Shown piece after piece: positions 1 through 64,000 of a DNA stretch of 64,000 bases. Under the pieces are notes generated by a model. The model had not been told where the DNA came from and searched no databases. It saw only the letters and a list, made by a program, of their open reading frames with translations. This DNA comes from Ensifer adhaerens (lineage in GTDB: Bacteria; Pseudomonadota; Alphaproteobacteria; Rhizobiales; Rhizobiaceae): positions 3,118,501 through 3,182,500 of the forward strand of contig NZ_CP083349.1 in the NCBI RefSeq assembly GCF_020035535.1, written 5' to 3'. Within the stretch, counting starts at the first letter, position 1, and the number at the start of each line of letters is the position of its first letter. The position numbers were made by a program, and so were the translations under genes.

Positions 1-853
1 AGATCGCCTGCGCATTGGCATCAGCCCGAGCCATCAGGCCCTTGAGCCCACCGACCTGCTGCGCCCAGACGAGCGCATCGATATAGTCCTCGACGCAGAG
101 CATCGACGGCGTGTTGATGGTTTCGCCAGTGAAGATGCCTTCGATCAGCTTGCCGCCCGAGGTCATGCGGAAGATCTTCGGCAGCGGCCAGGCCGGCACG
201 TAGGTGAGCAGGCGTTCAACGGCGCGCGGCGACAGGATGATGACGCCATGGGCGCCTTCGCCGCCAAGAACCTTCTGCCAAGAGAAGGTGACGACATCGA
301 GCTTGGCAAAGTCGAGGTTCTGCGCGAAGGCGGCAGAGGTGGCGTCGCAGATCGTCAGGCCCTTGCGGTCGGCCGGGATGAAATCGCCGTTCGGCACGCG
401 CACGCCCGAGGTCGTGCCGTTCCAGGTGAAGACCACGTCGCGGTCGAAATCCACCTTGGAAAGATCGGGAAGCTCGCCGTAGCCGGCTTCGAACTTGCGA
501 ACGTCGGCGAGCTTCAGCTGCTTGACCACGTCGGTCACCCAGCCGGCGCCAAAGCTTTCCCAGGCGACCATGTCGACGCCGCGTTGACCGAGCAGGGACC
601 AGAGCGCCATTTCGACGGCGCCGGTGTCGGAAGCGGGCACGATACCGATACGGTAGTCGGCCGGCACTTCAAGAATGTCACGGGTAAGATCGATGGCCTG
701 CTTCAGCTTCGTCTTGCCGATCTTGGCGCGGTGCGAACGACCGAGCGGAGCATCGGAGAGAGCGTCGAGCGTCCAACCGGGGCGCTTCGAGCAAGGGCCA
801 GAAGAGAAATGGGTATTGTTCGGACGGAGGTCCGGCTGTGCAGGCTTTGCCAT
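1..853 (-). CDS. serC: Phosphoserine aminotransferase, 3' end cut by window edge
   Basis: PLP-dependent enzyme of the phosphorylated serine pathway, converting 3-phosphohydroxypyruvate plus glutamate to phosphoserine and 2-oxoglutarate in the cytosol. 284 residues from the start codon are present and the C-terminus lies beyond base 1. The protein opens with [13 protein letters not shown] and contains the [11 protein letters not shown] segment (about residues 16-26), the FTWNGTTSG loop (142-150), and [12 protein letters not shown] with the PLP-binding lysine at about residue 194. This is the alphaproteobacterial/archaeal-like SerC subtype. The ATG at 853 is preceded by GGAAGGA. That ribosome site lies in the loop of a hairpin, so translation is probably controlled by the leader described separately. 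In rhizobia serA usually follows; here it would lie outside the window. Confidence 0.95.
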
Positions 854-854
854 G

Positions 855-900
855 TGCTATCCTTCCAGATAGATAGCCCTTCGTTGGGGAAGGGTGTCCC
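855..900 (-). ncRNA. serC leader RNA: tandem hairpins covering the ribosome site
   Basis: Between the predicted transcription start (about 901) and the serC ATG at 853 the transcript can form two short adjacent hairpins. The first is CCCTTC/GAAGGG (877-894). The second is CTATC/GATAG (857-876), whose loop carries the GGAAGGA Shine-Dalgarno. Two small hairpins directly before the start codon, the second enclosing the ribosome site, match the alphaproteobacterial serC RNA motif described upstream of serC-serA. What it senses, if anything, cannot be read from the sequence. The assignment rests on position, architecture and gene context, not on a covariance search. Confidence 0.65.
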
Positions 901-907
901 GCCGTCG

Positions 908-936
908 TCGATATTGTGAGCGGGACCGGAAGTCAA
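908..936 (-). promoter_or_regulatory. Sigma-70 type promoter of serC
   Basis: On the minus strand TTGACT (931-936) and TATCGA (908-913) are separated by 17 bases. This is a near-consensus alphaproteobacterial housekeeping promoter and places the start of transcription around 901, just before the leader hairpins. Confidence 0.65.
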
Positions 937-1108
937 GCGCTTTGTCGCAATCGAGAAAATTTATGGCGTCGCGGGCAACATCTGCAAAAGTGGAACAATG
1001 CCCGCCGACCGATTGTTGCCGGGCGTCACTTTCTTCCGAGCAAGAGGCTGAGACATCAGGCGGATCAGCATGATCCGACTTCCGCCGAAACCGTGGCGCT
1101 TCAAAGCG

Positions 1109-1942
1109 TTAGAAGGAGAAGCGCAGGCCCGCGCGAATCTCGTGACGGGAAAGCCCGTCGTCGAAGCCCTTGTCACCGGTAGCGCCCACCAGAGCCTCGG
1201 CCCCGAAACCGAACATCTCACCATCGGCGATATGGGAGTAACGATAGCCGACATCGAGCTTCAGCTGGTCGCTGAGATCATAGGAGACGCCCGCCATCAG
1301 CGCATAGGTGAAACGCCAGCTGTCGCGTCCCTCGTAGGAGGCAGCGGTGGGCGAACCGGCGCAGGCGCCTCCACCGGCCACACAAGTGGCGCTTTCGACT
1401 GCCGTGTCCCAGTTGAGGCGCGTCGCGCCGATGCCGCCGCCGACATAGGGCGTGAAGCCGGCGAGCGTGCCGAAATCCATGTAGGCGTTCACCATCAACC
1501 CGAGGGCGGAATAATCGGCAGCGGTCGAGAAGGCGCAGGATGTCCCTGCCCCCTGCCCGGCGCACGGACTAGCAGACGCAGACGATCCGCTGAACCGGCC
1601 CTCGAAATAGTCGGCCGTCAGGTCGGCGCGGAACGTATCGGTAAACTGGTAACCGACGCCGAGCGAACCGGAGAACGGCTTGTCAAAACGCGCATTGTCG
1701 AAGGGAACGCTGTCGTAGCTCAGCGTGCCCGCATCGAAGGTGCGATAATAGGGATCGCCTTCGCCGCGCCAGGGCGCATAGCCGATATCGCCACGCAGGT
1801 AGATCCCGCCTGAACTGGCCGCTTCTTTTTCGATGGTGATCTCCGGGGCATTCAGCAGATCCTCGTCGGCCGCCAGCGCGGCGCCCGAAAGAAGCAGGCC
1901 GGCACCAAAAGCGGCTCCGCAGAACCCGTTTCGCCAATCCAT
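1109..1942 (-). CDS. Outer-membrane beta-barrel protein, paralogue 1
   Basis: 277-residue secreted protein with an N-terminal signal peptide (hydrophobic stretch ending in ALAADED) followed by an 8-strand-type OmpA/OmpW/Omp25-like barrel. Recurrent barrel motifs are GIYLRGDIGYA, SGSLGVGYQF, FRADLTADYF, TPYVGGGIGATRLNW, SWRFTYALMAGVSY, LKLDVGYRYSHIADG and a terminal EIRAGLRFSF with the C-terminal aromatic residue expected for outer-membrane insertion. ATG 1942 is chosen over 1948 because AAAGGG lies 7 bases before it but only 1 base before the upstream ATG. It is a diverged tandem paralogue of the gene at 2131-2955. A perfect CtrA-type box lies about 90 bases upstream. Its exact role (structural barrel, porin or adhesin) is not evident. 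Confidence 0.85.
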   Translation of the reverse strand: MDWRNGFCGAAFGAGLLLSGAALAADEDLLNAPEITIEKEAASSGGIYLRGDIGYAPWRGEGDPYYRTFDAGTLSYDSVPFDNARFDKPFSGSLGVGYQFTDTFRADLTADYFEGRFSGSSASASPCAGQGAGTSCAFSTAADYSALGLMVNAYMDFGTLAGFTPYVGGGIGATRLNWDTAVESATCVAGGGACAGSPTAASYEGRDSWRFTYALMAGVSYDLSDQLKLDVGYRYSHIADGEMFGFGAEALVGATGDKGFDDGLSRHEIRAGLRFSF

Positions 1943-2029
1943 GCCCATGCCCTTTCACCGCTGCTATTCGTGCGGGATGGAGCCATGCCGTCACCGCTTC
2001 GTTCAGCGTTAACTATTGGCAGTCAGTGG

Positions 2030-2044
2030 TTAACCCCTGGTTAA
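2030..2044. promoter_or_regulatory. CtrA-type box TTAA-N7-TTAA upstream of barrel gene 1
   Basis: TTAACCCCTGGTTAA, within a GGTTAACC-CCT-GGTTAACC tandem, begins about 88 bases upstream of the ATG at 1942. It matches the CtrA consensus exactly. On the minus strand an AATAGT hexamer follows about 14 bases later and could be a -10 element. The factor that binds is inferred, not shown. Confidence 0.6.
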
Positions 2045-2082
2045 CCATGCTTGTTAGGGAACAGGCAAAGATTGGTGACAAC

Positions 2083-2106
2083 GAAAAGGCCACCCGAAGG
2101 TGGCCT
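2083..2106 (-). terminator. Intrinsic terminator of barrel gene 2
   Basis: Hairpin AGGCCACC/GGTGGCCT with a CGAA-type loop (2087-2106), followed on the minus strand by TTTTC. It lies 25 bases after the stop of the gene at 2131-2955. Confidence 0.8.
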
Positions 2107-2130
2107 TGGTATTTCCCCGAGACGATCCGA

Positions 2131-2955
2131 TTACTTGTAGACGATCGGCGGCGGCTCGTAAGGCACTTCGCAGGTATTGCCGAAGGAATAGCGCAGACCG
2201 GCGCGCGCTTCGTGGATGTAGAAGCCGTCGTCGAAGCCCGGACCGCCGCCGTTGGCGTAGCCGAACATGTCGCCATCATCGACCTGGCGGAAGCGATAAC
2301 CGATATCCGCCTTCAGGTTGCAGGTCAGGTCGATCGCGGTGCCGGCCATGAGGGCGTAGGTGAAGCGCCAGCTGTCTTTGCCACCATGATTGGTCGTCGG
2401 GTCGCATCGGGTGGGGTCGCCATCTACGCAGCTCGTGTTGCGCAGTCCGTCCCAACTCACACGCGTCGCACCGATACCGGCGCCGACGTACGGAGTGAAA
2501 GCACCGTAGGTGCCGATGTCGACATAGGCGTTGGCCATAAGGCTCCACGCGGAAACCGAGCTAATGTCTCGCGAAACGCAAGGCTCACCCGGGAAGAGCC
2601 CGCAGCCGCCGCTGGTCGAGCCGGCAAAGTCGCCGTTGCCCCAGTAGTCGGCCGTGATATCCGCACGCAGGTAGTTGTTGAACTGGTAACCGACACCGCC
2701 GCCGATCACCCAGGAATCATCGATATCGGCCGAATCGAAGTCCGCGATCGAGCCACTCGGCCCACCCTGGTAAAAATTCGCGCCGCGCAGATGGTTCCAC
2801 GCATAGCCAACGTCACCGCGCAGATACCAACCGCTGGTCTGAATGACCTCGACGGGCTGCTCCGGCACCGGCTCCATAGGTTGGTAGACATCCGCAGCAA
2901 AAGCTGCCGTGCCGCTGAGCAAGATAGCCACAACGCCACTCAAAATTCTCTTCAT
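2131..2955 (-). CDS. Outer-membrane beta-barrel protein, paralogue 2
   Basis: 274 residues starting MKRILSGVVAILLSG, a clear Sec signal peptide ending AAFAADVYQP. The mature part has the same barrel pattern as its neighbour: GWYLRGDVGYAWN, IGGGVGYQFNNYLRADITADY, TPYVGAGIGATRVSWD, SWRFTYALMAGTA, LKADIGYRFRQVDDGDMFG, EARAGLRYSFG. It then carries an extra proline-rich tail EVPYEPPPIVYK, unlike paralogue 1. Paired cysteines in the loops (CGLFPGEPC, NTSCVDGDPTRC) could form disulphides. ATG 2955 is preferred because GGAGTGG sits just upstream. It has its own terminator and a perfect CtrA-type box about 90 bases upstream. The family resembles rhizobial RopB and Brucella Omp25-like surface barrels; which one is not certain. 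Confidence 0.87.
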   Translation of the reverse strand: MKRILSGVVAILLSGTAAFAADVYQPMEPVPEQPVEVIQTSGWYLRGDVGYAWNHLRGANFYQGGPSGSIADFDSADIDDSWVIGGGVGYQFNNYLRADITADYWGNGDFAGSTSGGCGLFPGEPCVSRDISSVSAWSLMANAYVDIGTYGAFTPYVGAGIGATRVSWDGLRNTSCVDGDPTRCDPTTNHGGKDSWRFTYALMAGTAIDLTCNLKADIGYRFRQVDDGDMFGYANGGGPGFDDGFYIHEARAGLRYSFGNTCEVPYEPPPIVYK

Positions 2956-3043
2956 GGCCCACTCCAATACATTCCGTTGCTTGGTTCACCATGAAACCGG
3001 TGCCCAAATCCCGATGTTGGTTATGGATAATGATGAGGAAAGG

Positions 3044-3058
3044 TTAAGTTCCGATTAA
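3044..3058. promoter_or_regulatory. CtrA-type box TTAA-N7-TTAA upstream of barrel gene 2
   Basis: TTAAGTTCCGATTAA is an exact TTAA-N7-TTAA match starting 89 bases before the ATG at 2955. On the minus strand TATCCA, a plausible -10, follows about 14-15 bases after the box, the geometry of a CtrA-controlled promoter. Confidence 0.6.
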
Positions 3059-3265
3059 CTACAAACGTTTACCGAGATTGTTAAGATACCAACCTATTCT
3101 TGTGGTTGCTGTGACGCGTTACTGTCCGCCCTGTAGTTCCCTTAAGGTGGAGCTAAATAAAGCGGCAAGACAGTGCGCTGGATCGCCTTTCAGAGCCAAC
3201 AATTCTGCGGATCGGAATTCCAATCATGGGACAGCACGCCCCGCGCCCCCGATCGAGATGCAGAC

Positions 3266-3294
3266 AAAAAAGAGGCCGGTGCGTCGCACCGGCC
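3266..3294 (-). terminator. Intrinsic terminator of glmM
   Basis: A 10-bp perfect stem GGCCGGTGCG/CGCACCGGCC with a one-base centre is followed on the minus strand by TCTTTTTT. It lies 28 bases downstream of the glmM stop. Confidence 0.85.
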
Positions 3295-3321
3295 CTGGAG
3301 GGAAATCAATCGCTGAATGTG

Positions 3322-4674
3322 TCAGGCGGCGTTGCGCACGCTGCCGATGACGTTGACCAACTCGTCGACGATGCGTTCGATCTGGCCACGATCGTCACCT
3401 TCCGCCATCACGCGGATGAGTGGCTCCGTACCGGATGGCCGGATCAAGAGCCGGCCGGACTTGGCAAGCTCCGCTTCCGCGTCGGCGATCGCCTGACGCA
3501 CCGTCGCGTCCTCAAGCGGCTTTCCGGCGGAAACGCGAACATTCTTCAGGACCTGCGGCACCGGTTCGAAGCGGTGGCACACTTCGCTCACCGGCTTGCC
3601 CTGGCGCTTGATCACCGCGAGGATCTGCAGAGCGGCCACAAGGCCATCGCCCGTCGTGCCGAAATCCGAAAGCACGATATGGCCGGACTGTTCACCGCCC
3701 ACATTGAGGCCGTCCTGACGCATCTGCTCGACGACATAACGGTCGCCGACCTTCGTGCGCCGCAGATCGATGCCGCGCCCCCGAAGGTAGCGCTCGAGAC
3801 CGAGATTGGACATGACGGTCGCCGCCACCGCACCGCCGCGCAACATGCCGTCTTCCGCCCAGCTGTCGGCGATCACAGCCATCAGCTGGTCGCCGTCGAT
3901 CACCGTGCCGTTCTCGTCGACGATCAGCACACGATCGGCGTCGCCATCGAGCGCGATGCCGATGTCGGCGCGCACTTCATGGACCTTCTTCGACAGCGTG
4001 GCCGGATGGGTGGAACCACAATCAAGATTGATGTTGAGACCGTTCGGTTCCGTTCCGATGGTCACGACTTCCGCGCCCAGTTCCCAAAGGGCGGTCGGCG
4101 CCACCTTGTAGGCCGCGCCATTGGCGCAATCGACAGCGATCCGGAGCCCCTGCAGCGTGACGTCACGCGGCAGCGTGCGCTTGGCGTGTTCCAGATAGCG
4201 ATAGATGTCACCATCGACGCGTTTCGCCCGGCCGATGTCTTCCGATTTCGCCAACTGCCCCGAAAGATCCTGGTCGAGCAGGGCTTCGATCTTCTGTTCA
4301 ATGTCGTCGGAAAGCTTGTAGCCGTCGGGACCGAAAAGCTTGATGCCGTTGTCCTGGTAGGGATTGTGCGAAGCGGAGATCATCACGCCGATATCGGCGC
4401 GCAGCGAGCGGGTGAGCATCGCGACGCCCGGCGTCGGGATCGGCCCGAGCAGGAAGACGTCAAGACCGGCCGCCGTAAAGCCCGCCACCATCGCGTTCTC
4501 GAGCATGTAGCCTGAAAGGCGCGTATCCTTGCCGATCACCACGCGGTGGCGGTGAGCGCCATTGCGAAAGATCGTACCGACCGCGATGCCAACCCGCATC
4601 GCCAGGTCCGGTGTCATCGGAAACATGTTGGACTGGCCGCGGATGCCGTCGGTGCCGAAATACTTTCGCTTCAT
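3322..4674 (-). CDS. glmM: Phosphoglucosamine mutase
   Basis: 450-residue cytosolic enzyme interconverting glucosamine-6-phosphate and glucosamine-1-phosphate, feeding UDP-GlcNAc for peptidoglycan and lipid A. It begins [13 protein letters not shown]. The catalytic phosphoserine loop [12 protein letters not shown] has the active serine at about residue 102. The magnesium loop DGDADR follows near 240, and the C-terminal phosphate-binding RPSGTEP motif is present. The length is that expected for GlmM. The ATG at 4674 is chosen over an upstream in-frame codon because it has GGAG seven bases upstream and the family starts there. It lies downstream of ftsH in the same orientation, the usual alphaproteobacterial order, but an ftsH terminator separates them, so glmM probably has its own promoter in the 315-base gap. 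Confidence 0.96.
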
Positions 4675-4989
4675 AAGAACTCCATCGTTCTGCCGGGTCA
4701 GTGCTGGTTTGGCCAGCTCCGCCTGTCTGCGTTTTGCGCGACTGGGTTTCATTGACCGGACCTCATTTCATGCTCTTGGATGCCGTCTGTCTGGCGACCG
4801 GCGTTCCGTTCAAGGGCAGCCATCGCAAACACGTCCTGTCTTCTTTGACACAAAAGCATCGGAAACGGCAGCGAGCGTAACATCAGAAATCATTACATCC
4901 CGTTACCAAATGCCAGACGCCAAGTCGGCAACCAAAAGCCGCCGCTCCACTTAAGGAACGGCGGCTCGGATGCATCTCTAATCGTCGCG
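4675..4989. other. Intergenic region between ftsH and glmM
   Basis: 315 bases without a convincing gene. The ftsH side holds the terminator at 4934-4966. The rest must contain the glmM promoter, but no near-consensus -35/-10 pair stands out. Confidence 0.5.
4934..4966 (-). terminator. Intrinsic terminator of ftsH
   Basis: Stem AGCCGCCGTTCC/GGAGCGGCGGCT with an internal mismatch, followed on the minus strand by TTTTGG. It lies 24 bases after the ftsH stop. Confidence 0.8.
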
Positions 4990-6933
<1,944 letters not shown>

Positions 6934-6992
6934 CGAACTCCCCGGAACCTGTCACGACCCACACATTTCGCCGGGCCGCTGTCTTGCTCCCT

Positions 6993-7021
6993 AACATAGG
7001 GTTCTGGCGACGCATTGCCAA
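6993..7021 (-). promoter_or_regulatory. Probable promoter of ftsH
   Basis: On the minus strand TTGGCA (7016-7021), 17 bases, TATGTT (6993-6998). The same bases read as CTTGGC-N16-CCTATG, which resembles the rhizobial heat-shock (RpoH) consensus CTTGAA/CCATAT, so dual or heat-shock control of ftsH is possible. Confidence 0.5.
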
Positions 7022-7034
7022 GGCAAACCGCCGT

Positions 7035-8375
7035 CTACCATTCCATTTCTGTCAATAGATCGTGAACCGGTAGCGGCAGATAACGCTGGCGTCCGAACAA
7101 TCCGGCGATGCTGTCTGCCATGATCCGGTCGAAACCCGGCAAAAAGGTGTCGTAGAGGCCGATCCGCGCCTCGATCATGGCGGATGCGACAATTTTGACG
7201 TCTTCGGAAACGATACGGGGCGCCGTGAGCGACGCACGACCGGCAACGCCTGGTGGCAGGCCTGCGGCAATAAGTCTCTGCTGTTGTGGTCCGCGACCGC
7301 CTTCCGCCGTCACCGTGAGGGGGACTCCACCAGGATTGCGGACCAGAAAGCGATCATCCCAGTTACCGGCTTGCCCTGTCTGCAATGTCAAATCTTCGAC
7401 ATCGCGCGCCTCGCGATAGAGATAGAGACCGGTCGAGCGCCGGTCGAAAACGACGCGCCCGGCGGTTAGCCGGCCCGCTGCCCCCTTCTCCAGGAACGCC
7501 GTCAGCCGCTCCGCCGTCTCGGCGGCAGGCAGATGCGCGCGGCCGCCGATCACGGTCGTCAGCGCGAGCAACGCCCTCTGCCAATCGATGTTCCGGCACT
7601 GGCCGGCCATCTGAGGCGCGATCTCAGCGACCAACCCCGCATGCACCCGCACATGCCGGTCCAGCAGTGTGGCGGCGGTGGCCGACGATTGCGCCCGGGA
7701 CTGCGCGTCCCAAATGCCGGCACCGATCTTGGCCGATGACGCCAGCGAGGCCCGCGCGCGGACCCGCTCGAAGCGTGGGTTCACATTGCTCGGATCATCG
7801 AACCAGCCGACCTTCCGTTCGGTGAGAAAGGCGCGGATGGCCGTACGGTCGACCGCAAGGAAGGGTCGCAGTACCCAGATGCGTCGGTCATAGAGCGTGG
7901 CCCCGGCCATGCCCGCAGCGCCGGGCCCCTCCCCCCGCTGGGCTCGCATCAGGATCGTCTCACGCTGATCGTCGAGCGTGTGACCGGTGACGATTGTGGA
8001 TGCTTCTAGACGCTGTGCGGCGGCGGCCAGCAAAGCGTAGCGTGCCTCGCGGGCCGCCGCCTGAATGCCGGAACTAGGTTTCGCACCGTCCCATCGGGCA
8101 GTGATATGCGGTACGCCCAGGCTCTCGCAAAACGCAGCGACACCGCGCGCCTCTCCGGCCGATTCCGGCCTCAGCGCATGATCGACCGTGCAGGCGGCCA
8201 GGGAAAATTCTGTGGGCTTGGTTGCCTCGATCGCCTCGTTGAGAGCGAGAAGCAGTCCCTTCGAGTCGCTCCCGCCGGAGACGGCCACGAGGATGCGTGC
8301 GGGTCTATCGAAGGAGGCAAGAAATCGTTTTGCCGTCTCGACAACGGCGATTGGCGGGTGGGCCTCAGCAGCCAA
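7035..8375 (-). CDS. tilS: tRNA(Ile)-lysidine synthase, TTG start
   Basis: 446-residue PP-loop ATPase that attaches lysine to C34 of the CAU anticodon of tRNA-Ile, changing decoding from AUG to AUA; an essential cytosolic enzyme. The P-loop SGGSDS is at residues 33-38, followed by TVDHALRPESAGEA and the GHTLDDQRETILMR motif. The C-terminal part is poorly conserved. No ATG or GTG lies near the family N-terminus: the plausible start is TTG at 8375, inside the last codons of cpoB (11-base overlap), with a weak Shine-Dalgarno. Translation is therefore probably coupled to cpoB and low, which suits an essential low-copy modification enzyme. It lies just upstream of ftsH, the usual tilS-ftsH pairing. 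Confidence 0.93.
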   Translation of the reverse strand: MAAEAHPPIAVVETAKRFLASFDRPARILVAVSGGSDSKGLLLALNEAIEATKPTEFSLAACTVDHALRPESAGEARGVAAFCESLGVPHITARWDGAKPSSGIQAAAREARYALLAAAAQRLEASTIVTGHTLDDQRETILMRAQRGEGPGAAGMAGATLYDRRIWVLRPFLAVDRTAIRAFLTERKVGWFDDPSNVNPRFERVRARASLASSAKIGAGIWDAQSRAQSSATAATLLDRHVRVHAGLVAEIAPQMAGQCRNIDWQRALLALTTVIGGRAHLPAAETAERLTAFLEKGAAGRLTAGRVVFDRRSTGLYLYREARDVEDLTLQTGQAGNWDDRFLVRNPGGVPLTVTAEGGRGPQQQRLIAAGLPPGVAGRASLTAPRIVSEDVKIVASAMIEARIGLYDTFLPGFDRIMADSIAGLFGRQRYLPLPVHDLLTEMEW

Positions 8376-9405
8376 AGCGGCTCTGCTCGCTCGTCACCTT
8401 TGCCTTTACCGCCGGCGAAGCCTTCGGGTAACGCTTGTTGACCTCGCGCAGTGTCGCGCAGGCCGTTTCCTTGTTGTCGAGTGCGCCAAGCGACATGCCG
8501 AGCTTCAGCAGCATCTCCGGCGCCTTCGGCGACTTGCCGTGGGCCTGGTGTGCGTTCAGGAAGGTCTTGGCCGCATCACTATATTTGCCCTGCGAATACT
8601 GCGCCTCGCCCAACCAGAAGCTGGCGTCGGCCGCCTTGTCACCCTGCGGGAACGCTGCCAGATAATCGCCGAACTCCTGTTCCGCCGTGCCGTAGTCGCC
8701 CGAGAGGACATGGCCGTAGGCCGACTGGTAGAGATCACCAGGATTGTCGAGTGACGCCGTCTGCTGGTTGCCCGGATTGCCGTTCAGGCCGCCATCGTTG
8801 GCGGGCAGACCAGCACCGGCATCGACGCCGGGCGGTGTCGCATTTGCACCGGGTCGCGCATCGGTCGTGGTCGAGACCGGATTGCCGCTCTGGTCGAAGA
8901 CGATCTGGCCGAGCGTGGTCGGCGGAGCGGCACCATTGGCGCCCTGGTCACCACCGGACGGAAGGCCGGAGGAAGCCATGTCGTTGCCGCCACCTGCCGG
9001 CGGTACGGCCTGGCTATCCGTCACCCCGGGGGTGACGGACGCCTGATCGCTGGTCTTCGGCGTCTGCAAAGCGCCGCTCTTCTTCGGGGAGGCCTTGCCA
9101 CTTTCCAGATCCTGGAAGCGGAATTCGTTGTCCTCCTGGAACTTCCGGATCTGCTCCTGCATCTGCAGGAGCTGGAAGCTCATTTCTTCGATACGCCCGT
9201 TGAGCGAGCGGATCTGTTCCTCAAGCTGGCCAATCCGTGCGGTCTCGGCCGACTGTACCTTCACCACGGGCAGCTTCTGCTGCGCGCCGGCTTGAGCTTC
9301 AGTCGTTCGGGCCAGCAGCCCTGAAAGCGGCATGGCGTTCGCCGTCTGGCCCAGGCCCACAAGGGCCGTCAGACCGATCAGTCCCGCCACGACAAATCTC
9401 TTCAT
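8365..9405 (-). CDS. cpoB: Tol-Pal periplasmic coordinator CpoB (YbgF)
   Basis: 346-residue periplasmic protein linking the Tol-Pal system to peptidoglycan synthesis during division. The start MKRFVVAGLIGLTALVG is a Sec signal peptide cleaved near TANA. A predicted trimeric coiled coil follows (about 45-85, ETARIGQLEEQIRSL onward). A long low-complexity linker rich in Gly, Pro, Ser and Asn covers about 95-210. The C-terminal TPR domain carries YQSAYGHVLSGDYGTAEQEF, DASFWLGEAQYSQGKYSDAA and APEMLLKLGMSLGAL. ATG 9405 is preferred over an upstream in-frame codon because the signal peptide begins there and AGGACA precedes it. It is the last gene of the tol-pal cluster and overlaps tilS. A terminator separates it from pal, so it may have its own promoter. 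Confidence 0.92.
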   Translation of the reverse strand: MKRFVVAGLIGLTALVGLGQTANAMPLSGLLARTTEAQAGAQQKLPVVKVQSAETARIGQLEEQIRSLNGRIEEMSFQLLQMQEQIRKFQEDNEFRFQDLESGKASPKKSGALQTPKTSDQASVTPGVTDSQAVPPAGGGNDMASSGLPSGGDQGANGAAPPTTLGQIVFDQSGNPVSTTTDARPGANATPPGVDAGAGLPANDGGLNGNPGNQQTASLDNPGDLYQSAYGHVLSGDYGTAEQEFGDYLAAFPQGDKAADASFWLGEAQYSQGKYSDAAKTFLNAHQAHGKSPKAPEMLLKLGMSLGALDNKETACATLREVNKRYPKASPAVKAKVTSEQSRFGC

Positions 9406-9543
9406 TTCATTTGTCCTGTTCGAATACCGGTTGTCCCACCCTTGAGCCGGGGCCCGCAATACATCTCGCCGAGTCAATTGGGTGATTGCCGCACAGTTTT
9501 CCAATTACCCTGAAAAAGCAACGGAGTTCGGCCAAAGTGTGGT

Positions 9544-9577
9544 AAAAAAGCAAAGGGCGGCTGAGAGCCGCCCTTTT
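9544..9577 (-). terminator. Intrinsic terminator of pal
   Basis: 11-bp stem AAAGGGCGGCT/AGCCGCCCTTT with a three-base loop (9552-9576). On the minus strand it is followed by GCTTTTTT. It lies 69 bases after the pal stop and splits pal from cpoB. Confidence 0.85.
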
Positions 9578-9644
9578 AATTTAGCAGTCTGTGATCTTGC
9601 GATCACACGTGCAATCGGAGCCGTGCCGAAGCGCGGCCGCGAGA

Positions 9645-10178
9645 TTACATGCCGGCACCACCGAGAACGGTAACTGCGCGACGGTTCTGCGACCAGCACG
9701 AGATGTCGTCGCAGACGGCGACCGGCTTTTCCTTGCCGTAGGAGATCGTCTTCATGCGGTTGGACGGAACGCCCTGGCTGATGAGGTAATCGCGGGTGGA
9801 GGCTGCACGGCGGGCGCCGAGTGCAAGGTTGTATTCGCGCGTGCCGCGTTCGTCGGCATGGCCTTCGATGGTGATCGCGTAGTTCGGGTACTTGGCGAGC
9901 CACTGAGCCTGACGGGCGAGCGTCTGCTGCGCGTCGGCACGGATCGAGGTGGAGTCGGTGTCGAAGAAGATGCGGTCGCCGACATTGACGGTGAAGTCCT
10001 GCTGCGAACCCGGCGTTGCGGCGCCCGCGCCGCCGAGGCCGAGCTCGTTGGCGTTGTTCGGCATGTTCTTCTTCGATGCACAGCCAGCGATGGCAAGCGT
10101 CATGACCAAAGCGATCATGACGGGGTTGCGAGCGATGGTCTGCATGCGGCCTACGGCCGGGGTGTCAATTCGGCTCAT
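9645..10178 (-). CDS. pal: Peptidoglycan-associated lipoprotein Pal
   Basis: 177-residue outer-membrane lipoprotein that anchors the outer membrane to peptidoglycan and is positioned at the division site by TolQRAB. The N-terminal hydrophobic stretch ends in a lipobox (LAIAGC, cysteine near residue 32). The C-terminal OmpA-like domain contains FFDTDSTSIRADA, ITIEGHADERGTREYN (with the Asp and Arg that bind meso-diaminopimelate), NLALGARRAAS and TISYGKEKPV. The long N-region MSRIDTPAVGRMQ is typical of rhizobial Pal, and GGAG lies upstream of this ATG. It is transcribed after tolB. A TTAACCAT CtrA half-site lies about 80 bases upstream. Confidence 0.95.
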   Translation of the reverse strand: MSRIDTPAVGRMQTIARNPVMIALVMTLAIAGCASKKNMPNNANELGLGGAGAATPGSQQDFTVNVGDRIFFDTDSTSIRADAQQTLARQAQWLAKYPNYAITIEGHADERGTREYNLALGARRAASTRDYLISQGVPSNRMKTISYGKEKPVAVCDDISCWSQNRRAVTVLGGAGM

Positions 10179-10256
10179 GCGCCGGTCTCCTTGGAAGTGT
10201 CTGAATTCACGGTTGCCAGACTGTAACCGGAAGCGGTTAATCGCTTTTCAACAGTT

Positions 10257-10264
10257 ATGGTTAA
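10257..10264 (-). promoter_or_regulatory. CtrA half-site TTAACCAT upstream of pal
   Basis: TTAACCAT on the minus strand, 79-86 bases before the pal ATG in the pal-tolB gap. The octamer is the described CtrA half-site. Without a second TTAA at the right distance the evidence is limited. Confidence 0.35.
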
Positions 10265-10304
10265 CAAATCGATAATTTCGGCTCGGCGCCTGCTAGACCA
10301 GCAC

Positions 10305-10350
10305 TTTGCGGCGAGAAAGCGGCATCGTTGCCACATTTTCCCGCCGCAAA
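10305..10350. repeat. Long-loop inverted repeat between tolB and pal
   Basis: TTTGCGGCG (10305-10313) and CGCCGCAAA (10342-10350) are perfect 9-bp complements separated by 28 bases, just downstream of the tolB stop. It could be a weak transcript-stabilising hairpin. There is no following T-tract on the minus strand. Confidence 0.4.
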
Positions 10351-10360
10351 TTGGATCAGC

Positions 10361-11671
10361 CTATTCGAGCAACGGCGACCAGGCCGGGTCGGAGGCGAAG
10401 CCCTGGGTCGGGATCTGCTGCTCGTTGTAACCACTCAGATCGATCGAATAGAGCTGCGGACCACCGGCGCCGGAGTTCTGGCGGAAGAACATCAGGACGC
10501 GGCCGTTCGGCGCCCAGGTGGGGCCTTCGTTGTGGAAGCCGGTCGTCAGGATGCGCTCGCCTGAACCGTCGGTCTTCATCACGCCGATCGAGAACTTGCC
10601 GCCCGACTGCTTGGTGAAGGCGATGAGGTCGCCGCGCGGAGACCAGACCGGCGTCGAATAGGAGCCGTCGCCGAAGGAGATGCGGCGCTGGCCGGAGCCG
10701 TCGGCGCCCATGACGTAGATTTGCTGGCGACCGCCGCGGTCGCTTTCAAAGGCGATCTGGCTACCATCCGGTGAATAGGACGGCGCCGTGTCGATCGCGG
10801 CCGTGTTGGTGAGGCGCGTCGTCGTGCGCGAGCGCAGGTCCATCGTATAGATATTGGCGTTGCCGTCCTGCTGAAGACTCATGATGACCCGCTGGCCATC
10901 CGGCGAGAAGCGCGGCGAGAAGGTCATGCCGGGGAAGTTGCCGACGACTTCACGCTGTCCGGTTTCCAGCTGCAGCAGGTAGACGCGCGGCTGCTGGTTT
11001 TCGAACGACATGTAGGTGACTTCCTGACGGTTCGGCGAGAAGCGCGGCGTCAGAACGATGTCGTTGGAATTGGTGAGCGCACGGGCGTTGAAGCCGTCCT
11101 GGTCCATGATCGCGAGCTGACGCTTGCGTGCGGTCTTCGGGCCACTTTCGGCGACATAGACGATACGCGTATCGAAATAGCCCTTTTCACCGGTGACGCT
11201 CTCATAGATGGCGTCGGCGATGATGTGGGCGACGCGGCGCCAGTTTTCCGGCTGGGTAAAGAACTGCTGGCCGGTCATCTGCTTGCTACCGAACGTATCC
11301 CACAGGCGGAACTCGGCCTTCAGCCTGCCGTCGCCTTCCTGCGTCACGCGGCCGGTGACGAGCGCCTGCGCATTGATGACCTTCCAGTCCTCGAAGCGCG
11401 GCGTGGCGTCAGGATTGCTGATCTTCTCGATGAAGGCGCCCTTGTTGATCGGCGCAAACAGGCCCGAGCGCTTCAGGTCGGCAGCGACCACATCAGAGAT
11501 CTTCTGACCGAGTTCACCCTGAAGGAAATCGGTAATCGCGATCGGCAGGGGTTCGACATTACCCTTGTTGATGTTGATTTCGACGACGGCGTTCGCCGGT
11601 GTCGCCGCGACAACCGCGGCTAACATGCCCGCGGCCACCATCAGGGCACGGAAAAGAGAGACCTTGATCAT
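10361..11671 (-). CDS. tolB: Tol-Pal translocation protein TolB
   Basis: 436-residue periplasmic protein that binds Pal and receives energy from TolA. The signal peptide [15 protein letters not shown] ends at ATPANA. An N-terminal alpha/beta domain covers about 30-165. A six-bladed beta-propeller follows, its blades marked by repeats such as [56 protein letters not shown] and [12 protein letters not shown]. Length and order (after tolA, before pal) are standard. Transcription continues from tolQRA across a 79-base gap. Confidence 0.97.
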
Positions 11672-11750
11672 TGAGACAAGCCTTTCAGCTTAATACGAAG
11701 GGTTTGTGCGGTAGTGTTGGCTATCCGGCATGGTTCCAATCCCGGCAGCT

Positions 11751-12833
11751 CTAGAGTGCGAATTCCGAGGGATCGAAGTTCAGCACGAGGGTATTCCATC
11801 CTTTTTCGCCATCATATTTTTCAGGTGGCAGGTTCTGTAGAGGCGACGAGCGACGGAGCGCGCGCAGCGTGCTGCTTTCGACAGCGCGGCGCGTTCCCTC
11901 AGGCCCGCCAGTTGCAGTGACCTCGGGCGTACCGACGATGTTGCCGGCCGGATCCAACTGCACCCGGATCGAGACGCGGACTTCCTGAACGCCGGTCAGG
12001 CCGGGCGTCAGCGACCAGTTGCCCTGGATCTGACCCTTGACGCCGTCGATCTCGTTGGCGCTGAGGCCCACGCCGATCGTCTTCTTGCCACCAAGAGCAG
12101 CCTCCTGCGTCGAGCGCTTTGCGCCGCCGGCAGACGGATCCTGTCGGTTGAGCAGGGCCGCGATCTCGTCGGCGTTGAATTTGCTATCTTCGGTGGAGGC
12201 CGCCTTCTTCTGTTCCTTCGGCGTTGCCTCGTTCTTGCGCTCCGGCGTCTTGGCGCTCTGGGCGGGCGGCTTTTCGACCTTCGGCTTCGCCGCCGGCGTC
12301 GGAACCTTCTCGGGCAGCGCTTCGGCTTCCGGGTTCTCGGCCGGCTTTTCTTCGGCCGGGGCCGGATCGGGCTTTGTCTCCGGCTTCACTTCCTGCTTGG
12401 GCTCCGGCAGCGCCGCGACTTCAGTCGCGGGTTCGGATGCCGGCTTGGTCTCCTCGACCTTCTTGATTTCCTGTTCAACCGGATCAGGCGTCGGCTCGGG
12501 CTTCTCGTTCTTTTGCGGAGAGGCCGTGGCTTCGCTCTTCGACGGCTTGGCGTTCGGCGTCGGCGGCGTCTTCAGGTCGGTATCGTTGTCGCCGACGTTC
12601 TCGGCGGGCTGGTTCGTCTCCGGCCGCTTGGTCGGCACCGGTGACGACGTCTCCTTCTTCGGAGCCTTCTTGTCGCCCTGCTGTACCTGCGTCATTTCCG
12701 AATAGGGAACGATGTCGACAGGCAGAGCCTCGACGTCGGCGACCTGGAAGTCAGCCGGGCTGCCGAGCGACACCATCGCCCAGGTCAGAACCAGGGCGTG
12801 GAGGACAGCAGATGTAGCGAGACTGCCCTTCAT
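11751..12833 (-). CDS. tolA: Inner-membrane/periplasmic spanning protein TolA
   Basis: 360 residues with one N-terminal membrane anchor (about 8-28, LATSAVLHALVLTWAMVSLG). A long Pro/Lys/Glu/Ala-rich spacer (about 50-230, full of KPE, PAEEKPAE and AAKPKVEKP units) is built to cross the periplasm. The C-terminal globular domain is TonB/TolA-like (about 260-360, VKGQIQGNWSLTPG, VRVSIRVQLDPAGNIVG). TolA couples the TolQR proton motor to TolB-Pal. The spacer is compositionally biased, so homology there is not informative. It starts 9 bases after the tolR stop, consistent with one operon. Confidence 0.94.
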   Translation of the reverse strand: MKGSLATSAVLHALVLTWAMVSLGSPADFQVADVEALPVDIVPYSEMTQVQQGDKKAPKKETSSPVPTKRPETNQPAENVGDNDTDLKTPPTPNAKPSKSEATASPQKNEKPEPTPDPVEQEIKKVEETKPASEPATEVAALPEPKQEVKPETKPDPAPAEEKPAENPEAEALPEKVPTPAAKPKVEKPPAQSAKTPERKNEATPKEQKKAASTEDSKFNADEIAALLNRQDPSAGGAKRSTQEAALGGKKTIGVGLSANEIDGVKGQIQGNWSLTPGLTGVQEVRVSIRVQLDPAGNIVGTPEVTATGGPEGTRRAVESSTLRALRRSSPLQNLPPEKYDGEKGWNTLVLNFDPSEFAL

Positions 12834-12842
12834 CGTGGACGA

Positions 12843-13295
12843 TCACTTTTCCTGTTCTTGCAGCGTGACGAGGCCGAGGTTCTTGAAACCTGCAGCCGAG
12901 ATGCGGGCCATGACCTTCATGACCGTGCCGTAGTCGGCGTTGGTGTCGCCACGCACATAGATGCGCTCGTTGTAGCCGGTGGTGGCGATCGCCTCGAGCT
13001 TCGGCACGACCTCATCGATCGCGATCGGCGTTTCCTGCAGGTAGATCTCGCCGGCCGGGTTGACCGAAACGGTGATCGGCTGCGTATCGGAATTGAGCGC
13101 CTTGGCCTGCGTTTCCGGCAGATCGATCGGCACACCGACCGTCATCATCGGTGCTGCCACCATGAAGATGATCAGCAGCACGAGCATGACGTCGACGAAC
13201 GGCGTGACGTTGATTTCGCTCATTATGGCTTTCTTGCCGCCGCGACGACGACGACCGCCGCCCGAACCTTTGGCTCCGCCAACCGACATACCCAT
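12843..13295 (-). CDS. tolR: Proton-channel subunit TolR
   Basis: 150-residue ExbD/TolR protein. A basic Gly/Arg-rich N-terminus is followed by the conserved [20 protein letters not shown] helix, whose Asp (about residue 35) carries protons with TolQ. The periplasmic domain includes [28 protein letters not shown] and [17 protein letters not shown]. It is 27 bases from tolQ and 9 bases from tolA, clearly in the same operon. Confidence 0.96.
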
Positions 13296-13322
13296 CAGCG
13301 TGGTCTCCGTATTCTCTGGCGA

Positions 13323-14045
13323 TTACTGCGCGGCCTGGCGCGGGTTCTGCAGCTTCTCGTCGATCTGCCGCGACAGGATGCCAGAGAACTCGTCGGCGAA
13401 AGCTTCCATGCGTGCCGACAGCTTGCCGGCGTCTGCGGAGAACTTGTTGTAGGCGATAACCGCCGGGATAGCGGCGAGAAGGCCGATCGCGGTGGCGAGC
13501 AGCGCTTCGGCGATACCGGGCGCCACGACCGCGAGGTTGGTCGACTTCGAGCCGGCAATCGCCTGGAAGGAGGTCATGATACCGACGACCGTACCGAAGA
13601 GGCCGATGAAGGGGGCAGCCGAGCCGATCGTTGCAAGCGAGCCGAGGCGGGCCTCCAGCGATTCCGATTCCCGTGCGAGCGTCACGTCCATGGCGCGGTC
13701 GATACGCATCTGCAGGCCGATCGGCGACCGGGCCCCGCGCTCGAAGCTCTTCTTCCATTCGCGCATCGCGGAAACGAAGATCGCTCCCATGCCGGCGGTC
13801 TGCCTGTCGGCGAGCGTCCGGTAGAGTTCTTCCAGCGACTGGCCGGACCAGAACACCTGCTCGAAGCTGTCGAGCTGACGGCGCACGCGGCCGTAGTTCA
13901 GCGTCTTGTCGACAACGATCGCCCAGGTCCAGACCGAGGCGGCAATCAGCCCCAGCATGACCAGCTTCACGACAAAGCCCGCTTGCATGAACAGCGACCA
14001 GAGGGTCACATCGTGCGTCGCAGCGGCCAATCCAACCTGTTCCAT
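13323..14045 (-). CDS. tolQ: Proton-channel subunit TolQ
   Basis: 240-residue inner-membrane MotA/TolQ/ExbB protein. Three transmembrane segments lie near residues 15-40, 135-165 and 180-205. The signature regions are [35 protein letters not shown] and [23 protein letters not shown]. With TolR it uses the proton gradient to energise TolA. ATG 14045 ([13 protein letters not shown]) is chosen because family members start there; an in-frame extension to 14156 lacks conservation. It is the first gene of the tol operon. A 295-base divergent region separates it from the ligD-like pair, and ybgC, usually adjacent to tolQ, is displaced. Confidence 0.95.
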
Positions 14046-14255
14046 CGTCTTCAGTCCCCGAATCCAAACACCCGGCAAGAGCGGTTCATGCTCGTGACCG
14101 GGTAGCCCAAACGTCCTGTTTGCAAGAGTGCCCGGCACCGCCGCAGATCGCACCATCGCGACCTTAATTAGCTTTAGGTTGCCTTCTTGCCGTCAATTTT
14201 GGTCAAAGGATGACGTGCACTGCACAAATCCTGATGCAGTGATTAAGACACCATT

Positions 14256-14263
14256 ATGGTTAA
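14256..14263 (-). promoter_or_regulatory. CtrA half-site TTAACCAT in the tolQ upstream region
   Basis: TTAACCAT on the minus strand, about 210 bases before tolQ, in the divergent promoter region. No full TTAA-N7-TTAA is present (another TTAA lies at 14243-14246 at the wrong distance). Confidence 0.3.
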
Positions 14264-14340
14264 GCAACCGTTACCGTGCTGTGTCTTTGCAGTATCACTT
14301 GGCTGCCGGAACTTACGTGGGCGAGGCACGTTTCTTCGCC

Positions 14341-14649
14341 ATGGCCCAGCAGACGACACGACAGCGCGACAAACGCTCTTCCCCACCGCATTTCGATCCG
14401 CGGGACAGGCTGATCCTGGCGCTTTATGCCAAACTCAGGGCCGAGCGTGAGACTCGCGCGGCCCTGGAGGACGCGCTTGCCCACGGGGTGCTGTCGACAG
14501 ACGTTCTTCAGGCAATCATCGCCGATCCGGTTCCAGTCGTTACAAGCGACGACATCGCCCATATCGAACGGGTCCTCGCCCGCGAGCCTCAACCGGCCGT
14601 ACCCGTTGATAAGATTCCAACCCTCCGACGCCTGGGTGGGGGCGGGTGA
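14341..14649 (+). CDS. Unknown 102-residue protein coupled to the LigD-like gene
   Basis: No family was recognised. The predicted protein starts MAQQTTRQRDKRSS. It has a charged helical middle (about 20-50, rich in Arg, Glu, Ala and Leu) and a second amphipathic part (about 55-90), and ends LRRLGGGG. It has no signal peptide or membrane segment. Its TGA overlaps the following ATG by one base (TGATG at 14647-14651), so it is almost certainly translated with the LigD-like polymerase and may work with it. ATG 14341 is chosen, with only a weak ribosome site; an in-frame GTG at 14317 is a possible alternative. Confidence 0.65.
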   Translation: MAQQTTRQRDKRSSPPHFDPRDRLILALYAKLRAERETRAALEDALAHGVLSTDVLQAIIADPVPVVTSDDIAHIERVLAREPQPAVPVDKIPTLRRLGGGG

Positions 14650-16274
14650 TGGCCGCACGCCGTGACCCGCTCGCCGAATACAATAAGCGCCGCGACTTCA
14701 CCTTGACCCGCGAACCCAAAGGCAACCCCGGTCGCAACCACTCGGGCCGCAAGCGCTTCCTCGTGCAAAAGCACGACGCCACGCGTCTGCACTACGATTT
14801 CCGGTTGGAATGGGACGGCGTGCTGAAAAGCTGGGCGGTGACCCGCGGACCGAGCCTCAACCCGGAAGACAAGCGGCTTGCAGTCAGAACCGAAGATCAT
14901 CCTCTTGCCTATGGCGATTTCGAAGGAACGATCCCAGAGAAGCAATATGGCGGCGGCACCGTCATGTTGTGGGACACCGGTTGGTGGGAGCCGGACGAGG
15001 ATCCCAATCAGGGACTGCGCGACGGCAAGCTCACGTTCAATCTGCATGGCGAACGCATGCAGGGCGGATGGGCATTGGTGCGCATGCGCCCGCGACCGGG
15101 CGAAAAGCGCGAGAACTGGTTGCTGATCAAGGACGTTGACGACGTAGCCTCGCAGGATGGCGAGGCTTTGCTGGAGGATCACCAGACGAGTGTCGCCACC
15201 GGCCGCACCATGGACCAGATCGCCTCGGGAAAGGGCGAAACGAAGAAGCACGTCTGTGCCTCCAAAGAGGAGGACAAGGAGGGAAAGGCCGTGACAGCCG
15301 AAACGACGAAAGCTGCAACGAAACCTCAGGGCAAAGCGACAAAGCCGGCAAACGCGAAGCAAGCCTCGTCCGACGAAACCGTTCTCGGCGTGCGCATCAC
15401 CCACCCGGACCGCATCCTGTTCGAGGGCCAAGCGATCAGCAAGCTGGACCTCGCCCGCTACTACGCGGTGGTTGCCGACCGCATGCTGCCCTATGCCGCC
15501 GAACGGCTCCTGTCGTTGGTGCGTGCCCCACAGGGCGTCAGTGGGCCACGCTTCTACCAGAAGCATGCAAGCGACGGATTTCCCGACGAGATCAAGGAAG
15601 TCGCGATCACGGAAGGCTCAGGCGAGACGGAAAACTACATGTATGTGCGCGATGCCAAGGGATTGGTCGCCGCTGTCCAGATGGGCACGCTGGAGTTGCA
15701 TATATGGGGATCGCGCGTCGACAAGCTGGAAAGTCCCGATCGACTGGTCTTCGATCTTGATCCTGATGAAGGTCTCGACTTCGAACTGGTCAAGGGCGCG
15801 GCCATGGTCCTGCGCGATGCGCTCGATGAGATCGGGCTGAAATCGGCTCCCATGGTCACGGGCGGAAAGGGCATCCATGTCATCGTGCCGTTGACGGCAC
15901 GCGTCAACTGGCCGCAAGCCAAGGCCTTTGCCAAAACCTTTGCGCAAGGTTTCGTCGATCGTGAACCCGACCGCTTCATCGCGACCATGTCGAAGGAAAA
16001 GCGCAAAGGACGCATCTTCATCGACTGGCTGAGGAATGAGCGCGGCGCGACCGCCATTGCCCCTTACTCGACCCGGGCGCGCGCCGACGGACCGGTCGCA
16101 ACACCCGTCAGTTGGGACGAACTTGCCAATCTCAAGCCCGCCAACCGTTTCCACATCCCCGACATTCTCGAACGGATCGAAAACGGGACGGATCCCTGGC
16201 AGGACGTGGCAAAGGTTAGGCAGTCCCTGACCAGGAAGATCATGGACAAGCTCGGGGTGGACGAGCCGGACTGA
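14649..16274 (+). CDS. LigD-like 3'-phosphoesterase/primase-polymerase lacking the ligase domain
   Basis: 541 residues in two parts. An N-terminal LigD 3'-phosphoesterase domain (about 10-165) carries KHDATRLHYDFRLEWDG with the metal ligands His42, His48 and Asp50, and GTIPEKQYGGGTV. After a Lys/Ala-rich linker (about 190-242) comes an AEP-type LigD polymerase domain (about 245-530), with catalytic FDLDPD (Asp369, Asp371), GGKGIHV and FIDWLRNERGATAIAPYS. The central ATP-dependent ligase domain of full LigD is absent (no KxDG motif). Such proteins process ends and fill gaps during Ku-dependent end joining, so a separate ligase and Ku must be encoded elsewhere; neither is in this window. It resembles the stand-alone LigD paralogues of Sinorhizobium. 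ATG 14649 is preferred over the GTG at 14646. Confidence 0.9.
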   Translation: MAARRDPLAEYNKRRDFTLTREPKGNPGRNHSGRKRFLVQKHDATRLHYDFRLEWDGVLKSWAVTRGPSLNPEDKRLAVRTEDHPLAYGDFEGTIPEKQYGGGTVMLWDTGWWEPDEDPNQGLRDGKLTFNLHGERMQGGWALVRMRPRPGEKRENWLLIKDVDDVASQDGEALLEDHQTSVATGRTMDQIASGKGETKKHVCASKEEDKEGKAVTAETTKAATKPQGKATKPANAKQASSDETVLGVRITHPDRILFEGQAISKLDLARYYAVVADRMLPYAAERLLSLVRAPQGVSGPRFYQKHASDGFPDEIKEVAITEGSGETENYMYVRDAKGLVAAVQMGTLELHIWGSRVDKLESPDRLVFDLDPDEGLDFELVKGAAMVLRDALDEIGLKSAPMVTGGKGIHVIVPLTARVNWPQAKAFAKTFAQGFVDREPDRFIATMSKEKRKGRIFIDWLRNERGATAIAPYSTRARADGPVATPVSWDELANLKPANRFHIPDILERIENGTDPWQDVAKVRQSLTRKIMDKLGVDEPD

Positions 16275-16300
16275 GCCGTGTTTGCTGTAGTCGTGCCGGG

Positions 16301-16756
16301 CTAGCCGGCGCTCTCTTTTGCATGCTGGAACTTGTAGGCCAACGCCTCCGGCAGCCGCCGCGGCCGGCCCTGGCCGTTGATGACGGCGATGATCACCTTG
16401 GCGGCGATCAACAACTGCTCGCCGCGGCGGATTTCCTGTTGCAGCACCATCTTGGCGCCGCCGGCCTTCTCCGTGACCGTGGTGATCGTCAGGATATCGT
16501 CCATGCGCGCCGGCAGCTTGAAGTCGATCTCCATGCGATGCACGACAAAGACCAGGCCTTCGGTGTCGCCCTCGATCGCCAGCGTTGCCTGTTCGACGCC
16601 GAGCAGCCGCAGAAAATCCGTTCGGGCGCGCTCCATGAAATGCAGGTAGCGGGCGTGATAGACGACGCCGGAAAAATCGGTGTCTTCGTAATAGACGCGC
16701 TGGATCAGCCGATGGCCGCTTTCGGTCAGTTCGCCTGCGAGCGAAATCAGGGACAT
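16301..16756 (-). CDS. ybgC: Tol-Pal associated acyl-CoA thioesterase YbgC
   Basis: 151-residue single hot-dog domain thioesterase. The catalytic segment RVYYEDTDFSGVVYHARY has the conserved aspartates near residues 25-27. MERARTDFLR and IEIDFKLPAR-like strands follow, with a C-terminal GRPRRLPEAL. Family members hydrolyse short-chain or phospholipid-linked acyl-CoA at the inner membrane and are usually encoded directly before tolQ. Here the 14341-16274 pair on the opposite strand separates them by 2.3 kb. ATG 16756 is chosen because GGAGAAG lies just upstream; an in-frame extension to 16816 is not conserved. It converges with the LigD-like gene, with a 26-base gap. Confidence 0.92.
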   Translation of the reverse strand: MSLISLAGELTESGHRLIQRVYYEDTDFSGVVYHARYLHFMERARTDFLRLLGVEQATLAIEGDTEGLVFVVHRMEIDFKLPARMDDILTITTVTEKAGGAKMVLQQEIRRGEQLLIAAKVIIAVINGQGRPRRLPEALAYKFQHAKESAG

Positions 16757-16880
16757 GCTCTTCTCCGACAAGAATTCCCGATTCCTGTGCAGGAACCAAA
16801 TGCCATTTGCAAGCATTGCAGCGCTGTCACAATCCTATCCTATCACGTGACGGACTTCCTTTGCGATCAGGAGAACGTGC

Positions 16881-18101
16881 ATGAAGATTGCAATTCTCGG
16901 CGGCGACGGTTTCGTCGGTTGGCCCACGGCCCTTCACCTGTCCGATGCCGGCCACGACGTCCATATCCTCGACAATCTCTCCCGCCGTTGGATCGATACG
17001 GAACTCGGCGTGCAATCGCTGACGCCGATGGATTCGATCCAGGAACGCACCCGCATCTGGCACGCCGAAACCGGCCGCCGCATCCATTTCAACCTGATCG
17101 ATCTTGCCCGCGACTACGAACTGCTCAAGAACTGGCTCCACGAGCACCGCCCGGATGCGATCGTGCATTTTGCCGAGCAACGGGCCGCGCCCTATTCCAT
17201 GAAGAGCGACCGCCACAAGAACTACACGGTCAACAACAACGTCAACGCCACCCACAATCTCCTGAATGCCCTGGTCGAGCTCGGGCTCGACGCACATCTC
17301 GTGCACCTCGGCACCATGGGAGTCTACGGCTACTCCACCGTCGGCGCGGCGATCCCCGAGGGATACCTGCCCGTCGGTATCGAAACGATGGGCGGCGAGA
17401 CCGTCAGCCAGGAAATCCTCTATCCGTCCAATCCCGGCTCGATCTACCACATGACCAAGTGCCTGGATCAGTTGCTCTTCCAGTTCTATGCGAAGAACGA
17501 TGGCCTGCGGATCACCGATCTGCACCAGGGCATCGTCTGGGGCACCCACACCGAGCAGACGCGCCGCCACCCGCAGTTGATCAACCGCTTCGACTATGAC
17601 GGCGACTACGGCACCGTCTTGAACCGCTTCCTCATACAGGCGGCAATAGGCTATCCGCTGACCGTACACGGCACCGGCGGCCAGACGCGCGCCTTCATTC
17701 ACATCCAGGATTCGGTCCGCTGCATCGAACTGGCGCTCCAGAACCCGCCGGCCCGCGGCAGCCGCGTCGAGATCTTCAACCAGATGACCGAGACCCACCG
17801 CGTGCGCGACCTCGCCGAAATGATTGCATCGATATCAGGCGCGCAGATCGCCTGGCTACCGAACCCGCGCAAGGAAGCGGCCGAGAACGAACTCGTCGTC
17901 CACAATGAGAAGTTCCTGGCACTCGGCCTCAACCCGACCCGGCTGCGGGACGGGTTGCTTACAGAAATCGTCGATGTCGCGAAGAAATTCGCCTATCGTG
18001 TCGATAGAACGCGCGTGCCGGCCGTCTCCGCCTGGACCAAGGACATCGCGCCGCTCATCAACCACGACCCAGAGGGCAAGCGGCTGAAATCCGTTTCATG
18101 A
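16881..18101 (+). CDS. sqdB: UDP-sulfoquinovose synthase
   Basis: 406-residue extended SDR enzyme that makes UDP-sulfoquinovose from UDP-glucose and sulfite, the committed step of the sulfolipid SQDG. The NAD-binding motif GGDGFVGW is at 7-14. The HLGTMGVYGYS segment carries the catalytic threonine near 145, and the YHMTK pair is Tyr189/Lys193. Sulfolipid-specific stretches include DNLSRRWIDTELG and the HQGIVWGTHTEQTRRHP segment. AGGAGA precedes the ATG. It is the first gene of a tightly coupled operon: its TGA overlaps the sqdD ATG in ATGA. SQDG partly replaces phospholipids under phosphate limitation in Sinorhizobium. Confidence 0.97.
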   Translation: MKIAILGGDGFVGWPTALHLSDAGHDVHILDNLSRRWIDTELGVQSLTPMDSIQERTRIWHAETGRRIHFNLIDLARDYELLKNWLHEHRPDAIVHFAEQRAAPYSMKSDRHKNYTVNNNVNATHNLLNALVELGLDAHLVHLGTMGVYGYSTVGAAIPEGYLPVGIETMGGETVSQEILYPSNPGSIYHMTKCLDQLLFQFYAKNDGLRITDLHQGIVWGTHTEQTRRHPQLINRFDYDGDYGTVLNRFLIQAAIGYPLTVHGTGGQTRAFIHIQDSVRCIELALQNPPARGSRVEIFNQMTETHRVRDLAEMIASISGAQIAWLPNPRKEAAENELVVHNEKFLALGLNPTRLRDGLLTEIVDVAKKFAYRVDRTRVPAVSAWTKDIAPLINHDPEGKRLKSVS

Positions 18102-18958
18102 CATCGACCGACCCATCGGAGGGGCTTAGCCCCTCCTCGCCGCCTTCCGCCGACCATGCCTACGTGACGCTCGTCACCAATACCGACTATGCGCTCGGCG
18201 CTCGCGCGCTCGCGCGCTCCATCCGGCTCACAGGCACCAGGGCGGATATCGTCGTGCTCCACACCGCCAGCGTTTCGATCGAAGCGCTGGCGCCGCTTGC
18301 AGAATTCCAATGCCGGCTGGTCGAGACCGACCTGTTGCCACTCTCCGACGCCTTTAACGAGCGTCATCAGCGCCGGAACGTGCATGAGAAGGCGCCCTTC
18401 ACCAAGGGCCGCAAGCCGGAGTTTCACTCACCGCTCGACAATTTCTGCAAGCTCCGGCTCTGGCAGCTTAGCGAATACCGACGCTGCGTCTTCATCGACG
18501 CTGACGCGATCGTGCTCAAAAACATCGACCGGCTATTTGCCTACCCGGAATTCTCTGCCGCGCCCAATGTCTATGAAAGCCTCGCCGACTTTCACCGGCT
18601 GAATTCCGGCGTCTTCGTCGCTCAACCGTCGCGGACGACATTCGCGCAGATGCTCGCCCGCCTCGACGCCCCCGACGCCTTCTGGCCGCGCACCGACCAG
18701 ACCTTCCTGCAGACTTTCTTCCCGGACTGGCACGGCCTGCCGGTAACGATGAACATGTTGCAATATGTCTGGTTCAACATGCCCGATCTCTGGGACTGGC
18801 GCTCGATCGGCGTGCTGCACTTCCAGTATGAAAAGCCCTGGGAGAAGGATCACCCCCGAGCCGAGATCCTGCAGCCGCTGATCGACCTCTGGTTCGCCTA
18901 CTTGACCGGGAACGGCATTCCGGAAATCGCCTCCCTACCCAATCCGGCATGCCGATGA
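18098..18958 (+). CDS. sqdD: Sulfolipid-operon glycosyltransferase SqdD (GT8/glycogenin-like)
   Basis: 286 residues with a glycogenin-like GT8 fold: YVTLVTNTDYALGARALARS near the N-terminus, the metal-binding DxD in RCVFIDADAIVLKNID (about residue 131), FHRLNSGVFVAQPS, and a C-terminal HFQYEKPWEKDH. SqdD of Rhodobacter is the glycosyltransferase thought to transfer sulfoquinovose from its UDP donor. ATGA overlaps at both ends (18098-18101 and 18955-18958) show translational coupling with sqdB and the next gene. The acceptor is not evident from sequence. Confidence 0.9.
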   Translation: MTSTDPSEGLSPSSPPSADHAYVTLVTNTDYALGARALARSIRLTGTRADIVVLHTASVSIEALAPLAEFQCRLVETDLLPLSDAFNERHQRRNVHEKAPFTKGRKPEFHSPLDNFCKLRLWQLSEYRRCVFIDADAIVLKNIDRLFAYPEFSAAPNVYESLADFHRLNSGVFVAQPSRTTFAQMLARLDAPDAFWPRTDQTFLQTFFPDWHGLPVTMNMLQYVWFNMPDLWDWRSIGVLHFQYEKPWEKDHPRAEILQPLIDLWFAYLTGNGIPEIASLPNPACR

Positions 18959-19845
18959 GCCGGGTACTTGTCTCCGGCGGCACCGGCTTCGTCGGCCGCT
19001 TCATCGTCGAGCACCTGGCCGACCACGGCTACGAGGTCGTCGTCGGGGCACGCACTCCGCCGGTAACCGGGCACTTCCGGGCCCCGACCGCATTTCAGCC
19101 GCTGGCACTCGATGCGACGCGCGATCAAGGTCCAGCCTTCGCGAATATCGACCATTTTGTCCACGCGGCCTTTGAACATGTGCCGGGACGCTACCGGGGT
19201 GGCGAAGGAAACGACCCCGAAGGCTTTCGCCTGGCCAATCTGGACGGCAGCCTTCGTCTCTTTCGGGAGGCGCGCACGAGCGGGGTGAAAACCTGCCTGT
19301 TTCTGTCGAGCCGTGCCGTCTACGGCGAGCAGATGCCGGGCCTGGAACTCATGGAAGAAACGCCGTGCCGGCCGGAAACGCTCTACGGCCGCCTCAAGCT
19401 CGAGGCTGAACAGGCGCTGGCCGCCATGTCCGGCCGGGAATTCAGGCCCGTCAACCTGCGGGTCACCGGTGTCTACGGCGAGACGCGCCCCGGCACCCGC
19501 CACAAGTGGCAGCAACTCTTCTCGGACTACCTCGCCGGACGCCCGGTCTTTCCGCGCGCGGGCACGGAGGTGCATGGCGACGATGTCGGCGCAGCGGTCC
19601 GATTGGCAATCGAAAGCCCGCGTGAACCTGCCGGGTGCGCGACCCTCAATGTCTCCGACGTGCTTGTCGAAAACCGCGCGCTCCTTGCCATTGTCAAGGA
19701 GATCACCGGCAGCACGCATGCCTTGCCGGATACAGCGCCCGTAGCGTGCTTCAATGCCATGGATACCCGAAGGCTGAGAGGAATGGGCTGGCAGCCGGGC
19801 GGAATCGAGCGGTTGCGGCGAACGATCGAAGCTCTGCTCGCCTGA
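18955..19845 (+). CDS. sqdC: SDR-family reductase/epimerase, probable SqdC
   Basis: 296 residues from ATG 18955, which sits in the ATGA overlap with sqdD and is preferred over ATG 18949. It is an extended SDR with GGTGFVGRFI near the N-terminus, the serine of FLSSRAVYGE, and YGRLKLEAEQAL as the YxxxK active-site pair. In the sulfolipid operon of Rhodobacter sphaeroides the third gene, sqdC, encodes a protein of this type, and loss of it leads to a sulfoquinovosyl-dihydroxyacetone product, suggesting a late reductive step. The assignment rests on operon position plus fold; the substrate is inferred. A terminator follows. Confidence 0.75.
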   Translation: MSRVLVSGGTGFVGRFIVEHLADHGYEVVVGARTPPVTGHFRAPTAFQPLALDATRDQGPAFANIDHFVHAAFEHVPGRYRGGEGNDPEGFRLANLDGSLRLFREARTSGVKTCLFLSSRAVYGEQMPGLELMEETPCRPETLYGRLKLEAEQALAAMSGREFRPVNLRVTGVYGETRPGTRHKWQQLFSDYLAGRPVFPRAGTEVHGDDVGAAVRLAIESPREPAGCATLNVSDVLVENRALLAIVKEITGSTHALPDTAPVACFNAMDTRRLRGMGWQPGGIERLRRTIEALLA

Positions 19846-19855
19846 CATCATGCGG

Positions 19856-19889
19856 AAAGGCCCAGCGTCGCGGACGCCGGGCCTTTCTT
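19856..19889 (+). terminator. Intrinsic terminator of the sqdBDC operon
   Basis: Stem AAAGGCCC..GCG / CGC..GGGCCTTT (19856-19886) followed by TCTTG, 11 bases after the sqdC stop. Confidence 0.8.
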
Positions 19890-19939
19890 GTCGCGCCGAA
19901 ACCAGCGCCGATCGGGCAGTCGATCAGCTGCCGGGGCGG

Positions 19940-20605
19940 TCAGGCGACCGCGGGAAGTTCCATTTCCGGCTCAACGCGCGAAGAGGACCTGGCTCTCACT
20001 GCCGAGCCCGGTACGACGAAGAGCAGACTGTGCGCAAAGGCAATGGCTGCGGCGAGCAGCACCGCATAGGCCATCAGGATGGCAGTCATCGGTACAACGA
20101 AGTTGAGTTGCGGCAGCGCGCCGAGCATCAGCGGCACATACCAGGATGTGGCCGAGACGGCGCCGGAGACGAGGAAAACGCTGCGCTGCGTCGTCGACAT
20201 GCCATCCATCAGCGACGAACCGATCTGCGCCTTCACCTTCGGCAGGATGACCGCGTGGATGAACGCACCGTTGATCGTCAGGATGGCGACGATGGTCATC
20301 TTCGCCCAGACTTTTTCGTTGCCGAGCTTGATCGGCTCGAAGAAGCCGTAATAGGCCAGGAAGCCGAAACCGGTGACCCAGAGGAGGATCAACCCCCAAT
20401 TGACGATCTTCGACCCGAAGTGAAACACAGCGAAGTGCTCCGGTGACACCTTGCCCTTGATGAAGAAGCGCAGGATCATGAGGTCGAGAACGGTGGCGGC
20501 ACCCAATCCGAGCGCAAGGCCGATGAAATGAAGGATGCGCAGGCCTGTTTTCAGTCCGATGACGAGATCCAGGCTCAGGGTATTAATCAGAAACGTGAGT
20601 CCCAT
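19940..20605 (-). CDS. Multi-pass integral membrane protein of unknown function
   Basis: 221 residues, about five or six predicted membrane helices: near 5-40 (long, ILHFIGLALGLGAATVLDL), 60-85 (GLILLWVTGFGFLAYY), 100-120, 135-160 and 170-200 (AILMAYAVLLAAAIAF). Histidines occur at helix positions (LHFIG, FIHAVILP, FAHSLLF), so haem or metal binding is conceivable. The charged tail ends EMELPAVA. The family was not recognised with confidence. ATG 20605 is preferred because GGAAGG lies 10 bases upstream; the upstream codon at 20638 would encode through that site. It stands alone, convergent with sqdC. Confidence 0.7.
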   Translation of the reverse strand: MGLTFLINTLSLDLVIGLKTGLRILHFIGLALGLGAATVLDLMILRFFIKGKVSPEHFAVFHFGSKIVNWGLILLWVTGFGFLAYYGFFEPIKLGNEKVWAKMTIVAILTINGAFIHAVILPKVKAQIGSSLMDGMSTTQRSVFLVSGAVSATSWYVPLMLGALPQLNFVVPMTAILMAYAVLLAAAIAFAHSLLFVVPGSAVRARSSSRVEPEMELPAVA

Positions 20606-21077
20606 TAGAAAAGTACCTTCCGATGTCGTTAGCATCACATGGGAACGGCACCCCCCACTAATTTGGCGCCTCTTCGTGTTCCCTCAGACCATGTGAAATA
20701 ACGCTGAACGCAATACGCTTCCGTCTGTCCCTAGGCGGCATGTGATACTGTTACGCCCGTTGTCGCCTTAGACGCTAGTCCATACTTTGCCGCATTTTTG
20801 ACACCTTTCAGCGTCTGCAAACTGGCCTTTGGACTAGGTCTGGCGTCGCCCGGGCTCTAGGTACGGGCGAAATCGGCTCAAAGCGCGGCATCGCTGTGGC
20901 GAGATTAAGAATATTGTAAAATAGTCACATTGAATACGAATTCGCAGATCGCAGCCGTTACCCCTTGAAACGGCCAGGCACATCACCAACGACGGAGACA
21001 GGCGACGCTTGGCCCGCCCCACGGCAACCCCGTCCGACAAGGGTGGCGGACACCCGTCGCGCACGGCGCGGGCGTGA
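20606..21077. other. 472-base intergenic region
   Basis: No convincing gene on either strand. It must hold the promoter of the membrane protein at 19940-20605 and the 3' end of the metallophosphoesterase transcript. It also holds a perfect 8-bp inverted repeat, CTAGTCCA (20775-20782) and TGGACTAG (20830-20837), 47 bases apart. Confidence 0.5.
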
Positions 21078-21980
21078 TTACCCGAGATCGATGACGACGA
21101 TCTCCGGCGGGACGCCGAAACGGACAGGCGCGAGAGAGCAGCCGAGCCCGCCCGAGACAATCAGGTTGCGGTCGTCCTCGACCATATGGCCATAGGCGTA
21201 GCGATCGCCGAAGCGCGAAGGCACCACCGGCGCATAGCCGAGAAACCGTACCTGGCCACCGTGGGTATGACCCGACAGCGTCAGCGCGACCCGCGCGGGA
21301 ACGCTCGGGAAGATGTCCGGCTCGTGGGCAAGCAGAATGACAGGATCACCGTCGGCCACCTGGGCAAGCGTGCCGTCGAGATCGTCGAGACCTGTCATGC
21401 GCTGGCGCTGCCACTTCTTGCCCGGCACCAGGGCAAGCTGGTCTTCGAGACCGGCAATCCAGAAGCCCTGCCCGTCCTTTTCAAGCCGGATCGCCCGATT
21501 GCTGTAGACGTTGATGCCGACATCCTGCAGCGCCTTGTGCCCGAAGGTCGGACCAGCGCCATTTCTCTGCGCCGTCTTGTCCTCCCACCAGTCGTGATTG
21601 CCCATGACGGCATGAACGCCGAGCGGTGCCGTGAGCGTGGCAAGCGCTTTCGACCATTCGCTGGAATGCACGTAGCTGGTGACGAAGTTCATACCGGCGA
21701 CATAGTCGCCGAGGAGCACCGTGACATCGCCGCCGAGACTGTTGGCCTGGCGGCAAATCGAAGCGATGCGGCTCGCCGGCATCCACGGCTCGCAAGCATG
21801 GATATCCGTGAGCATGACGACACGAAGCTTTAGGCCGGGCGTCCAACCGGGCGGCGTCACCGCGTAACGGGTCACGCTCAGACGAGCCAGTGGTTCCACG
21901 GCAAAGGCGTAACCGCCGAGCGCCGCCATGCTGGCGATCCCGCCGCCGATCACTTTCAATAATCCGCGGCGTGTAATCAT
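21078..21980 (-). CDS. Tat-exported metallophosphoesterase (YaeI-like)
   Basis: 300 residues. The N-terminus ITRRGLLKVIGGGIASM is a twin-arginine-type export signal or anchor. The calcineurin-like metallophosphoesterase motifs follow in order: LTDIHACEP, LLGDYVAG, VMGNHDWW, LLAHEPDIF and SGHTHGGQV. Homologues include YaeI-type lipid or diphosphate phosphodiesterases; the substrate is unknown. Its ATG follows the ruvB stop without a gap (TAGATG), so it is probably co-transcribed and translationally coupled with ruvCAB, although no DNA-repair role is implied for an exported enzyme. Confidence 0.85.
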   Translation of the reverse strand: MITRRGLLKVIGGGIASMAALGGYAFAVEPLARLSVTRYAVTPPGWTPGLKLRVVMLTDIHACEPWMPASRIASICRQANSLGGDVTVLLGDYVAGMNFVTSYVHSSEWSKALATLTAPLGVHAVMGNHDWWEDKTAQRNGAGPTFGHKALQDVGINVYSNRAIRLEKDGQGFWIAGLEDQLALVPGKKWQRQRMTGLDDLDGTLAQVADGDPVILLAHEPDIFPSVPARVALTLSGHTHGGQVRFLGYAPVVPSRFGDRYAYGHMVEDDRNLIVSGGLGCSLAPVRFGVPPEIVVIDLG

Positions 21981-23021
21981 CTATTCGTCCTCGAGTGTCA
22001 GCCGAAACTGCGTCGCCTCGACCTCTTTCGGCGGGTTGAGGCCGATATGTTTCCAGGCATTCGCGGTCAAGATACGGCCGCGCGGTGTTCGCTGGATGAA
22101 GCCCTGCTGGATCAGGTAGGGCTCTATGATGTCTTCGATAGCATCGCGCGGTTCCGAGAGGCCAGCGGCGATAGTTTCGATGCCGACAGGACCGCCGGCG
22201 AAATTCTGCGCGATCATGAAGAGGTAGCGACGGTCGAGCTGGTCGAGCCCCATGTTGTCGACAAGCAGCCGCGTCAGCGCTTCGTCGGCAATCTGCTTGG
22301 TCACGGCTTCGGCGCGCGCCACTTCGGCGAAGTCGCGCACTCGGCGCAACAGCCGGCCGGCAATGCGCGGCGTGCCGCGGGCGCGGCGGGCGATTTCGCG
22401 CGCACCGTCGTCGGTCATGCCGAGGCCCATCAGCCTGGCGCCACGCCGGACGATCGATTCCAGTTCCTCGACCGTATAGAAATTGAGCCGCACCGGAATG
22501 CCGAAGCGGTCGCGAAGCGGCGTCGTCAAGAGACCGAGGCGGGTCGTCGCCGCCACCAGCGTGAATTTCGACAGGTCGATCTTCACCGAGCGCGCCGCCG
22601 GGCCCTCGCCGATGATGAGGTCGAGTTGGAAATCCTCCATCGCCGGATAGAGAATCTCTTCGACGGCAGGGTTGAGCCGGTGGATTTCGTCGATGAAGAG
22701 CACGTCACGCTCTTCGAGATTGGTGAGCAGGGCCGCAAGGTCGCCGGCCTTGGCGATGACCGGACCGGAAGTCGAGCGGAAATTGACCCCGAGCTCCTTG
22801 GCCATGATCTGCGCAAGCGTCGTCTTGCCGAGACCTGGCGGGCCGACGAAGAGCACGTGGTCCAGCGCCTCGCCGCGGTTCTTGGCCGCCTCGATGAAGA
22901 TCTTCAGGTTGGCGCGCGCTTCCGCCTGGCCGGTAAACTCGTCCAGCGACTGCGGACGCATGGTCGCGTCGAGATCCTCACCGCGTTTTTCCGGCGTTAT
23001 CAGACGTGCCGCGTCAGTCAT
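21981..23021 (-). CDS. ruvB: Holliday junction branch-migration ATPase RuvB
   Basis: 346-residue AAA+ hexameric motor that with RuvA drives branch migration. [11 protein letters not shown] is near the start, Walker A GPPGLGKT is at 60-67, Walker B is [10 protein letters not shown], then [26 protein letters not shown] sensor regions and a C-terminal winged helix with [12 protein letters not shown]. Length is standard. It lies 94 bases downstream of ruvA in the ruvC-ruvA-ruvB order. Confidence 0.98.
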
Positions 23022-23115
23022 GCATTCGTTCCAGTTGGTCGGTCGTCATGGCGCGGGCACCCACCGGTGTCCGGCCTCTTCCGTTCTGCCTTCTGCGCCC
23101 CGCCAAGGCAAGCGC

Positions 23116-23733
23116 TCATCGCGCCAGTTCCTTGAGGCCGAGGCGAATGAGCTTGGCGCTGTCGCCGCCCTCGCCGCCGTTCTTCAGCGCAGCCGCAACC
23201 GCATTGGCCGCCTGGTCACGCGAGTAGCCAAGATTGGTGAGTGCCGAGACAGCATCGGAGACCGGCGCGGACGCGACGCCGTCTCCAAGCTCTTGCTTGA
23301 GGCCGATCGACGACGACATTTCACCGGCAAAGGACGGCGCCTTGTTCTTGAGCTCGGTGACGATGCGCACCGCCACCTTCGGGCCGACGCCCGGGGCGCG
23401 CGAGACCGAAGTTTTGTCCTGCAGCGCAATGGCATTGGCCAGTTCGCCCGGCGTCAGGGTCGAGAGCACTGCGAGCGCCACTTTCGAGCCGACGCCCTGC
23501 ACGCTCTGCAACAGCCGGAACCATTCCCGCTCCAGCGCAGTGAGGAAGCCGAAGAGCTTCAACTGATCCTCGCGCACATAGGTCTCGATGAACAGTATCG
23601 CCGCCTCGCCGGCGGAGCCAAGCTTGGACAGCGTGCGCGCCGAACAAAAGGCGACATAGCCTACGCCATGCACGTCGAGCACGACATGATCCTCGCCGAT
23701 CTCGTCGATGGTACCCTTCAATTTGCCGATCAT
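23116..23733 (-). CDS. ruvA: Holliday junction DNA-binding protein RuvA
   Basis: 205 residues beginning [23 protein letters not shown] (OB-fold domain I). It continues with helix-hairpin-helix domain II ([17 protein letters not shown] and [17 protein letters not shown]) and C-terminal domain III that binds RuvB ([18 protein letters not shown]). ATG 23733 is chosen because the family starts MIGKLKG; the in-frame extension to 23772 is not conserved. Confidence 0.97.
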
Positions 23734-23849
23734 ATGGCGTCTCTCGCGGTGGGGGATGGTCGCCCAGACCATCGGAAGATATCTTGTCTCCAGCGTCGCG
23801 CGTCTTTCAAGACGCGTAGGGTCGCCGTCATATTTTAGATCTACTGCAA

Positions 23850-24362
23850 CTACGCCATCAATGCGGCGAGCCGGCTGGTAACAGATTGCCGGTTGTGGGC
23901 ATGGCAGATGGCGATCGCCAACGCGTCCGCTGCATCGTTGCCCTTGAACTCGACCTTCGGCATCAGAACCCTGATCATCATGTGGATCTGCTGCTTCTCG
24001 CCATGGCCGACGCCGATCACCGCCTTCTTGACGGCGTTCGGCGCATATTCGGCAACTCTCAGGCCGGCACGCGCCGGCACCAGCATGGCAATGCCGCGCG
24101 CCTGGCCAAGTTTCAGCGTCGCGGTCGCGTCCTTGTTGACGAAGGTCTGCTCCACTGCCGCCTCGTGCGGCTGGTAGCTGTGCACCACCTCGGCAAGGCC
24201 GTCGTGCAGCTGGCAGAGTCGCGAGGCGAGATCCATGTCTCCATCGGAAGTGACCGTGCCCGAGGCCACGAAGCGCAGCGAATTGCCAAGCGTCTCGATG
24301 ATGCCCCAGCCAGTGCGGCGCAAACCCGGATCGATGCCGATGATGCGAATCGTATTCTGCAT
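23850..24362 (-). CDS. ruvC: Holliday junction resolvase RuvC
   Basis: 170-residue RNase H-fold endonuclease that cuts Holliday junctions symmetrically. The catalytic acidic residues are visible in [13 protein letters not shown] (Asp near 11), [10 protein letters not shown] (Glu near 70) and [14 protein letters not shown] (two C-terminal Asp). The start [13 protein letters not shown] at 24362 has GGGTG upstream. The longer frame to 24518 would overlap the start of the divergent monooxygenase gene and is rejected. It is the first gene of ruvCAB. Confidence 0.97.
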
Positions 24363-24532
24363 GAAATTCACCCTATGATGCCAGTCTGGACGCTGCCAGC
24401 AAAAAGTGAACAAAACAAAAACATACACACAGGCGAGAGGACCCGCGGGGATTTCTTCGCTACCGCCCTTGGATTGAGGAAAATTGAGCTTACATAGCTT
24501 TCCATCAATTTCTCTCAATGAAGGCCCTTACC

Positions 24533-25534
24533 ATGGCGACTTTCTCCGTCCTCGATCTCTCCCCGATCACGCAAGGCGGCAGTGTCGCCCAATCGCTCGA
24601 AAATTCGCGCCGGCTGGCCCAGGCTGCGGAGGAAAACGGCTATCAGCGCTTCTGGCTGGCAGAGCATCACGGCATGAAGGGCATAGCCAGTGCGGCGACC
24701 TCACTGGTGATCTCGCACGTGGCTGCTGCCACCAAGACAATCCGCGTCGGCTCCGGCGGCATCATGCTGCCCAACCACTCGCCGCTGGTGATCGCCGAAC
24801 AGTTCGGCACGCTGGCAGCTCTTTATCCGGGTCGCATCGATCTCGGCCTCGGCCGCGCGCCCGGCACCGACATGCGCACCGCCCAGGCGCTTCGGCGCAA
24901 CATGGAGGCGAGCGGCAACAATTTCCCGAACGACGTCGTCGAACTACAGGCGCTGCTCGGCCCGGTGGCCGAAGACCAGAAGATCATCGCCGTTCCGGGT
25001 GCCGATACCAATGTGCCGATCTGGCTGCTGGGCTCCAGCCATTTCAGCGCCCATCTCGCCGGCATGCTCGGCCTCCCCTTCGCCTTCGCTTCGCACTTCG
25101 CGCCAGACATGCTGCTCTCGGCGCTAGAGATCTACCGCGAACGCTTTACGCCGTCGGAAACACTCGAAAAGCCGCACGTCATGGTCGGCGTCATGGGTGT
25201 CGCCGCCGATACGGACGAGGAGGCGAACTACCTTTTCACCTCGATGCAGCAATCCTTTGTCGCGCTGCGTCGCAATGCGCGCGGGCAGTTCCCGCCGCCG
25301 GTCCAGTCGATGGATGGACTCTGGAGCTATGATGAAAAGATCTTCGTCGACCATTCGATGATGTATGCGGTGGTCGGCGGGCCAGAGACGATCCGCCGCA
25401 AGATCGCGACCTTCCTCGAGCAGACAAAAGCCGACGAGCTGATCATCTCCATGCCGATCTTCGACATGGACGCCCGCCTGAATTCGCTTCGCCTTTTCGC
25501 GGACGCGCAGAAGGAGCTCGCCAAGGCCGCCTGA
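24533..25534 (+). CDS. Luciferase-like flavin-dependent monooxygenase
   Basis: 333-residue bacterial-luciferase-like (LLM class) oxidoreductase with an expected TIM barrel using reduced FMN. Typical features are FSVLDLSPI at the start, [32 protein letters not shown] and [13 protein letters not shown], in that order. The substrate is unknown. ATG 24533 has GAAGG about 10 bases upstream, while ATG 24518 has no ribosome site. It is divergent from ruvC and convergent with the HAD gene. Confidence 0.88.
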
Positions 25535-25543
25535 CGCTAGGGA

Positions 25544-26173
25544 TCAGTTCACGCCGAAGGCCGGTGCGATCTCCTCTACGCTGGCGAAGAACCGATCCGG
25601 CCCGAGCTTCTGCAGGAAAGCCGGGTCGGCATAGCCCCAGGCCACGGCACCCGCGGCAATGCCGGCCTTGCGCGCCGCCTCGATGTCGCGCGCCTCGTCC
25701 CCGATCGCGAGGAACCGGGCGGGATTCAGGCCGGAGTATCGGATCGCCTTCTTGAAATGCTGCGCCTTGCCGAAGAGAGCGGCGCCGCATTCGAACAGGT
25801 CCACAGCGGCAGCTACTTCTCCGAGCGCAGCGCGAATGCCCTCTTCCGCGTTCGAACTGACGATGGCGATGCCGATACCGGCAGCCTTCAACCGCGCCAA
25901 CAGCTCGGCAACGCCCGGAAACAGCCGGACGGAGGCGGCCTCGGCCGCCATGGCCCGGCGCATGAAGGTGGCAATCTGCGGCAACTTCCATACGGGCACG
26001 CCGAGATGCGCGATGATTTCGCGGTTGCCCATAGTTCTCAGCGACTGGAATTCCGCAATGGAAAGCTCCCGAAAGCCGTAGCAACGCGCAGCGCTGTTGC
26101 AGGCGGCCATGAAGCTCGCCGCCGTATCGGCCAGCGTGCCATCGAAATCGAAGATCGCGAACTGATAGGTCAT
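25544..26173 (-). CDS. HAD-superfamily hydrolase (phosphoglycolate-phosphatase-like)
   Basis: 209 residues. The nucleophile motif FDFDGTLADT is near residues 8-17, motif II is AIVSSNAE, and the C-terminal GDEARDIEAARKAG carries the metal-binding acid pair. The alpha-helical cap between them is of the Gph/PgmB type. The substrate could be phosphoglycolate, a sugar phosphate or a pyrophosphate. ATG 26173 (MTYQFAIFDFDG) is preferred to ATG 26194. It is convergent with the monooxygenase and downstream of yebC beyond a terminator. Confidence 0.85.
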   Translation of the reverse strand: MTYQFAIFDFDGTLADTAASFMAACNSAARCYGFRELSIAEFQSLRTMGNREIIAHLGVPVWKLPQIATFMRRAMAAEAASVRLFPGVAELLARLKAAGIGIAIVSSNAEEGIRAALGEVAAAVDLFECGAALFGKAQHFKKAIRYSGLNPARFLAIGDEARDIEAARKAGIAAGAVAWGYADPAFLQKLGPDRFFASVEEIAPAFGVN

Positions 26174-26276
26174 CAGCGCCACATTAACGTTCAAGCGGAA
26201 ACGCTGGAAGCGGGAAGACGCTCTCGAATCAAAGTGCTAGGGCGTATTTTGCGCGCTCGTCCCGGCGCACGACGCC

Positions 26277-26309
26277 CAAAGAAGAACCCGTGTCCTTTCG
26301 GACACGGGT
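26277..26309 (-). terminator. Intrinsic terminator of yebC
   Basis: Perfect 10-bp stem ACCCGTGTCC/GGACACGGGT with a TTTC loop (26286-26309), followed on the minus strand by TCTTCTTTGGG. Confidence 0.75.
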
Positions 26310-26338
26310 GAATATTCCGGAACTTGCCGGGCGTCGGA

Positions 26339-27085
26339 TCAGGCCGACAGCTTCGCCAGGATCTCGTCCGACACTTCAAAGTTCGAATAGACGTTCTGGA
26401 CGTCGTCGTCGTCTTCAAGGATGTCGATGAGCTTCATCAGCGACTGCGCCTTTTCCTCGTCGACCGGAACGGTGTTCTGGGCCTTCCAGATCGCCTTGAC
26501 CGTTTCGGCTTCGCCGAGCGTGTCTTCGAGCGCCTTGGAGACTTCGCCGATCGCCTCGAAGCCGCAGATGATCGTGTGACCGTCCTCGTCGGTGGTGACG
26601 TCGTCGGCACCTGCTTCGATCGCCGCGTCCATCACCTTGTCGGCGTCACCGACCGAAAGCTTGTAGGTGATCTCGCCGACACGGTCGAAGGAGAAGGAAA
26701 CCGAACCGGTTTCACCGAGCGCACCGCCGGCCTTGGTGAAGGTCGAGCGCACGTTGGAGGCGGTACGGTTGCGGTTGTCGGTCAAGGCTTCGACGATGAC
26801 GGCAACGCCACCGGGGCCGTAACCCTCGTAGCGGACTTCTTCGTAGTTCTCCGCGTCTCCGCCGGAGGCCTTCTTGATCGCCCGTTCGATGTTGTCCTTC
26901 GGCATCGACTGCGCCTTGGCGTTCTGGATCGCCAGGCGCAAGCGCGCGTTCATCGCCGGGTCGGGCATACCGGACTTGGCGGCAACCGTGATTTCGCGCG
27001 CGAGCTTGGAAAACATTTTCGAGCGCACCGCATCCTGACGGCCCTTGCGGTGCATGATGTTCTTGAACTGTGAATGGCCAGCCAT
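26339..27085 (-). CDS. yebC: YebC/PmpR-family DNA-binding/translation factor
   Basis: 248 residues beginning [18 protein letters not shown], the family signature. [20 protein letters not shown] and [13 protein letters not shown] (domain I/II) and [19 protein letters not shown] follow, with an acidic C-terminus [15 protein letters not shown]. YebC proteins were described as transcriptional regulators and more recently as ribosome-associated factors that relieve stalling. It often lies near ruvC in bacteria, as here (2.7 kb away). ATG 27085 has AGAGGG upstream. Confidence 0.95.
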
Positions 27086-27169
27086 GGCACCCTCTGCATG
27101 CATGATTATGTAGGAATGGGGCGCCTTATAGTTTTATTGCCGCTTTTCGTCCAGCCGGGGCGCGGCTTT

Positions 27170-27652
27170 TCAGTCGGCCGATACCTGCGCGCGGCTCAAG
27201 AGGAAGCTGTGTCCGTCATCGCGACGGCACGAAAGGCCGGTGCGTTCGGAGGCGCAGGAAAACGGCCCCCGCACCCAGCTTTGCCCATAGTCGAGCACCG
27301 GGCCGGAGGAACAACAGCTCGGATCGCCGACGGCGTGATCAAGCATGGCTGCACCCGTACGGCCCATTGTGGCCCGAACGTAATGCGGCGTGACGATATC
27401 GCAGGCAAGCTCGGGGCCGCCGTCGGCGGGCTGGTAGACCGGCGTGCCGCCGGCCGGCGTATAGACGCAGCCGATATTGCCCGAGGGCATCACGAACACC
27501 TCCTGCTTGCCCGCCGGTCGCACCGTGGTTTCAGGTGGGTTCTGCAGTTGTTGTCCTTCGGGAGAGGGCATGCGGGGCGGAGGCGCGCCGCCTGCCTCGG
27601 CAAGGGTCGACAGGGACAGGAAAAGCGAAACGCCAACTACAAGCAACTTCAT
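27170..27652 (-). CDS. Small secreted protein, DUF6636-like
   Basis: 160 residues with a Sec signal peptide MKLLVVGVSLFLSLSTLAEA. A proline-rich segment (about 24-48) follows, then a compact cysteine-containing domain with FVMPSGNIGCVYTP, GGPELACDIV, CCSSGPVLDYGQSW and SCASERTGLSCRRDDGHSFLLSRA. The pattern of an SGNIGC opening, paired cysteines and a final GHSFxLSR is that of DUF6636-type exported proteins; the function is unknown. AGGATCG precedes ATG 27652. It is followed closely in the same direction after the metallo-beta-lactamase-fold gene (17-base gap), so the two are probably one operon. Confidence 0.8.
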   Translation of the reverse strand: MKLLVVGVSLFLSLSTLAEAGGAPPPRMPSPEGQQLQNPPETTVRPAGKQEVFVMPSGNIGCVYTPAGGTPVYQPADGGPELACDIVTPHYVRATMGRTGAAMLDHAVGDPSCCSSGPVLDYGQSWVRGPFSCASERTGLSCRRDDGHSFLLSRAQVSAD

Positions 27653-27669
27653 CGGGCGATCCTGAAAGT

Positions 27670-28500
27670 TCAGACGCCCTGCAGAATATAAATCAGAGGT
27701 TTGCTTGGCAAGGAACGCAACGAGACTTTGACGCTGGCACTCTCCGCGAAGCGTTTGTCGTAGTCTTCGCCGAACATATCGAGGAAAGCATCGATTGGCG
27801 GGCCGCGGCGGTGCATCGGCAGGATCAACGACGAGCGCAGCCGGCTGACCACCCGGCTCATGCTTTCCGCCCCCATGGTCAGGCCACCATCGACAGGTAC
27901 CATCACGACGTCGAGCCTGCCGATCTGGCGATAGTGGCTGTCGTCGAGTTCGTGGTGAAGATGCCCGAGATGGCCGATGCAGAGATCCGCCACCTCGAAG
28001 ATGAAGATCGAGTTGCCGTCGTGCTCCATCCCGCCGGCGGCGCGAATATCGGTGGTGACGTTGCGAATGTAGGCGTCGCCAACCACGAGATCGTGACGGG
28101 CGGGCTTGCCGCTGTCGCCCCAGCCGTGCAGGACGTTCCTGATCGCCGGGTCGGGCGAAAGCGTGTAGTGGCTCGAATGCGCCTTGTTCATCGTTGCGAC
28201 CGTCGGCGGCGCCGAGGGCGCGAACCAGCCATTGTAGTCGGTTGCGATCGACACGCCGCCGGGTGTCTCGATCAGGAAGGTGGAATGGCCGAGATAGGTT
28301 ATCGTCACCTCGGCGACCGCCGCCTGTCTCTTGGCGGCAGCAGCGGGAGTGAAGCTGGCGAAGGTCGCCTGGGGTATAGCCTCTGCAATCGCCTGGCATT
28401 GGCTGGCGTGGCTTGGCGGTTGTTGCGCATGCGCGACCGAAGGCCAGAACGCATGAATGAGCCATATGGCGGCGAACGTGTAGACAAGGTACCGGAGCAT
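27670..28500 (-). CDS. Exported metallo-beta-lactamase-fold hydrolase (UlaG-like)
   Basis: 276 residues. The signal peptide MLRYLVYTFAAIWLIHAFW ends at AHAQQ. The rest resembles the UlaG-like MBL fold: TITYLGHSTFLIETPGGVSIATDYNGW, HSSHYT, a HLGHLHHEL metal segment, VVMVPVDGG, and LILPMHRRG near the C-terminus. The usual first HxHxDH motif is altered (MNKAHSSHYT instead), so metal binding and activity are uncertain. GAAGG lies before the ATG. Probably in an operon with the secreted protein at 27170-27652. Confidence 0.8.
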   Translation of the reverse strand: MLRYLVYTFAAIWLIHAFWPSVAHAQQPPSHASQCQAIAEAIPQATFASFTPAAAAKRQAAVAEVTITYLGHSTFLIETPGGVSIATDYNGWFAPSAPPTVATMNKAHSSHYTLSPDPAIRNVLHGWGDSGKPARHDLVVGDAYIRNVTTDIRAAGGMEHDGNSIFIFEVADLCIGHLGHLHHELDDSHYRQIGRLDVVMVPVDGGLTMGAESMSRVVSRLRSSLILPMHRRGPPIDAFLDMFGEDYDKRFAESASVKVSLRSLPSKPLIYILQGV

Positions 28501-28730
28501 CAGCCTTCACCTCTCTCACTTTGCTTGACCTCGGGCCTGAGAGCCGCGTGGAGTGAAGCCGTTGAACAGCGAATGGAAGCCTTTGCCTTCGCTCGGCCTG
28601 ATGATGGCGTCACGGGCGGTGAGAGAATTGTTCAAGCTTTCGGCCTCGTCCAGTTACAAACGGCAGGCTCTGCTCACGTTTTCGTCACCGCGCCCAATTG
28701 CGAGCCGGGAAATGGCCCCTGTTCAACGGC

Positions 28731-28758
28731 AAATGCCCCGGCATTGCTACCGGGGCAT
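28731..28758 (-). terminator. Terminator-like hairpin of the RND operon
   Basis: Perfect 9-bp stem ATGCCCCGG/CCGGGGCAT with an 8-base loop, 24 bases after the RND permease stop. It is followed on the minus strand only by TTTGCC, so it may also act by stabilising the 3' end. Confidence 0.6.
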
Positions 28759-28781
28759 CGCCACTTTCTAGGGGGCCTTCG

Positions 28782-31700
28782 CTACTCCGCCGGATGGGTG
28801 GCGGGCCCTGTCGCCACAACCGGTTTGCGCCGCCGGAACGACCTGAGCGCCACGTAAAAGACCGGCGTCAGGAACAGGCCGAGGAACGTCACGCCGAGCA
28901 TGCCTGAGAACACCGCGGTGCCGAGCGACTGGCGCATTTCAGCACCCGGGCCGGTGGCGATCATCAGCGGCACCACGCCGAGGATGAAGGCAAAAGCGGT
29001 CATCAGGATCGGCCTGAGACGCAACTGGCTTGCCTCCACCGCCGCCTCGATCGGCGTCTTGCCTTCGTCCTCGCCTTGCCGCGCGAACTCGACGATCAGG
29101 ATCGCGTTCTTGGCCGCAAGGCCGATCAGCACGATAAGCCCGATCTGGGTCAGCACGTTGTTGTCGAGGCCGCGGACGAACACGCCGACCAGCGCGGCGA
29201 GCACGCCGAGCGGTACGATCAGGATGATCGCCAGCGGCAGCACCCAGCTTTCGTACTGGGCCGACAGCGCCAGGAACACAAAGACCACCGACAGCGCGAA
29301 GATGAACACTGCAGTATTGCCGGTCTGCCGTTCCTGGAAAGCAAGCTCCGTCCATTCGAAGGTCGTGCCCTGCGGCAGGATCTGGGCGGCCAGTGCCTCC
29401 ATCTTGTCGAGTGCAGTGCCCGTCGAGACGCCGATACCGGGGTTGCCCTGGATCGGAACAGACACATACATGTTATAGCGCTGAACCAGCGTCGGGCCGG
29501 CGGTGTCCTTGATTTCGACGAGCGTCCCCATCGGCACAAGCGCGCCGGTGGCGGAGCGAACCTTCAAGGCAAGGATGTCGTCACGCTCGATGCGGTACTG
29601 CTGATCGGCCTGCGCCCGTACCTGGTAGACACGGCCGAAGGCGTTGAAGTCGTTGACGTAGGAGGTGCCGAGGTTGATCGACAGCGCCTCGAAGATATTG
29701 GGGATCGGCACGTTGAGCGTACGCGCCTTGTCGCGATCGATCGCCAGGAAGTATTGCGGGCTCGAGGCCGAGAATGTGGTGAACACCCCGGTCAACCCCT
29801 CCGTCTGGTTGGCAGCACCCATCATCTGATAGGCGAGTCCCAGCGCCCGGCGCATGTCGGAGCCCTGGCGGTCCATGATCTGCATCTTGAAGCCGCCGGA
29901 GTTGCCGATGCCGCGCACCGAAGGCGGCGGCACGGCGATGATGAAGGCCTCCTGGATACTCTGCAGGCTGCCGTACAGCTGACCGATGATCTGGTTGGCG
30001 CCCTGCCCGTGCTTCAGTCGTTCCTCGAAGCTTTCGAAGGATGCGAAAACCACGCCCGAATTGGATGCGTTGGTGAAGGTCGCACCGTTGAAGCCGGCAA
30101 AGGCAACGGCACTCTTTACGCCGGGCACATCCTCGATGATCTTCGAGGCCCGCTTGACCACGGCATCGGTCCGGTCGAGCGAGGCCCCGTCCGGAAGCTG
30201 GATGACGACGATCGCATAGCCCTGGTCCATCGTCGGCACGAAGCCGCGCGGCACGATCTGCGCCATGTACCAGGTCGCTCCGAGCAGGCCGACGAAAACG
30301 ATGAGGGCCGCGGCCAGCGCCGTCTTCGTCGAAACCAGCTTGCGCACGATAAAGGCGTAGCCTTCGGCCATGCGGTCGAAGCCGTTGTTGAAGCCGTTTG
30401 CCAGTGACCGGCCGAAACGCGTGATCGGATTGCGGCTCTCGTGGTGGCCGTTCTCATGCGGTTTTAGAAGAATCGCTGCCAGTGCGGGCGACAGCGTCAG
30501 CGAGTTGAAGGCGGAAATGACCGTTGCGACCGAGATCGTCACCGCGAACTGCAGATAGAACTGGCCGGCGATACCGGGGATGAAGGCCGTCGGCACGAAG
30601 ACGGCGGTCAACACCAGCGAGATGGCGATGACCGCAGCCCCCACTTCGTCCATGGTCACATGCGAAGCCTCGCGCGGGGTCATGCCGCGCGCCAGATTTC
30701 GCTCGACGTTCTCCACCACCACGATCGCATCGTCGACGACGATACCGATCGCCAGCACCAGGCCGAACAGCGTCAGCATGTTCAGCGAGAAGCCGAAGGC
30801 GTAGAGGAAGGCGAAGGTGCCGACGAGCGACACCGGGATCGCGACGATCGGGATGATCGCCGTGCGCCAGGACTGCAGGAAGACGAGAACGACGATGGCG
30901 ACGAGAATCGCCGCCTCGGCGATCGTCTTGTAGACCTCGTTGATCGATTCCGAGATGAACTCGGTCGGGTTGTAGACGATCCGGTATTCGAGGCCGTCGG
31001 GGAAATCCCGCGACACGTCGGTCATCACCTTCTGGATCTGCTCGGCGGCGTCGAGCGCATTGGTGCCCGGCCGCGAGAAGATGCCGAGCGCCACCGCCGG
31101 GCTACCGTCCAGATAGCTGTTGTTGACGTATTCGCGCGCGCCGAGCTCGATGCGGGCGACGTCCTGCAGCTGCACGAGGCGACCGGTTTCGGTGGCCTTG
31201 ACGATGACGTAGCGGAATTGCCGCGCATCGCTGAAGCGGCCGTCCGTGGTGACGGTATACTGGAACGCGCTGTCACCCGGCGCCGGCGGACCACCGATCG
31301 AGCCGCCGGAGACCTGCACGTTCTGTTCGCGAAGCGCCTGCACGACATCGCCCGCCGTCATGCCATAGGCCGAAAGCTTTTCCGGATCGAGCCAGACGCG
31401 CAGTGCATATTCGCGCTCGCCGAACAGGATGACGTCGCCGACGCCGTCGAGCCGCACCAGCAGGTCGCGAATGCGCGTGCGTGCATAGTTCGAGACGTAG
31501 AGCTGGTCGTAACGTTCGGTCGGCGAGAGCAGATGCACGACCATCATCAGGTCGGGCGAACTCTTCGCCGTGGTGATGCCGATGCGCCGAACCTCTTCCG
31601 GCAGGCGTGGTTCGGCGATCGACACGCGGTTCTGCACCAGCACCTGCGCCTGGTCGAGATCGGTGCCGAGCTTGAAGGTGATTGTCAGCGCCATCGAACC

Positions 31701-31961
31701 ATCGGCGGTCGAATAGGAGGACATGTAGAGCATGTTCTCGACGCCGTTGATTTCCTGTTCGAGCGGCGTTGCCACGGTATTGGCGACCGTGTCGGCGTCG
31801 GCGCCGGGATAGGCCGCCCGCACGACGATGGTCGGCGGGGCGATTTCCGGATACTGCGCCACCGGAAGCTGGAAATAGGCGATGCTGCCGACGATCAGGA
31901 GAACGATCGAAAGCACCGATGCGAAGATCGGTCGGTCGACGAAAAAGTGAGCGAACCTCAT
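28782..31961 (-). CDS. RND-family multidrug efflux permease (AcrB/MexB-like)
   Basis: 1059-residue inner-membrane trimeric proton/drug antiporter of the HAE1 family. It starts FAHFFVDRPIFASVLSIV (TM1). The porter domain follows, with YPEIAPPTIVVRAAYPGADA. The TM4 proton-relay Asp pair is visible in GIVVDDAIVVVEN (about 405-417). A second permease half carries GFVPTMDQGYAIVVIQLP, and the C-terminal membrane helices include LIGLAAKNAILIVEFA. Its ATG overlaps the adaptor stop (ATGA at 31958-31961). No outer-membrane factor is encoded alongside, so it must share a TolC-type channel encoded elsewhere. Substrate range cannot be read from sequence. Confidence 0.95.
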   Translation of the reverse strand: MRFAHFFVDRPIFASVLSIVLLIVGSIAYFQLPVAQYPEIAPPTIVVRAAYPGADADTVANTVATPLEQEINGVENMLYMSSYSTADGSMALTITFKLGTDLDQAQVLVQNRVSIAEPRLPEEVRRIGITTAKSSPDLMMVVHLLSPTERYDQLYVSNYARTRIRDLLVRLDGVGDVILFGEREYALRVWLDPEKLSAYGMTAGDVVQALREQNVQVSGGSIGGPPAPGDSAFQYTVTTDGRFSDARQFRYVIVKATETGRLVQLQDVARIELGAREYVNNSYLDGSPAVALGIFSRPGTNALDAAEQIQKVMTDVSRDFPDGLEYRIVYNPTEFISESINEVYKTIAEAAILVAIVVLVFLQSWRTAIIPIVAIPVSLVGTFAFLYAFGFSLNMLTLFGLVLAIGIVVDDAIVVVENVERNLARGMTPREASHVTMDEVGAAVIAISLVLTAVFVPTAFIPGIAGQFYLQFAVTISVATVISAFNSLTLSPALAAILLKPHENGHHESRNPITRFGRSLANGFNNGFDRMAEGYAFIVRKLVSTKTALAAALIVFVGLLGATWYMAQIVPRGFVPTMDQGYAIVVIQLPDGASLDRTDAVVKRASKIIEDVPGVKSAVAFAGFNGATFTNASNSGVVFASFESFEERLKHGQGANQIIGQLYGSLQSIQEAFIIAVPPPSVRGIGNSGGFKMQIMDRQGSDMRRALGLAYQMMGAANQTEGLTGVFTTFSASSPQYFLAIDRDKARTLNVPIPNIFEALSINLGTSYVNDFNAFGRVYQVRAQADQQYRIERDDILALKVRSATGALVPMGTLVEIKDTAGPTLVQRYNMYVSVPIQGNPGIGVSTGTALDKMEALAAQILPQGTTFEWTELAFQERQTGNTAVFIFALSVVFVFLALSAQYESWVLPLAIILIVPLGVLAALVGVFVRGLDNNVLTQIGLIVLIGLAAKNAILIVEFARQGEDEGKTPIEAAVEASQLRLRPILMTAFAFILGVVPLMIATGPGAEMRQSLGTAVFSGMLGVTFLGLFLTPVFYVALRSFRRRKPVVATGPATHPAE

Positions 31962-33112
31962 TGCGCCGTCCCCGCCGCTTGCGCCTCGGGGGGAAGCTGA
32001 ACCATCTCGGGCTTCACCTTGGTGCCGGGGCGTGCCCGCATCAGGCCGTTGACGACGATGGTCTCATCACCGGTCATGCCTGAGCGGATGACGCGATAGC
32101 CGTGCAGCTTCGGTCCAAGGCGCACCGGCTTGGTCACCACCGATCCATCCCCGGTCACCTCGTAGACGATGCGCTCGTTCTGGTCGGCGCCGATCGCCTC
32201 GTCCGGAATGAGCACGGCCTTGTAGGTGTTCGAGCCTTCGATCTGCACGCGGCCGAAGAGACCCGGCTGCAGAACCAGCTTCGGGTTCTCAAGACGGGCA
32301 CGCACGCGCATCGTGCCGCTCTGCGGATCAACACGGTTTTCGGCAAAGTCGAGCTTGCCCTTGAACGGTTCTTCATTGGAGTCGGCGATGGTGACCAGCA
32401 CCTCCAGCGCACCGCCGCCTTCCTGCAACGCACTGCCACGTTCGCGCGCGACCCGCGCATAGGAAAGCAGCCGCCGCTCGTCGACGTCGAAATAGAAGTC
32501 GATCGGGTCGAGCGAGACGATCGTCGTCAGGACGGTCTGATCGGCCTGCACAAGGTTGCCCGGCGACAGCAGACGCCGGTCGACACGACCGCTCAGCGGT
32601 GCGGTGATTGTGGTGTAGTCGAGGTCGAGCTTGGCGCGCTCCACCGCCGCTTCTGCGCCGCGCACCAGCGCCTGCGCCGAAAGCAGTTCGCGGCGATGGT
32701 CGTCGAGCGTCGATATCGATAGCGTGCCGGTGCCCGTCAACGATTGCGTCCGCTTGAATTGCGCTTCTGCGAATTCCAGCGACGAGCGCGCCGATTCCAG
32801 CGTCGACTCGGCCTGGGACAAAGACGTGCGATAGGGGCGCTGGTCGATGACGAAGAGCTTGTCGCCCTTCTTCACCAGGGCGCCATCGGTGAAGTTGACC
32901 TCGTCGAGATAACCGCCGATGCGGGCGCGAACCTGCACCTCGTCGACCGGTTCGAACCGGCCGATGAATTCGTCGCTGTCGATCACGTCACGCACCACCG
33001 GCTTGGCGACGGTCACGACGGGCAATTGCGCGTCCTGCGCTTGGGCACCAACTGCGAAAAGAAGGGAAAGAGAAGCGCCGACGATCATCGGCAAATGCCA
33101 CTTAGACAACAT
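31958..33112 (-). CDS. RND efflux periplasmic adaptor subunit
   Basis: 384 residues from ATG 33112, with GGAGGG 7-10 bases upstream. A signal peptide ends near AQAQD; no lipobox is seen, unlike AcrA. The order is a beta-barrel/lipoyl half with VQVRARIGGYLDEVNF, a helical hairpin (QAESTLESARSSLEFAEAQ to GAEAAVERAKLDLDY), the lipoyl return YTTITAPLSGRVDRRLLSPG, then membrane-proximal strands ending RPGTKVKPEMV. It bridges the permease to an outer-membrane channel. No local regulator gene lies upstream; the 576-base region before it may carry control sites. Confidence 0.93.
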   Translation of the reverse strand: MLSKWHLPMIVGASLSLLFAVGAQAQDAQLPVVTVAKPVVRDVIDSDEFIGRFEPVDEVQVRARIGGYLDEVNFTDGALVKKGDKLFVIDQRPYRTSLSQAESTLESARSSLEFAEAQFKRTQSLTGTGTLSISTLDDHRRELLSAQALVRGAEAAVERAKLDLDYTTITAPLSGRVDRRLLSPGNLVQADQTVLTTIVSLDPIDFYFDVDERRLLSYARVARERGSALQEGGGALEVLVTIADSNEEPFKGKLDFAENRVDPQSGTMRVRARLENPKLVLQPGLFGRVQIEGSNTYKAVLIPDEAIGADQNERIVYEVTGDGSVVTKPVRLGPKLHGYRVIRSGMTGDETIVVNGLMRARPGTKVKPEMVQLPPEAQAAGTAQ

Positions 33113-33688
33113 GCATGCCCTCCGAATGCACAAGACCATTCCACCGGTCGCGAGACCTCCTGAAATGACCTAACTCTTTGAAACCACACCACTCCTGACG
33201 AAATCGCCTCAGACGCCTTCCGGAGTCGCGCTATCATCGCGATGAACGGCCTTCCGGTGCACCATCGCGATCGCCTTGATTGCTCCAGAGCAAGACGTGG
33301 AGAGGAACGCTTCCCACCCGCATTGCGCTCTGCACAAATTCCCGGGCCGGCAGCGACCCAAGTCACAAAGTCATGCAAATCAAATGTTGCAGCGGTCTCC
33401 GCTCAGGGCCGGCGAACGCTGTTGGATCGAGATCGCCGGGCAGAGAGCACCTGCTCCCGATTGTCCGGTGACGGCAGCACAAGCCCGCAATCCATGACTG
33501 CGGACGGTATTCATTCTTGAAAACGCTCGAATGCATCACGCCCCGGCCCGGCGTGATTTCGCGATAACCTGCCATCATTTGATGGGGTTGTCACCTTGAA
33601 AAAAATCAATTCCCGGAAGGCGATACGTGGTGGAACGCGCTTCAACCAGAAGCGCGTTCGCCAGGCCGGAAATGCGGCTGGCTTCGCT
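33113..33688. other. 576-base region with no supported gene
   Basis: Frames of 60-97 codons occur on both strands but none has a ribosome site, protein-like composition or recognisable family. It contains the RND promoter region on its left. On its right, GAACGCGCTTC and GAAGCGCGTTC (about 33635-33660) form a hairpin after the phosphodiesterase gene. It could also hold an sRNA, but nothing in the sequence argues for one. Confidence 0.5.
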
Positions 33689-34513
33689 TTAGGACCAGAA
33701 ATCCGGGATCGTCTCGGCCAGTCTTGGGCCGAGGCGCAAAGGCGCGATCTTTTCGGCAAGACCGGTGCGATCGGAGATCTCGACGCCGAGGCCGCAGATG
33801 GTCGCGGGGCCAGAGGCCGCCTCGAAGCGTCCCTTCGGCATCTTCGAGATGAAGCGGTTGAGCGGCTCTTCCTTGTCCATGCCGAGCGAGGAATCGTAGT
33901 CGCCGCACATGCCGGCGTCGCTCATATAGGCGGTACCGCCGTTGAGGATCTGGTGATCGGCGGTCGGCACGTGTGTGTGCGTACCGACGACGAGGCTGGC
34001 GCGGCCGTCGACGAAATGGCCGAAGCACTGCTTTTCGCTGGTCGCTTCCGCATGGAAATCGAAGACGATCGCATCCGCCTGCTCGCCGAGCGGACAGGCG
34101 TCGAGGATCGCCTCAGCCGACTTGAAGGGATCATCGAGTTCCGGATGCATGAAGACGCGGCCCATGACATTGGCAACCAGAACGCGGGCGCCGTTGCGGG
34201 CAAAGAACAGGTTGGAACCGCGGCCGGGCGTGCCGGCCGGGTAGTTGGCCGGGCGAAGAAACTGGTCGTGCCGCTCGCAGAAGACCACCGCTTCCTTCTG
34301 GTCCCAGACGTGATTGCCCGTGGTCACCACGTCGGCACCGGCGTTGATCGTCTCGAGGAAGATGTCTTCGGTGATGCCGAAGCCGCCAGCGGCATTTTCG
34401 CCGTTGACGATGACGAAATCGAGCTTGAGGTCACCGATCAGTCCCGGAAGCCGCTCCCAGACCGCCGTGCGGCCCGTCTTGCCCACCATATCTCCCAGAA
34501 ACAGAAGCCTCAT
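33689..34513 (-). CDS. YmdB-family metallophosphoesterase (TIGR00282)
   Basis: 274 residues, a calcineurin-like fold of the YmdB/Dr1281 type. Motifs in order are MRLLFLGDMVGKTGR, FVIVNGENAAGG, TTGNHVWDQKE, FLRPANYPAG, VFDFHAEATSEK, VGTHTHVPTAD and MSDAGMCGDYDSSLGMD. Characterised members hydrolyse 2',3'-cyclic nucleotides or cAMP and affect RNA turnover or biofilm. The start has only a weak ribosome site (GAGCGAG). It lies downstream of fau, 213 bases apart, on the same strand. Confidence 0.9.
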   Translation of the reverse strand: MRLLFLGDMVGKTGRTAVWERLPGLIGDLKLDFVIVNGENAAGGFGITEDIFLETINAGADVVTTGNHVWDQKEAVVFCERHDQFLRPANYPAGTPGRGSNLFFARNGARVLVANVMGRVFMHPELDDPFKSAEAILDACPLGEQADAIVFDFHAEATSEKQCFGHFVDGRASLVVGTHTHVPTADHQILNGGTAYMSDAGMCGDYDSSLGMDKEEPLNRFISKMPKGRFEAASGPATICGLGVEISDRTGLAEKIAPLRLGPRLAETIPDFWS

Positions 34514-34726
34514 GCTCGCTCAAATCCCACCAGGGCAGTTCCGGCGGAAGCGCGTCAGCGATCGTGGCGTCCGGACCTGCGTAAAACAAAGAGGTAGAGC
34601 GTCTACACGATCCTGACGCTGCAGGAAACGCCCAAGATCAATTCCAGTGATCCCGTGAAACGGCTCACCGTCTCGACCTTTGCGATATCAGAATGTTAGG
34701 CCATTCGGAGGTTTCGGCAAACGATC

Positions 34727-35299
34727 TTAGAAATGCCGAAACCCGCTCTCCGTGAGCACCGCATCGAGCGCCACATCGTGCGGTTCGGACGGCACCGATG
34801 CGACCTCCTGGCAATCGAACGCTATGCCGATCAGCTTTGGCAGGTGGCCCTTGTTGCGCAGCCGGTCGATGGCGCGGTCGTAAAAGCCGGCCCCATAGCC
34901 GATGCGGTGGCCGGTCGAATCGAAGGCGGAAAGCGGCACGAGCATGATATCAGGATCGACCTCCGGCGCCTCCGGACCAGGTCCGGTGGTGCCGAAACCC
35001 GTCGCGATGACATCGGCACCGTCGAGCAATTCGCGGAAAATGATCGTCCGTTTGTCCAAGACCGCGGGCAGGCAGAGCCGGGCGCCGCGCTGCTTCAGCC
35101 GCGCCATCAGCGGCCGGATGTCGACCTCGGAGCGGATCGGCCAGAAGCCGGAAACGACGTGCCCGGGGTCGAGCGCGATGACGTCGCCGGCGTGATCGGC
35201 CATGGTCAGGCTCGCTTCGATCCGCATCTCCTGCGACATTGCATCACGCAACGCCAGCCTCTCCTTGCGCAGAGCCGCCTTCAAATCCTTCGGTGACAT
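34727..35299 (-). CDS. fau: 5-formyltetrahydrofolate cyclo-ligase
   Basis: 190-residue ATP-dependent enzyme returning 5-formyl-THF to 5,10-methenyl-THF. The N-terminal LKAALRKERLALRDAM helix, GFWPIRSEVDIRPLM, FRELLDGADV and the C-terminal signature DSTGHRIGYGAGFYDRAI are all present. ATG 35299 has GGAGAGG upstream; the longer frame to 35338 is rejected. In many proteobacteria fau (ygfA) lies next to ssrS (6S RNA) and zapA. Here the same set occurs but three regulator-type genes lie between fau and the RNA. Confidence 0.93.
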   Translation of the reverse strand: MSPKDLKAALRKERLALRDAMSQEMRIEASLTMADHAGDVIALDPGHVVSGFWPIRSEVDIRPLMARLKQRGARLCLPAVLDKRTIIFRELLDGADVIATGFGTTGPGPEAPEVDPDIMLVPLSAFDSTGHRIGYGAGFYDRAIDRLRNKGHLPKLIGIAFDCQEVASVPSEPHDVALDAVLTESGFRHF

Positions 35300-35641
35300 C
35301 CGATCCTCTCCTGCCAGTTCACCGCATGCCATCGTCACCGGAGAAAATCACTTCCCGAAATGGCACAAGCTCCCCATCTGTCGCCGATTCCCGGGCCGGC
35401 TGCCAGTCTGTTTAGGCGATCGCACCTTTCTCCCTCCTACCAGCATCGCCGCATTTGCAACGGTTTGCGACAGTCATGCCGCCCTCTTCCCACTTCAGTA
35501 CAGCATTAGCTTTCCATTCATCATGGGCAAGGGTTCTGCTTTCATGGAGCCTGGGGCACGTGCAAATAAGGACACGATTTCAAATAATTAGCAGGAACTA
35601 ATGCCCGCGCTCGATGTAAGGACGCGATCCTGCAGGCAGCA
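35300..35641. other. 342-base divergent region between fau and a small HTH gene
   Basis: Contains the divergent promoters of fau and the HTH protein. No gene, terminator or strong repeat was recognised, and no near-consensus promoter stands out. Confidence 0.45.
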
Positions 35642-35869
35642 GTGGAAAAGCCGACGTCCATGAAGGACCAGATGAACGAACTCGAACCCTTGGAACTGCG
35701 CTGTCTGACGCTCGCCGCCCGCGGTCGCACACGCCAGGACATGATGCGCGAGACAGACATTCCTCTCGACCGGATCGATCGGGCACTGGCGGATGCCATG
35801 CGCAAGTTGCAGGCGGGCAATCTCGCCGAAGCGGTGTTTCGCGCCGCCAGACTCGATCTCATCTCCTGA
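35642..35869 (+). CDS. Stand-alone LuxR/sigma-4-type HTH protein
   Basis: 75 residues consisting essentially of one helix-turn-helix: LEPLELRCLTLAARGRTRQD, METDIPLDRIDRALADAMRK and AVFRAARLDLI align with the LuxR/GerE layout (recognition helix about 40-52). There is no receiver or ligand domain. The GTG at 35642 has AGG five bases upstream; ATG 35660 would give 69 residues. Such solos may bind DNA directly or act as partners of larger regulators. It lies immediately before two other small or regulatory genes; the target is unknown. Confidence 0.65.
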   Translation: MEKPTSMKDQMNELEPLELRCLTLAARGRTRQDMMRETDIPLDRIDRALADAMRKLQAGNLAEAVFRAARLDLIS

Positions 35870-35889
35870 TCCCGCACCAGAAAAATCGC

Positions 35890-36108
35890 TTACAGCAACC
35901 AGTGCGACCGGTAGACGCTTGCCAGACTTTCGCGCCGCATCATCCCGGCAGCCTCCTGACAGATCCCCGCATCGCGCAGGAGCGCCGGTCTGCCTGACGG
36001 CACATTCACCAGCGCCACAGGAAGCAGAAGGTCGCGGGACCATCGCGTCACGCGACGCCGCAGCGCGATGGAGGCTTCGGAGAAGGCGAAAACGGCAAGC
36101 ACGCTCAT
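35890..36108 (-). CDS. Small basic protein, possibly DUF1127/YjiS-like
   Basis: 72 residues from ATG 36108 (MSVLAVFAFSEASIALRRRV). An arginine-rich start is followed by PALLRDAGICQEAAGMMRRE, which resembles the LLRDIGLSREAA core of DUF1127 proteins. These are small RNA-associated or phosphate/oxidative-stress proteins of rhizobia. It is divergent from the LysR gene, as expected for a LysR target. The similarity is short and no clear ribosome site is seen, so the call is tentative. Confidence 0.4.
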   Translation of the reverse strand: MSVLAVFAFSEASIALRRRVTRWSRDLLLPVALVNVPSGRPALLRDAGICQEAAGMMRRESLASVYRSHWLL

Positions 36109-36219
36109 GGGGTATGCCCTGCGCAAGATGATCGGATCACGCGATCTTCGTCCTTGCGTTGACATCTGACAAACGAATTGCAAGCATGGCTTCCATCAGA
36201 ACTTCTGATGGTTACAGCC

Positions 36220-37089
36220 ATGTCTCTTCCGCTCGACAGCGACCTGCTCCGAACCTTTCTTGCGGTGGTCGACACCGGCAACGTCACGCGCGCCGCCAAT
36301 ATTGTCGGGCGCACGCAATCCGCCGTCAGCATGCAGATCAAGAAACTCGAGGACATGCTCGGCGACACCCTGTTCGAGCGACACTCGCGTGGTGTCGTGC
36401 TGACACCGCAGGGATTGCGACTGCTCGACAATGCGAGACGCATCGTGACGCTGCTCGACGATACTTCTGCCGCGATGCGCCAGCCTGCCCTCGACGGCGC
36501 GGTCCGCATCGGCATTCCCGAGGAGTACATCAACTCTACCCTGCCGAAAGCGCTCGGAACCTTCGCCGCCATCCACCCCGGCGTCGAAGTCACCGTGCAG
36601 CAGGGCGCCTCCATGACCAACATCGCAGCACTGGAAGCCGGCGAAATCGATCTCGCCGTCGTCTTCGAGCCCGGCGGGCGGACGAAGAATGAAGTGCTGA
36701 TGATGGACCCGACCGTCTGGGTGACCTCCGAGCAGCACCGCACCGACGAGCGGCGGCCTCTGCCGATCGCCACCTATACCTATCTGGAGGGCGGCTGGTG
36801 CGACGACCTCGCCCAGCGCAATCTCAGGAAATGCCGCCTTGAAAGCCGCGTCGCCTATGTCAGCCGCACGAGCGGCGGCCTGATGGCGGCCGTGGTGTCG
36901 GGCCTTGCCATTGCGCCGCTCGCTCGCAGCAGCATCCCGGCCGGGTGCCGCGAACTGACGGCCGATGACGGCTACGAGGTGATCGACCACTCGAACGTCG
37001 TGCTGCGGATATCGAAAGCTGGAAACGGCAAGGACCGGATCGTCGAGGCCATGGCCGATGCCATCAGGCGGGCCTTTGCCGGAGATTGA
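36220..37089 (+). CDS. LysR-family transcriptional regulator
   Basis: 289 residues. The N-terminal winged HTH reads LDSDLLRTFLAVVDTGNVTRAANIVGRTQSAVSMQIKKLE, followed by FERHSRGVVLTPQGLRLL. The periplasmic-binding-like effector domain begins near DGAVRIGIPEEYINS. ATG 36220 is used; ATG 36208 is possible, and neither has a strong ribosome site. The usual divergent target would be the small gene at 35890-36108. It lies convergent to the 6S RNA gene and splits the conserved zapA-ssrS-fau neighbourhood. Confidence 0.88.
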   Translation: MSLPLDSDLLRTFLAVVDTGNVTRAANIVGRTQSAVSMQIKKLEDMLGDTLFERHSRGVVLTPQGLRLLDNARRIVTLLDDTSAAMRQPALDGAVRIGIPEEYINSTLPKALGTFAAIHPGVEVTVQQGASMTNIAALEAGEIDLAVVFEPGGRTKNEVLMMDPTVWVTSEQHRTDERRPLPIATYTYLEGGWCDDLAQRNLRKCRLESRVAYVSRTSGGLMAAVVSGLAIAPLARSSIPAGCRELTADDGYEVIDHSNVVLRISKAGNGKDRIVEAMADAIRRAFAGD

Positions 37090-37104
37090 GCGGTCACATA
37101 AAGA

Positions 37105-37272
37105 GGGAGAGGTGCGATCCACACAACCGATGGATATTTTACGATCCCGGGTGCCTACAAAGTAGGTGGGCGCCATGTGTCCAGACCCACGAGCCCGGAC
37201 AGGGACAGCTCCCTTGAGATCGAGTATGGCCCCGGGGATTGTGGTTCCTGTCGGGAAGCGCAGACCGCACCC
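37105..37272 (-). ncRNA. ssrS: 6S RNA, regulator of RNA polymerase
   Basis: The 236-base gap between zapA and the LysR gene has no open frame but folds as a closed long rod. GGTGCGGTC at the 5' side (37263-37271) pairs with GATCGCACC at the 3' side (37111-37119) as a 9-bp closing stem with one G-U. Inner pairings include CCACAA with TTGTGTGG and apical GTGGG with CCCAC. A small CCTAC-TTT-GTAGG hairpin lies on the 3' side. The length of about 160 nt, a TATATA -10 at 37275-37280 placing the start at the stem, and position directly downstream of zapA with fau nearby all match ssrS. 6S RNA mimics an open promoter and traps sigma-70 polymerase in stationary phase. Exact ends are approximate. Confidence 0.75.
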
Positions 37273-37325
37273 GATATATAAAGTGTCTCGGTGCTTCGCG
37301 CCAGAGGCTTCCCGCCGAAACCTTG

Positions 37326-37703
37326 TCAGCCTGCCGGCGTCGTCGGTCGGCCGTTCAGCTTGGCGGCAATGCTGTGGATCTGTTGGGTGACTTCGCTGAG
37401 GGCGGAGGCCAGCGCTTCCTCGCTCTTCATCTGATCGGACATGGCGGCGTCGCGCCCGTTGGTCAGGTTGCCGACCTCGGTCTCGAGGTTCTTCAGCCGG
37501 CGATTGACCTCACTGAGTTCGTCCATGACCATGATGCCGGCCATGACGGTGAGGCGCAGATCGCCGATCTCGCCGAACTGGCTCTTGAGGTGCCCGACAT
37601 ACTGATCGAAATTGGTGGCAAGCTCGATCAGATGATCCTCCTGCCCCTCCTCGCAAGCCATCCGGTAGGCCTTGCCGTCGATCGATACTGTGACCTGCGC
37701 CAT
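37326..37703 (-). CDS. zapA: Cell division protein ZapA
   Basis: 125 residues: an N-terminal ZapA globular domain (MAQVTVSIDGKAYRMACEEG, HLIELATNFDQYVG, DLRLTVMAGIMVMDEL), then a coiled coil (about 60-110). ZapA bundles FtsZ filaments at midcell. It starts 11 bases after the DUF4164 stop in an apparent two-gene operon that continues into the 6S RNA region. AGGAAC precedes the ATG. Confidence 0.92.
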   Translation of the reverse strand: MAQVTVSIDGKAYRMACEEGQEDHLIELATNFDQYVGHLKSQFGEIGDLRLTVMAGIMVMDELSEVNRRLKNLETEVGNLTNGRDAAMSDQMKSEEALASALSEVTQQIHSIAAKLNGRPTTPAG

Positions 37704-37714
37704 GTCGCTTGTTC

Positions 37715-37984
37715 CTAGCGGTCGAGCACCGCCCGAATGGTTTCCATCGCCGTCACGAGGCGACGGGAAACCTCGCGGTTGACCTCCTCGAGCCGATTTG
37801 CCCGGAACTGCGACTGATCGAGCTCCTGTGCGAGCCGCGAGCGGTCGGTGTTGACGCGCCGCACCTCGCTTTCGAACTCGCCGAAATCCCGTTCCCTGTC
37901 AAACCGACCGTCGATCGCATTCTCCAGGGACTGCACCGCGTTACGCAGTTCGTCGATCGCCGCTTTGACAGTCTTTGCCGGCAT
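37715..37984 (-). CDS. DUF4164 coiled-coil protein, probable ZapA partner
   Basis: 89 residues, almost wholly a predicted coiled coil (VKAAIDELRNAVQSLENAI to RLEEVNREVSRRLVTAMETI) with no membrane or signal sequence. It corresponds to the DUF4164 family always found upstream of zapA in rhizobia. By size, heptad pattern and context it may play a ZapB-like role at the division ring; this is inference. Confidence 0.8.
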   Translation of the reverse strand: MPAKTVKAAIDELRNAVQSLENAIDGRFDRERDFGEFESEVRRVNTDRSRLAQELDQSQFRANRLEEVNREVSRRLVTAMETIRAVLDR

Positions 37985-38323
37985 GTGTTCCGAATACCTC
38001 GCCCGTGAGGCCGAATCGCCCGAATCCCGTCCGCCGCTTCGGCTCGATCTTTTTTAAACCTATTACGTAAGTCTCAACAATGCCAAGCTCCGCAAACAAC
38101 TACGGAAGCTGTGGATGGATTGCGTAGCCGGCTTTCTTCAACGGCGGTGCGAAAGCGTTGTTGCATTGCGGGACAAGGCCCGGAACAACCTGCCGTCAAA
38201 TGGCCGCGGAAGGCCCGTATTTATTGACTCGCACGGCGCACCTGCTATGTGTCAGCCGCTTCTTGCGCGGTCTTTGGAGGATAGAGACCGTTCCCTGACC
38301 ACCGAACGCAAAACGGAACAGTC
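37985..38323. other. 339-base divergent region between DUF4164 and tkt
   Basis: Holds a strong tkt promoter at 38224-38251. On the other strand TTGGCA (38080-38085) and TAATAG (38059-38064), 15 bases apart, are a possible promoter for DUF4164-zapA. No gene is seen. Confidence 0.5.
38224..38251 (+). promoter_or_regulatory. Sigma-70 promoter of tkt
   Basis: TTGACT (38224-38229), 16 bases, TATGTG (38246-38251), giving a leader of about 65 nt before the ATG at 38324. Confidence 0.65.
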
Positions 38324-40306
38324 ATGATCTCTCGCGAAAAACACGACCGGATGGCAAATGCGATCCGATTCCTCTCCATGGATGCCGTCGAGAAGGCAAA
38401 TTCCGGCCACCCTGGCCTGCCCATGGGCGCAGCCGACATAGCGACAGTCCTCTTTACGCGCTATCTGAGCTTCGACCCCAAGAACCCCTCCTGGCCGAAC
38501 CGCGACCGCTTCGTGCTGTCGGCCGGCCACGGCTCGATGCTGCTCTATTCGCTGCTCTATTTGACGGGCTACGAAGACATCTCGATCGAAGAGATCAAGA
38601 ATTTCCGCCAACTTGGCGCCCGCACCGCCGGCCACCCGGAATACGGCCACGCCGCCGGCATCGAGACGACCACGGGTCCGCTCGGCCAGGGCATTGCCAA
38701 CGCTGTCGGCATGGCGATCGCAGAGCGCAAGCTGCGTGACGAATTCGGCTCCAACCTGATGGAGCACTATACCTATGTGCTCGCCGGTGACGGCTGCCTC
38801 ATGGAAGGCATCAGCCAGGAAGCGATCTCGCTTGCCGGCCACCTGAAGCTCAACAAGCTGATCGTCTTCTGGGACGACAACAACATCTCGATCGACGGCC
38901 CGATCTCGATCGCCGACTCGACCGACCAGCACGCCCGCTTCCGCGCCAGCAACTGGAACACGATTGCCGTCGACGGCCACGACCCGGACGCGATTGCTGC
39001 AGCGATCGACCAGGCCCAGAAGTCCGACAAGCCGACGATGATCGCCTGCAAGACGACGATCGGCTTCGGCGCACCGAACAAGGCCGGCACCCACAAGGTC
39101 CACGGTTCGCCGCTCGGCGCCGAGGAAATCGCTGCCACCCGCAAGGCACTCGGCTGGGAAGCCGAAGCGTTCGTCGTTCCCTCCGACGTGCTCGACGCCT
39201 GGCGTCTGGCCGGCCTGCGCTCCACCAAGGCGCGCAAGGAATGGGAAGAGCGCCTCGAAAAGAGCGATGCCGAGAAGAAGGCCCAGTTCGTTCGCCGCTT
39301 CTCCGGCGAACTCGAAGGCCGTCTGTCCTCCGCCATCGACGACTACAAGAAGAAGCTCGCTGAGACCAAGCCGTCGCCGGCAACCCGCAAGGCTTCCGAA
39401 GACGCGCTCGAAGTCATCAACGGCGTTCTGGCCGAAACCATCGGCGGCTCGGCCGACCTGACCGGCTCGAACAACACCAAGACGAGCCAGACCAAGTCGA
39501 TCACGCCGGACGATTTCTCCGGTCGCTATATCCACTGGGGCGTGCGCGAACACGGCATGGCCGCTGCCATGAACGGCATGGCGCTGCACGGCGGCGTCAT
39601 CCCCTATTCCGGCGGCTTCCTGATCTTCTCGGACTATTGCCGTCCGTCGATCCGCCTTGCCGCGCTGATGGGCATCCGCGTCATCCATGTGCTGACGCAT
39701 GACTCGATCGGCCTCGGCGAAGACGGCCCGACGCACCAGCCGGTCGAGCATATGGCAGCCCTTCGCGCCATCCCGACCCTTCTGATGTTCCGCCCGGCCG
39801 ACGCCACGGAAACGGCAGAATGCTGGCAGCTCGCGCTCGAAAGCCACAACCGCCCGTCCGGAATCGCGCTGACGCGCCAGAACCTGATGGCCGTTCGCAC
39901 CGAGTATGAAGAAGAGAACCTGTGCGCCCACGGCGCCTACGACCTGATCTCGGCCGCCGACGCCAAGGTCACGATCTTCGCGACCGGCTCGGAAGTCGAA
40001 ATCGCCGTCAAGGCCTGCCAGACGCTGACCGCCAAGGGCATCTCGACCCGCGTTGTCTCCGTTCCCTGCTTCGAGCTTTTCGCCGAGCAGAGCGAAGATT
40101 ACCAGCAGGCGATCATCGGCAACTCGCCGGTCAAGATCGCCGTCGAAGCCGGCATCCGTCAGGGCTGGGATCACTTCATCGGCAGCGATGGCACCTTCAT
40201 CGGCATGTCGTCCTTCGGTGCCTCCGGTCCCTATAAGGAGCTTTACAAGCACTTCGGCATCACGCCCGAGGCGGTGGTTGCCGCGGCTGAAGCGAAGCTC
40301 GCCTGA
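38324..40306 (+). CDS. tkt: Transketolase
   Basis: 660-residue thiamine-diphosphate enzyme of the pentose phosphate and Calvin-type carbon rearrangements. The substrate loop [30 protein letters not shown], and the ThDP motif starting [14 protein letters not shown] and ending in [10 protein letters not shown] are present. The second domain carries [17 protein letters not shown] and [22 protein letters not shown]. Length matches TktA. It heads a plus-strand central-carbon cluster (tkt, gap, glycolipid-binding gene, pgk, fba), but a strong terminator follows it. Confidence 0.98.
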
Positions 40307-40313
40307 TCAATCT

Positions 40314-40347
40314 GCGGGGCGCGCCGAAAGGTGCGCCCCGCTTTTTT
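40314..40347 (+). terminator. Strong intrinsic terminator between tkt and gap
   Basis: GC-rich stem GCGGGGCGC/GCGCCCCGC (40314-40341) followed by TTTTTT (40342-40347), only 31 bases before the gap ATG. Confidence 0.85.
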
Positions 40348-40378
40348 CGTACCACGTCAGTCAGACAGGGAGAGACCC

Positions 40379-41389
40379 ATGACAGTGAAAGTCGCCATCA
40401 ACGGTTTTGGCCGCATCGGCCGCAACGTGCTCCGCGCGATCGTCGAATCCGGCCGCACCGACATCGAAGTCGTTGCCATCAACGATCTCGGCCCCGTTGA
40501 GACCAACGCTCACCTGCTGCGCTACGATTCGATCCACGGTCGCTTCCCGGCCGAGGTCAAGGTCGAAGGCGACACGATCACCATCAACGGCGGCAAGCCG
40601 ATCAAGGTGACCGCGATCAAGGATCCGGCAACGCTGCCGCACAAGGAACTCGGCATCGACATCGCGATGGAATGCACCGGCATCTTCACCGCCCGCGACA
40701 AGGCTGCAGCCCACCTGACGGCAGGCGCCAAGCGCGTCATCGTCTCGGCTCCGGCCGACGGCGCCGACCTGACGGTCGTCTACGGCGTCAACCACGACCA
40801 GCTGACCAAGGACCACCTGGTCATCTCCAACGCATCCTGCACGACGAACTGCCTGGTTCCGGTCGTCAAGGTCCTGAACGATGTCATCGGCATCAACCAT
40901 GGCTTCATGACCACGATCCACTCCTACACCAACGACCAGCCGTCGCTCGACCAGATGCACAAGGATCTGTACCGCGCCCGCGCTGCCGCTCTGTCGATGA
41001 TCCCGACCTCGACGGGTGCCGCCAAGGCCGTCGGCCTGGTTCTGCCGGAACTGAAGGGCAAGCTCGACGGCACGTCGATCCGCGTCCCGACCCCGAACGT
41101 CTCGGTCGTCGACTTCAAGTTCGTCGCCAAGCGCAACACCTCGGTCGAGGAAATCACCAACGCCATCAAGGCCGCCTCCAACGGCGCGCTGAAGGGCGTC
41201 CTTGGCTACACGGAAGAGCCGCTCGTTTCGCGCGACTTCAACCACGACAGCCACTCCTCGATCTTCGCGATCGACCAGACCAAGGTTGTCGAAGGCAACT
41301 TTGTACGTATCCTCACCTGGTACGACAACGAATGGGGCTTCTCGAACCGCATGGCCGACACGGCTGTCGCCTTCGCCAAGCTCATCTAA
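40379..41389 (+). CDS. gap: Glyceraldehyde-3-phosphate dehydrogenase
   Basis: 336 residues. It begins [20 protein letters not shown] (NAD-binding Rossmann motif), with the catalytic cysteine in [13 protein letters not shown] (near residue 155), the His in HSYTNDQ, and C-terminal [20 protein letters not shown] lies upstream of ATG 40379. Because a terminator separates it from tkt by 31 bases, its expression must come from a promoter inside the tkt 3' end, from readthrough, or from conditional anti-termination. Confidence 0.97.
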
Positions 41390-41394
41390 CGCAG

Positions 41395-41985
41395 ATGTTT
41401 CGCGCCCTTTCTTCAACAACGGTCCGCTGGCGTCCGCTTGAAGGAGAAGGGCTCGAACACCTGACGCTGACGCAAACCGAAACTACCGACGGCGCGATCA
41501 TCCGCGCCGTTGGCGTTCTCATCGGCCACCGCGGCGGTACGCCCTACGGCGTACGCTACCGGATCGATTGCGACGAGGCCTGGCTGGTTCGCAAGTTCAT
41601 GGTCGACACCACCGATGGCCGAAGCCTGCATCTGCGCTCGGATATTCCTGGCGAATGGGCGACGGCGCGCGGCACGCCCCTCCCCGAATTCGACGGCTGC
41701 ATCGACATCGACCTCGCCGGCACGCCCTTCACCAACACGCTGCCGATCCGCCGGCTCGGCCTTACCCGCCAGTCCGGCACCGCCAGGCTGAAGATGCTCT
41801 ACGTGCCGTTCGACACGTTCGAGCCCGTCGTCGACGGCCAGCACTACACCTGCCTCGAAGACTTCAGGCTCTATCGCTACGAGGCGGAGGACCGCAGCTT
41901 TGCCGCGGACCTGCCGGTAGATGAGGACGGCCTCGTCATCGATTACCCCACCCTTTTCCAGAGACTATCACCGGAGACTATCTGA
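41395..41985 (+). CDS. Putative glycolipid-binding domain protein (DUF1089/PF06475-type)
   Basis: 196 residues starting 5 bases after gap. Visible segments are [64 protein letters not shown] and RLYRYEA, which fit the Glycolip_bind (DUF1089) layout. There is no signal peptide or membrane helix. The stop overlaps the pgk start (TGATG, 41983-41987), so it is translated with the glycolytic genes. Why a lipid- or sugar-binding-like protein sits between gap and pgk is unknown; a role in central carbon metabolism is only suggested by the operon. Confidence 0.8.
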
Positions 41986-43181
41986 TGACTTTCAAGACCC
42001 TCGACGATCTGACCGACATCGCCGGCAAGCGCGTGCTGGTGCGCGTCGATCTCAACGTGCCGGTCAAGGACGGCGTGGTCACCGACGCGACCCGCATCGA
42101 GCGCGTCGCGCCGACCATCCGCGAATTGTCCGAGAAGGGCGCCAAGGTCATCCTGCTGGCCCATTTCGGCCGCCCGAAGGGTGAACCGGTCGCTGACATG
42201 TCGCTGAAGACGATCGCTCCGGCCGTCGAAGACGTGCTCGACCAGCGCGTTCACTTCGCCGCCGACTGCATCGGCGACAAGGCGAAGAACGCGATCGCCG
42301 AAATGAGCGACGGCGATGTGCTGCTGCTCGAAAACACCCGCTTCCACAAGGGCGAGGAGAAGAACGAAGCTGAGTTCGTCAAGGCGCTTGCCGCCAACGG
42401 CGACATTTATGTCAACGATGCCTTCTCGGCCGCCCACCGCGCCCATGCCTCGACCGAGGGCCTTGCCCACCACCTGCCGGCCTATGCCGGCCGCACCATG
42501 CAAGCCGAACTCGAGGCGCTCGAAAAGGGCCTCGGCCAGCCGAAGCGCCCGGTCGTTGCCATCGTCGGCGGCGCCAAGGTCTCGACCAAGATCGACCTGC
42601 TGCAGAACCTCGTGACCAAGGTCGACGCGCTCGTCATCGGCGGTGGCATGGCCAACACCTTCATCGCTGCCAAGGGCATCAATGTCGGCAAGTCGCTCTG
42701 CGAGCATGACCTCGCCGACACCGCCAAGGCGATCATCGCTGCCGCCGACAAGGCCGGCTGCGCCATCGTGTTGCCGGAAGACGGCGTCATCGCCCGCGAA
42801 TTCAAGGCCGGTGCCGACAACGAAGTGGTCGATATCAGCGCCATCCCTGCCGATGCCATGGTTCTCGACGTCGGTCCGAAGTCGATCGCAGCCGTCAATG
42901 ACTGGATCTCCAAGGCCGAAACGCTCGTCTGGAACGGCCCGCTCGGCGCCTTCGAGATCGCCCCCTTCGACAAGGCGACAGTCGCCGTTGCCAAGCATGC
43001 GGCCGCCCGGACCCGGCAGGGTTCGCTGGTATCCGTTGCCGGTGGCGGCGATACCGTCGCAGCGCTGAACCATGCCGAAGTCGCCGACGATTTCAGCTAC
43101 GTCTCGACCGCTGGCGGCGCCTTCCTGGAGTGGATGGAAGGCAAGCCCCTCCCGGGCGTCGACATCCTCAAGCAGAAGTAA
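41985..43181 (+). CDS. pgk: Phosphoglycerate kinase
   Basis: 398-residue glycolytic kinase. The N-terminal domain has [25 protein letters not shown] and [12 protein letters not shown]. The hinge and C-terminal domain carry [30 protein letters not shown] glycines, [10 protein letters not shown], and GGGDTVAAL near the end. Its ATG overlaps the preceding stop and GGAG lies just upstream. A 12-bp hairpin follows. Confidence 0.98.
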
Positions 43182-43190
43182 GCCGTGCAA

Positions 43191-43219
43191 CCGGCGCGTG
43201 GGGACAGCCCACGCGCCGG
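43191..43219 (+). terminator. Terminator-like hairpin after pgk
   Basis: Perfect 12-bp stem CCGGCGCGTGGG/CCCACGCGCCGG with a short loop, 9 bases after the pgk stop. There is no T-tract, so it may attenuate or stabilise rather than terminate. Confidence 0.5.
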
Positions 43220-43248
43220 CAATCAAGAAAAAGCCTCATTTATTCAAC

Positions 43249-43269
43249 CGATTAAAAAATTTTAAATCG
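43249..43269. promoter_or_regulatory. AT-rich palindrome upstream of fba
   Basis: CGATTAAAAAATTTTAAATCG is a near-perfect 21-base inverted repeat in an AT-rich patch 154 bases before fba, followed by TTTTAGTCGATTTT as a partial repeat of the arm. It could be an operator or UP-type element; the regulator is not recognised. Confidence 0.4.
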
Positions 43270-43422
43270 TTTTAGTCGATTTTCTCGCCATTTTCCTGGA
43301 CAATTTCACCTGTTACTCGCGCCCTTGTTTGGAGCGTGGCGGTTGCTCCGTGCGCCGTCGGTCCGAAACTGTTTCAGTACTCGCCCCGATCCTGGTGATC
43401 GGCGCTGTCTAGGGAGAAAAAC

Positions 43423-44448
43423 ATGAGCGAAAGACTGGAAGACATCGCTGTCGCCATGGTCGCCAACGGCCGGGGGCTGCTCGCCGCCGACGAGTCCACG
43501 GCAACGATCAAGAAACGCTTCGACACGATCGGCCTGGAATCCACCGAGGCATCCAGGCGAGACTATCGCGAGATGCTGCTGCGCGCCGACGAGGCAATGC
43601 GCAAATACATCTCCGGTGTCATTCTCTATGAGGAAACCCTGTTCCAGAGGGCGGCAGACGGCACGCCGCTCGTCGACATCATCCGGGCCGCCGGCTCGAT
43701 CCCCGGCATCAAGGTCGATGCCGGCGCCAAGCCGATGACCAACTTCCCGGCCGAGACGATCACCGAAGGCCTTGATGGCCTCGCGCAACGGCTGGCCAGA
43801 TATCACGAAGCCGGCGCACGCTTCGCCAAGTGGCGCGGCGTGATCTCCGTCTCCGATACGTTGCCGACCGCCGGCGCCGTTCGCGCCAACGCCCATGCAC
43901 TTGCGCGCTATGCCGCCCTTTGCCAGGACGCCGGCATCGTGCCGATCGTCGAGCCGGAGGTGCTCATGGATGGTGCGCCGGGCGACCATTCGATCGATCG
44001 CTCCGAGCACGTGACGGAGTGGGCGCTGCGCGTCACCTTCGAGGAGCTGGCGGCAATGCGGGTCAAGCTCGAAGGCATGATCCTGAAACCGAGCATGGTG
44101 ATCGACGGTAAGAAGGCGCGCAACGCTTCCGTCGCCGAAGTGGCCGAACGCACCATCAAGGTGCTGAAGCGCACCGTTCCCTCGGCCGTGCCGGGCATCG
44201 CCTTCCTCTCCGGCGGCCAATCGACCGAAGAGGCGACCGCCCATCTTTCGGCGATGAACATCGCCCGCGACCTGCCGTGGAAGCTGACTTTCTCCTATGG
44301 CCGCGCCCTGCAGCAGGAGGCGCTCAACGCCTGGAACGGCAAGGCCGAGAACGTCGCCGCCGGCCAGCGCGCCTTCTCGCACCGAGCCGAAATGTGCAGT
44401 CTTGCGGCCAAGGGCGCCTGGAAGAAGGATCTCGAGAAGGCCGCCTGA
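43423..44448 (+). CDS. fba: Class I fructose-bisphosphate aldolase
   Basis: 341 residues of the Schiff-base class I aldolase family: MVANGRGLLAADESTATIKKRF, FAKWRGVISV, VPIVEPEVLMDG, a LEGMILKPSMV segment with the conserved active-site lysine region, PGIAFLSGGQSTEEATAHLSAM and WKLTFSYGRALQQEAL. A class I enzyme rather than class II is typical for rhizobia. AGGGAG precedes the ATG. It ends the central-carbon cluster, with its own terminator. Confidence 0.95.
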   Translation: MSERLEDIAVAMVANGRGLLAADESTATIKKRFDTIGLESTEASRRDYREMLLRADEAMRKYISGVILYEETLFQRAADGTPLVDIIRAAGSIPGIKVDAGAKPMTNFPAETITEGLDGLAQRLARYHEAGARFAKWRGVISVSDTLPTAGAVRANAHALARYAALCQDAGIVPIVEPEVLMDGAPGDHSIDRSEHVTEWALRVTFEELAAMRVKLEGMILKPSMVIDGKKARNASVAEVAERTIKVLKRTVPSAVPGIAFLSGGQSTEEATAHLSAMNIARDLPWKLTFSYGRALQQEALNAWNGKAENVAAGQRAFSHRAEMCSLAAKGAWKKDLEKAA

Positions 44449-44472
44449 GTGCCACTCGACAGAAGGCAAGCG

Positions 44473-44496
44473 AAGGGGCCGCAAGCCGGCCCCTTT
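44473..44496 (+). terminator. Intrinsic terminator of fba
   Basis: Stem AAGGGGCCG/CGGCCCCTT followed by TTCG, 24 bases after the stop. Confidence 0.8.
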
Positions 44497-44677
44497 TCGT
44501 GTTCCTCGGCCGCATGATGGCGTCATCGGCATCGGGGAGGTAACGGACAGCAAGGGAAACCTAAGCGCACGCCGCCGCCCCGATCGAACTTGTCACCGGA
44601 ACAAGTTGGCGCCTTTGCCCGTCGCGGGCGCTGGCTTAAGGCTTGGCTTCGCATCCAACGCCAGCGAAAGCCGAGCC

Positions 44678-45607
44678 ATGACCGCAGCCTCGCCATCCAT
44701 CGCCTATGTCACCGTCGACGTCTTTACGGCCGAGCGTTTCGCCGGCAATCAACTTGCGGTCATTCCGGATGCCCGGGGCTTGAGCGGCGGGCAGATGCAG
44801 GCGATCGCGACCGAATTTGGTTACTCGGAAGTCACCTTCGTGCTGCCGCCGCGCGACCCCAGCAACACCGCCGAGGTCCGGATCTTCACCCCGACGATGG
44901 AAATTCCCTTTGCCGGCCACCCGAATGTCGGCACCGCCTTCGTGCTCGGCAGACAGAATGAAATCTTCGGCCGTGTGCCCGGCGACATCCTGCGCTTCGA
45001 GGAAAAGGCGGGCCTGGTCGAGGCGACGTTGCTGCGGGAGCAAGGCGAAGTCACCGGCGCCCGTATCGTGGTACCGCGGAGCTTGACGGCAGGCCCGGAA
45101 ATCGACGCCGAGACGATCGCTGCCTGCGCGTCGTTGACATCGGAAGCCGTCAGCACACGCACCCACACGCCGATCCGGCTTTCGGTCGGCCTGCCCTTCG
45201 CCGTTGCGGAATTGAGCGATGTTGCGACGCTTTCGGCAGCGAGACCGAACGTCACCGCCTTCCATGCGGCCAATGCCCGCTACAAGCCGGAGGAGGACAG
45301 CTTCAGCCTGTTCCTCTACGCGCGCTCCGAGGACGCGCCGTGGCAGATCCGGGCGCGCATGTTCGCCCCGCTCGACAACGTCAACGAGGATCCCGCCACC
45401 GGTAGCGCCTCGGCAGCTCTTTCCGCCCATCTCGTCGCGCTGCTGCCGGATCAGGATATCGATATCGAGATCACCATCGAACAGGGCGTGGAGATGGGCC
45501 GGCGCAGTCTCATTGGCGCCTCTGTCCGCAAGCAGGGCGGCATCGTTCGGCAGGTCAGTCTCTCCGGCAATTGCGTCAGCGCGATGCGTGGGCTGATCGA
45601 TCTGTAG
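44678..45607 (+). CDS. PhzF-family isomerase-like protein
   Basis: 309 residues with the two-domain diaminopimelate-epimerase-like fold of PhzF: YVTVDVFTAERFAGNQLAV at the start, FGYSEVTFV with the presumed catalytic Glu at residue 51, RIFTPTMEIPFAGHPNVGTA, and the C-terminal NEDPATGSASAAL, the family hallmark. Characterised members isomerise phenazine or other small acids, but most genomic copies have no known substrate. No phenazine genes are nearby. ATG 44678 is used; upstream in-frame sequence overlaps the fba 3' end and is not protein-like. Confidence 0.9.
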   Translation: MTAASPSIAYVTVDVFTAERFAGNQLAVIPDARGLSGGQMQAIATEFGYSEVTFVLPPRDPSNTAEVRIFTPTMEIPFAGHPNVGTAFVLGRQNEIFGRVPGDILRFEEKAGLVEATLLREQGEVTGARIVVPRSLTAGPEIDAETIAACASLTSEAVSTRTHTPIRLSVGLPFAVAELSDVATLSAARPNVTAFHAANARYKPEEDSFSLFLYARSEDAPWQIRARMFAPLDNVNEDPATGSASAALSAHLVALLPDQDIDIEITIEQGVEMGRRSLIGASVRKQGGIVRQVSLSGNCVSAMRGLIDL

Positions 45608-45718
45608 TGCTTTCCGCCTGGTGGCCGTCAGCGGCGATCACCGGGGGTTCAGCCTCGCACGCCGTAACGCGCCGAATGCTGTGTAATTTCTTGCTTGGAT
45701 CGATGCCGATCTAAGGAG

Positions 45719-46261
45719 TTACACAGTAGGCAACAGCTTCAAGATATCACCGAACATGTCCCGCCATTCGGCATCGTCCATCTCGACGAAGCCGAAGCCG
45801 CGCAGCAGAAAGACGCCTTCCGTAGCCAGGAAGGCGAGCCGCGCACGGCGCCCCTCCTCCGTCGACAGGTCGATGCCATCGAGACGTGCACGGTACCAGG
45901 CACGGTTCTTCGCCATATGCTCTTCGCGCTGCAAGAGTGCCGCCATCATGCCGGATGTGCGCGCCCTGTCAGCTGTGTTCATCCGGGCGGTCACCGCCGC
46001 ATGCGCGCGCATCGCCTTCACCGGATCGGCGTCATCGCCGCCCTCCGCGGCAACGGCGCTATCGAATTCGCTGAACCAGCGCTCCATCATCGCGTCGATC
46101 AGCCCGTCCTTGTTGCCGAAGCAATATTGCACGCCGCCCTTGGTAATGCCGGAAGCCTTGGCGACGGCATCGATCGTCAGACCGGCTGCACCAACCGCGT
46201 TCACGATCGCCTCCGCAGCATCCAGCACCTTGTCGCGATCGATCGTCCGTCGTCGTCCCAT
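45719..46261 (-). CDS. TetR-family repressor, probable local regulator of the efflux pump
   Basis: 180 residues. The N-terminal HTH reads VLDAAEAIVNAVGAAGLTIDAVAKASGITKGGVQYCFGNKDGLIDAM (about 12-58), a standard TetR_N. The C-terminal helices include HAAVTARMNTADRARTSGMMAALLQ, resembling the TetR_C_34-type ligand domain. It is divergent from a DHA2 transporter across 104 bases holding a palindrome, the classic arrangement for a repressor of its neighbouring pump. Confidence 0.9.
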   Translation of the reverse strand: MGRRRTIDRDKVLDAAEAIVNAVGAAGLTIDAVAKASGITKGGVQYCFGNKDGLIDAMMERWFSEFDSAVAAEGGDDADPVKAMRAHAAVTARMNTADRARTSGMMAALLQREEHMAKNRAWYRARLDGIDLSTEEGRRARLAFLATEGVFLLRGFGFVEMDDAEWRDMFGDILKLLPTV

Positions 46262-46283
46262 TCTTGATTTTCCCTTTCAATTC

Positions 46284-46293
46284 CATACGTATG
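46284..46293. promoter_or_regulatory. Palindromic operator candidate for the TetR protein
   Basis: CATACGTATG is a perfect 10-base palindrome within TTCCATACGTATGTATTT, 22 bases from the tetR start and 72 from the pump start, in the shared promoter region. Confidence 0.55.
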
Positions 46294-46365
46294 TATTTAT
46301 ATAGCTGCCCTGATGTTAACAAGGCCTTGCCCTCAATTGATCCTGGGCGGCCATAGAGGTGTACC

Positions 46366-47880
46366 ATGCATCCGCAAAATCGCTGGCTCATTCTGGCCAT
46401 CGTATCGAGCGCACTCTTTTTGATCGTCGTCGATATGACGGTGCTCTATACCGCCCTGCCCCGCCTGACCCATGACCTCGGCGCCACCGCGTCGGAGAAG
46501 CTCTGGATCGTCAATGCCTATGCACTCGTCGTAGCCGGGCTGCTGCCTGGCCTCGGCACGCTGGGAGATCGGCTCGGGCACAAGAAACCCTTCATTGTCG
46601 GCCTCGCCGTTTTCGGCATCGCCTCGCTGATCGCCGCCTATGCCCCCAGCCCGACGATCCTGATCGGCGGCCGAGTGCTGCTTGCCGTCGGCGCTGCGCT
46701 GATGATGCCGGCGACGCTGTCGATCATCCGCCTCACCTTCACCGACGAGCGCGAGCGAGCGCTGGCGATCGGCGTCTGGGCCGCCATAGCCTCCGGTGGC
46801 GCTGCCATCGGTCCGGTTCTTGGTGGCTTCCTGCTGGAATATTTCTGGTGGGGCTCGGTCTTCCTGATCAACGTACCGATCGTCGCGATCGCTCTGCTGC
46901 TCGGTGTCGTCGTACTGCCGAACAACGCCGGCAATCCCAAGCATCCGTGGGACGCGCTCGGCTCGTTCCAGATCATGGTCGGCCTCATCGGCCTTGCCTA
47001 TGCCGTCAAGGAAACGAGCAAGCGCGAACCGTCACTGGAAGCGGGCCTCGCCGCAGCCGTGATCGGCGCGATCGGCCTCGTCCTCTTCGTCCGGCGGCAA
47101 CGGCGCAGCGTGCACCCGCTGATCGATTTCAGCCTGTTCCGCAACGGCGCGTTTTCCTCGGGTGTCGCGGCCGCCCTGGTGGCATCGGCCTCCATCGTCG
47201 GGATCGAACTGGTGCTGAGCCAGCAGTTGCAGCTGGTCGAGGGCTTTTCGCCGCTTCAGGCGGGCCTCTTCATCTTGCCTATCCCGCTTGCCGCCTTTGT
47301 TGCTGGTCCGCTCACCGGCGCCCTCCTGCCCCGTCTCGGAGCGGAAGTGGTGCTGCGCTCCGGCCTCATTCTCGCGGCCCTCGGCCTCGGGGGATACCTG
47401 TTGGTCCACGGGTCCGGCGCGCTTGCCCAGATTGCCAGCCTCGTCGTTCTCGGCCTCGGCATAGGCGCCGCGATGACCGCCGCCTCCAGCGCCATCATGT
47501 TCAATGCCCCGCCGGAGCGGGCCGGCATGGCGGCCTCCATCGAGGAAGTCTCGTTCGAGCTCGGCGGCGCAATCGGCATCGCCGTTCTCGGCAGCGTGAT
47601 GTCGCTCGTCTACACCGCCTTCCTCGTGCTGCCGGAAGGTGCCTCCATTTCGGCGATAGCACGCGACAGCCTCGACGAAGCCCTGCTTCTCGCCGAGAAG
47701 CTGCCGGCGGATGTGGCCGGCGAACTGGTGACGCGCGCCAGGCTCGCCTTCGAGCAGGCCTTTACCGCGGTCGTGATCGTTGCGACGGCCATGCTCTTTG
47801 TCACCGGTGCGGCCATCTGGTGGCTGACGGGCGGCCGCAGCACAGCGCCGGCGGCATCCCGTCAGGCAGGGCACCACTAA
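46366..47880 (+). CDS. DHA2-family major facilitator drug efflux transporter
   Basis: 504 residues with about 14 membrane helices (SmvA/EmrB type). It starts RWLILAIVSSALFLIVVDMTVLYTALP, a typical DHA2 TM1. GTLGDRLGHKKPF is the loop 2-3 MFS motif, SIIRLTFTDERERALAIGVWAAIASGGAAIGPVLGG is motif C, and further paired helices lead to a charged C-terminus. GAGG lies before the ATG. It probably exports a toxic compound sensed by the divergent TetR protein. Confidence 0.93.
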   Translation: MHPQNRWLILAIVSSALFLIVVDMTVLYTALPRLTHDLGATASEKLWIVNAYALVVAGLLPGLGTLGDRLGHKKPFIVGLAVFGIASLIAAYAPSPTILIGGRVLLAVGAALMMPATLSIIRLTFTDERERALAIGVWAAIASGGAAIGPVLGGFLLEYFWWGSVFLINVPIVAIALLLGVVVLPNNAGNPKHPWDALGSFQIMVGLIGLAYAVKETSKREPSLEAGLAAAVIGAIGLVLFVRRQRRSVHPLIDFSLFRNGAFSSGVAAALVASASIVGIELVLSQQLQLVEGFSPLQAGLFILPIPLAAFVAGPLTGALLPRLGAEVVLRSGLILAALGLGGYLLVHGSGALAQIASLVVLGLGIGAAMTAASSAIMFNAPPERAGMAASIEEVSFELGGAIGIAVLGSVMSLVYTAFLVLPEGASISAIARDSLDEALLLAEKLPADVAGELVTRARLAFEQAFTAVVIVATAMLFVTGAAIWWLTGGRSTAPAASRQAGHH

Positions 47881-47887
47881 GGGTGAA

Positions 47888-47909
47888 CGCCGGGCGATCC
47901 CGCCCGGCG
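47888..47909. terminator. Bidirectional terminator-like hairpin
   Basis: Perfect 9-bp stem CGCCGGGCG/CGCCCGGCG with an ATCC-type loop, between the convergent pump and cyclase genes. There is no T-tract on either side. Confidence 0.45.
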
Positions 47910-47911
47910 GT

Positions 47912-49852
47912 TCATCGCAACAGTCCCGCCTCGCATTTCGCGATCGCCTCGACCATCGCCTGAAAGCGCACGTGGTGACGCACGGGATCAAGATCGGAAT
48001 CCTGCTTGAACCAGAGCAACTGATAGCAGGAACTATGCGGCAGCAGGGTTTCGAGGAGATCGAGCGCCGCGTCGATGTCGCCGAGAAGGGAATAGACGCA
48101 GGCGGTGTTGTAGCGGGCGACCACGTCATCAGGATCGATCGCGAGCGCCCGGGCCGCCCATTCGCGCGCCCGATCCGCCTCGCCCATGTGAGCGAGTGCG
48201 AGCGCGCCGCGATGCGCGGGGCCGGAGTTTTCCGGGTTGAGCTCCAGCGCCCGTTCCGCGCGCGCGATGCCGATCCTTGCCCATTGCGCCCGTTCGGCAT
48301 CGCGGCCGAGCGATTTGTAGGCGCTCATCAGATGGATCGGCGACAGATAGTCGTCCGGCCGGATGTCGGCGGCCCGCTTGAAAAACTGGATCGCGGTTTC
48401 GAAGGCACCTTGCATGAACAGGAAACGCGCATAGTGGAAGTTCGCCTCATAGAGGCTGGGGTCCAATGTCAGCGCCTGCTCGAACTCGGCCACCGCCGCA
48501 TCGTCCTGCCCGTCCTGGTGCAGGACCAGGCCACGGGAGGCATGCGCCTCCGCCAGGTTCGGATCGATATCCAGCGCCTTGTCGGTCATGAACAGAATGC
48601 TTTGCAGCGGAAACTCGTCCTCGTGCCAGTCGCGCAGCGCCGACTCGCAGTCGGCGATACCGGCATAGGCACGGGCGAAGCTGGGGTCGAGCTCCACGGC
48701 CTTCAGGAACATGCGACGGGCCAGCAGCAGATAGGACCGGGTCCAGGCATGCGAAAACTGGCGGCCGCGCAGGTAATAGGTATAGGCCTCGACGCTCGTG
48801 GTCGGGTCGCTTTCGATCGCCCGCCGTTCCGCCGGCAGCAGCTTGACCCGGAGCTGATCGACGATGGCGTGCGTGATCTCGTCCTGAATGGCGAAGATGT
48901 CCGTCAGGTCGCGATCGTAGCGGTCGGCCCAGAGGTGCGTACCGGTCAAGGCATCGATGAGCTGGCCGGTGATGCGCACCCGTGAACCCGCCTTGCGCAC
49001 GCTGCCTTCGAGGATGTAGCGCACGCCCAGCTCCTGGGCCACCTGCTTCACCTTCACCGACCGCCCCTTGTAGGTGAACACCGTATTTCGGGCGACGACA
49101 TGCAGCTTCGAGATCTTTGAAAGATCCGTGATGATGTCTTCGGTGATGCCGTCGGAGAAATACTCCTGTTCCGGGTCATGGCTCATATTGGTGAAGGGAA
49201 GCACGCCGACCGAAAGTCCGTAGCCGTCATCGAGCACGATGGGCCCGGCACCGCTGGGTGGCGCCGCAACCTTCGTCGGCGCCCCGAGTGCCACCGAATA
49301 GACATGCACACCGGCTGCAATGTTCTTCAGCGTGTGCTCGCCCTTGTCGATGAAGCCGATATCGAGGCGGCTGCCGACGTGGTCGCGCACCGTGGCGGAA
49401 ACGGCAACACCGGATGGCTCCGCCAAGCCTTCGAGCCGGGCGGCGACGTTGACGCCGTCGCCGAAGATATCTCCGTCCTCGACGATAATATCGCCGAGAT
49501 GCACGCCGATGCGCAGTTCGATGCGCTTCAGCGGTGGCACGCTTTCATTGCGGATGAGCATGCCGCGCTGGATATCGACAGCACAAGCGACCGCGTTCAC
49601 GACGCTTGCAAACTCGACGAGAATGCCGTCGCCGGTCAGTTTGACGATACGTCCCTTGTGGCGGTTGATCTTGGGATCGACGAGTTCATTCTTGTGCCGT
49701 TTCATCGCGGCCAGCGTGCCGGTCTCGTCAGCCCCGATCAGACGGCTGTAGCCCACGACATCGGCGGCGAGAATGGCAGCGAGACGGCGTTCCAAGAAAC
49801 CCTCGAATTCACTTCCCGAGTGAAAGAGGTAATCTAGCGCGTTATTCCCCAT
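47912..49852 (-). CDS. Class III adenylate/guanylate cyclase with TolB-like and TPR domains
   Basis: 646 residues from ATG 49852 (CAGGACAG upstream). The N-terminal catalytic domain has both metal-binding aspartates (Asp31 in AADVVGYSRL and Asp75 in KLTGDGILVEF), a nucleotide-specificity region EDGDIFGDGVNVAARL, and the transition-state Asn135/Arg139, so it looks active. A FlgO/TolB-like module follows (about 210-350: VGVLPFTNMSHDPEQEYFSDG, HLWADRYDRDLTDIFAIQDEIT). TPR repeats run to the C-terminus (SFARAYAGIADCESA, NLAEAHASRGLVLHQDG, SLYEANFHYARFLFMQG). Rhizobia encode many such cyclases. The product is probably cAMP; the input signal is unknown. No membrane segment is predicted. Confidence 0.92.
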   Translation of the reverse strand: MGNNALDYLFHSGSEFEGFLERRLAAILAADVVGYSRLIGADETGTLAAMKRHKNELVDPKINRHKGRIVKLTGDGILVEFASVVNAVACAVDIQRGMLIRNESVPPLKRIELRIGVHLGDIIVEDGDIFGDGVNVAARLEGLAEPSGVAVSATVRDHVGSRLDIGFIDKGEHTLKNIAAGVHVYSVALGAPTKVAAPPSGAGPIVLDDGYGLSVGVLPFTNMSHDPEQEYFSDGITEDIITDLSKISKLHVVARNTVFTYKGRSVKVKQVAQELGVRYILEGSVRKAGSRVRITGQLIDALTGTHLWADRYDRDLTDIFAIQDEITHAIVDQLRVKLLPAERRAIESDPTTSVEAYTYYLRGRQFSHAWTRSYLLLARRMFLKAVELDPSFARAYAGIADCESALRDWHEDEFPLQSILFMTDKALDIDPNLAEAHASRGLVLHQDGQDDAAVAEFEQALTLDPSLYEANFHYARFLFMQGAFETAIQFFKRAADIRPDDYLSPIHLMSAYKSLGRDAERAQWARIGIARAERALELNPENSGPAHRGALALAHMGEADRAREWAARALAIDPDDVVARYNTACVYSLLGDIDAALDLLETLLPHSSCYQLLWFKQDSDLDPVRHHVRFQAMVEAIAKCEAGLLR

Positions 49853-49963
49853 CTGTCCTGCGCCCTTTTGTAGTTGTAACGAATATACGTACAACCCAAT
49901 AGCATCGGGCAATCGGCGCCGGAGTTTCCAAGGAAACGGGTACTTAGAGACAGGATGAGCTGG

Positions 49964-50119
49964 CTAGGGCCGGATCAGTACCGTCACCATCATCATCACG
50001 ATGGCGAAAACAGCGATCTTCCAGAAATCGCGACGGCGGCGCAAACCCGGAATGCCGAGCGGCCACAGGAGCTGGATGCCCATTGCCAGGAGCAGGATAA
50101 GCGCGAGCGCCTTCTGCAT
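49964..50119 (-). CDS. 51-residue two-helix membrane protein
   Basis: A short frame that reads as protein: MQKALALILLLAMGIQLLW (helix 1), PLGIPGLRRRRDFW (a basic loop with four arginines), then KIAVFAIVMMMVTVLIRP (helix 2). GAGGG lies 7-8 bases before the ATG. The two hydrophobic stretches with an arginine cluster between them predict a hairpin in the inner membrane with the loop on the cytoplasmic side. It is an orphan on the minus strand between the cyclase start and the MFS gene. The family is unknown. Confidence 0.65.
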   Translation of the reverse strand: MQKALALILLLAMGIQLLWPLGIPGLRRRRDFWKIAVFAIVMMMVTVLIRP

Positions 50120-50424
50120 GTTGCCCTCGTCTTCCGGGAGGCTGCCTCAGCCGGCAAAGCGTTCGCAACGCCGGCACTATTCGTCGCACGGAGCACCGCC
50201 TCCCCCAAGGACTAGCGATACGCTGCGCTTGGCAAAAAGGGCTAGTGTTTCCGTGAGCGATTTGCAATGACCGGCGGCCGCATGTTTCCTCCAATCGTCA
50301 CCGATCGAAGGAATTATACGGCCACTCAAGGCACTGTAATCAAAGCGCTGTATAGAGAAACCGGCTGGCAATTCATGAGGCACCGCCCTAACTTGCTGAC
50401 GGCAGAACGAAATTCGGATGGATG
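50120..50424. other. 305-base divergent region
   Basis: Upstream of both the 51-residue membrane gene and the MFS gene. No further gene, strong promoter or repeat was recognised. Confidence 0.45.
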
Positions 50425-51726
50425 ATGAGAAAGAACCTGCTTCCGGTCGCCGCCCTCCTGCTCGGCACGCTGTTTCTCTTTCTGGGCAATGGTCTCCAGG
50501 GTCTGCTTCTTCCCGTGCGCGGCACCGCTGAGGGATATCCGACCACCATCCTTGGCCTGATCGGCACGTCCTGGGCAGCCGGCTTCGTTCTCGGCTGCTT
50601 CTTCGCCCCGAATATCGTCAAGCGCATCGGCCATGTGCGCGCCTTCAGCGTCTTTGCCTCTCTCATCGCCATCGTCGCGTTGTTGACCGGCATCATGATC
50701 GATCCGACCTGGTGGCTGATCCTGCGTGCGCTGACCGGCTTCGCCACCGCCGGCACCTCGATGATCATTGAAAGCTGGCTGAACGAACGCGCCACCAACG
50801 AGAGCCGTGGCGTCATTTTCTCGCTCTACATCGCCATCACGCTCTTCGGCGTCGTCGGCGGCCAGATGATGATCCCGTTCGGTGATACCTCGACCAGCAT
50901 CTTCTTCATGATCTGCGGCATTCTCTATTGCCTTGCCATGCTGCCGACGCTGCTGTCCAAAGCCGCCACGCCGCAGCCGCTGAAGCAGGTCCGCCTCGAC
51001 CTGCGGGCGCTTTACCGCAATTCGCCGGTCTCCTTCCTCGGCATCCTGCTTGTCGGCATCGCCAATGGCGCCTTCGGCACGCTCGGCGCCGTTTTCGGTC
51101 GGCAGGCCGGTCTTTCCGACAGTACGGTCGCAGCGATGATGAGCGTGGCAATCTTTGCAGGCGCGGTGATGCAGCTTCCGGCAGGCCGCCTCTCCGACCG
51201 CATCGACCGGCGCTATGTGCTGGCCGCGCTTGCCGGCGTCGGCGCCTTCGCCGGCCTGCTGATCTTCCTGATCGAGCCGAGCCAGGTCTGGATCGTGCTG
51301 ACGCTGATCGCGATCTACGGTGCTGCTGCCAATGCGCTCTATCCGATCGCCGTTTCCCATGCCAACGACTTTGCGACCGCCGAGGACTTCGTGAAGGTTT
51401 CCGGCGGCCTGTTGCTGCTCTATGGCATCGGCACGATCATCGGCCCGACGATCGGCGGTCCGGTCATGACGGCCGCCGGTCCCTACGGCCTGTTCATGAT
51501 TACCGCCTGTGCCCACATTTTGATCACGGCCTATGCCATCATCCGCAGCCGGATGCGCGCGCCCGTGCCGGTCTCCGACCGCGATGCCTTCTCGCCGGTC
51601 AATGCCGGCGCGCCGACGACACCGGAAAGCCTGCAGCTTTCGCCGCGCGCTGCCCCGCTCGAGGAAGCGCGTAACGAACCGGACAACAACCAGAAATGGG
51701 AGGATCAGACGGATGAGCCTGTTTGA
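50425..51726 (+). CDS. MFS transporter, YcaD-like
   Basis: 433 residues, 12 predicted helices: LLPVAALLLGTLFLFLGNGL (TM1), motif A region SFVLGCFFAPNIVKRIGHVRAFSV-type, RALTGFATAGTSMIIESWLNERA (characteristic of the YcaD/MFS_1 subgroup), and a second half with AGRLSDRIDRRYVLAALAG and GLLLLYGIGTIIGPTIGGPVM. A long soluble C-terminal tail (about 385-433, Pro/Glu-rich) ends WEDQTDEPV. Substrate unknown. The last 14 bases overlap the DUF1192 gene, so the pair is co-translated. ATG 50422 or 50425 could start it. Confidence 0.9.
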   Translation: MRKNLLPVAALLLGTLFLFLGNGLQGLLLPVRGTAEGYPTTILGLIGTSWAAGFVLGCFFAPNIVKRIGHVRAFSVFASLIAIVALLTGIMIDPTWWLILRALTGFATAGTSMIIESWLNERATNESRGVIFSLYIAITLFGVVGGQMMIPFGDTSTSIFFMICGILYCLAMLPTLLSKAATPQPLKQVRLDLRALYRNSPVSFLGILLVGIANGAFGTLGAVFGRQAGLSDSTVAAMMSVAIFAGAVMQLPAGRLSDRIDRRYVLAALAGVGAFAGLLIFLIEPSQVWIVLTLIAIYGAAANALYPIAVSHANDFATAEDFVKVSGGLLLLYGIGTIIGPTIGGPVMTAAGPYGLFMITACAHILITAYAIIRSRMRAPVPVSDRDAFSPVNAGAPTTPESLQLSPRAAPLEEARNEPDNNQKWEDQTDEPV

Positions 51727-51901
51727 CGACGACCGACCACAAAAGAAGCTGGTGCACGAAATCGGCAGTGATCTTTCGCTGCTTTCAGTCGATGAACTCA
51801 CCCAGCGCATCGCGTTGTTAACCGAAGAGATCACCCGGCTCGAGGCCGAGCGGACGCGCAAATCCGCAAGCCGGTCCGCCGCCGAGAGCCTGTTTCGCTG
51901 A
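51713..51901 (+). CDS. DUF1192 small protein
   Basis: 62 residues: MSLFDDDRPQKKLVHEIGSD, LSVDELTQRIALLTEEITRLEAER (a short amphipathic or coiled helix) and a C-terminal SAAESLFR. This is the DUF1192 family, small alphaproteobacterial proteins often encoded beside the DUF1465/RcdA gene, as here. It overlaps the MFS gene by 14 bases. Confidence 0.85.
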   Translation: MSLFDDDRPQKKLVHEIGSDLSLLSVDELTQRIALLTEEITRLEAERTRKSASRSAAESLFR

Positions 51902-51943
51902 GGCCTTGCAGCAGGGGTTGCAGCGCAGCAAATCGGGGCGTGC

Positions 51944-51958
51944 TTAACGGCAAATTAA
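51944..51958. promoter_or_regulatory. CtrA-type box upstream of the candidate sRNA
   Basis: TTAACGGCAAATTAA is an exact TTAA-N7-TTAA match, 14-28 bases before the predicted start of the candidate sRNA and overlapping its -35 position. Confidence 0.6.
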
Positions 51959-51971
51959 GCATTATCTGCGA

Positions 51972-52082
51972 TTGTCAGGGCATCCGGAGCTTTCCGGTTT
52001 CAGACAATTTCTCCGACTGGCGAATGGGTCTGATTTTTCTCCCTGTTTTACCTTGAGAGCCGCTTTCCGCGGCTCTTTTTTT
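51972..52082 (+). ncRNA. Candidate small RNA with strong terminator, between DUF1192 and rcdA
   Basis: About 110 nt. A -10-like TTATCT at 51962-51967 would start transcription at about 51972, exactly at a 5' hairpin closed by ATTGTC (51971-51976) and GACAAT (52003-52008), with an inner CCGGA/TCCGG stem. A single-stranded stretch with TTTTTCTCCCTGTTTT (anti-ribosome-site-like CUCCCU) follows, then the terminator GAGCCGC/GCGGCTC with TTTTTTT (52057-52082). The CtrA-type box sits just upstream. It may instead be only the 3' untranslated region of MFS-DUF1192. No frame of useful length is seen. Confidence 0.55.
52057..52082 (+). terminator. Strong intrinsic terminator
   Basis: 7-bp GC stem GAGCCGC/GCGGCTC with a TTTCC loop and seven T residues, then further T-rich sequence. 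It ends the candidate sRNA and any readthrough from DUF1192. Confidence 0.9.
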
Positions 52083-52117
52083 ATTTTGGCATAGCTTTCG
52101 CTAAAGAACTGTGGAGA

Positions 52118-52132
52118 TTAACCCTTTCTTAA
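52118..52132. promoter_or_regulatory. CtrA-type box in the rcdA promoter region
   Basis: TTAACCCTTTCTTAA is an exact TTAA-N7-TTAA match about 125-138 bases before the rcdA-like ATG. A TATCGG hexamer (about 52157) about 24 bases later could serve as the -10. Confidence 0.6.
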
Positions 52133-52255
52133 GAATGCCCTTGCGCGAAATGCGCTATCGGATCATTCTTCGAGCATAGAGATGGCAAGGATTTGTTTCC
52201 TATAGTCATCCACTACCTGACTGTCGTGATGCGTTTGAACCAGGGAAAACAGGTC

Positions 52256-52774
52256 ATGTCCGAGAGAGGATTGAATACGGTCAGTTTCGCAGGACACGCA
52301 GCGTCCTCGGCACAATTCAAGACGCTCTATTCGGAAGGCATGGGTCTGGTCGAGGAAACGGCCACCTATCTCGATGGTTCCGGACGCGCCGCCTCGAAGG
52401 TTCTGCCGCGCATGGCATCGGTACTCTATGCGGCCGAGTCCATGCGGCTCACCACCCGCCTGATGCAGATGGCCTCGTGGCTGTTGCTGCAGCGCGCCGT
52501 GAACAACGGCGAGATGAGCCGCGACCAAGTGATGTCGGAAAAGAGCAAGGTGCGCCTCGACAGCTTCAACGTCGACCGCGCTGCTCCGGGTTGGGCGGAC
52601 CTTCCGGAATCCTTCCGTGACCTGATCGAACGCTCGCTGCGCCTGCAGAACCGCGTCGCCCTGCTTGACCGCGAAATCTACCGTCCGCACGAAGCCGCTG
52701 CGATCGTTCCGGACAACCAGAATGGCGTCAAGGCGCAGATCAAGCTTCTGCAGACGGCCTTTGGCACCAACTGA
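52256..52774 (+). CDS. rcdA: RcdA-like protein (DUF1465), probable ClpXP/CtrA degradation adaptor
   Basis: 172 residues, all helical: SAQFKTLYSEGMGLVEETATYLDG, RMASVLYAAESMRLTTRLMQMASWLLLQRAV, ESFRDLIERSLRLQNRVALLDREIY. These match the DUF1465 family to which Caulobacter RcdA belongs. RcdA is an adaptor for cell-cycle-controlled proteolysis of CtrA and other substrates by ClpXP. ATG 52256 (MSERGLNTVSFAGH) has AGG upstream and fits rhizobial homologues; ATG 52229 is possible. Two perfect CtrA-type boxes lie upstream, suggesting CtrA controls its own degradation adaptor. Confidence 0.88.
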   Translation: MSERGLNTVSFAGHAASSAQFKTLYSEGMGLVEETATYLDGSGRAASKVLPRMASVLYAAESMRLTTRLMQMASWLLLQRAVNNGEMSRDQVMSEKSKVRLDSFNVDRAAPGWADLPESFRDLIERSLRLQNRVALLDREIYRPHEAAAIVPDNQNGVKAQIKLLQTAFGTN

Positions 52775-52800
52775 TTGACCCTTCAGAATACCGAAACAGG

Positions 52801-52826
52801 ACCCGGCCATCGCGCCGGGTTTTTTG
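52801..52826 (+). terminator. Intrinsic terminator of rcdA
   Basis: Stem CCCGGC/GCCGGG followed by TTTTTTG, 28 bases after the stop. Confidence 0.85.
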
Positions 52827-52841
52827 TTGTCTGGCGCGTCG

Positions 52842-54056
52842 TCACGATCGCGAAAGTCGCAGCTTCGCCACCAGAAACAACACCAGCACGGAGCTAAGGA
52901 AGCCTAGAGCCAGCGGCAGCCCCTGATGCCCGATGCACTGCATGACCAGGCCCGTCGCAGGCGACGCCACCATGCCGCCGAGACCCCAAGCAACCGCGAA
53001 GGCCGCATTGCCGGCGATCAACGCTTGGCCAGCGAACCGTTCGCCGAGTTGGATCAACGCCATCGTGTAGATGCCGAATGAGACACCGCCCCAGAAGAAA
53101 ACGAGCGGCCAGACGAGCCAGGAATTGAAGGCCCACGGCAGCAGCAGGCATCCGGCCAACGAGACGATCACACAAAACAACATCGCCCGCATCGAGCCTA
53201 CCTGCTCGGCCATGCGTCCGAGAAAGACCTGAAGCAGCGCATTGCCGGCAATGAAGCAGGTGAGGAGTGAGGCGATCCGCTCCTCGGCACTTGCGAGCGT
53301 CGCGCCATAGGTGGCGAACAGCGAAAGCAGGGTCTGCTCGAAAGCGGCAGCGGTGAAAACCGCAAACAGGAGGAGCGGCGCCAGTGCCAGGAAGCCGCCG
53401 ACGGACGTTGCCTCGCCGTCATGCGGCATTTCAGGCAGGCGCGGCACGATGGCGAGCAAGATCATGCCGCAGAGGACGAAGGCCACGATGCCGATCAGGA
53501 AGGGCGGCCAGCCATCGGCGCCGAAGAGACGGAGCGACAGCGGACCTAGGGCGAAGCCGCCCGAAACGATCGAAGAATAGAGACCCATGATGCGGCCCCG
53601 GCGCGACGGTGGAGTGATGGTGATCAGCCAGGTTTCGCTGATCACCGAAAGCGGATTGGCAAAGAAACCGAGCAAGAAACGCAGCGGCATCCAGACCCAG
53701 AGGTCCAGCGTCCAGGCGATGGCGATCAGGATGAGCGCGGCGCACATCGAGCACAGGATGGCAACACACGCCGCCCCCAGGCGCCGAACCAGCACCGGAA
53801 TGAGAGGCGCGGAAACGATGAAACCCAGCGGCGTCATTGCCGCCGACAGGCCGATCAATCCCGGCGTCGTTCCCTGCCGCTCCAGGATGAAGCTGAGCAG
53901 CGGATAGGTCAGCCCCTGGGCAACCGCGAACACCGTGACGGTCGCGATCGTGCCGGCGATCGCCGCCCACAGGATCGGCTGCTCCTGCGACAAGGTTATG
54001 TCGCGCAATGGACGGCGCACCGTTGCGACAGACGGAGACTGTTGATCCGTAGTCAT
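52842..54056 (-). CDS. MFS transporter (drug/sugar efflux type)
   Basis: 404 residues from ATG 54056 (MTTDQQSPSVATVR). Twelve predicted helices: WAAIAGTIATVTVFAVAQGL (TM1), GLIGLSAAMTPLGFIVSAPLIPVLVRRLG (TM2 and loop), PLRFLLGFFANPLSVISETWLITITPPSRRGRIMGLYS (TM4-5 with a motif-A-like loop) and a second half ending LALGFLSSVLVLFLVAKLRL. The upstream frame to 54380 is proline/arginine-rich and not conserved, so it is rejected. It is divergent from the winged-helix/TPR regulator, whose target it may be. It shares the family with the gene at 50425 but not close identity. Confidence 0.88.
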   Translation of the reverse strand: MTTDQQSPSVATVRRPLRDITLSQEQPILWAAIAGTIATVTVFAVAQGLTYPLLSFILERQGTTPGLIGLSAAMTPLGFIVSAPLIPVLVRRLGAACVAILCSMCAALILIAIAWTLDLWVWMPLRFLLGFFANPLSVISETWLITITPPSRRGRIMGLYSSIVSGGFALGPLSLRLFGADGWPPFLIGIVAFVLCGMILLAIVPRLPEMPHDGEATSVGGFLALAPLLLFAVFTAAAFEQTLLSLFATYGATLASAEERIASLLTCFIAGNALLQVFLGRMAEQVGSMRAMLFCVIVSLAGCLLLPWAFNSWLVWPLVFFWGGVSFGIYTMALIQLGERFAGQALIAGNAAFAVAWGLGGMVASPATGLVMQCIGHQGLPLALGFLSSVLVLFLVAKLRLSRS

Positions 54057-54294
54057 TCCGGCAGCCGCCCCATGCCGGCAAGAAACGTTTGGCGACCTCG
54101 ATCTCGACCTGCCGCCTTGTGCGGGGCAACCGACGGCACCGCCCGGTGTCGGTCTACAGATATAGGAATGTGGTTCATGGCACCCTCCATAGTCGGCCCG
54201 AAAGACCGATGAATTCTGCAGGACACGAACCGGAGCGTAATTAAGCGCCTCCAAAAAGTTCTCAAAAACGTCCAAACGCACTATAGATTCGCCC

Positions 54295-55806
54295 ATGCAG
54301 GTAGCGCGCTTCGCCTTTGGTCCCTTTGTGCTTGATCCGGGTGCGGGAACGCTTCTCCGAGGCGAGGATCCGGTTGCCATCGGCTACCGAGGATTGAGAT
54401 TGCTTGCAGCGCTCGTCGGACGCCCCGGCGAGATCCTGGGCAAGGCCGAGTTGATGGATGCCGCGTGGCCGGGAACAGCTGTCGAGGAAGGCAATCTCAC
54501 CGTCCAGATCGCGCAGCTGAGAAAGCTGCTTGGCCCCGCAGCCGATGGTGGCGAGTGGATCTCGACGGTCCCACGTGTCGGCTATCGCTTCACCGGAAAC
54601 ACGAGGAAGCTCGGTGCGGCAAAGCGACACCCGCTCTCCCTGCCGGACAAACCGTCGATCGCCGTTCTCCCCTTCGTCAATGTCAGCAAGGATCCCGAGC
54701 AGGAACCCTTCGCAGACGGGCTGACCGAGGATCTGATCACCGACCTTTCCAGGATCCCCGGCCTGTTCGTCATCGCGCGCAATTCGTCCTTTGCCTACAA
54801 GAGCAAGGCGGTGGACGTTCGGGCGATCGCGGATGATCTCGGCGTGCGGTACCTGCTGGAGGGCAGCGCCAGGCGTGCTGCCGGACACGTGCGCATCAAT
54901 GCGCAACTGGTCGACGCGCAGAATGGCGAGCAACTCTGGGCGGAACGTTTCGATCGCAGCCTGGAAGACATTTTTGCCGTTCAGGACGAGGTCACGGCGA
55001 GGATCGTGGAAGCGCTGCTCGGACATCTGCGTCCACTGTCGCGACCCCGCAACCGGCCCAACAACTTAGAGGCCTATGATCTGTGCGTGCGCGCCCGCAG
55101 GCTTATGGACGATACGCCGCAGGCAGCCCAGGAAGCACACCTGATGCTGAGCCGTGCGGTTTCGCTCGACCCCGATTATGCCGAAGCCTACCGCTGGCTG
55201 GCGATGAACCACTGGATGGGACGGGTGCATGCCCGCGGACCAACACAAGACGCCCGCAGCGCTGCCGTGGCGCTGGCGCGAAAAGCCGTAGCGATCGACC
55301 CGGACGATGCCGGCAGCCGATGGATCCTGGCCTACCTGCTCGCCTACGAGCACAGCTTTGCGGAAGCGGATGCGGAATTCGCCAAGGCGATCGAGCTCGA
55401 TCCGAACGAGGCGGACGCCTGGGCGGCATTGTCCGACATTGACGTTCTCGCCGGGCGGATCGAAGAGGGCCTCGCTCATATTCGCAAGGCGTTCCGGCTC
55501 AACCCTTTCCCAACAAGTTGGTACTATCTGGCGCTCGGTCAGGCGCAATATGCTGCCGGCGACTATGAAGCCGCGATCGAGACGCTGCGGGGCGACGAGA
55601 CCTACCGCACGAGTTCACGCCGGTTTCTTGCGGCAAGCCTCGCCCAACTCGGCCGCCTCGAAGAGGCGCGCGCGGAGGTGGACCTGTTTCTCGTCACCAA
55701 CCCGGATTTCACGATCCGCCACTGGGCCGCGACCGAACCGTTCCGCGACGACGCGGTGCTTGCGCATTTCGTCGATGGCTTTCGCAAGGCCGGTCTTCCC
55801 GAGTGA
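54295..55806 (+). CDS. Winged-helix transcriptional regulator with TolB-like and TPR domains
   Basis: 503 residues. The N-terminal OmpR/PhoB-type winged helix (about 5-100) reads FGPFVLDPGAGTLLRGEDPVAIGYRGLRLLAALVGRPGEILGK with VEEGNLTVQIAQLRKLLG and VPRVGYRFTG. A FlgO/TolB-like module follows (about 118-255: IAVLPFVNVSKDPEQEPFADGLTEDLITDLSRIPG, QLWAERFDRSLEDIFAVQDEVT), then TPR repeats (about 285-490). No receiver domain or membrane helix is seen, so it is CadC-like in DNA binding but cytosolic. The middle and TPR parts closely resemble those of the cyclase at 47912-49852. The neighbouring divergent MFS gene is a plausible target. Confidence 0.88.
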   Translation: MQVARFAFGPFVLDPGAGTLLRGEDPVAIGYRGLRLLAALVGRPGEILGKAELMDAAWPGTAVEEGNLTVQIAQLRKLLGPAADGGEWISTVPRVGYRFTGNTRKLGAAKRHPLSLPDKPSIAVLPFVNVSKDPEQEPFADGLTEDLITDLSRIPGLFVIARNSSFAYKSKAVDVRAIADDLGVRYLLEGSARRAAGHVRINAQLVDAQNGEQLWAERFDRSLEDIFAVQDEVTARIVEALLGHLRPLSRPRNRPNNLEAYDLCVRARRLMDDTPQAAQEAHLMLSRAVSLDPDYAEAYRWLAMNHWMGRVHARGPTQDARSAAVALARKAVAIDPDDAGSRWILAYLLAYEHSFAEADAEFAKAIELDPNEADAWAALSDIDVLAGRIEEGLAHIRKAFRLNPFPTSWYYLALGQAQYAAGDYEAAIETLRGDETYRTSSRRFLAASLAQLGRLEEARAEVDLFLVTNPDFTIRHWAATEPFRDDAVLAHFVDGFRKAGLPE

Positions 55807-55840
55807 CGGCAAGCGCTCCGACCTGTCGATCGGCCAACAA

Positions 55841-55866
55841 AAAACCCGGCGCGATGGCCGGGCTTT
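55841..55866. terminator. Bidirectional terminator between the regulator and rpmE
   Basis: Stem CCCGGC/GCCGGG with flanking A and T runs (AAAAAACCCGGC and, on the other strand, GCCGGGTTTTTT). It serves rpmE on the minus strand and probably the regulator on the plus strand. Confidence 0.8.
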
Positions 55867-55889
55867 GAGAATGCCGAAGAGGCGTTCGA

Positions 55890-56111
55890 TTAGAGGCCGA
55901 GGCCTTCGAAGCGCTTCTTGAACTTGGAGACGCGGCCGCCGCGGTCCATGAGCTGCTGGTTGCCGCCCGTCCAAGCCGGGTGCGACTTCGGGTCGATTTC
56001 CAGGTTCATGGTGGCGCCTTCAGAACCCCAGGTCGAGCGGGTTTCATATTCGGTGCCGTCAGTCATGACTACCTTGATGACGTGGTAATCGGGATGGATG
56101 TCTGCCTTCAT
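55890..56111 (-). CDS. rpmE: 50S ribosomal protein L31
   Basis: 73 residues starting [19 protein letters not shown], with [22 protein letters not shown] and a basic C-terminus [13 protein letters not shown]. It lacks the CxxC zinc motif (Cys replaced), so it is the zinc-free form. ATG 56111 matches the family; the longer frame to 56207 is rejected. A paralogue with zinc cysteines may exist elsewhere. Confidence 0.95.
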
Positions 56112-56317
56112 AACGATCTTCCTAGAGTTCCAGGGTCCAATTGTCGCAAGGCATTGCGACTTCGAGACCGAACACGTAAATGAAGCCGCGGACCGCCTGA
56201 AGGCCACGGCTTCCCAATTCGATGCCGTGCCTATACATCAAGGTCTGCGGGATAACAAGTGCCGCGCGGAAGACTCATGGGCAAACCCTTTCCTCCGTGG
56301 TCGGCGAAAGGGGTCAA

Positions 56318-58120
56318 GTGTCAAAACGAGAAATCCAGGCGCCGGCGCGCAAATCCATCCGCCCTCTCGCCACGCTTCTGCCGTATCTCGCCCGTTACCG
56401 CCATCTGGTCATCGGCGCAGGCGTTTCGCTGATCCTCGCCGCGGTGACGACCCTGGCGCTGCCACTTGCGGTCAGGCGCATGGTCGACAACGGCTTCTCC
56501 AGTCCCGATAGCGGTTTCATCAACACCTACTTCTCGATGCTGATGATGCTCGCCATCGTGCTCGCCCTGGCGAGTGCGGCGCGTTACTACTTCGTCATTA
56601 CGCTGGGCGAGCGCATCGTTGCCGACCTCCGGCGCAACGTATTCGACCGCGTCACCCGGCTTTCCGCCTCCTTCTTCGACGTCAATCAGTCCGGCGAGAT
56701 CGTCTCGCGGCTGACGGCCGATACGACCCAGGTCAAGTCCGCAGTCGGGGCCACCGCCTCGGTGGCGCTGCGCAACCTGATCCTGTGTCTCGGCGCCATA
56801 GGCATGATGGTCTACACCAGTCCCAAGCTTTCGAGCCTGGTGCTCATCGCCATCCCGATCATCGTCTTCCCGCTCGTCGGCTTCGGCCGCTCCGTCCGTC
56901 GCCGCTCGCGTGAGGCACAGGATACGCTTGCCACCGCATCGGCTTTTGCCGGCGAAGCGATCGCGGCATCCCGCACCGTGCAGGCCTTCAATGGCGAAGC
57001 ACTCGCCAACAACCACTTCGGCGCCGCCGTCGAGGATGCCTATGGCGCTGCGCGCGCCGCCATCAAGGCGCGCTCGGTGCTGACCGCCTTCGCCATTACC
57101 ATGGTCTTCGGCAGCGTCGTCGCCGTGCTTTGGTTCGGGGCGCATGATGTGCTGTCGGGCAACCTTTCCGCCGGCACCCTCGGCCAGTTCCTGCTCTACT
57201 CGGTCTTTGCCGCCGGCAGCCTCGGCTCGCTCTCGGAAGTCTGGGGCGAACTTTCGCAGGCCGCCGGCGCCGCCGAGCGGCTCAACGAACTGCTGACCGA
57301 GGTCCCCGAGATCCAGGCGCCGTCAAACCCCGTTGCCATGCCTGTACCGGCTTCCGGCGCCATCTCCTTCGACGAAGTCTACTTCGCCTATCCGGCGCGA
57401 CCCGATTACAAGAGCCTGAATGGCCTCAGCTTTGCGATCAAACCGGGCGAGACCGTCGCGATCGTCGGTCCTTCCGGCGCCGGCAAGAGCACGGTTTTCT
57501 CCATGTTGCTGCGCTTCTACGATCCTGCCAAGGGCGCGGTGACGGTCGATGGGCTCGATGTTCGAACCGTCGATCCGAAGGAGCTGCGCGACCGGCTGGC
57601 GATCGTGCCGCAGGATGTCACCATCTTCGCGTCGTCCGTCCACGACAACATCGCCTTCGGCATGCCCGGCGCGACCCGGGAGGCGGTGCGCGCCGCAGCC
57701 GCGGCTGCCCAGGCTGACGAGTTCATCAACCGCCTCGATAACGGCTACGACACGCGCGTCGGCGAACGCGGCATCACGCTGTCGGGCGGCCAGCGCCAGC
57801 GCATCGCCATTGCCCGCGCGATCCTGAAGAACGCGCCGATCCTGCTTCTCGATGAGGCCACTTCGGCGCTCGATGCCGAAAGCGAGACGCTGGTGCAGAA
57901 GGCCCTCGATGGCCTGCTGCGCGAGCGCACGACCGTGATCATCGCCCACCGGCTCGCGACCGTGCTGAAGGCCGATCGCATCCTGGTCATGGATCACGGC
58001 CGGATCGTCGAGGAAGGAACACACGTCTCCCTCATCCGCCAGGGCGGCCTCTACGCCAAGCTCGCGCGGCTGCAGTTCAACCATGGCGCCGAGGCGCTGT
58101 TCGTCACGACGCAGAGCTAA
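56318..58120 (+). CDS. ABC exporter, fused membrane and ATPase domains (MsbA-like)
   Basis: 600 residues from GTG 56318, with AAAGGGG upstream; an in-frame ATG at 56222 adds 32 non-conserved residues. Six membrane helices (about 28-330) are followed by a nucleotide-binding domain with Walker A GPSGAGKST (384-392), Q-loop VPQDVTIFASS, signature TLSGGQRQRIAIARA, Walker B ILLLDEATSALD and the H-loop AHRLAT. As a half-transporter it would homodimerise. Homologues export lipid A, drugs or peptides; the substrate here is unknown. Confidence 0.93.
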   Translation: MSKREIQAPARKSIRPLATLLPYLARYRHLVIGAGVSLILAAVTTLALPLAVRRMVDNGFSSPDSGFINTYFSMLMMLAIVLALASAARYYFVITLGERIVADLRRNVFDRVTRLSASFFDVNQSGEIVSRLTADTTQVKSAVGATASVALRNLILCLGAIGMMVYTSPKLSSLVLIAIPIIVFPLVGFGRSVRRRSREAQDTLATASAFAGEAIAASRTVQAFNGEALANNHFGAAVEDAYGAARAAIKARSVLTAFAITMVFGSVVAVLWFGAHDVLSGNLSAGTLGQFLLYSVFAAGSLGSLSEVWGELSQAAGAAERLNELLTEVPEIQAPSNPVAMPVPASGAISFDEVYFAYPARPDYKSLNGLSFAIKPGETVAIVGPSGAGKSTVFSMLLRFYDPAKGAVTVDGLDVRTVDPKELRDRLAIVPQDVTIFASSVHDNIAFGMPGATREAVRAAAAAAQADEFINRLDNGYDTRVGERGITLSGGQRQRIAIARAILKNAPILLLDEATSALDAESETLVQKALDGLLRERTTVIIAHRLATVLKADRILVMDHGRIVEEGTHVSLIRQGGLYAKLARLQFNHGAEALFVTTQS

Positions 58121-58265
58121 GCCGCCTGTGGCGGTTCGGACGCCGCCCATTTCGATTTTACACCAGACGGTTGTCCGCCGACGGCCGCGCCCTATAGTTA
58201 TGGGGCCGGCCTGCGGCGCCGCGCGTGCGTTCGGACGCGCCAAGGTTGCTGCAACTCACTGAACG

Positions 58266-58315
58266 GCTGCATGATTTCGCCCCTGAACCGATCTCGATTT
58301 AGGGTGTCATGCAGC
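58266..58315. repeat. Palindromic intergenic repeat, copy 1
   Basis: Inverted repeat GCTGCATGA/TCATGCAGC enclosing CCCTGAACCGAT/CGATTTAGGG, 50 bases, in the region before the Bug protein gene. Elements of this shape are common in rhizobial intergenic DNA. Confidence 0.55.
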
Positions 58316-58358
58316 GCGGGCCGGTTTGCTGTTTGCTGAACGAGTGGGAGGAATTAGC

Positions 58359-59351
58359 ATGGCATTTTCGGACCTGACCCGGCGCGCAACCCTGACGCTG
58401 GGCCTGATGGCGCTATCGGCGCTGCCCTTTGGCACCTCGGCCCTGGCGCAGGGCTTCCCGGACCGACCGATTACCATGGTCGTTCCCTTCGCCGCCGGCG
58501 GCTCGACCGACGTGGTCGCGCGCATCGTCGCACAGAAAATGTCGGAAGACCTCGGCGAACAGGTGATCGTCCAGAACGTCGCCGGCGCCGGTGGCAATCT
58601 CGGGGCGGCCAATGTCGCGCGCGCCGATCCGGATGGCTACACGATCCTGATGGGGACCGTCGCCACCCACGCGCTCAACCCGCTGATCCTCAAGACCAGG
58701 CCCTACGATCCGGAGAAGGACTTCGCGCCAATTTCGCTGCTGGTGATCGTGCCCAACGTGCTGGTCGTCAATCCCGAGCTTTCCGCCAAGAATGTCGAGG
58801 AACTGCTGGCGCTGCTCAAGACCAAGCCCGACGAATACAGCTACGCGTCCTCCGGCAACGGCACGCCGCTGCATCTCTCCGGCGAACTGTTCAAGAAGAT
58901 GGCCGGCGTCAGCATGCAGCATATCCCCTACAAGGGCGCCGGCCCGGCGCTGAACGATGTCATCGGCAACCAGGTGCCGATCATGTTCGACAACCTCCCC
59001 TCCTCCTCCGGCCACATCAAGGCGGGAACGCTGCGCGCGCTTGCCGTAACCACGGCGGAACGGGCGCCCTCCTTCCCCGATGTGCCGACCGTCGCCGAAG
59101 CCGGCATCCCGGGCTATGAGACCTACACCTGGAACGCGCTCTTTGCCCCGGCGAACACCCCGCAGCCGGTGGTTGCTCGCCTCAACGAGGCGGCAAACAA
59201 GGCCATGAAGGATCCCGCCGTGATCGAACGCATGAAGGAGTTCAGCGCCAAGATCGTCGGGTCGACGCCCGAGGAGCTCGGCACCCACGTGAGTGCGGAA
59301 CTCGAGAAGTGGACCCCGGTCGTTCGCGACGCGAATGTGCAGATGGATTGA
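58359..59351 (+). CDS. Orphan TctC/Bug-family solute-binding protein
   Basis: 330 residues. The leader MAFSDLTRRATLTLGLM carries a twin-arginine-like start, with cleavage near SALAQGF. The mature part has the TctC/Bug fold: FPDRPITMVVPFAAGGSTDVVARI, NVAGAGGNLGAANVARADPDGYTILMGT, and a YASSGNGTPLHLSGELFKKMAG-type ligand loop. These proteins bind carboxylates for TctAB tripartite transporters or act as orphan periplasmic sensors. No tctA or tctB lies nearby. GAGGAATT precedes ATG 58359. Confidence 0.9.
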   Translation: MAFSDLTRRATLTLGLMALSALPFGTSALAQGFPDRPITMVVPFAAGGSTDVVARIVAQKMSEDLGEQVIVQNVAGAGGNLGAANVARADPDGYTILMGTVATHALNPLILKTRPYDPEKDFAPISLLVIVPNVLVVNPELSAKNVEELLALLKTKPDEYSYASSGNGTPLHLSGELFKKMAGVSMQHIPYKGAGPALNDVIGNQVPIMFDNLPSSSGHIKAGTLRALAVTTAERAPSFPDVPTVAEAGIPGYETYTWNALFAPANTPQPVVARLNEAANKAMKDPAVIERMKEFSAKIVGSTPEELGTHVSAELEKWTPVVRDANVQMD

Positions 59352-59383
59352 TCGACAGGCATTTGATTTGACTTAGCGAAATC

Positions 59384-59557
59384 GCCCCTCATGCATGCGG
59401 TGAGGGAAGGCTGCCGCCACCTTCTCCCCGGGGCGAAGGGGCCATTGGTGCGCACTCGTTCCAAAATCACCATCCCCCTCACCCAGATGAATGGGGAACT
59501 CAGCCGGAACACTCGTGCCCTCTCCCAGCAATGCGGGGAGAGGGTTAGGGTGGGGGT
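59384..59557. repeat. Intergenic mosaic repeat, GGGGAGAGGGTTAGGG type
   Basis: The gap between the Bug gene and the FAD dehydrogenase carries CCCCTCATGCATGCGGTGAG, CCTTCTCCCCGGGGCGAAGG and, at the right, GGGGAGAGGGTTAGGGTGGG. These G/C-purine-tract segments are characteristic of repeated extragenic elements in rhizobia. It is probably non-coding and mobile or vestigial. Confidence 0.55.
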
Positions 59558-59575
59558 CTTTCGAACAGCGGCCAG

Positions 59576-61222
59576 TCATGCCCCCGCAGCACCTCGCCCC
59601 GCCATCCGGCCCGAGAAGATGCAGCCGCCGAGGAAGGTGCCTTCGAGCGCATTGTAGCCATGCATGCCGCCGCCGCCGAAACCGGCGACCTCGCCGGCGG
59701 CATAGAGGCCCGGGACCGGCTCGCCCGATTGTTCGAGCACCTGGCCCGAGAGGTTGGTCTGCAGGCCGCCGAGCGTCTTGCGCGTCAGGATATGCAGGCG
59801 AACGGCGATCAGCGGCCCGGCGTTCGCATCGAGCAACCGATGTGGCTTGGCGGTGCGCAGCAGCCGATCACCGCGATAGGCGCGAGCGCCGCGGATTGCG
59901 GTGACCTGCGCATCCTTGGAAAACGGGTTGGTGATCTCGCGGTCGCGCGCCTCGATCTGCTGGCGAAGATGGTCGAGCGACAGCCGATCCTCGCCCGTCA
60001 GCGCGTTCATCGCCGGCACAAGGTCTTCAAGCCGCTCCCGGACGATGAAATCCTCACCCTTGTCCATGAAGGCCTGGACCGGGCCTGGCGGGTTCTTGCC
60101 GAGCCGTTTCAGAAGCAGCGAAATGCTCTTGCCGGTCAGATCCGGGTTCTGTTCCGAACCGGAGAGCGCGAATTCCTTCTTGATGATCGCCCGCGTCAGG
60201 ATGAACCAGCTGTAGTCGTGACCGCTGTCGCGGATCGCCTGCAATGTGCCGAGCGTATCGAAGCCGGGCATCGCCGGGGCGGAAAAGCGATTGCCATCCG
60301 CGTCGCACCAGAAGGACGATGGGCCGGGTAGGATGCGGATGCCATGTTCCGGCCAGATCGGATCAAAGTTTCTAACCCCCTCGGTATAGTGCCACATGCG
60401 ATCCGAGTTGATGACCGAGCCGCGTGCGCGACTGGCGATCTCCAGCATGCGCCCGTCGACGTGATGCGGTACGCCCGAAACCATGGTTGCCGGCGGTTGA
60501 CCGAGCCGCTTGCGCGGCCAGTTGCGGCGAACGAGATCATGGTTGCCGCCGATACCGCCCGAGGTGACGATGACAGCCGCTGCCGAAATCTCGAAATCGC
60601 CGTCGACGTCGCGGGAACTGCGCTCGCCGCGCCCGACCAGATCTTCCTTTAGCAGCGCACCGCGGGTACCCGTCACCTTTCCATCGGTGACGATGAGTTC
60701 ATCGACCCTATGGCGGAACCGGAAGCGCACGAGGCCGCGGCTTTCCGCCTCTCGCGTCAAACGCACGAAGGGCTCGAGCACCGCTGGCCCCGTGCCCCAG
60801 GTGACGTGGAAGCGCGGCACCGAGTTGCCGTGACCATGGGCAAGCCCGCCACCGCGTTCGGCCCAGCCAACGACGGGGAACCAGCGCATGCCGAGGGAAT
60901 GCAGCCAGCGACGCTTTTCGCCGGCGGCAAAGTCGAGATAGGCTTCCGCCCAAAGCCGCGGCCAATGGTCTTCGGGACGGTCGAACTGCGACGACCCCAT
61001 CCAGTCCTGCAAGGCAAGCTCCCGCGTGTCGCGGATGCCCATGCGGCGCTGCTCGGGACTATCGACGAAGAACAGACCACCCAGCGACCAGAACGCCTGA
61101 CCGCCAAGGTTCTGTTCGCCTTCCTGATCGAGAACGATGACCCTGCGGCCACGGGCAGCCGCCTCCGAGGCGGCGACGAGGCCGGCAAGGCCAGCGCCGA
61201 CGACCAACACATCGCAATCCAT
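59576..61222 (-). CDS. FAD-dependent dehydrogenase (fumarate-reductase/KstD-like flavoprotein)
   Basis: 548 residues. The N-terminal FAD-binding GxGxxG is DVLVVGAGLAGLVAASEAA, followed by an EGEQNLGGQAFWSLGG segment. The substrate region includes GNSVPRFHVTWGTGP, and a second FAD-binding end LYAAGEVAGFGGGGMHGYNALEGTFLGG closes the fold. It belongs to the family annotated as FAD-binding dehydrogenase (COG3573); the substrate (a steroid-like or other CH-CH compound) is unknown. GGGGAGGG lies before the ATG. It is separated from the MotB-like gene by 151 bases. Confidence 0.88.
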   Translation of the reverse strand: MDCDVLVVGAGLAGLVAASEAAARGRRVIVLDQEGEQNLGGQAFWSLGGLFFVDSPEQRRMGIRDTRELALQDWMGSSQFDRPEDHWPRLWAEAYLDFAAGEKRRWLHSLGMRWFPVVGWAERGGGLAHGHGNSVPRFHVTWGTGPAVLEPFVRLTREAESRGLVRFRFRHRVDELIVTDGKVTGTRGALLKEDLVGRGERSSRDVDGDFEISAAAVIVTSGGIGGNHDLVRRNWPRKRLGQPPATMVSGVPHHVDGRMLEIASRARGSVINSDRMWHYTEGVRNFDPIWPEHGIRILPGPSSFWCDADGNRFSAPAMPGFDTLGTLQAIRDSGHDYSWFILTRAIIKKEFALSGSEQNPDLTGKSISLLLKRLGKNPPGPVQAFMDKGEDFIVRERLEDLVPAMNALTGEDRLSLDHLRQQIEARDREITNPFSKDAQVTAIRGARAYRGDRLLRTAKPHRLLDANAGPLIAVRLHILTRKTLGGLQTNLSGQVLEQSGEPVPGLYAAGEVAGFGGGGMHGYNALEGTFLGGCIFSGRMAGRGAAGA

Positions 61223-61373
61223 GAAATGCCCTCCCCTGCATCCCAGACAGCGCCGCGCGTCTATTCAGACGACCGAGAACTGCCGCCGCCCACGAACGGC
61301 TGCAGAAACTGTTACGCGTACGTCAAGGTCAATTCAAGAGTCGGCGCCGACCGCTGCGTGTTTCGGAAGCGTC

Positions 61374-62405
61374 CTATTTTTCGGTCAGCTTGAGCTCGAT
61401 GCGGCGGTTCTGGGCCCGGGCCTCCGGGGTTTCGCCGGGTGCAATCGGCTGGTATTCGCCAAAGCCGGCTGCGACCAGCCGATCAGCAGGAACCCCCTTC
61501 GAGATCAGGAACTTCACCACCGAGGTCGCACGCGCCGAAGAAAGCTCCCAGTTGTCGGCATAACGGCCGGTTCCGGAGAGTTGGACGTTGTCGGTATGGC
61601 CGTCGACGCGCAGCACCCAGTTGATCTCCGCCGGGATCTCCTTGGCAAGATCAAGCAATGCCGAAGCAAGCTTCCCCATCTCCGTCTGCCCGTCGGGATT
61701 GAGATCGCTGCCACCGGACGGGAACAGCACTTCCGACTGGAACACGAAGCGGTCGCCGACAATGCGGATGTTTTCGCGATCGGAGAGAATTTCCCTCAAG
61801 CGTCCGAAGAAATCGGAGCGGTAGCGGTTGAGTTCCTGTACCCGCTGGGCAAGCGCCACGTTCAGGCGACGGCCAAGGTCGGCGATCTTCGTCTGCGATG
61901 CCTGGTCCTTCGCTTCCGATGCCTGAAGCGCGACCTCGATTGCGGCGATCTGGTTGCGCAGCGCCGCGATCTGCTGGTTCAGAAGTTCGATCTGGCTCAT
62001 CGCCCGGGCGCTGACATCACGCTCGTTCTCGAGCTCGGTGCCGAGCCGTCCGATCTTCTGGTTGGCCGCGTCGCTGCTGCCGGCGCCCTGGTCGAGCAGC
62101 GCCTGGAGCCGTGAACGTTCGCCTTCCGACTGGGAAAGCGATGCCTGGAGATTGGCGAGCGAATCCTCGAGATCCTGCTTGCCGCTTTTCTCGAGCGCCA
62201 GGAGTTGAGTAAGTTCGTTGATCTGGCTGTTCAGCCTGGTCAGCACCTCGTCCTTGCCGCTGATCTCACGGCTCAGCAGAAACTGCCCGAGAACGAAGAC
62301 GGTGAGCAGGAACATGATCGAAAGCAGGAGCGTCGACAGCGCATCGACGAAGCCCGGCCAATAATCGATCGTGCGCTGCGAGCGGCCTTTACGGGCGAGC
62401 GCCAT
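61374..62405 (-). CDS. MotB/OmpA-domain protein of a non-flagellar stator-like pair
   Basis: 343 residues. One N-terminal membrane helix (about 15-42) includes WPGFVDALSTLLLSIMFLLT, with Asp21 positioned like the proton-carrying Asp of MotB. A very long periplasmic coiled coil follows (about 50-195, EVLTRLNSQINELTQLLALE onward). The C-terminal OmpA-like domain binds peptidoglycan (FPSGGSDLNPDGQTEM, VDGHTDNVQLSG, NRRIELKL). It starts 3 bases after the MotA-like stop and GGAGGAG lies before the ATG, so the two are co-translated. Flagellar context is absent. Confidence 0.87.
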   Translation of the reverse strand: MALARKGRSQRTIDYWPGFVDALSTLLLSIMFLLTVFVLGQFLLSREISGKDEVLTRLNSQINELTQLLALEKSGKQDLEDSLANLQASLSQSEGERSRLQALLDQGAGSSDAANQKIGRLGTELENERDVSARAMSQIELLNQQIAALRNQIAAIEVALQASEAKDQASQTKIADLGRRLNVALAQRVQELNRYRSDFFGRLREILSDRENIRIVGDRFVFQSEVLFPSGGSDLNPDGQTEMGKLASALLDLAKEIPAEINWVLRVDGHTDNVQLSGTGRYADNWELSSARATSVVKFLISKGVPADRLVAAGFGEYQPIAPGETPEARAQNRRIELKLTEK

Positions 62406-62408
62406 GGA

Positions 62409-63509
62409 TTATTCTCCTCCGGTCTCGTCCAACTGTCCGACCTTGGCCGGCACAGACGACCTCTCGCTGGTGACGGCGATGCGATCGCCGCCGATGCGGG
62501 ACGACAATTTGTCGAGCGTCCTGCGCATCGCCTTGGCCTCTTCCTGCTGCGCTTCGATCCAGTCCCGGAGCATCTGCTGCTCGCCACGCATGTTTTTCAC
62601 CAGCCCCTGGATGCCTTCGGCAAGGCTTGCCATGGCGGCAGTCGTTCGCTGGCTCGAGCCGCCCTCCTGATTGAGGCGTACCAGCTGATCGGTGAGCTTC
62701 TTCAGCTCCTCCACCGGGGCGCCCGATGGCGCATCGAGCGACGACGTCAGCTCCGAACCGACATCAGTGACGGAGGAAAGCCAGTTTTCAAGCTCGGTGT
62801 AAAAACGGTTCTGCGCGCGGCCGGCCTGCAGGTCGAGGAAGCCGAGGATCAGCGAGCCGGAAAGACCAAAGAGCGACGTCGAGAACGCCGTACCCATGCC
62901 CGTGAGCGGCGCCGACAGGCCGCTTTTCAGGGCCGCCAGAATGTCCTCGGTGGTTCCCGAACCTGCATCCAGCGATTGGATGACCGTGTTGATCGAACCG
63001 ATGGTGCCCAAGAGACCCCAGAAGGTGCCGAGCAGGCCGAGAAACACGAGAAGGCCGGTCAGGTAGCGCGAGATATCGCGGGATTCATCCAGGCGGGTCG
63101 CGATCGAATCCAGGATGGAGCGCAACGCCGTCGTCGAGATCGCCGTCTGGCGGGCACCGATCAGTGCCCGCATCGGCGCCAAAAGCACCGGGTCGCGGCC
63201 CACCTTGTCGGCGCTACCGGCGGCGCGGAAAGAGTTGAACCAACGCACTTCGGGACGCAAGCCCAGCACATGGTTGAAGACGAGCAGGATGCCGATCAAG
63301 AGCACCCCGAGGATCAAACCATTGAGGCCGGGGTTGGCCAGAAAGGCGTTGTGTGCCTGCCGAAAGAGGATTGCGCCCACGAAACCGACGATGATCAGGA
63401 AGACCACCATGATCCAGAAATAGTGCATGGGGCTCGAAAGCTTGTGCGGATTATAGCCTTCTTCCACGCCTTCCCGACCGTTCCACCCGGACAGATGCAG
63501 TTGCGTCAT
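62409..63509 (-). CDS. MotA/TolQ/ExbB-family channel protein of unknown system
   Basis: 366 residues. Membrane segments lie near 28-48 and 62-85, then two more around 148-175 and 200-230 with the MotA/TolQ signature (YLTGLLVFLGLLGTFWGLLGTIGSINTVI, GLSAPLTGMGTAFSTSLFGLSGSLILGFLDLQAG). A soluble helical C-terminus covers about 250-366. The layout matches the MotA/TolQ/ExbB proton-channel superfamily and the downstream partner is MotB-like. Distinct from tolQ at 13323, the cellular role of this pair is unknown. Confidence 0.85.
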   Translation of the reverse strand: MTQLHLSGWNGREGVEEGYNPHKLSSPMHYFWIMVVFLIIVGFVGAILFRQAHNAFLANPGLNGLILGVLLIGILLVFNHVLGLRPEVRWFNSFRAAGSADKVGRDPVLLAPMRALIGARQTAISTTALRSILDSIATRLDESRDISRYLTGLLVFLGLLGTFWGLLGTIGSINTVIQSLDAGSGTTEDILAALKSGLSAPLTGMGTAFSTSLFGLSGSLILGFLDLQAGRAQNRFYTELENWLSSVTDVGSELTSSLDAPSGAPVEELKKLTDQLVRLNQEGGSSQRTTAAMASLAEGIQGLVKNMRGEQQMLRDWIEAQQEEAKAMRRTLDKLSSRIGGDRIAVTSERSSVPAKVGQLDETGGE

Positions 63510-63569
63510 GGGTATAAGTATCTCCCGGTTTTTACTTGACGGAACGGCGCCGCGCCGGCCCGGAGCCTA

Positions 63570-63614
63570 CTGCATAATTCCCGAAACCGAAATCGATTCA
63601 AGGATGAAATTCAG
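63570..63614. repeat. Palindromic intergenic repeat, degenerate copy 2
   Basis: CTGCATAATTC..CCGAAATCGATTC..GGATGAAATTCAGC resembles the element at 58266-58315 in outline (CTGCATRATT arms, a central CGAT) but with decayed pairing. It lies upstream of the MotA-like gene. Confidence 0.4.
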
Positions 63615-63703
63615 CCGTTTCTCAAAGTGAGGCAACGGCTGCGACCGCCTTAGATAGGCACAGGCATGTGGCGCTGTCGTGTTGCCTCATTCCGGATCAA
63701 CCG

Positions 63704-63742
63704 GAAAAACAAGGCCTCCGACGCGGGTGAGCGCCGGAGGCC
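63704..63742 (-). terminator. Intrinsic terminator of the suhB-like gene
   Basis: Stem GGCCTCCGACGC/GCGCCGGAGGCC (63713-63742, one mismatch), followed on the minus strand by TTGTTTTTCC, 24 bases after the stop. Confidence 0.85.
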
Positions 63743-63765
63743 GAGCACAGGAATGGGATCGCTGC

Positions 63766-64000
63766 TTACTTCGTCGGGACCGGACGGTGCACGACGTCCT
63801 TGAGCGCCTTGGTGATGTATTCGTTGCCACAAACGATCGAGCCATCTTCGACCGGCTTGGCGCCACCGTTGATGTCGGTGGTCCAGCCGCCAGCCTCGCG
63901 GATCAGCAGCACGCCGGCAGCAATATCCCAGGCGGCGAGGTCGCGCTCCCAGTAACCGTCGTAGCGGCCGGCTGCGACATAGGCGAGATCGAGCGAGGCG
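63766..64000 (-). CDS. suhB: Inositol monophosphatase family protein (SuhB-like), N-terminus beyond window
   Basis: The last 77 residues are visible: YVAAGRYDGYWERDLAAWDIAAG, LLIREAGGW, DINGGAKPVEDGSIVCGN and a C-terminal VVHRPVPTK. The WDIAAG segment contains the metal-binding Asp of the inositol-monophosphatase fold. The enzyme hydrolyses myo-inositol phosphate or related substrates, and SuhB-type proteins also assist rRNA transcription. The catalytic N-terminal half lies beyond base 64000. Confidence 0.85.
   Translation of the reverse strand, partial: ASLDLAYVAAGRYDGYWERDLAAWDIAAGVLLIREAGGWTTDINGGAKPVEDGSIVCGNEYITKALKDVVHRPVPTK

Follow-up and report, generated by a model that had tools for sequence, protein, structure and literature searches.

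A putative CtrA-controlled small RNA next to rcdA in Ensifer adhaerens, the likely orthologue of Sinorhizobium meliloti SmelC671/Sm84

The short region ahead of rcdA in Ensifer adhaerens appears to encode a small RNA controlled by CtrA. In the window, that is, the whole stretch of 64,000 nucleotides analyzed here, we consider positions 51982–52082 to be a CtrA-controlled trans-acting sRNA orthologous to S. meliloti SmelC671/Sm84, with a probability of about 0.8. The RNA is already catalogued in relatives under several names (SmelC671/Sm84, ReC71 and BjrC1505); the accessible part of the open-access literature yielded no paper tying SmelC671, Sm84 or BjrC1505 to CtrA or rcdA.

Organization of the locus

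The following elements make up the locus:

51713..51901, + strand: DUF1192 gene (PF06698), which stops 42 bases short of the CtrA box
51944..51958, + strand: CtrA box TTAACGGCAAATTAA, matching all 8 half-site bases and spanning −38 to −24 relative to the inferred start
51970..51975, + strand: weak −10 element GATTGT, aligned by eye with TATTAC, GATTAC and TTTACT of relatives
about 51982..52082, + strand: predicted small RNA of ~101 nt; our own model R1 gives 77.5 bits at 51981–52082
51984..51997, + strand: stem-loop 1, CCGG...CCGG (AUCCAG...CUGGAU in relatives)
52000..52033, + strand: stem-loop 2, outer stem UCAGAC/GUCUGA
52034..52056, + strand: unpaired tract UUUUUCUCCCUGUUUUACCUUGA, anti-Shine-Dalgarno-like
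52056..52082, + strand: Rho-independent terminator, with seven T at 52076–52082
52118..52132, + strand: second perfect CtrA box TTAACCCTTTCTTAA, closer to rcdA
52256..52774, + strand: rcdA (DUF1465, PF07323; E 3.5e-59), which begins 173 bases past the RNA end

A preliminary description of this DNA had pointed out the CtrA box, the −10 element, the stem-loops, a tract containing CUCCCU and the seven-T terminator, and all of these are present at their assigned positions and on the forward strand. It had also placed them between DUF1192 and the gene for a CtrA-degradation adaptor, in agreement with the PF06698 domain found upstream and the PF07323 domain found downstream. We take the DUF1465 family (PF07323) to be RcdA, which is consistent with the published papers.

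A consensus scan of the RNA locus detected neither a sigma-70-like −35 element nor a sigma-70 promoter. What the RNA promoter does contain is the TTAA-N7-TTAA box of the CtrA regulon. Just 46 perfect copies of this box occur in the 8.1-Mb genome, and two of them, at 51944 and 52118, are found here, 174 bases apart. Given the rarity of perfect boxes, together with the stability of the RNA fold and the conservation of the DNA, the occurrence of the box pair and the RNA at this locus is beyond chance. Elsewhere in the window, a 6S RNA (37112–37269, − strand; 79.5 bits) and a serC leader (852–904, − strand; 71.3 bits) are collinear with S. meliloti.

We propose that CtrA would bind the box lying over the absent −35 region and, most likely, would activate a promoter with a weak −10 element. 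The RNA would end at its own terminator, and its two hairpins would present an unpaired CUCCCUGUU tract of 20-odd nucleotides that may cover the Shine-Dalgarno regions of target mRNAs. The product of the neighboring rcdA is an adaptor in the proteolysis of CtrA; two CtrA-linked outputs, regulation by RNA and turnover of CtrA, may thus be combined at one locus. The sequence itself and the conservation of box, RNA and synteny are observed, and the RNA has been detected by others in S. meliloti; the dependence on CtrA and its sign, the pairing mechanism and the targets are putative.

Relationship to known small RNAs

That S. meliloti SmelC671/Sm84 and the window RNA are orthologues is almost certain. 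Sm84 was reported between the forward genes SMc03988 and SMc03989, with a Northern band of ~80 nt and a microarray signal in six stresses, and its promoter was assigned to sigma-70 in 2008 (PMC2573895). SmelC671 was defined by 454 RNA-seq as an RNA of 100 nt at 2986421–2986520 and was classed as trans-encoded (PMC2873474). As in the window, the RNA lies between two forward genes and on the same strand. The link is provided by S. meliloti Ak57, in which gene order and strands around DUF1192–RNA–DUF1465 match those of the window and 6S RNA lies to the same side. Ak57 has its 6S RNA 13.0 kb away, compared to 14.3 kb according to Rm1021 coordinates (a difference of 1.3 kb between the two) and 14.9 kb in the window. 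Moreover, the window and Ak57 loci are identical in 91 of 102 aligned columns, and in Ak57 there are exactly 100 nt from the A of AUCCGG to the last U. Judged by Ak57, SmelC671/Sm84 shows no qualitative difference from the window RNA; the Northern estimate of ~80 nt falls short of the 100 nt. The independent small RNA envisaged in the preliminary description, with a terminator and a CtrA-boxed promoter of its own, has thus acquired a published S. meliloti orthologue, and its box is kept across Hyphomicrobiales. The accessible text of the SmelC671/Sm84 papers mentions no CtrA box and assigns no role.

ReC71 was named as the R. etli relative, and further relatives were traced to Bradyrhizobiaceae and Methylobacteriaceae (PMC3927594). 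Based on synteny and structure, the window RNA also appears to be a divergent relative of Rfam BjrC1505 (RF02356). An Rfam scan run below gathering cut-offs matched it to this family end to end, but the 24.4 bits (E 0.023) fall short of the gathering cut-off (50). With the same model, 130–134 bits are obtained for three Bradyrhizobium rcdA loci, which identifies their rcdA-linked RNA as BjrC1505 itself. Both RNAs are located beside rcdA and follow the order hairpin, hairpin, tract, terminator. Hairpin 1, the tract and the terminator are common to them, whereas the window's subgroup has a different hairpin 2 and the tract reads UUUUUCUCCCUGUUUUACC in the window instead of GACGCCUCCCUGUUAAC. Positions 1 to ~40 of the RF02356 model appear to cover the promoter with its CtrA box, as if both were part of the transcript.

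Two cell-cycle sRNAs of S. meliloti have been listed, ppGpp-stimulated EcpR1, which targets dnaA and gcrA, and GspR, which targets ctrA and cspA5; SmelC671 is listed without a function, and the text of that 2020 table, from which symbols may have been lost, carries neither a promoter motif nor an Hfq mark for it (PMC7143759). Like the RNA predicted here, EcpR1 (SmelC291) and GspR (SmelC775) are trans-sRNAs, and each is linked to the Sinorhizobium cell cycle. However, the former resides at divK-pleD/rpmG and the latter at SMc03844/SMc03845, not between DUF1192 and rcdA. The window RNA is therefore neither EcpR1 nor GspR; the preliminary description had left undecided whether it is one of the CtrA-linked trans-acting sRNAs known in Sinorhizobium. 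Caulobacter CcnA is also a CtrA-linked noncoding RNA and has a C-rich loop, but it is encoded at the origin of replication. RNAs of the suhB/MmgR/AbcR type (RF00519) have a CUCCCU tract followed by CUU and a G+C-rich terminator, as the window RNA does. Nevertheless, the score against this family is 23.2 bits, below the cut-off of 41, the location is different and there is no common 5′ half.

Start and fold of the RNA

The start had originally been placed at about 51972. In the alignment of relatives, the box is followed by ~11 bases, a −10 element (TATTAC and similar), ~6–7 bases and AUCCAG or AUCCGG. Together with the 100-nt length of SmelC671, this arrangement shifts the 5′ end, which is probably near 51982, ten bases downstream. 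The estimated RNA length of 101 nt derives from the box spacing and the terminator. The choice of start also bears on the tract, which had been described as exposed. When folding begins at 51972, CAGGG pairs with CCCUG and the tract is hidden; when it begins at 51981 or 51982, the tract is unpaired. Exposure of the tract thus holds for the later start but not for the earlier one.

The fold of 51982–52082 has a z-score of −4.1, and none of 200 shuffled sequences was as stable. Covariation was assessed in alignment A1, comprising 54 of the 61 rows, with seven rows from the window's own genus left out. Double changes were present in 15 of 19 pairs, including five of the six pairs of stem-loop 1, and the observed values were reached in none of 500 shuffles. 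These values count hairpin 2 as it occurs in relatives outside the Rhizobiaceae core, GAGUGG/CCACUC and placed differently, a form absent from the window's subgroup (74.3% paired). In the 16 rows of that subgroup, 14 of them distinct, 97.2% of cells are paired with few double changes, and for hairpin 2 the corresponding figures are 96.4% and zero; covariation inside the window's own subgroup is weak. Positions 52035–52063 are invariant in all 16 of its rows, CUCCCUGU is retained across most of the order, and a strong terminator is likewise conserved in the order.

Association of the CtrA box with the RNA

The DNA of the locus is conserved in 33 of 61 genomes, including the window's own. Where the surroundings could be searched, rcdA was close by in 29 of 30 DNA-matched loci, the exception (L029) being the same locus as L056 (see below). 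RF02356 matched 57 of the 61 genomes at E 0.1, 31 of them above the cut-off, and in 52 of these 57 genomes no more than ~1.5 kb separated the main match from rcdA; 14 named control genomes gave a single match, below the cut-off. In a class-wide set of 142 genomes that contains the window's own, RF02356 matched 12 at E 0.001, of which six were over the cut-off and four of these six had rcdA nearby (G069, G173, G181 and G183). At E 0.01, R1 matched 27 of the 142 genomes, again including the window's own, and a profile search found rcdA in 8 of 29 loci, own included. The weaker of these matches outside the order are doubtful; one of them (L095) has the look of a tRNA followed by a terminator.

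We asked how often the CtrA box accompanies the RNA. A box with at least 7 of 8 half-site bases, located 21–26 bases ahead of the hairpin, was present in 52 of 61 rows compared to 0.7 expected, with the remaining nine rows lacking such a box at the expected place. After thinning, with the window's genus reduced to one row, the box was found in 37 of 46 rows (two of the 46 being second copies in one genome) versus 0.6 expected from shuffles. Excluded from the rows were four secondary RF02356 matches without a hairpin anchor (G028, G037, G038 and G054) and a Methylobacterium locus (L063), the terminator of which was missed by the search pattern.

An rcdA-centered census covered the best 80 of 591 relatives, from named genomes, all or nearly all of them Hyphomicrobiales. 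R1, the training rows of which partly overlap the census, found the RNA upstream of rcdA in 79 of the 80 loci. The only locus without it (L154) is a true miss, as it retains the end of DUF1192 and the whole interval up to rcdA. A CtrA-like box (at least 7/8) preceded the RNA by 20–28 bases in 78 of the 79 loci, a count made without a shuffle control. A second box anywhere between the RNA and rcdA was detected in 47 of 78 of these loci versus 4.2 expected, leaving 31 loci of this best-80-of-591 census with no box other than the one at the RNA. Some genomes have a second copy of the RNA (L050 and L073 in G053; L032 and L072 in G059; L086 and L096 in G061). Of two second copies, L073 has a perfect box, and L072 has none at the expected place. 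Taken together, these comparisons indicate that the box belongs to the RNA and stays with it across Hyphomicrobiales.

Search for targets

The preliminary description had proposed target prediction seeded on the tract, with other cell-cycle genes in mind. In the own genome, ACAGGGAG-N3-10-ATG occurs at 24 places, and no cell-cycle gene was recognized by eye among them. Across 25 genomes, AACAGGGAG-N3-10-ATG was found at 133 places (127 read), compared to 138 places (110 read) for a control with a scrambled extension of the same composition, CAAAGGGAG; the tract complement is thus not commoner than the control. No target recurred across genomes, as 116 ORFs, including those from the own genome, produced only four two-member clusters. 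The seeded prediction therefore proved negative against the control and gave no cell-cycle target. Secreted transporters were also considered as targets. By a home-made signal-peptide rule, 38 of 90 ORFs with the tract complement qualified versus 39 of 88 in the control (Fisher p 0.88), and the idea was dropped because the control set was equally rich. Across the family, secreted proteins make up more than 40% of readable ORFs at AGGGAG Shine-Dalgarno sites, whatever the extension.

The pairing of rcdA with the RNA has a z-score of −3.4 in the window species, and the S. meliloti gene is 5th among 26. However, over 57 of 79 loci, left after near-duplicates were thinned by hand, the mean z was −0.61, with values below −2 in 8 of the 57. 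As a target, rcdA is not convincing. Separately, ACAGGGAG precedes the start codon of gap (window ~40365), also in S. meliloti, where gap is 2nd of 26 genes for pairing.

Alternative explanations

The sign of the regulation could be the opposite. CtrA would then repress the RNA, with the box blocking RNA polymerase and the RNA appearing as CtrA falls. An occluding protein could indeed act at a box inside the promoter, but there is no good −35 element for CtrA-free transcription. Moreover, the position over a missing −35 is reminiscent of CtrA-activated promoters. Repression is thus unlikely.

Somewhat less likely still is that the RNA represents a prematurely terminated rcdA leader, with the terminator serving as an attenuator on a long CtrA-driven transcript and the small RNA being mainly a by-product. 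The RNA is on the rcdA strand, 173 bases ahead of its start, and is linked to it in nearly all census loci. Agrobacterial rcdA in three lineages has a secondary, presumably distal start in addition to the primary one, with CtrA motifs upstream (PMC10469942). Nonetheless, the strong terminator is conserved, and so is the unpaired tract, beyond what a leader would need. In addition, the box is retained in all five genomes that have the RNA but yielded no rcdA in the stretch examined (L035, L039, L050, L052 and L056; wider stretches L078 and L080–L083 were taken for loci without rcdA). Finally, in a Bradyrhizobium metagenome bin (L201, 774–914, − strand) the whole box–RNA unit is inverted relative to rcdA, possibly as an assembly fault given the nature of the source.

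About equally improbable is an RNA that acts on a protein, as a sponge or chaperone partner, and not by pairing with mRNA. Both the invariance of the tract in 16 of 16 rows and the failure of any pairing target to stand out would agree with such a role, whereas pairing sRNAs usually carry just such an unpaired, C-rich anti-Shine-Dalgarno tract followed by a U-rich terminator, and the RNA weakly resembles the suhB/mmgR model. As for a mere 3′ tail of the MFS–DUF1192 transcript stabilized by the terminator, the outcome that the preliminary description regarded as fatal to its proposal, it is very improbable despite the common strand and no terminator being seen between DUF1192 and the RNA, because the box and −10 element are conserved, in S. 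meliloti the orthologue has been published as a trans-encoded RNA of 100 nt (PMC2873474) and the box–RNA unit is inverted in L201.

Implications

In S. meliloti, ChIP-seq detected CtrA bound at rcdA, yet CtrA depletion left the rcdA mRNA level unaltered (PMC4433202). A CtrA site that drives the RNA would offer a simple explanation for this published puzzle. We infer that the distal CtrA site and the distal start serve the RNA. More broadly, and with slightly less than even confidence, we suggest that the box, the RNA and rcdA constitute a CtrA unit of ancient origin in Hyphomicrobiales and, in part, in other alphaproteobacterial orders. In this unit the 'rcdA promoter site' would primarily drive the RNA, placing a post-transcriptional arm next to the degradation arm.

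If a CtrA-driven RNA is indeed encoded here, one of the best-conserved rhizobial CtrA sites belongs to a noncoding RNA and not to a protein gene. It would have been missed by CtrA studies in which, according to the accessible text, motifs were sought upstream of coding genes only (PMC3616915). SmelC671/Sm84, ReC71 and BjrC1505 would be joined as one locus-defined RNA with a testable regulator. The presence of the box before the RNA in nearly every relative examined suggests an old, largely overlooked link between CtrA and RNA control.
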